DNA from: a virus
Reading direction: 5' to 3' (one strand)
DNA length: 21,492 nt
Virus record (IMG/VR): IMGVR_UViG_3300045136_000352
Span: 1 to 21,492 of that record
In this document: piece by piece, positions 1 to 21,492 of the stretch
Position numbering within the stretch: the stretch's first letter is position 1
Layout of the letters: each line of letters opens with the position of its first letter
Translations under genes and position numbers: made by a program
The notes under the pieces: model-generated
The model's database searches: none
What the model was told of the DNA's origin: nothing
Seen by the model: the letters and a program-made list of their open reading frames with translations, nothing else

Positions 1-247
1 GAGCGGCGAAGACCTTGTCGATCACTGCTGGCAGCTCGCCCGTCTTGGCCGCCGCCAGCGCCTCAGCCTCGGTGATCAGACGGGCCTGGGCGAGGGCGAT
101 CAGAAGCTGCCGGCGCGAGATGGCGGCAGGCACGGGCGGCGGAGCGTTGCGCAGCGTCTCGATCTCGGCGACCTCGGCGGGGGTGGCGTCGCGGACGATT
201 GTTTCGCCCGTGGCCGCGTTGATGGTCTGGATGCGGATGGCGGTCAT
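1..247 (-). CDS. Partial phage protein downstream of the fibre (possible tail-fibre accessory/chaperone)
   Basis: The gene starts with ATG at 247, overlapping the fibre stop as ATGA, and runs off the left edge after 82 codons, so its C-terminus is missing. The N-terminus (MTAIRIQTINAATGE) reads as a short beta-rich segment. A Pro/Ala linker follows, then a helical segment with ISRRQLLIALAQARLITEAE and LPAVIDKVFAA. I recall this 'SRRQ..ALA..GLIT..EALAA' pattern from small proteins next to fibres in alphaproteobacterial phages and prophages. Position right after the fibre gene fits a fibre-assembly or fibre-associated role, but no catalytic motif is seen and the function is inferred from context only. 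Confidence 0.7.
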   Translation of the reverse strand, partial: MTAIRIQTINAATGETIVRDATPAEVAEIETLRNAPPPVPAAISRRQLLIALAQARLITEAEALAAAKTGELPAVIDKVFAA

Positions 248-1863
248 GGTTGGAGTCCCAGCACGATGACACGGCCGATGTTGTTCTGAAACGCGACAGG
301 TGGAGTAATCCGGAATCCGTCGGTCCAGTTACTACCGCCGGTCGCACGGCCGGCAACAAGGTTAATGGCCGTACTGGAGGATGAATTGTAAAAAACGTTC
401 GCATAAAAGACCGCGTTGTTACCGCTACTTGATTGCGTAATGTTGATAGTCATAAAGACTGGGGCTGTGGTCATTCCACTGAATGTCAGTGTAACACTGG
501 CATCATTAGTGATGGTCGCCCCACCTGCTCCTGTGCCAGAACCTGTAAGCCTTTGCCACTCGTAGCCTGTGCTTACCAACGTCCCACCACGATAGACTTG
601 CATCGTGGTATTGCCTGATCCTTGTGTTGACGATAGCTGTGCACCCAGCAACAGCATTTGCACCATTCTGTAGTTCTGCAGGCTGAATCCTGTGACGTCG
701 ATAGTCGAACTGTTGGTAACAGCCGCATCAGCAAGCTTCACCCACAAGTCTCCAGCATCCACATACGCCTTGCGCGTGGCGTGGTTGGGGTCGGTCGGGT
801 TAGAGGCGGGCAACGTCAGCGGCGCTTCCAGCGTCACCGCGCCCGACGCGCGGTTGATGACGACCGGCGCGCCGAGCACCGCGCCGGTGTTGTCGTAACG
901 CCGGACGACGAGATTGCTGCCCGCGTTGCCGCCGCCTTCGGCCGTCGTGTCGCCGAGCTCGACTGCCCAGCGGTTGGACCCGTTGGTGCAGCCGAAAACC
1001 CTTGCAACCTGACCGCTCGCCGTTTTGTTCAGGATCAGCGCCGGGTCGGTCTTCGAGACACTGACGTCAGTCGTGAACGCTGTGCTTGGCGGCGGCGTCC
1101 ACGACCATGCGAGCCGGAAGTTGGTGCCGTCGTAAGTTACAGCCACCAAATTGCCCGCCACCAAATCGTTGGCGGCCAGCGTGCTGCCGTCGGGACGGCG
1201 GAGGGACTTCACGCCCAAACCGTTGACCGCCAGCGTTGCCGCCCCGGTGTTGTTGGACGCCACGACAAACGCATAGCGCTGCCCGGGCGCGTAGGAACCC
1301 GGCGCGCCGCCGATCGACAATGTCAGCGCGTTTGGCGTGCCGCCCGCGGTGCCGCCCCACCAATAAGCCTCGGCTGAGTTGGGCCCAGGCGGCTGCGGAA
1401 CAGGGAACGTAAGCTCTCCGTTCGGCCCGAACGCCAGATACCTGTTGGCGCGCAGAGCTGCCGGCGGCAGCGTTCCAGACACGACGTCAGATGGGTGCAA
1501 CCGAACCGTTCGACCCAAATCATCCGCCGCTTGCTGGAGGCCGAATACAATCTGGTCAAGGCGGTTCTCCGCGATCTTCGCCGGGAAGGGGCTGTTAGTC
1601 TCGAACTGATCCGGTTGGAGCAACTCGACAATCCGGCGGATAGTGACGATCGTGCCGGCGGCGGGGGCGGTCGTAAACGTGACCCCGCTGGGTGACAGCG
1701 TGTAATCCGTTCCTAGAACCTGTGTAGTAGTCACGCCGTCTGTGTCGGTCAACGTAACAACCACATTGCCCGCCGTGAGCCCCTGGATCGGAGCCGACGA
1801 AAAGAACACCGACGAGCCGTTCGCGGTGTGGACAACTCGGGAAACAGTGCTCGATACCGTCAT
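244..1863 (-). CDS. Tail fibre protein, T7 gp17-like N-terminus
   Basis: This 539-residue protein is close to T7 gp17 (553). Residues about 1-125 match the T7-type fibre N-terminal domain that docks to the tail: a repeated 'V.TLTD.DGVTT...GTDYT..PSGVTFTTAPAAGT.VTIRR' segment, then ENSPFPA-type and LDQIVFGLQQAADDL helix signatures. Residues about 160-265 form a small beta-rich shaft domain (GSYAPGQRYAFVV, AATLAVNGLG). A hinge near residue 365 (ATRKAYVDAGDLW) leads to a Ser/Thr/Asn-rich C-terminal domain of about 170 residues that I do not recognise and take to be the receptor-binding tip. DNA encoding that tip is clearly AT-richer than the rest. The start has a strong GGAGG Shine-Dalgarno at 1864-1872. 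No endosialidase or chaperone motif is evident. Confidence 0.88.
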   Translation of the reverse strand: MTVSSTVSRVVHTANGSSVFFSSAPIQGLTAGNVVVTLTDTDGVTTTQVLGTDYTLSPSGVTFTTAPAAGTIVTIRRIVELLQPDQFETNSPFPAKIAENRLDQIVFGLQQAADDLGRTVRLHPSDVVSGTLPPAALRANRYLAFGPNGELTFPVPQPPGPNSAEAYWWGGTAGGTPNALTLSIGGAPGSYAPGQRYAFVVASNNTGAATLAVNGLGVKSLRRPDGSTLAANDLVAGNLVAVTYDGTNFRLAWSWTPPPSTAFTTDVSVSKTDPALILNKTASGQVARVFGCTNGSNRWAVELGDTTAEGGGNAGSNLVVRRYDNTGAVLGAPVVINRASGAVTLEAPLTLPASNPTDPNHATRKAYVDAGDLWVKLADAAVTNSSTIDVTGFSLQNYRMVQMLLLGAQLSSTQGSGNTTMQVYRGGTLVSTGYEWQRLTGSGTGAGGATITNDASVTLTFSGMTTAPVFMTINITQSSSGNNAVFYANVFYNSSSSTAINLVAGRATGGSNWTDGFRITPPVAFQNNIGRVIVLGLQP

Positions 1864-1887
1864 GGCACCTCCAACATACTCCAGACA

Positions 1888-1910
1888 GCGGGCAGTTACA
1901 ATCCGCCCGC
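1888..1910 (-). promoter_or_regulatory. Short inverted repeat between gp16-like gene and fibre
   Basis: GCGGGC and GCCCGC (6 bp arms, 11-nt loop) lie in the 51-nt gap between the internal virion protein and the fibre gene. On the minus strand the hairpin is not followed by a U-run, so a canonical intrinsic terminator is unlikely. It could attenuate read-through or mark a processing site. Evidence is limited to the pairing itself. Confidence 0.25.
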
Positions 1911-1914
1911 CGGG

Positions 1915-4900
1915 TCACGGCCTGGGCCGATCGGGGTACAGGTAGGGGGCGATCAGCCCGCGGGCCTTGGCATCCTCGAACATGACCGCCTCTAGCACAT
2001 CTAATCCGTGGCGAGATAGTATCCAGTTTTGATACGGCATAACGGACCGGAACGCGCGCACGTCCTTAATCGCCAGATCACGATCGGTCACCGCCGCGTC
2101 CAGGAACCCATGCAAGGCCGACGCCAAATCCCCAACCATGCCCGCCGCTGGCCCAAGAAGCGCCCCAATCCGCGTCCGGTTCTCCCATCTGGTCAAGTCT
2201 TCACCAGTCAACATGCGCTTAGCCGAAAGGTATGGGCTTATGTGCCCGAGAGTGGCGTCTGCTTCTGTCAAGATCGACGTTAGGCCAGACATGTCCAGGG
2301 CATCGATAACCCATTGAGCCGGCGAACGATCCTTGATCTCCCCCCGGCTGTTAAGATCGCGCAAGACGGTCGAAAGGGTGCCGAACGCCAAAGCCGCGAT
2401 GGCGATCTCGATCTTCTTGCCGGCGGGGGACTGGAGGAACGGCACCAGCAAATGCGGCAACGAGGCCATGATGAACCCCCTGAACTGCATCGCTGCCGCC
2501 CCCAACGTCTTCTGCGTCCAGAACGGGCGATCCGCCCCGGTTGGGGTGATAAGCATACGCTGCGCACCCACATGCGCCGCCAGCCTATACGTCTCGGCGA
2601 GTTCAGGGTTTTTCAGCGCCCACTCTTCCAGATTACTGTCACGCAGACCGCCCCGCATTGTGCCATACTTTTCGTACATCTCGCCCAAAGCCAGAACCTG
2701 CTCTCGGTTAAGGCCGGCCAGACTGAACAGCTCCGCCGCTTCACGTGGAACAGGCTTCCCTTTCTTGGCGGCGAGAGCCCCTTCCATCATCAAGTCATCC
2801 ACCAGATACGTCCCGATAATTCGAAGCTGATCGTTCCACCAGGGCATCAGGGTCAACTTAGAGAAAAGTGCGGTCATGCGGTCGATTCCACGCCCGACCG
2901 CCCCCAAGGGCGCTCCGGCCGGAGCGATATCCAATAACAATCTGTGCTGGCTGAGCGTAGCTTGATCTAAAGCGGTGCCGAACTGCTCCCGGGCGCGCTT
3001 AGTCATATCCTTCGCAGTTCCGGCCCAAACGTCGGCCAGATATCGTGCAAACGCCCGAAATACCCGGGAAGCACCATAAACAGAGATTGCCTTTACGGGG
3101 TCTGCAACCTGCGCTAGCAATCCCGAGCCCATTTTCGCCGTAAAGGCGATAGACATGCCCGCGCGAACCCCCGCCTGAACAGTTTGCTGAAACTTGCTAT
3201 CAGGCCGGTCAAACGTACCCCGCGCTTTTTCGATAAGGTCTTTGATCACAGCAATATTGCGCTCAGCCTCATCCGCAATCGCTTTGACCTCTGCAAGGTC
3301 GCCCCGCTCTCGGGCTGCTTGCTGTAGCTTCACGGCCTCTTTAGAAATCGGCTGCACGATTTCGGCGACATCCAGCGTGTTGAAGGTGCGAAGCACTTCC
3401 AAGTCACGCGCAACCATAGAGTTATATTGCTCTATCGTACGCAAGAAGGATTTCTGGAGAAACGGTTCAAACAGCACCGGGTCAATGTCCAAAGTTCGGC
3501 CCTTAAGGAAGCCCCGCAGCCCACCGTCCAAGTACCGGTGCAACTCAGCGCCAAAAGCAATTTCTTTGACGCTCTTTTCTACATGAGCTTCGATGGCCCC
3601 GGGGCTCCCAAGCCCTCCTTCTTCTATCGGGCCGATAAGTTTCTTGTCGGCATCATAGCTTGGCGGCTTCTCCGGCCGAGCCCCGATCGAAGGCGGGATT
3701 CTACGCCCGGTTGCAAGAGCTATACCCTCCCCCACCTTTTTACGCGCCGCCTCGTAAAGCCTTCCGGCCTCATCGCGCTTTTTGTAGGCCTCAGTCAAAG
3801 CGTCGTAAAACTGCTCTTCTACAGTCTTGAACTCCGGCTCCGGTGATCGGGGCGGGCCGCCCTGGTCGTCCATTTTCTTCATGAACTCCCAGGCAGACAT
3901 GCCCAACTCTTTGCGGACCTGGGCTTCAAGTTTATTGACTTCTTCGGCTGCTTTTTTCTCCGCCAGCAAAGCCTCAAGAAAATATTTGGCTTTCGGGTTT
4001 TTACGCAGGATAGGCGATTTTCTAATCTCTTCAATCAAAACCCGCGCGTCTTGCACCCGGTTATTGTAGGCCTCAAGCGCATCTTCATAGGCGGCGACTC
4101 TTGCTTTGGCCTCCTCTACTCGCCTCGTCCAGTACTCCATCCAAGCCGCCTTGAACCCCGGCAAATCAGCCCGGATTTTCTCGGGGTCAAACATTTTCGA
4201 GTAGTGATCTTCGCGCAACTGAGCGCCATCAGCCACATCAGCCCACGGTTTGACTTCCTCAAAATCGCGGCGCGCAGGATACGAAATCGCTTCTTTCCAC
4301 GCTTTGTTGAACGCCCTCTCCAGCGCCGGCCGCCAAGGCGTATTGGCAAACGGATTGGTGGGGAACCTACCTGGTTCGTCCTTGTACCGCCCAAACCGGC
4401 CGACCTCGTCACTAAATTCTTCCCACGTGCCCTTAAACCCTTGTTCCTGCGCCTCTTGGTAGGCCGCCATGAACTCATTTACCGCCCTGTACAGCCGATG
4501 TTCTTTATAGGCGATCCTAGAGAAAAGCGGCGCGAAATCTGCCATCGGGATGCCGGTCTCAATGCGCTTCCTCGCCTCCGCAAAAAAGTCTTCCTCAGAC
4601 TCAACCAGCCCCTTAGCCACGGCGCGCTTATAAGCTTCTTTGAGGTCCGCGTCAGTCATCTCCCGGGCCGAAGCCTTGGTGTACATACCAGTGTCGGCGA
4701 TCTTGAAGATAATCTCCCGGGCTGCTTGAAACCTACTCGTAGCAAGCTCGATACCGGGTATTTCAGTGACTCTGTTCGACCCAAAGCCTTTTTGGAGAAC
4801 CGTTTTCAGCCAACGCGGCCCGGTTAGCTCCAGCGCAACTTCCCGCAGAGCGTCGTCTATAATCTTAGACTGCGCGGTGTAGGCCGCGCCTGCTGTACCA

Positions 4901-5787
4901 GAGCCCGGCTTTGACGCCAGCCCAGTTTCGACTCCAGTCTCTCGCGCCACCCTAGCGGCTTGAACATTATTGAGTTCGTTGACAGCGTCCCTAAAGCCTT
5001 GTCGCAGCTTGGCCATGTCTTCTGGAGTCATGCCGGTGCGGGCGGCCTCTGCCTCGTCGATCCGCCGGCTGATGGCGTCCCGCTCCGCTTGTGCCTCCGG
5101 AGACCTCGGCTCGCCTCCCCTCCAGAAGCGGGGCAAGTGCGCAAGGGCACCAATGCCAGCGCCGAACAGCCCGCCAACAAGCACGTCTTCAAGCGTATCC
5201 GTAAAATCTCGGAAGGGATTAGCTTCCCGAAGAAACGGGTCCACGGCGAGGTTTGCCGCCGCGCCAACCAGCGCGCCCTGGGCCATCTTGGCCCCGAGAC
5301 CCGCCCCCCTCACAGCTTGAGTAACCCACCCCAACGGCAGTAGGTTGATCGGGTCAAAGATGCCAGCTATCAGCCCTGCGACCAATGGGTGTAGAGGGCC
5401 GTTTGCCAATCGCGCGTAAAGACGATCAAGGCGTTGCCGCTCTTGCCTGAGCCACTCAAGCTCAGACATGGATTTCGCCGTCGCGTACACCGAACCGTAA
5501 CGGGCAAGCTCATCGGTGTTAAGCAGCAACAGCGGGTTAAAGTTGGGATCGATATCGGGGTCTGTCTCGGACGGCGGCTTGGGGGTCGCAAAGAGAAGCG
5601 AGGGCGAAGCCACTAAAGCATACGCCGCCCCAAGCTGATCCAGGACAGAGACGTCCATTTCCCGGTAAGCTTTGATCGCGAGAGATAGCATCTCGCCCAT
5701 TTCCGGGCTGATTTCGGTATAGTTCCTCGGAGAGGCCTCAGGAAGAGTCCTCAAGGGAGGCGGGGGGTTAGCCAGCAAAGGTTCCAT
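1915..5787 (-). CDS. Large internal virion / DNA-ejection protein, T7 gp16-like
   Basis: At 1290 residues it is close in length to T7 gp16 (1318), and it sits in the same place: after the gp15-like gene and before the fibre. In T7, gp16 is ejected into the host envelope and helps pull in the DNA. Near residues 135-240 there is a Gly/Ala/Pro-rich hydrophobic stretch (LVAGLIAGIFDPINLLPLG, then VDPFLREANPFRDFTDTLED and GGLFGAGIGALAHLP) that resembles the part of gp16 after its muralytic domain. The middle, about 520-720, is highly charged and coiled-coil-like. The C-terminal third carries 'AAMQFRGFIMASLPHLLVP' and 'GALLGPAAGMVGDL', typical of this class. I see no N-terminal lytic transglycosylase domain. 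A GGAG Shine-Dalgarno lies about 10 nt before the ATG, and the gap to the upstream gene is 15 nt. Confidence 0.85.
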   Translation of the reverse strand: MEPLLANPPPPLRTLPEASPRNYTEISPEMGEMLSLAIKAYREMDVSVLDQLGAAYALVASPSLLFATPKPPSETDPDIDPNFNPLLLLNTDELARYGSVYATAKSMSELEWLRQERQRLDRLYARLANGPLHPLVAGLIAGIFDPINLLPLGWVTQAVRGAGLGAKMAQGALVGAAANLAVDPFLREANPFRDFTDTLEDVLVGGLFGAGIGALAHLPRFWRGGEPRSPEAQAERDAISRRIDEAEAARTGMTPEDMAKLRQGFRDAVNELNNVQAARVARETGVETGLASKPGSGTAGAAYTAQSKIIDDALREVALELTGPRWLKTVLQKGFGSNRVTEIPGIELATSRFQAAREIIFKIADTGMYTKASAREMTDADLKEAYKRAVAKGLVESEEDFFAEARKRIETGIPMADFAPLFSRIAYKEHRLYRAVNEFMAAYQEAQEQGFKGTWEEFSDEVGRFGRYKDEPGRFPTNPFANTPWRPALERAFNKAWKEAISYPARRDFEEVKPWADVADGAQLREDHYSKMFDPEKIRADLPGFKAAWMEYWTRRVEEAKARVAAYEDALEAYNNRVQDARVLIEEIRKSPILRKNPKAKYFLEALLAEKKAAEEVNKLEAQVRKELGMSAWEFMKKMDDQGGPPRSPEPEFKTVEEQFYDALTEAYKKRDEAGRLYEAARKKVGEGIALATGRRIPPSIGARPEKPPSYDADKKLIGPIEEGGLGSPGAIEAHVEKSVKEIAFGAELHRYLDGGLRGFLKGRTLDIDPVLFEPFLQKSFLRTIEQYNSMVARDLEVLRTFNTLDVAEIVQPISKEAVKLQQAARERGDLAEVKAIADEAERNIAVIKDLIEKARGTFDRPDSKFQQTVQAGVRAGMSIAFTAKMGSGLLAQVADPVKAISVYGASRVFRAFARYLADVWAGTAKDMTKRAREQFGTALDQATLSQHRLLLDIAPAGAPLGAVGRGIDRMTALFSKLTLMPWWNDQLRIIGTYLVDDLMMEGALAAKKGKPVPREAAELFSLAGLNREQVLALGEMYEKYGTMRGGLRDSNLEEWALKNPELAETYRLAAHVGAQRMLITPTGADRPFWTQKTLGAAAMQFRGFIMASLPHLLVPFLQSPAGKKIEIAIAALAFGTLSTVLRDLNSRGEIKDRSPAQWVIDALDMSGLTSILTEADATLGHISPYLSAKRMLTGEDLTRWENRTRIGALLGPAAGMVGDLASALHGFLDAAVTDRDLAIKDVRAFRSVMPYQNWILSRHGLDVLEAVMFEDAKARGLIAPYLYPDRPRP

Positions 5788-5802
5788 GCTCAGTCTCTCC
5801 GG

Positions 5803-8409
5803 TTATCCCCCCTCGGCCTCGCGCCGCTCGGAGTTATCTGTCCGGATACGTCCAACCTCCTGGTTAAGCTGTTCCTCCAACCGCCGCGCCCGCTCTAGCG
5901 CGTTTTGCGCCGCGTTCTTCGCCGACGTTAGAACCCCTCTCGCCGTCGCTGGCCTCATTTGCGACAGGTTTTGCAGGTTATTAAGCGCGTTTTGCACTTC
6001 ATTCAAAGCTTCTCGCGCCGGCCTCTGGCCCTCAAGCTGGTGGTTCTGGGCTTGCGCTAAAACCTCTTCTATAAGCCTCTGCGTTGATTCAAGCATATCC
6101 CGCGTTTGCTTAACTAAGTCCTCCGATGGCCGCGACTGGCCCGAACTTGACAGACGCGACCCATGCAGCCATCGCTCGAACGCCAGGTTGAACGGCGCGA
6201 ACCTTTCTTGCGCCTCTATACGTCTGGCGTTAATCATCTCTTGAACGCGAATCTGCTCGTATGTTCTGCCGGGGTCCGCCCGCAGAGCGTTCAGTACTGC
6301 CCTGAGCCCAAAAGCTTTATCAAACTCGTTTTCAACCTGTTCTTTATCGCCCGTGGGTATAACCCACAGCCACGGCTGATTGTTTTCGGCCATGAGCACA
6401 CGCACAGGAGCACCGGGGCGCTTGTGCTGCCAATGCGCCACAAGCGCTGCTCTTTGCTCACCGCCGACAGTAACGGGCGTCGCGGTCACAAAGATATCGA
6501 TCTCTCGGCGAAGCTGATCTACTGTAATAGTTTCGCCTTTTGCCGCCCTAGACTTAACTATAGCTTCATAAATGGATTCAACTACTCGCCGCTCAAAAAC
6601 ATCCGGCTTAATCAGGCCGTCAAACAAATCCCGCCGGAAATAAGTAACTGGAACATTTTCCCGAGGCAACCATCTTGGTTGCGTGGAGGCTCGGTTATAC
6701 TCGAAGTTGGCAAGCGCTCGATTTACTGCAAACTCTGCGGCCTTTGTTCTCTCGTACCCAACTTGCCACGCGCGCTTGTAGTCATTAAGAAGAACCGCTT
6801 TTAGTTGTTCAGAGTTTTCTATTTGTCTGCGAAGCTGACTGTCATTTACAATATTCTTTAATGCTTGAGTCACATCAGCCCACGGGTCAATGGCGGGCGC
6901 TCGGGTTTGCGTTCGAGTTGTTAGCTTATTCCACTCTTCTTCGGTACGAGGAACCAAGTTTTCTCCCGAAAGACGCCCCGCGACCGTTGACGCCGTAATC
7001 GGCTCGTTTAACGCGCGCATGTTGTCAAGCACCACCGCAAGAGCGGGGTCTTTCCGTAGTACCTGCTCCACTGCCCACGGATGAACGTCACGCAAACGAT
7101 TAAGGAACTCGCCGACTCGGCCTCTCAACCTCGGGTCGTTCGCCGCCCCCTTAACCATGTTCTCCAACAGATTAGGAAGATCATGCGGGCGATGGTCAAG
7201 CATAAACGCAATAGCACGCTCCTGCCCTACTTGGCGCGCCCTCAACTCTATTTGGTCACTATTTACATTATTTGGCTCCGGGCCAAGCCTAGCAAGCTCG
7301 GCTTTCACCTCTTGCTGAGTAAAGAAGCCCTGTAGCGCTCGCTCGGCCCAACCCAAACCGCCGACACCATCGCCGCCGCCACCCCCGCCGCCACCGCCCC
7401 CAACACTAAGGGGGAAGTTGTCAATGGTCGCCACGGCCCGAAGAAAGTTTTCAGCCGTCCTATCCCGGCGCTCGTGCTCCTCCGCAGCTACCAGAGCTCG
7501 CAAGATACGTTCTTGCTCACTGCCTTGACGGATAACGCCTGACTTAACAGCTTCGTCTAGGGTCCGCTTCCCGTCTTCTAGCAACCCCACCCGAAGAAGC
7601 GAACGAACATTCTCGACCGCAAGCGCGGTAGCCGCCCGAGCCTCGGCCGCGGCCTGTCGCTTCTCCGTCTCCAGCCCAGAGCGCAACTGCCGTACTGCCG
7701 TTGGCGAAAGAAGCCCCTGTCCCCCATACGCCCTAAGCGCCTGTTCCGCCGCGCCAAAGTTGCGAGCATCAATAAGAGCTCGGACGGCTGTTTCAGCCGT
7801 TTCCCCGCGCACCAACCTAAGAATCTCGTCCCGCTTCTCCGGCCGGATATCATTTAAGATGGGGCCAACTTCATTCTCAAACTGGAGAAGCAAAATGTCC
7901 CGAGCGCCGGGGGTTTGCGCAATAGCTGCAACTGTTCGGGCACGCACCGTTTCAATCTGCTGGAGCGCCGCCCGCTCCACGGCCTGCTCCCGCCGCTCGG
8001 CGGCATTCAGCATCACCTGGGTGCGAAGCTGCCGCGCGTCGAGCATAAACATTTCGCGGGTCGTGGACGACCGCCAGTTAGTCCCCGCTACGACGCGATC
8101 CAGTGTCTCAGAGAATGCCCGCTCGACTTCATTCGCGTAATCGGGCGACCGCGGGTCAAGACCACGAATGCGGCTATCCAAATCTAGCCGCAGTCTTTCG
8201 AGCCCCTCGCTACGGGCGGTCGCATCTTCGAGCCGATTGGTCTTCTCGACCCGTTCAGCAATAACCCGGCCGATTTCAGCGCCCGCCCTCTCCAGGGCGT
8301 TCATGCCAGACTGAACCCAGTTCAGGCCATCGTCAAACCGGCCGTAAGCCCGAGACGCATCGCCCGGACGAGCGGTTTCGGTCGGGAAATCTCGGATCGG
8401 GCGTGCCAT
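5803..8409 (-). CDS. Internal virion protein, T7 gp15-like (by position)
   Basis: The protein has 868 residues (T7 gp15 has 747). It is mostly helical, charged and repetitive in feel, with long Arg/Glu/Ala-rich helices and no membrane segment. The last 100 residues are strongly coiled-coil-like (for example RLIEEVLAQAQNHQLE and ALERARRLEEQLNQEV). Residues 337-346 are ten consecutive glycines, a flexible linker dividing the protein into two parts. The start overlaps the upstream stop as TGATG, with no good Shine-Dalgarno, implying translational coupling. Assignment to the gp15 role (ejection-tube component of the inner core) rests on size, composition and gene order, not on a motif I can name. 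Confidence 0.75.
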   Translation of the reverse strand: MARPIRDFPTETARPGDASRAYGRFDDGLNWVQSGMNALERAGAEIGRVIAERVEKTNRLEDATARSEGLERLRLDLDSRIRGLDPRSPDYANEVERAFSETLDRVVAGTNWRSSTTREMFMLDARQLRTQVMLNAAERREQAVERAALQQIETVRARTVAAIAQTPGARDILLLQFENEVGPILNDIRPEKRDEILRLVRGETAETAVRALIDARNFGAAEQALRAYGGQGLLSPTAVRQLRSGLETEKRQAAAEARAATALAVENVRSLLRVGLLEDGKRTLDEAVKSGVIRQGSEQERILRALVAAEEHERRDRTAENFLRAVATIDNFPLSVGGGGGGGGGGDGVGGLGWAERALQGFFTQQEVKAELARLGPEPNNVNSDQIELRARQVGQERAIAFMLDHRPHDLPNLLENMVKGAANDPRLRGRVGEFLNRLRDVHPWAVEQVLRKDPALAVVLDNMRALNEPITASTVAGRLSGENLVPRTEEEWNKLTTRTQTRAPAIDPWADVTQALKNIVNDSQLRRQIENSEQLKAVLLNDYKRAWQVGYERTKAAEFAVNRALANFEYNRASTQPRWLPRENVPVTYFRRDLFDGLIKPDVFERRVVESIYEAIVKSRAAKGETITVDQLRREIDIFVTATPVTVGGEQRAALVAHWQHKRPGAPVRVLMAENNQPWLWVIPTGDKEQVENEFDKAFGLRAVLNALRADPGRTYEQIRVQEMINARRIEAQERFAPFNLAFERWLHGSRLSSSGQSRPSEDLVKQTRDMLESTQRLIEEVLAQAQNHQLEGQRPAREALNEVQNALNNLQNLSQMRPATARGVLTSAKNAAQNALERARRLEEQLNQEVGRIRTDNSERREAEGG

Positions 8410-8936
8410 CAGTCCAGCAGACTCGCGATCCTCGCCCCGCCAGAGGCTAGAGACGCGAGCACCCCGTAGTTAGTGCCAGTGCGGATGTTGGCGACCCGGC
8501 GCTGGAGCACACCACCCGAAAACGTGGCGTCCTGCGCCGCCCGCACACTTTCGATCGACCCCTCAGTCAAGGCTTCCCGGATAAGCTCAGAGCCACCGCC
8601 CACGTCCAGCCCGCCCTGCATGGAAAGGAGGGCCGCCCGTCGAGAAGCCAGGACTGACCGCTCCCGCTCCAGATCACGCTGCCGGCGGGCGTTGTCGAGC
8701 GCAACCATCCTGGCGGACTCGATCGAGTCTTTGACCGCCAAGTTCCGTAAAGCCAACTGGCCGCTAATCGAACCAACCGTGCCCAGAACAGTCGCTCCAA
8801 GGCCCAACGCTTTCCAGAAAGACAGCCCGGTGCCCAGGAAACCTGACGATGCGGCCGCCGCACCAGCGGCAGCGGGCGCGGCGGCTGCGGCGGTGCCCAA
8901 TCCTAAGAATGACCAGACAGGAGCTAAGAAGGCCAC
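8409..8936 (-). CDS. Internal virion protein, T7 gp14-like
   Basis: The 175 residues begin with a hydrophobic, Gly/Ala-rich segment (about 1-65), followed by a helical stretch rich in Arg/Asp (SARMVALDNARRQRDLERER). This matches the layout of the small inner-core protein gp14 (196 residues in T7), which is ejected and is thought to form a pore in the outer membrane. The C-terminal half has the 'ASRRAALLSMQGGLDVGGGSE' and 'RRVANIRTGTNYG' pattern seen in such proteins. The start is GTG at 8936, overlapping the end of the gp13-like gene by 13 nt. No other start is available before the conserved part. Confidence 0.78.
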   Translation of the reverse strand: MAFLAPVWSFLGLGTAAAAAPAAAGAAAASSGFLGTGLSFWKALGLGATVLGTVGSISGQLALRNLAVKDSIESARMVALDNARRQRDLERERSVLASRRAALLSMQGGLDVGGGSELIREALTEGSIESVRAAQDATFSGGVLQRRVANIRTGTNYGVLASLASGGARIASLLD

Positions 8937-9343
8937 GACCAGACCCCAGTATTGTGGTCGATAAACCCTACCACGCGCAGCAGCTTAATGTAAGATGGAT
9001 CGTCAACCATTTGGGGCACCGTGACATGCCCGCGGGCGTTTTCATTCAGCCACCGCCGGGCAAGCCGAATACCGCTCTTGATTTCGCCGGGGGTGGGCCG
9101 GCGTTCAGCGTGCGGCACGGCCCAAACCCAAGGGATCAAAGCACCCCGGGGGCTAACAAGAAAGCTCGTGCCCAGCACCGCGAACGGCTGCCCGTCATCC
9201 CCCAGCATAAGCACTGGCTTAGAGGCCTTCACGTCCTGCTCAGCGAACGGCGAGGCCCAGGTCGCCACCCAGGCATCCCAGATCAGCGGAGGAACCGGGA
9301 ACCGGCGGAGGTCAGATAGAGCGGCCGGGGTCAACGTCGTCAT
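8924..9343 (-). CDS. T7 gp13-like protein, GNAT-fold-like
   Basis: This 139-residue protein (T7 gp13: 138) sits between the tail tubular protein B gene and the gp14-like gene, exactly where gp13 sits in T7. The pattern 'VLMLGDDGQPFAVLGTSFL', a helix around residues 84-100, and 'SYIKLLRVVGFIDHN' near the C-terminus resemble the T7 gp13/DUF2833 family (T7 has 'IRFLKTIGAVF' at the same place), which looks like a degenerate N-acetyltransferase fold. In T7 gp13 is needed for normal virion assembly. The ATG overlaps the upstream stop as ATGA and has a GGAGG Shine-Dalgarno at about 9355-9359. Confidence 0.65.
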   Translation of the reverse strand: MTTLTPAALSDLRRFPVPPLIWDAWVATWASPFAEQDVKASKPVLMLGDDGQPFAVLGTSFLVSPRGALIPWVWAVPHAERRPTPGEIKSGIRLARRWLNENARGHVTVPQMVDDPSYIKLLRVVGFIDHNTGVWSWPS

Positions 9344-11742
9344 CGGGGCTTTGCCTCCATAAGGGCCGACATAGCCAGAATAGATAGCGGATAGATATCC
9401 TCTGTGTAAATGCGCAGCGCCGGGTTGTTGGCGTGCATCCCGGCGACAGGTAGCGAGACATCCCCATACGCCGGCTTGGGCGGAGCGTCCATGAGGTTCT
9501 GTGTCGTAGCAGTGACGATTTCCTCCACCCGATTGGCCCCGACAACCTCAACGAACCCACCGATCGACGCCCAGACCCGCAAGTTAACCCGGTGCACGTT
9601 GCCCGTCTCGCCGAGGTCAGAGGGCTCGCGCTGAACCAACAGCCCAAGCGGCATCGTGACGGCCTCACTGCGATACGGGTATCCACCAACAATAAGCGAG
9701 GCCGGACGAGCGGCCAAAGAGGACGACTTCAACAGCCGCCCATCGACCGCGTAATCATAGGTATCCCCGGGTTCCGACGTGGGCGGGGTGACCGAAGAAA
9801 GACGCTCACCGGCCAGGGGCGGCAAGAAGTCAATCTCGGTTGTCAGCACCGTACCCGAAGGCAGATCGAGGTCAGCCAATGACAATGGCACCGTCGGGTC
9901 AGACAGAAACGCGATCTTGAACGTCCGGGCCGTGAGATCGGGAGATATCATAACAAGAGGCTGGCGGTTGCCGGCGGTCAAACTGACAATCTGCTGCCCG
10001 CGCCGCCATGCAAGCCCGCGGAAAACCACCTCCAGCCCCGCCGCGGCGTTTGGACTGTTAGTCGAATAAGTAAACACGATGTGCCCGCCGATCTCAGAAG
10101 CCGCCGTGATCCGCCACTGCCGACCGACTGGCTGCTGACAATCGAGATACACCGTGCGCTCAATCGAGTACGCCTGTCTTTCCTGGGGTGCATCTGATGT
10201 GACTGCCTGGGGAAGGGGCTCCAGGACCTCAACAGTCTGCTGCAGCACGCCCCCTTGTGTACGCTTGACCGCCAAAAACAGGACGTCTTGCTGGGCTTGC
10301 GTAGTTGGTTCCCCGATCAGATTGGTCTTGATCGACGGCACACAGGCAATATCCACAATGCCCGGAGCCCGGCCTCTCAGCCCGCCGCCCAAACGGTGGC
10401 GGTGCGCCCCCAAAATCTCTTGGTCGCTTTCAACAGTGATGCCTATAAGCTGGTCGTCTTGGGTCAACATCCACAAAACAGAGTACGGCGACTGCTGATA
10501 GACTAGTTGTCGAATGCCCGTCTCGACTAAATGCGAAGCCAGCAGCGTTGCGTCCAGCGTAACCAAGTTGTCTGACTCAATGTCGTATTTGACTTGCCGC
10601 AGGCGCGTACCGCCGCGCTGCACGAAAAACGCCGTCGCGTCTACCCGAACTGGAGCCACAGAAGCCGACCCCCGCTGTGTGGTGCGCCGCACAACAGCTT
10701 CGGTAGGCGTCAAAAAGCCCGAGACGCCCGGGCGGACGGCATATTCACCCGAGGTCGTCCCCACGAGAAGCAAATCAGACCCCGAAACCAGCCACCGCAC
10801 AGTGTCCACACTGTTTCCAGTGACGCGCCGCACAATAGATTTGTCGGCGTTAGCCGCCTCGTTAAGAGAGGTATCGGGGCTAATAGCCTCGAAGTTATCG
10901 AAGCTGTTGGACACCGAACCCGTGATAACATCCGGGGCCGAAGTAAACCCGCCGTACCACAGCCGAGCCTCGTGGAAAGTTACACTTGTGCACCCCCGGG
11001 TTGCGGAAAACAAGCCAAGAGCCCACTCACTACTTACGGCCGGATTGGCGTTGCCGATCCGGAACGTGCCGGTAGCGGTGGCGACAGTCGGCGAAGAGAC
11101 CGTCGCGATGGTCATGTAATAGGCCCGCTTATTCGTCGTGTCCCGGACAAAAAACACCCGGCCCACGTCTGCCGCGATGAACAGCGCGGATGACATGGTG
11201 ATTGTAAGGTTGGGCCAAGTCCCAGAGACAGTAGCCGTATGGTCGGCCTTAAAGTTTAAGGGGCCTAGCGGCGCTCGGCCATCGAGAAAGGTGACAGCCG
11301 CGCAAGTGAAGGACGACGGCCCGGTTCGGCTGATCTTGTACGGGGGGTAGTTCGGGTGAACCACGTAAAGCACATCTGCATCTTGCGCAAACGCAAGGCC
11401 CGGCAAATCCGCCGTCGTCCAAGGAGTTGTGACTTCAACCGGCGTGCCGCCCCCAATGACCCCCGTCTGGGTCCAAAAACGAGCGTACAGATTGCCAAGC
11501 TCAATCACAATCGAAACGTCCGCCGTCGGCACAAACGGCACCAAACGGACATCGTTAGTGGTTTTTGTCATCCCGAGATACCGCGTCGGCGGGCGACGGA
11601 TTAGTGCGCCCTCTGGGGTGACGATGAAGTTCTCAACCTTCTGGAGCGCCCGGTAATACTGGTCGAGATCGGTCCGGCCCAAAAGAAGAGGAGACCACTC
11701 ACCAGAAGCCCACCCATTCCTGACTGTAAACGCTCGGGGCAT
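9340..11742 (-). CDS. Tail tubular protein B (T7 gp12-like nozzle)
   Basis: At 800 residues it is nearly the length of T7 gp12 (794). It opens with the family's characteristic start: TVRNGWASGEWSPLLLGRTD, then YYRALQKVENFIVTPEGALIRRPPTRYLG. These residues line the tail nozzle made of six copies below the gp11 ring. The rest is beta-rich without membrane segments. Other recognisable parts are FVPTADVSIVIELGN, ADVLYVVHPNYPPYKISR and the C-terminal 'NPALRIYTEDIYPLSILAM'. A GGGAG Shine-Dalgarno precedes the ATG, 30 nt after the gp11-like stop. Confidence 0.92.
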   Translation of the reverse strand: MPRAFTVRNGWASGEWSPLLLGRTDLDQYYRALQKVENFIVTPEGALIRRPPTRYLGMTKTTNDVRLVPFVPTADVSIVIELGNLYARFWTQTGVIGGGTPVEVTTPWTTADLPGLAFAQDADVLYVVHPNYPPYKISRTGPSSFTCAAVTFLDGRAPLGPLNFKADHTATVSGTWPNLTITMSSALFIAADVGRVFFVRDTTNKRAYYMTIATVSSPTVATATGTFRIGNANPAVSSEWALGLFSATRGCTSVTFHEARLWYGGFTSAPDVITGSVSNSFDNFEAISPDTSLNEAANADKSIVRRVTGNSVDTVRWLVSGSDLLLVGTTSGEYAVRPGVSGFLTPTEAVVRRTTQRGSASVAPVRVDATAFFVQRGGTRLRQVKYDIESDNLVTLDATLLASHLVETGIRQLVYQQSPYSVLWMLTQDDQLIGITVESDQEILGAHRHRLGGGLRGRAPGIVDIACVPSIKTNLIGEPTTQAQQDVLFLAVKRTQGGVLQQTVEVLEPLPQAVTSDAPQERQAYSIERTVYLDCQQPVGRQWRITAASEIGGHIVFTYSTNSPNAAAGLEVVFRGLAWRRGQQIVSLTAGNRQPLVMISPDLTARTFKIAFLSDPTVPLSLADLDLPSGTVLTTEIDFLPPLAGERLSSVTPPTSEPGDTYDYAVDGRLLKSSSLAARPASLIVGGYPYRSEAVTMPLGLLVQREPSDLGETGNVHRVNLRVWASIGGFVEVVGANRVEEIVTATTQNLMDAPPKPAYGDVSLPVAGMHANNPALRIYTEDIYPLSILAMSALMEAKPR

Positions 11743-11772
11743 AGGAGTTACTCCCTAGCCCGGGACGGCACG

Positions 11773-12411
11773 CTACCGTCTCCCGGTGTAAGGCATCGGC
11801 GCGGTCAGCCGCCGGCCGACCATCTCCTGGCGGCCAGGCATAACCGCAATCTCCGCCGGCTGCTCAATAGCGGCAGCCCGGCGAGCCACCAAGATAGCCT
11901 TCTCCGCCTCTCGTGAAAAGTACTCGCCCAAGCTTGCATCCGCGCCCAGACCAAGTGCCAGATCGTGGGCCAACTTGTATGCGATCGCGTCCACAAACAA
12001 CGGGTCCCACCGCGTGACATTCGTCTCATCACGGATGTACATGACATACATTTCGTCAACGTCGGCCAGAAGCTCATTGTTCTCAATCCGGTAGGTTTCC
12101 GGAGCATCAGTCAGCGTCTCACGGGAACCCTGGGAGTCTGGATTGGCCGCCACAAGCGCAAGAAAGTCGGCCGGCAAGACCATACGGTACTTCCACCCGA
12201 AAGCCGGGGCCGGCGGACTCGGGCTCAACACAACCCGAGTGAACGCAAACTGCCACCGGTAGCGCTTTAAAAGCGCCCGGCGCTGAACCGGATAGGACGT
12301 GTTGAGGATAGTTGCCGCGATGTTGTCCTGTCCGGGGGACAGGAGCAGCCCCTTCTCTCGCGCCCTGATGAGGGCAAGGTTGAACACCTCAACGAGAGAA
12401 GGGGCCGTCAC
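11773..12411 (-). CDS. Tail tubular protein A (T7 gp11-like adaptor)
   Basis: The 212-residue protein (T7 gp11: 196) sits directly before the gp12-like gene. It shows the adaptor-family sequence order: an N-terminal helix (SLVEVFNLALIRARE), 'RRALLKRYRWQFAFTRVVL', 'FGWKYRMVLPADFLALVAA' and 'YVMYIRDETNVTRWDPLFVDAIAYKLAHDLA'. Twelve copies would form the ring joining the portal to the nozzle. The annotated start is GTG at 12411, 10 nt after the upstream stop; I see no clear Shine-Dalgarno, so expression may depend on coupling. The C-terminal tail is Arg/Pro-rich. Confidence 0.88.
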   Translation of the reverse strand: MTAPSLVEVFNLALIRAREKGLLLSPGQDNIAATILNTSYPVQRRALLKRYRWQFAFTRVVLSPSPPAPAFGWKYRMVLPADFLALVAANPDSQGSRETLTDAPETYRIENNELLADVDEMYVMYIRDETNVTRWDPLFVDAIAYKLAHDLALGLGADASLGEYFSREAEKAILVARRAAAIEQPAEIAVMPGRQEMVGRRLTAPMPYTGRR

Positions 12412-12421
12412 TGTCGCAGAC

Positions 12422-12877
12422 TCAGGTTACATACAGGATCACGCCGCGGATGCGACCGGTCGTCACAGGAGAGGTGACGGCCTGCACATCAACGAACACC
12501 AGTTCGTATCCCTCGACGTTATCTCGGGACTTGCCCACGTAATCCAAGCCGCGGGCAACACGGTCGATTACCCACTGACCTACGGCGGCAAGGTTGAACT
12601 GGTTCGGGCCAGCAAACACATCGTTAGTCGTCTCAGTCCTGATCCGGCCGTTGGTGGACGCCGCCCCGAAGACGTTCGTCACCTCGAACACCCCGCCCAC
12701 CACACGAGCCCCCTTCGGGAGCCGGCAAAGAAAGAGCCGGTCACCAACGGCGATGTTAGCGCCCGGGGCAAGATCGAACGTGGCCGCTTGGACGTGGCCC
12801 TGCTGGAGCGTCCGGTTCGGGAGAGCGGGCGGTGTCGCCCGCTGCCCCGTCAGTACCGAAGAGAAGAAATCGGGCAT
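12422..12877 (-). CDS. Probable head decoration / minor structural protein
   Basis: This 151-residue protein has no membrane segment or signal peptide. It lies between the major capsid and tail adaptor genes. It is beta-rich, with 'ANIAVGDRLFLCRLPKGARVVGGVFEVTNVF' near the middle. That pattern resembles phage proteins that follow the capsid gene ('D.I...KLPAGARV..G') and are annotated as virion structural or decoration proteins. An AGGAGG Shine-Dalgarno lies about 10 nt before the ATG, 15 nt after the capsid stop. The exact role is inferred from position. Confidence 0.65.
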   Translation of the reverse strand: MPDFFSSVLTGQRATPPALPNRTLQQGHVQAATFDLAPGANIAVGDRLFLCRLPKGARVVGGVFEVTNVFGAASTNGRIRTETTNDVFAGPNQFNLAAVGQWVIDRVARGLDYVGKSRDNVEGYELVFVDVQAVTSPVTTGRIRGVILYVT

Positions 12878-12892
12878 CGCTACACCCTCCTA

Positions 12893-13813
12893 TCAGGTGA
12901 TCTTCTTGGCGTGAATGCGGACCACCCGCACATCCTCGACGCGGCTGGCACCCCACGCGCCCATGACATACGCCTGCCATGGCCGCGTGCGAAGGTCTGG
13001 CCGCGCGTCAATGAACGTCTGAGGCTCCCGGGCCACGCCGAACTCCAGGGCGTCATTGCGGTACATGAACACCCGGTTGGCCGCCGCGCCGCCGTCATAC
13101 GAACCGTCCGTGATGTCCGGAATGAGCTCGGTAATGAAGAACCGAAGCCCCATGAACGTCCCGTCCGAGAACCCGGCGTTCTCGATCGCACGCAGCGAGT
13201 TAAAGTCGGCGCTGGTGAGCTTGTCGTCCTCCAGCAGAGAACGCCATGCGTTGGCAGTCATCGCGACGTTGACTGGCGCACCAGGCAGATCGATCGCGTA
13301 AGAGGCGAGCAGCCTTTCCTTGGCCGCCAGGAGAGCCCGGAAGCCCAGAGGAATTGCTGTTGTACCACCGCTGTTAAGCGAAAACACGCGCTGGGCGTTC
13401 GGGAAGGTGACCGTAGTCTCGGCGTTCTTGCCCTCCTGCACCGGACCGTCGAGCGCCTGAATAATGGTGCGGTCGATCGCCCGGCCGATGGTAGCCGCGA
13501 GACGCTGAGTGTACGGCGACTCGAAGCTGACGAGATTCTTCACCTTGTCGAAGCTGTCGAGCAGCACGTTCGAGTCGTAGCCACGGATGAAGCCCCAGCG
13601 CCGGGTGTGATCGATCTCATTACGCGGCATCGGCGCAAAGCGATCGGTGATCTCCTGGTAGTCAACACCGGCCAGCCGCTCCATAGTCCAGGCCTCGCCC
13701 GTCACCGGCTTGGAGACGATGCTGGAGCGCAGCCTAGACCCGCGCTGCTCCGCCAGCATGTGCACCATCGTGCCAAACTGGCGGACAAAACTCCTTTCAA
13801 TGGTGTCGCTCAC
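12893..13813 (-). CDS. Major capsid protein
   Basis: The 306-residue protein follows the scaffold gene. It matches the capsid family common in podoviruses: N-terminal 'FVRQFGTMVHMLAEQRGSRLRSSI', then 'TDRFAPMPRNEIDHTRRWGF', 'DVLLDSFD-like' and 'AATIGRAIDRTIIQALDG', with a beta-rich C-terminal part around 'NRVFMYRNDALEFGVAREP'. The fold is presumably HK97-like. The start is GTG at 13813, set by an excellent AGGAGG Shine-Dalgarno at about 13821-13828. A strong-looking promoter lies just upstream (13944-13972), consistent with extra expression of the most abundant protein. Confidence 0.9.
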   Translation of the reverse strand: MSDTIERSFVRQFGTMVHMLAEQRGSRLRSSIVSKPVTGEAWTMERLAGVDYQEITDRFAPMPRNEIDHTRRWGFIRGYDSNVLLDSFDKVKNLVSFESPYTQRLAATIGRAIDRTIIQALDGPVQEGKNAETTVTFPNAQRVFSLNSGGTTAIPLGFRALLAAKERLLASYAIDLPGAPVNVAMTANAWRSLLEDDKLTSADFNSLRAIENAGFSDGTFMGLRFFITELIPDITDGSYDGGAAANRVFMYRNDALEFGVAREPQTFIDARPDLRTRPWQAYVMGAWGASRVEDVRVVRIHAKKIT

Positions 13814-13840
13814 GTGTTTTCCTCCTCTGGCATGAGCGTG

Positions 13841-13960
13841 TTAGTTCCGGGGTCCACCACGCCCCACCATCTGCGAGGGTGTCGGAGCCTGCGGGTCACT
13901 GAGCCCGAGCCGATCTCCGGCCACGCGAGGTCTGGGCAACTCATTTATATCGCGGATCAT
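13841..13960 (-). CDS. Possible 39-residue ORF between scaffold and capsid
   Basis: ATG at 13960 opens a 39-codon frame ending TAA at 13841. It begins MIRDINELPRPRVAGDRLGL and ends Gly/Arg-rich. It would fill most of the only intergenic gap over 100 nt in the head-tail operon. Against it: there is no clear Shine-Dalgarno, and its start lies upstream of the predicted capsid transcription start, so it could be translated only from read-through mRNA. It may equally be an untranslated leader. Confidence 0.3.
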   Translation of the reverse strand: MIRDINELPRPRVAGDRLGLSDPQAPTPSQMVGRGGPRN

Positions 13961-13972
13961 TTCAAAAATCAA
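13944..13972 (-). promoter_or_regulatory. Sigma70-type promoter for the capsid gene
   Basis: On the minus strand TTGATT (13967-13972) is separated by exactly 17 nt from TATAAA (13944-13949). This gives 4 of 6 matches to TTGACA and 5 of 6 to TATAAT. Transcription would start near 13937, about 125 nt before the capsid GTG. The -35 box overlaps the scaffold stop codon. This is the best sigma70-like match I noticed in the window apart from the one at 21322-21351. Confidence 0.55.
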
Positions 13973-14865
13973 CTGGCCCGCTGCCGAAGCTCCAAGGCCT
14001 CCCGGCTCAACCGCTCAGCCTCAGCCCGGTCGCCCCGAGTCCAGGCCTGGAGAGCCTTATGCGTAAGCTCAACGGCCCGCCCTTCCGCCTGGGCCGGAGA
14101 CAGCGGCCCAGACGACGGAAGCGTCCCTGCCGGGCTCGTCCCCTCTCTGAACAGGGCGGCCACCCTCGCCAGTGATTCGATAACCACCGGGTGCGACCCA
14201 AGGCCTGCATCATTGAGAACCTGCCGGACACCCAAGAAATCTGCACCCCGGCGGGCGTCCTGGACAAGCTGGTCAAACGCCGGGCCATGCTTCTCCTTAA
14301 GCGACCGGACAGCCTGCTCTGTCATCTGATCGGCCGCTTGCTGCAGTTCGATGTTGCGCTCAACGAACTTCTGGTAAAGCTTCTCGGCCTGCGCCGGCAG
14401 CAAACGAGCCTCCGCCGCAAGCTGCTTGAACCACTCCAGGTTCTCGCCGGTCGCCAGATGCTCAGGCGCGCCTTCCGGCGGGGTAAGCTGAAATGCCTCC
14501 GGCTTATCCCCCGCCCCCAGCTTGAGAAGCGCGTCCAACCCGGCCTGCCGAAGCGCACTTAGCCTCGCGATGTCGTCCGCCGGGACCCCGACAAACTTGG
14601 CAAGCTCTCGGTGGCTGTTAGCAAACTCTTCGAGGGTCTTGCCAGCGTATTTAGCAATTGAAGGGTCGTTTCGGAGGGGCTCGGGGAGCTTGTCGTACCA
14701 CTCTGTTCCTGGGGCAGGACCTCGACCTGCACCGGCTTCGGCTGGTTCTGGAGCCACCGCGCCAGCTTGTCCAGGCGCGTTTGCGGGAGTCTCGGTAACA
14801 CCGGGAACAGGGGCACTTGCGCCTCCCTCAGCTTCGCGCACAAGGCGCGCAGTCCACGTCGTCAT
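13969..14865 (-). CDS. Scaffolding protein
   Basis: The 298-residue protein lies directly before the capsid gene, as T7 gp9 (307) does. Residues 1-50 are Ala/Pro/Gly-rich and probably disordered. 'WYDKLPEPLRNDPSIAKYAGKTLEEFANSHRELAKFVG' follows and is a hallmark of podoviral scaffold/capsid-assembly proteins. The remainder is charged and helical with a coiled-coil-like C-terminus (ALQAWTRGDRAEAERLSREAL). It would direct procapsid assembly and then leave the shell. The ATG overlaps the preceding stop as ATGA and has an AAGGAGG Shine-Dalgarno inside the upstream gene (about 14872-14880). Confidence 0.87.
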   Translation of the reverse strand: MTTWTARLVREAEGGASAPVPGVTETPANAPGQAGAVAPEPAEAGAGRGPAPGTEWYDKLPEPLRNDPSIAKYAGKTLEEFANSHRELAKFVGVPADDIARLSALRQAGLDALLKLGAGDKPEAFQLTPPEGAPEHLATGENLEWFKQLAAEARLLPAQAEKLYQKFVERNIELQQAADQMTEQAVRSLKEKHGPAFDQLVQDARRGADFLGVRQVLNDAGLGSHPVVIESLARVAALFREGTSPAGTLPSSGPLSPAQAEGRAVELTHKALQAWTRGDRAEAERLSREALELRQRAS

Positions 14866-15131
14866 CGGATAGCCTCCTTCGGGGGTTCAACCTGCGGCAT
14901 AGAGCCTTTGCGAATCCACTCCAACAGCCGCATCACTACAACCCGCTGCCCCTCCAAGTGAAGACTATACAGCGGGTCCAACGATCCAGTAGTCGTCTGC
15001 ACCGCCGTCGTCCGGGTCTCGTGCCCGTACATCTGGCGGAGCGCCGCAATCACCAGCCGCCCGTCGTCAGTCTGCGACAGCCGGTAAGCGGCCTCGTGCA
15101 CCGCACGCGCGTCAACGTCGATAAGGGTCAT
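14862..15131 (-). CDS. Bbp19-like small phage protein
   Basis: The 89 residues contain 'LSQTDDGRLVIAALRQMYG', then 'LHLEGQRVVVMRLLEWIRKG'. This matches the Bbp19-type pattern (a 'D.GR.VL..L' helix, then an 'EG.R.V...I' helix) of small proteins encoded between portal and scaffold in podophages. Its biochemical role is unknown to me. It is locked into the operon by ATGA overlaps at both ends, with an AAGG-like Shine-Dalgarno before its ATG. Confidence 0.62.
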   Translation of the reverse strand: MTLIDVDARAVHEAAYRLSQTDDGRLVIAALRQMYGHETRTTAVQTTTGSLDPLYSLHLEGQRVVVMRLLEWIRKGSMPQVEPPKEAIR

Positions 15132-16768
15132 CGCTGGCCTTTTCCAACCGCCGAAATCAGCTTCGCCATCGTGCTGCCGGCTTCCGACGCCATCGCCGTG
15201 CCGGCCATCATCTGCTGTTGCTCGGCCCGGGCCTGACGGATCGCCTCGATCTCCTGCCGCGACCGCATCAGCCGCGCCGGCACGCCCGAAGCCGAATGCA
15301 ACAGCGCCACTACCGCGTCAGCATTTACAACGTCGGCCGCCCGCGGGTCAAGCTGGCTGATAAACGCCACGCCCTCCAGCCAGCGGATTGCCGCCATGGC
15401 CTCAGTCTGCATAGCCGAAGTGATTACTGGCGAAAGGTGCTGGATAACAAAAGCCTGCCCAGGTTCGGCTGGAGGAGCCGGCAAGCGCCCCTGACGAGTC
15501 AGCACCCCCATAACCCGCCAGATCAGTGGTTCCAGCAGGGAGTTCTGGAGGCGCAGCACCATCGGGCTAACGGCTCGGTTGCGCTCATCTTGGCTGACCA
15601 TGATCTCGCCGACCGTGCGGGGCTGCTTGGAACCGGTCGGGTTCTGGTCCATGAACAGGTGGATGAAAAACGCCTCGCGGATACGCCGCTCCTTGTCGGC
15701 CAGCATGTCTACGCCAACCTCGATTCGGCTGGCCCCGGGCGGCAGAAGAGGCTCAAGTGCGTTTTCGCCATCCGTATAGGTGATGCCGGCCGGATAGAGG
15801 CGCAGCGGGGAAAGCAGCGCGCCATCCCGCACCATCCACGGCGGGTCCACGAGCTTCTCGGCCCCACGGGTGATGAGCTCAGACAGACTGTTCGCCTGGG
15901 CCACCTCGCCAAGCGCCGTCATGGCCGGCGAACGGCCCCACACGCTGTCCTCAACGCTATACCAAGGCACCAAAAAGATCGGCTGCTCCAAGAAGACGCT
16001 GACCTCGGCGTAGGTATCGGTCTCGGGGTGCAGCCAAATGCCAACCCACTCCGCGCCAGTGGCCAAATACTGCTCCGGCACGATATCCTTGATCTCCGGG
16101 TCGTCTGTGCGGATGCAGGCGAACAGCATCTCGACCGGGGTGTCCAGCTTGGGGTTCAGCTTGCCCGTCAGGGCCGGGAACTTCATGAGGGCCGCCCGGG
16201 CACGGAAAGTCTTGCGGATATAGACCGCGCAAGTCTCGCCTTCGGCATCCGCCTCGCCGGACACCTCCCAAACCGGGATGTGCTGGAACCGAACGCCCCG
16301 CCGGTTCTTACGGTCTTCCCAAACCGCGAGACACCCGGAACCATACGCCCCCAGGTCAAGGGCCATCTTGTGAAGCGCCGCAACGGCGGACTGCTTGCCA
16401 GTGAACAGAGTAGTCCGCGCCCGCTTGGCTACCAGATCACACCACTGCCGCAGGGCCATGTCCTGCCGCAGCAAGTCCTCATCCGCTTCGCCGTTGGCCC
16501 CCTCTGGCTTGATCCAAAACGACTGTGTGCCGACGGCCCCGGCCACAAATACGTTCGACAACAAGAAGGACGCGAACAGCTCTAGCGATCGAACAGCCGT
16601 GCTGTCCGCCAGCCGCCGCTCCCGCTCGTCTCCAGAACTCTGCTCTTCACGATAAGAAAGAGACGAGGGAAAACAGAAGCTTTGGATGGTCCGCCAGAGC
16701 CCTTCCCGCTCTTTGCGGACTGTCTCAGCCGCCGCAATACGCTCTCGAAGGGTTCTGGCCCCGGTCAT
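15128..16768 (-). CDS. Portal protein (T7 gp8-like head-tail connector)
   Basis: At 546 residues it is close to T7 gp8 (536). It contains the family sequences in order: 'RERIAAAETVRKEREGLWRTIQSFCFPS', 'DSTAVRSLELFASFLLSNVF', 'FQHIPVWEVSGEAD', 'VPWYSVEDSVWGRSPAMTALGEVAQANSL', 'MVRDGALLSPLRLYPAGI', 'FFIHLFMDQNPTGSKQPRTVGEIMVSQDER' and a C-terminal Gln/Ala-rich helix (EIEAIRQARAEQQQMMAG). Twelve copies would form the DNA channel at one vertex and dock the terminase and the tail adaptor. The ATG overlaps the upstream stop as ATGA without a clear Shine-Dalgarno, so translation is probably coupled to the duplicated small gene before it. Confidence 0.93.
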   Translation of the reverse strand: MTGARTLRERIAAAETVRKEREGLWRTIQSFCFPSSLSYREEQSSGDERERRLADSTAVRSLELFASFLLSNVFVAGAVGTQSFWIKPEGANGEADEDLLRQDMALRQWCDLVAKRARTTLFTGKQSAVAALHKMALDLGAYGSGCLAVWEDRKNRRGVRFQHIPVWEVSGEADAEGETCAVYIRKTFRARAALMKFPALTGKLNPKLDTPVEMLFACIRTDDPEIKDIVPEQYLATGAEWVGIWLHPETDTYAEVSVFLEQPIFLVPWYSVEDSVWGRSPAMTALGEVAQANSLSELITRGAEKLVDPPWMVRDGALLSPLRLYPAGITYTDGENALEPLLPPGASRIEVGVDMLADKERRIREAFFIHLFMDQNPTGSKQPRTVGEIMVSQDERNRAVSPMVLRLQNSLLEPLIWRVMGVLTRQGRLPAPPAEPGQAFVIQHLSPVITSAMQTEAMAAIRWLEGVAFISQLDPRAADVVNADAVVALLHSASGVPARLMRSRQEIEAIRQARAEQQQMMAGTAMASEAGSTMAKLISAVGKGQR

Positions 16769-17022
16769 CAGCCAAGCAAGCTCTGCTTATTAAGCAGCGT
16801 CCGCTCATCGGTTAGCAAGGTAGGGGCGCGGCCCTGCTGGGCTCGAATCTTTGCTTGCGTCGCCTCAAACGCCTTGCGTTCAAGTGTACTACCAACCCGC
16901 CCCGCACGGAACGCTTCACGATCCTCGTCGGTCCAGGACGTTCCCCGCTTGCCAGATAAAACCTCCCGAGCAAGCTGCACCTTTTCTTCGCGGCTAAGAC
17001 TCCGGTCATGGTAGAATGCCAT
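16768..17022 (-). CDS. Small tandem-duplicated protein, copy A
   Basis: This 84-residue protein is the portal-proximal copy of a tandem duplication with a 269-bp period. It matches copy B (17037-17291) at 70 of 84 residues. It is Arg/Lys/Glu-rich and mostly helical, ending in 'QQGRAPTLLTDERTLLNKQSLLG'. The ending resembles the 'GRAATILT......LLG' C-terminal motif of small proteins encoded just before portals in many phages, whose function I do not know. The AGGG Shine-Dalgarno (GAGGGAAGATCAG before ATG) is identical to that of copy B. Its TGA overlaps the portal ATG. Confidence 0.75.
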   Translation of the reverse strand: MAFYHDRSLSREEKVQLAREVLSGKRGTSWTDEDREAFRAGRVGSTLERKAFEATQAKIRAQQGRAPTLLTDERTLLNKQSLLG

Positions 17023-17036
17023 CTGATCTTCCCTCG

Positions 17037-17291
17037 CTACCCGAGCAAGCTCTGCTGATTAAGCATCGTCCGCTCATCGGTTAGCAAAGTAGCGGCACGA
17101 CCCTGCTGGACTCGAATCTTTGCTTGCGTCGCCTCAAACGCCTTGCGTTCAAGTGTACTACCAATCCGCCCCGCACGGGACGCTTCATAATCCTCGTCGG
17201 TCCAGGACGTTCCCCGCTTGCCATATAAAACCTCCCGAGCAAGCTGCTCCTTTTTTTCGCGGCTAGGACTCCAGAGACGGTAGAATGCCAT
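17037..17291 (-). CDS. Small tandem-duplicated protein, copy B
   Basis: The 84-residue twin of copy A has the same N-terminal block (SREKKEQLAREVLYGKRG, TSWTDED, RAGRIGSTLERKAFEATQAK) and C-terminal motif. All codon differences from copy A within codons 1-61 change the amino acid (11 changed codons, no silent ones). Silent changes appear only in the last 23 codons. That is unusual for two functioning copies. The C-terminal 24 codons, stop, intergenic spacer and Shine-Dalgarno are almost identical to those after copy C, pointing to very recent duplication or gene conversion. Confidence 0.75.
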   Translation of the reverse strand: MAFYRLWSPSREKKEQLAREVLYGKRGTSWTDEDYEASRAGRIGSTLERKAFEATQAKIRVQQGRAATLLTDERTMLNQQSLLG

Positions 17292-17305
17292 CTGATCTTC
17301 CCTCG

Positions 17306-17509
17306 CTACCCGAGCAAGCTCTGCTGATTAAGCAGCGTCCGCTCATCGGTAAGCAAAGTAGCGGCACGACCCTGCTGGACTCGCATCTTCGCCTGCATCT
17401 CCTTGAACGCCTTGCGCTCCGCCTCCTCGCGCTCCTTCCTGGCCCGCTCCTCCGCCTCGCGCTGAATAGCAGAGTAATCCGGCATCTTCGGCCCCTTAAA
17501 GAACCCCAT
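17306..17509 (-). CDS. Small pre-portal protein, copy C (likely parental form)
   Basis: The 67-residue protein begins MGFFKGPKMPDYSAIQREAE, runs through a highly charged helix (ERARKEREEAERKAF), and ends with the same motif as copies A and B (RVQQGRAATLLTDERTLLNQ). The short N-terminus with Lys/Pro, then a charged helix, then 'GRAATLLT...LLG', is the usual architecture of this pre-portal phage family. Copy C is therefore probably ancestral, while A and B carry a different N-terminal half. The ATG overlaps the upstream stop as TAATG. Confidence 0.75.
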   Translation of the reverse strand: MGFFKGPKMPDYSAIQREAEERARKEREEAERKAFKEMQAKMRVQQGRAATLLTDERTLLNQQSLLG

Positions 17510-17730
17510 TAGCCTCTCTCCATCTGATAAAGGGAGTTGGCTTCCCGCATAACGGCTTCCATCCTTCGAGCCTCTTCGGGCGTAAAAGCCCCCCTAACCT
17601 TATGCCGTTTTGGCTTCGAGTGCAAGGCCCACCAACGCGCCTGCTCGATAGGCGACCTGGCCGTCAGCGGAACAAACTCCTCCGCCGCCGGGTCATCCCG
17701 AGGATCAAGCGGGGCGGCACGAAAAATCAT
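17509..17730 (-). CDS. Hypothetical protein, 73 residues
   Basis: I chose ATG at 17730 (MIFRAAPLDPRDDPAAEEF) rather than the in-frame GTG at 17742. The ATG overlaps the TGA of the 32-codon gene upstream as ATGA, the coupling style of this operon. The protein is soluble and helical, with 'SPIEQARWWALHSKPKRHKVRG', then 'FTPEEARRMEAVMREANSLYQ'. I do not recognise the family. Its stop overlaps the ATG of copy C (TAATG). Position among terminase-portal accessory genes suggests a head-assembly or regulatory role, but nothing in the sequence proves it. Confidence 0.6.
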   Translation of the reverse strand: MIFRAAPLDPRDDPAAEEFVPLTARSPIEQARWWALHSKPKRHKVRGAFTPEEARRMEAVMREANSLYQMERG

Positions 17731-17825
17731 CGCCTGAACCACCCCTTTACGGTGGCAATAGCCTTCCTAACCCACTGCCGCACGCGCTCAAAAGCCCCGC
17801 GGATGGCACGAAACACTGCGCGCAT
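17727..17825 (-). CDS. 32-residue cationic amphipathic peptide
   Basis: A short gene starts at ATG 17825, one base after the upstream TGA. An AGGAGGT Shine-Dalgarno lies 8 nt ahead (within 17834-17841), and the gene stops at 17727, overlapping the next ATG. The product has eight Arg, two Lys and one Glu (net about +9). Its hydrophobic residues are V4 F5 I8 A11 F12 V15 W18 V19 A22 I23 V26 W29 F30, spaced every 3-4 positions, so it folds as an almost ideal amphipathic helix. Such helices bind membranes or nucleic acid. It could be a lysis or antimicrobial-like peptide, an RNA/DNA-binding peptide or a virion component. The ribosome site and tight packing favour a real gene. Confidence 0.6.
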   Translation of the reverse strand: MRAVFRAIRGAFERVRQWVRKAIATVKGWFRR

Positions 17826-17826
17826 G

Positions 17827-18048
17827 TCACACCACCTCCTCATCAGCGGCCCGCTTCTTCCTGGTTGGCTTAAGCTTCGCCTCAAGCTCGGCCACCACCC
17901 CCTCCTGATAAGCTACCAGAGCAGCCCGGGGGAAGTCACCAATCCTCTCAATCCGAAACTCCTGCGAGCCCCGGGCCGCCCATTCACGAAGAAGGGCCAG
18001 CTTCTCCCGGGCCTGAGAAAGCTCGATAGAAGTCGTTTGGTCGGACAT
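17827..18048 (-). CDS. Small protein with gpW-like layout (tentative)
   Basis: The 73 residues form a helix (SIELSQAREKLALLREWAARG), a short probable beta hairpin (QEFRIERIGDFPRAALVA), a second helix (YQEGVVAELEAKL), and a basic then acidic tail (KPTRKKRAADEEVV). The helix-hairpin-helix order, size and location between terminase and portal recall the gpW head-completion protein of lambda, but typical gpW residues are not clearly present, so the assignment is weak. AAAGGAG about 9 nt before the ATG decides the start. The gene overlaps the end of the HExxH gene by 65 nt in another frame. Confidence 0.6.
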   Translation of the reverse strand: MSDQTTSIELSQAREKLALLREWAARGSQEFRIERIGDFPRAALVAYQEGVVAELEAKLKPTRKKRAADEEVV

Positions 18049-18358
18049 ACTTTTTGTCTCCTTTCAGCAAGGTGTGGCAAGCCGGCAACAGCAGCGGGTT
18101 CGCCACAAACAGAGAAGTCATAGCACACGCCGCCACCGTGCACATCTCCTCCTCGGAAAAATGCCGGTCTTGCTGCCCGGTCTCATAAAGATAGGCATGC
18201 AGGGCCTCGTGCAGGAGGGTGTCCACAAACCGGTGCGGGGCCAAGTCCGGGGCGATTGTAATAATCTGAGTCTTGGGGTCGGTTTCCCCAAAAGCCCCGT
18301 CGGGCAAGGTGGCCATCACAACCGAATAAACAGTTGTACTGATCATGAGCAAAGGCAT
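17984..18358 (-). CDS. HExxH putative zinc metallopeptidase-like phage protein
   Basis: The 124-residue protein has 'TLLHEALHAYLYETG', with H50-E51-A-L-H54 as a zinc-binding HExxH motif. 'SEEEMCTVAACAMTSLFVANPLLL' follows, and its acidic run may supply a third ligand. A short HExxH helix followed by '.EEE.....A.......NP.L' is a pattern I know from small phage and prophage proteins of unknown substrate. An N-terminal beta hairpin (ISTTVYSVVM, KTQIITIA) precedes it. The ATG lies one base after the terminase stop, with GGAG 9 nt upstream. The last 65 nt overlap the next gene. Peptidase activity has not been shown for this group as far as I know. Confidence 0.72.
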   Translation of the reverse strand: MPLLMISTTVYSVVMATLPDGAFGETDPKTQIITIAPDLAPHRFVDTLLHEALHAYLYETGQQDRHFSEEEMCTVAACAMTSLFVANPLLLPACHTLLKGDKKYVRPNDFYRAFSGPGEAGPSS

Positions 18359-18359
18359 T

Positions 18360-19838
18360 CTAAGTCTCCGCCGTGGTTTGGGAGTTGTAGCGGCTGCCGA
18401 AAGACCATTTCGGCATACCTATGGCTCCGGTAGCCAGAGCATCGGCAACATGCGATGCCATGTCGTGCACGGGCTCTTCTTTTAACACGCCAGTCTTTTC
18501 GTCCCGCTCCCGCCGGTAAGTTGCGAGTAAGTCCAGCCCGTCCATACACGCGCGTGAGAACACCGCATGCTTGAGAAGCCGCCTAGTAGCCGTGATCTGC
18601 TCGATCTTGGGCGCTTTGCGCACGGGGGTCCCTATAAGCCCCGCCTCACTGAACTGGCTGATCCGGCTCTTGCCGGAACCCAGCTCATGCTGGGCCACGT
18701 CGTGCGGCATGTAGTTGACGCCCAGCCGCCAAACCTGGCCGTCTGTGACGGCGTATTCCCGAACGCGCTGCACGATCGTCGGGATGGCGGCCCCAATGAA
18801 CTGGAGGTAGCCGATAAAGATCGGGGTACCGGCAACCCGCTGGAAGAACCAGACCACGGTCATATCGTTCCACCCCAGGTCCCAACAGGTGTTTACCTGC
18901 AGGTTTGGATTATACCGCACATCCGTGATCCGCCCCGAGGCCCGGAGCTCCTCCAACTCAAGCCGATAGATCGCCCCCTCGACACCTGCCTCGAAGTCGC
19001 ACTCGTATTCCTGGGCAAACTCGGTTGGGCTCAAGTCGGCCTGGAGGTTGGCGATCTCTTCCGGGGTCACCATGCCCGTCTGGTGCACCGTGTACAGGCT
19101 GGCCGACCAATTGTCGCTGGTATTGGTCACAACCGAACCATCGTGCCGCCGCCACGTCACCGCCTCCCCGGCCTGCCAGCGGGCCGCCCGGTCATACATC
19201 CGGTAGAGATGGTTCCGGCCCAGCGGGGTGCCGATGAACGTTGCCCACTGGTTCGGGTAGCCTCGATGGTCAAACCCCTGCCGGCTTTTGTCCGACAGCA
19301 TCGGCCGGACCTGTTGGGTCCAGACGTGCTCGGGAATGTGCTGCCACTCGTCGATCACCACCCCGTCTAGATAGCCGCCGCGAAGGCGCTGCTTCGGGCT
19401 GTCCACGCCGTACAGCCGGATGCGGCTGACGCCGCCCCGGACGGTCGGAATGTACACCGCCAGCCGGCTGTCTTTGATCGTGGTTCCGGGGATTTGCAAG
19501 GCGCGCTCGCGAAGCTCGGCCCAAGCGATGTCCTCAACCTGCGAATAGGTCGGGCCGAGATAGGCGTACCGGCCGTTGGGGAACGGGCAGTTTACCGCCC
19601 GGTCCAGCAGCTTCATAATTTGGCTAAAACTTTTGCCCGAACGACGATGCCAGACATCGACCGAAAAACGGGTCTTGCGCTCTATGGTTTCAAGCTGATG
19701 CGGGGCAGGCCGCATGTCAAAATAGGCCCAGGCATCGCGGGGGGTAACGGGCCGAAACTCCGGCCGCTTGTCTTCTTCCCGCGTCACCTTGGGGGCGGCG
19801 ATCTTAATCAGCCGATTTGCCTGGGCCAGGATTGTCAC
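18360..19838 (-). CDS. terL: Terminase large subunit (DNA packaging ATPase/nuclease)
   Basis: The 492-residue protein has an ATPase domain with Walker A-like HRRSGKS (64-70), Walker B GVVIDEW (159-165, D163/E164) and a C-motif 'IGTP' (202-205). A nuclease domain follows with 'CWDLGWNDMT' (D320), 'MPHD' (D380) and 'HVADAL' (D466) as likely metal-binding acidic residues. It pumps DNA through the portal and cuts it. The start is GTG at 19838, four bases after the upstream stop; the Shine-Dalgarno is weak. I see no recognisable small terminase subunit. One of the unidentified genes to the right may fill that role. Confidence 0.94.
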   Translation of the reverse strand: MTILAQANRLIKIAAPKVTREEDKRPEFRPVTPRDAWAYFDMRPAPHQLETIERKTRFSVDVWHRRSGKSFSQIMKLLDRAVNCPFPNGRYAYLGPTYSQVEDIAWAELRERALQIPGTTIKDSRLAVYIPTVRGGVSRIRLYGVDSPKQRLRGGYLDGVVIDEWQHIPEHVWTQQVRPMLSDKSRQGFDHRGYPNQWATFIGTPLGRNHLYRMYDRAARWQAGEAVTWRRHDGSVVTNTSDNWSASLYTVHQTGMVTPEEIANLQADLSPTEFAQEYECDFEAGVEGAIYRLELEELRASGRITDVRYNPNLQVNTCWDLGWNDMTVVWFFQRVAGTPIFIGYLQFIGAAIPTIVQRVREYAVTDGQVWRLGVNYMPHDVAQHELGSGKSRISQFSEAGLIGTPVRKAPKIEQITATRRLLKHAVFSRACMDGLDLLATYRRERDEKTGVLKEEPVHDMASHVADALATGAIGMPKWSFGSRYNSQTTAET

Positions 19839-19841
19839 GGG

Positions 19842-20012
19842 TCACTCAGCCCCGAGGCTGGCGCTCCCAGACGGCGAACGCGGCGGGTCGAGCCTCGAAT
19901 AGCCGCCGTAGGAGCGACCCGCGTCCTTACGCGCCCGCTCAAGTTCGCCCTGGAGCAGGCAAATCTTGACGATCAAGCCGAGGATGATGAGCAGCAGGAT
20001 TGACTCATACAT
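19842..20012 (-). CDS. Small single-pass membrane protein
   Basis: I chose ATG at 20012, giving 56 residues, because AAAGGAA lies 8 nt upstream and the start overlaps the preceding stop region; the longer start at 20045 has no Shine-Dalgarno. The N-terminus (YESILLLIILGLIVKICLL, about residues 2-20) is one hydrophobic helix. A short charged helix (QGELERARKDAG) and a Ser/Pro/Gly-rich tail follow. An N-terminal anchor with a charged tail is compatible with an inner-membrane spanin component or an unusual holin, but those are guesses. Confidence 0.6.
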   Translation of the reverse strand: MYESILLLIILGLIVKICLLQGELERARKDAGRSYGGYSRLDPPRSPSGSASLGAE

Positions 20013-20313
20013 GAGAGGGTTCCTTTCGATCCAGCAGCCGACCATACCTCAGCCGGCCGGCTTGGCGCAACGCCATGGGCAAACAGGCCCGGCAGTGAGA
20101 CGGAAGCGGGCTGTATCGGCGCAGCGGGGTGATCTCCTCCCAGTGGCGTCCGCAAGCACAGCACGTCATGCGCCACACCAGCCGAGGCCCGTCTGGAGTA
20201 TCGACCACTCGCTGCAACACCCCAGCCGCCGGGCCATACGGGGCCGGACGGTAGTACCGGGTTCCCGGGGGCGGGGGTTCGGTGAAGTCAATAAGGTGGC
20301 GGGCGGCGGTCAT
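20005..20313 (-). CDS. Zinc-ribbon-like protein
   Basis: The 102-residue protein carries two CxxC pairs, C51-C54 (in TCCACGRHW) and C74-C77 (in HCRACLP), separated by about 20 residues. This is the spacing of a four-cysteine zinc ribbon. The N-terminal 40 residues are Pro-rich, and the C-terminus is basic (RQAGRLRYGRLLDRK). Phage zinc ribbons of this size usually bind nucleic acid or mediate protein contacts. The role here is unknown, with a small terminase or transcription regulator being possible. The ATG overlaps the previous stop as ATGA. Confidence 0.62.
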   Translation of the reverse strand: MTAARHLIDFTEPPPPGTRYYRPAPYGPAAGVLQRVVDTPDGPRLVWRMTCCACGRHWEEITPLRRYSPLPSHCRACLPMALRQAGRLRYGRLLDRKEPSHV

Positions 20314-20639
20314 AGGTCATCGTCTGGCGGCAACCACAAAATCGCCAAGACCGATAGCTCTTTCAGTTCATACTCTCGGCCGCCACGGCAATCGCGGGCA
20401 GGGCCATGACGGCCCAAGCCACGTGCGCCTTTCGCGCGCAGCCACTTGGCCACCTCAGACCGTTTCTCCGCGAACAGAACTTCCGGAGGCGGCTCTTCTG
20501 CCTTCAAGTGGAAAACCGAACCTACCCATACCCGCCGGGATAGCAGCTTTGGGTCTATATCGACCGGTGGAACGTCCACGTCGTTATTGATCGCTGTGAG
20601 CAGCGTCTGCAGGTCCTTGTATCGGTAGTCTCTGGGCAT
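20310..20639 (-). CDS. Hypothetical protein, 109 residues
   Basis: The start is set at ATG 20639 (MPRDYRYKDLQTLLTAINND) by an AAGGAGG Shine-Dalgarno at about 20644-20651; the longer frame from 20705 has no ribosome site and overlaps the preceding gene. The product has an N-terminal helix, a stretch 'SRRVWVGSVFHLKAEEPPPEVLFAEKRSEVAKWLRAKG' that suggests a beta strand then a helix, and an acidic end (ILWLPPDDDL). I do not recognise the family. It lies two genes upstream of the terminase neighbourhood and is coupled to the zinc-ribbon gene. Confidence 0.6.
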   Translation of the reverse strand: MPRDYRYKDLQTLLTAINNDVDVPPVDIDPKLLSRRVWVGSVFHLKAEEPPPEVLFAEKRSEVAKWLRAKGARGLGRHGPARDCRGGREYELKELSVLAILWLPPDDDL

Positions 20640-20655
20640 TGGGGTCCTCCTTGGT

Positions 20656-21054
20656 TCACACGCCACCGATCGGGGCCATGAAGCACCAGATCGTGTACAG
20701 GCCACAGACGTGGTAGCGCCCGTCAGGGCTCTCCATGCGCTGGTTGTACGGGATGATGTACCGGGTGTTCAACTGGAGCTTCGGGTGCTCACTGCGGTCG
20801 CGCAGGATCACCTCATAGCCCTCAGGAATGGCCCTGACCCGGTTGGACGGGATTGGGGCGCACCAGCCGTGGGTGCAGCAGCATTGCCGGTTGTAGGCGA
20901 ACCCAGGCTGGTTGCATGACCCAAACTCCTGGTCCACCTCGCCCACCCGGGGCTCAGCATCATCCCGGATGGTCACAGAGCCCTCTTCATCGCCAAGGGC
21001 GGGGCTGGAGATCAACAGACCGGCGACCAGAGCGGTCAGAAAGAAGCGCAACAT
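20656..21054 (-). CDS. Secreted cysteine-rich protein of unknown function
   Basis: ATG at 21054 is chosen over 21066 because GGAGG lies five bases before it. The 132-residue product has a signal peptide (MLRFFLTALVAGLLIS, then SPALG with likely cleavage after G21). The mature protein has seven cysteines (C47, C58-C60, C65, C117, C124) and the pattern 'RQCCCTHGWCAPIPS', 'RAIPEGYEV', 'SPDGRYHVC' and 'CFMAP'. I associate the CC.....C.P.. / SPDG.YH.C / C....P layout with periplasmic hypothetical proteins of Alphaproteobacteria. It is the first gene after the late promoter. Periplasmic disulphide-bonded function is likely; the actual job is unknown. Confidence 0.7.
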   Translation of the reverse strand: MLRFFLTALVAGLLISSPALGDEEGSVTIRDDAEPRVGEVDQEFGSCNQPGFAYNRQCCCTHGWCAPIPSNRVRAIPEGYEVILRDRSEHPKLQLNTRYIIPYNQRMESPDGRYHVCGLYTIWCFMAPIGGV

Positions 21055-21130
21055 CGGGGCCTCCATGGTTGTTGCAGGTTTCGCTCTATAGAATACCTAA
21101 GGTCCGCGCCGCGGCGCGATCTCAATGAGC

Positions 21131-21302
21131 CTCATGAGTCTCATGGAGTTAACATGAGCTATGGATTTTGCTCCTGACAAGATACCGGCAATATGTCCAA
21201 GACAGGGCCGGCCCCTTAGGGCCGGTCCCTGGCTTGGACAGCCGGAGTGTCTTGGCAGAGGTGAACCGGACATGAGCAAGGGGAAGATCATGAGCACTCA
21301 TG
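21131..21302. repeat. Cluster of CATGAG/CTCATG hexamers in the leader
   Basis: The hexamer CATGAG or its complement occurs at 21131-21136, 21133-21138, 21140-21145, 21153-21158, 21271-21276, 21289-21294 and 21297-21302. The last two form a perfect 6+6 inverted repeat around CA. The density is far above chance and lies between the late promoter and the first gene, so it may be a protein-binding array or RNA-level element. Confidence 0.45.
21185..21245. ncRNA. Long imperfect hairpin 1 (leader of the late transcript)
   Basis: CCGGC (21185-21189) pairs with GCCGG (21241-21245), TGTCCAAG (21194-21201) with CTTGGACA (21233-21240), then AGGG/CCCT and CCGGCC/GGCCGG around a CCTTA loop. No U-run follows on either strand, so it is not a standard terminator. 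It would lie in the 5' leader of the leftward transcript, about 70 nt after the predicted start. It could be an RNA-stability or antitermination structure, or a DNA site for packaging or recombination. Confidence 0.5.
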
Positions 21303-21321
21303 CACATCTATAGCGGCGCGG

Positions 21322-21351
21322 ACCTTAGCATGTGAGAAAGGGGGTTGTCAA
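21322..21351 (-). promoter_or_regulatory. Leftward sigma70-type promoter with extended -10 (late operon)
   Basis: On the minus strand a perfect TTGACA (21346-21351) is followed after 18 nt by TAAGGT (21322-21327), preceded by TGC as an extended -10. Transcription would begin near 21315 and read through the leader into the secreted-protein gene and the whole structural operon. The -10 box is weak, but the perfect -35 and the TGn compensate. The -35 is bordered by an inverted repeat AGAGGTG/CACCTCT (21351-21357, 21375-21381) that could hold a regulator. Confidence 0.55.
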
Positions 21352-21378
21352 GAGGTGTTTTGCATGTCAGGCGCACCT

Positions 21379-21467
21379 CTGTCAGGACCCTCCGTTGGTG
21401 TTCGGATCGAGGGGTCCGGCCCTAACGGGCCGGCCCCTTCCGATCCGCACCAACGGTATCCTGCCAG
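21379..21467. repeat. Long imperfect hairpin 2 upstream of the late promoter
   Basis: CTGTCAGGA (21379-21387) nearly pairs with TCCTGCCAG (21459-21467). Inside it CCGTTGGTG (21392-21400) pairs with the arm ending CAACGG (21456), then CGGATC and the GGGGTCC/GGCCCC arms close on a TAAC loop. Its 25-nt core (21412-21436), read on the minus strand, matches the core of hairpin 1 (21205-21229) with two differences. It may end transcripts arriving from the right, or be half of a paired DNA site. The last 25 bases of the window show nothing I can name. Confidence 0.5.
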
Positions 21468-21492
21468 GAGCATCATCCACGTTGTGAAGGCT

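Follow-up and report, generated by a model that had tools for sequence, protein, structure and literature searches.

Between the terminase and portal genes of a podovirus-like phage lies an open reading frame of only 32 codons, which raises the question of whether it is a gene and, if so, whether its product takes part in host lysis. The DNA analysed (the window) is a linear fragment of 21,492 bases (21.5-kb). Its minus-strand genes start with the terminase large subunit [TerL (18360-19838; phrog_2, 7e-37)], a 124-aa HExxH protein (17984-18358) with weak SprT-like, M78 and DUF6782 similarity, a 73-aa gene (17827-18048), the 32-codon gene (17727-17825), a 77-aa gene and short pre-portal genes. 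These are followed by the portal or head-tail adaptor (15128-16768; phrog_332, 1e-79), a scaffold-like protein, the major capsid protein (MCP), tail tube proteins, large internal proteins and the fibre. HExxH-type proteins are also found at the position equivalent to that of the 124-aa protein in the related contigs L013, L008 and L029. The 77-aa gene (17509-17730, minus strand, in a 73-codon reading from the ATG at 17730) encodes a conserved pre-portal protein with homologues in sister lineages. Two 84-aa genes and a 67-aa gene (16768-17509, minus strand) share a similar ending, QQGRA.TLLTDERT.LN.QSLLG; these three pre-portal genes appear to be tandem copies, the number of which varies among relatives.

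The 32-codon frame is located on the minus strand, with its ATG at 17825-17823 and its TGA at 17729-17727; the plus strand of the same coordinates does not contain this frame. The TGA of the 73-aa gene (17829-17827) is followed by a single C and then by the ATG of the 32-codon gene, and the stop of the latter overlaps the ATG of the 77-aa gene as ATGA (17730-17727). The ribosome-binding site AGGAGGT (17840-17834, minus strand) is located within the 3' part of the 73-aa gene, 8 nt before the ATG. A preliminary description of this DNA, in which the strand was left unstated, had reported the well-spaced AGGAGGT, the start one base after the previous stop and the ATGA overlap, and all three were confirmed.

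Searches with the terminase, portal and 77-aa gene identified seven other IMG/VR contigs that span the site (L002, L003, L004, L005, L006, L007, and L018). Relatives that lack the frame or carry stops in it would, according to the preliminary description, speak against the gene. Frame and both junctions are kept in all seven, of which L002 adds little, its TerL and peptide being identical to those of the window. The core ribosome site is conserved in the relatives compared, reading AGGAGGT in all except L007 (AGGAGGG). When about 3,200 start-stop pairs (25-60 aa) from nine phage sequences were scanned, a charge of at least +7 together with a moment (muH) of at least 0.45 occurred only in the peptide and its homologues. 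The 32-codon frame is therefore a real, conserved and hitherto overlooked gene, which forms part of the terminase-portal operon in a lineage of podovirus-like phages. The TerL of L007 (L007:1409-3919, 836 aa) carries at its Walker A motif an intein-like insert, which is missing in the window and in L002-L006.

The encoded peptide, MRAVFRAIRGAFERVRQWVRKAIATVKGWFRR, consists of 32 amino acids with a counted net charge of +9, a mean hydrophobicity of 0.33 and a muH of 0.595 at 100 degrees, a value reached by none of 20,000 shuffled sequences. An AlphaFold2 model predicted one helix comprising residues 2-31 with a mean pLDDT of 78 (moderate confidence). The near-ideal cationic amphipathic helix of about +9 that had been proposed from the DNA is thus supported. 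No transmembrane segment was found, the maximal 19-residue Kyte-Doolittle mean being -0.04 for the 32-aa form and 0.30 for a 43-aa form, and no lipoprotein signal or N-terminal transmembrane segment is present, as the sequence is without cysteine and without a hydrophobic stretch. No significant homologue of the peptide was obtained from PHROGs, Pfam, the PDB sequences (searched up to an E of 10) or a set of 50,697 phage records (the best Pfam match, with E 0.09, was below the curated cut-off), and none was found in the named phages or sister lineages examined.

Besides the version of the window, four distinct variants were obtained: MRAVFRAIRGALERVRRWVRRIIAIVRGWFKR (L003 and L004), MRAVFRAIRGALERVRQWVKRGIATVRGWFKR (L007) and two 43-aa forms, one shared by L005 and L018 and one in L006. 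The 43-aa forms carry an insertion of 11 residues, corresponding to three helical turns, so that the hydrophobic face stays in register; the DNA of these long forms resembles a diverged 33-nt tandem repeat. Across the versions the length ranges from 32 to 43 residues and the charge from +9 to +13. In each of the five protein versions the muH peaks at 100 degrees, with values of 0.49-0.66 (shuffle P 0.00025 or less), and the combined moment/charge index is 2.5-3.0 for 18-residue windows. Among the short forms the dN/dS of the peptide is 0.29-0.90; it is 0.44-0.60 when short and long forms are compared and 1.09, on four changes, between L005 and L006. For the 77-aa gene the same sequences give 0.05-0.13. 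Purifying constraint on the peptide is thus weak at the sequence level: the sequence evolves fast while charge and amphipathicity persist. Junctions, frame, charge and moment are retained in versions that differ at as many as about 38 of 96 sites, and in simulations of neutral drift from the window peptide to the L005 form, which ignore the insertion, frame, charge and moment were all kept in 0.06% of the trials. Both checks on the helix suggested beforehand, moment prediction and conservation of the charge/hydrophobic pattern in relatives, were borne out, and selection on this strongly amphipathic helix acts on charge and helical face rather than on the exact sequence.

The preliminary description had further pointed to the lack of a recognisable endolysin or holin in the window and had suggested an antimicrobial or lysis peptide. 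Neither an endolysin nor a spanin was recognised within the fragment, so the statement on the endolysin holds. The window breaks off, however, 82 codons into a gene behind the fibre (2-247, minus strand), which is 132-147 aa long in relatives and is directly followed there by a GH108 endolysin. The endolysin is not visible because the fragment stops just short of the expected lysis cassette, and a lysis gene missing from a fragment is no evidence of its absence. In addition, a possible holin adjoins TerL: a protein of 56 aa (19842-20009, minus strand) whose N-terminal part contains one strong hydrophobic segment.

The cassette is visible in contig L040, the nearest relative to continue beyond the low end of the window, which shares a metagenome identifier with L002, L005, L007, and L014 and is 93% (MCP), 97% (tail tube A), 95% (tail tube B) and 96% (p139) identical to the window. 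About 150 nt beyond the homologous breakpoint the truncated gene ends in L040. Next comes an endolysin that combines glycosyl-hydrolase-108 (GH108) and PG_binding_3 domains with a hydrophobic segment at its C terminus; behind it are an Rz-like spanin (phrog_1026, 4e-10) and, at the contig end, an ORF with a signal-peptide start (first codons MRIAALVLAALLA) that is a probable o-spanin. The same endolysin order is present in L044, L041, and L042, which are less related to the window, and L044 also carries a complete spanin-like pair. A separate holin was not identified in the post-fibre lysis cassette. In view of L040, the proposal that the peptide fills in for missing lysis genes is not supported; what stands is a real gene for a conserved cationic amphipathic helix. 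The 868-aa internal protein (5803-8409) is only 45% identical between the window and L040, and since its neighbours, the tail-tube and p139/p175 proteins, reach 90-97%, recombination at this protein is suggested.

No contig with both peptide and lysis cassette was found: records with an L040-type endolysin gave no TerL match, and a search with the 1290-aa protein for a contig joining the two returned nothing. A TerL search of bacterial genomes yielded no proviruses. From the comparison with L040 we nevertheless strongly infer that peptide and lysis cassette co-occur in the lineage of the window. In other lineages the lysis genes are located elsewhere. L014 has a lysozyme (Phage_lysozyme, PF00959) and spanin-like ORFs upstream of TerL. 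In one sister lineage (L021, L023, L024, and L025) the interval from TerL to the 77-aa homologue contains an endolysin, an Rz-like protein and a probable lipoprotein (family searches for this group were run on L021), with the o-spanin-like gene immediately upstream of the 77-aa homologue. The lineages L008, L013, L014, L026, and L029 contain neither the peptide nor recognisable lysis genes in the TerL-to-portal slot; as these five lack such a gene at the equivalent place, the peptide gene is evidently not essential to the family. Lysis genes thus change position within the family, and in the lineage of the window the peptide occupies this variable slot. Given how the slot varies between lineages, little weight can be placed on a position shared with lysis genes. 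The window also encodes a 136-aa protein (20656-21066, minus strand) that is rich in cysteine and has a signal-like start; its homologue in L014 (L034:3411-3827) immediately precedes the spanin-like ORFs.

Among tailed phages that infect Gram-negative hosts, about 13% have no identifiable spanins, and systematic prediction of disruptins is complicated by their diversity (PMC12819732). The peptide could be read as the outer-membrane disruptor of this phage, replacing spanins like the disruptin of phage PhiKT (Holt et al., 2022, per PMC12819732). Compared by description only, the likeness lies in a short phage-encoded amphipathic helix of antimicrobial-peptide character; the window is without a spanin, and the peptide is located at the place of the o-spanin-like gene of the L021/L023-L025 group. 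The window is truncated before the spanin place, however, and since the near relative L040 carries an Rz-like spanin and the start of a probable o-spanin behind its endolysin, a disruptin-like replacement of spanins is unlikely. With Rz/Rz1-type spanins themselves, which are envelope-directed late proteins, the peptide shares this place in L021/L023-L025 but differs from them in having no transmembrane segment, signal or lipobox. Similarly, it may share with holins an inner-membrane target late in infection, but differs in being without a transmembrane segment. More room is left for a cofactor of packaging or head assembly, in which the basic helix would bind DNA, the terminase or the portal, although we regard this as unlikely too. 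It would fit the location between TerL and portal, where a basic peptide might just as well serve to bind DNA, and Pelagibacter phage HTVC028P has a short, very basic 53-aa ORF (+23; record 33559-33720) in the same interval. This ORF is not amphipathic (muH 0.17) and has no visible sequence similarity to the peptide, and no amphipathic peptide was found in the corresponding interval of HTVC010P. Moreover, selection maintains the bulky hydrophobic face (V, F, I, W) of the peptide, and DNA binding alone needs none.

The 73-aa gene immediately upstream is a possible functional partner. Throughout the seven contigs the two genes adjoin each other with a single base between them; the 73-aa gene was only seen alongside the peptide gene, and the sister lineages showed neither in recognisable form. 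Two helices are predicted for the 73-aa protein; this would suit a complex in which the peptide is its small regulator or partner, for example a toxin with its shield or the peripheral anchor that ties a late phage protein to the membrane. With a net charge of 0 and no family match in profile searches, the 73-aa protein itself offers little to this explanation, which we consider doubtful. A relationship of the 73-aa protein to a 123-135-aa protein of the sister lineage was considered and is unsupported (hhalign probability of 0.5%). A functionless frame that is open by chance, finally, would be short and under weak sequence-level purifying selection, as observed here, but the conserved junctions, frame, charge and moment and the uniqueness of the peptide and its homologues in the scan make this explanation highly improbable.

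Tentatively, and with somewhat less than even confidence, we favour a putative role of the conserved amphipathic helix as a late, membrane-active accessory to an ordinary lysis cassette. Because the very close relative L040 has ordinary lysis genes past the window's end, the peptide is unlikely to be the main lysis factor of the phage. Its translation would be coupled to that of the upstream 73-aa gene and its expression would be late. The peptide may fold upon contact with an anionic membrane, and given the lack of a transmembrane segment, the high charge and the bulky hydrophobic face, a helix in the plane of the membrane is the best reading. It would lie in the inner leaflet of the inner membrane, and on the outer membrane once the envelope opens, where it may perturb the bilayer and aid envelope failure at the end of infection. 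It would thereby assist a GH108 endolysin and Rz/Rz1-type spanins, encoded by a cassette that is probably located behind the tail fibre just past the low end of the window. As no separate holin was identified in the cassette, assistance in permeabilising the inner membrane would be its likeliest specific task.

A more elaborate arrangement, which we consider unlikely, is that a lineage with endolysin and spanins also makes a dedicated antimicrobial-type helix that disrupts the envelope as a second, independent agent or stands in for a holin, with the 73-aa protein acting as a coupled intracellular shield. A gene like the present one can be recognised cleanly in metagenomic phage DNA, as a short frame with operon junctions whose product keeps its charge and has its moment peak at 100 degrees. 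If active, the peptide would represent an antimicrobial-type peptide within a phage lineage that apparently keeps its spanins.
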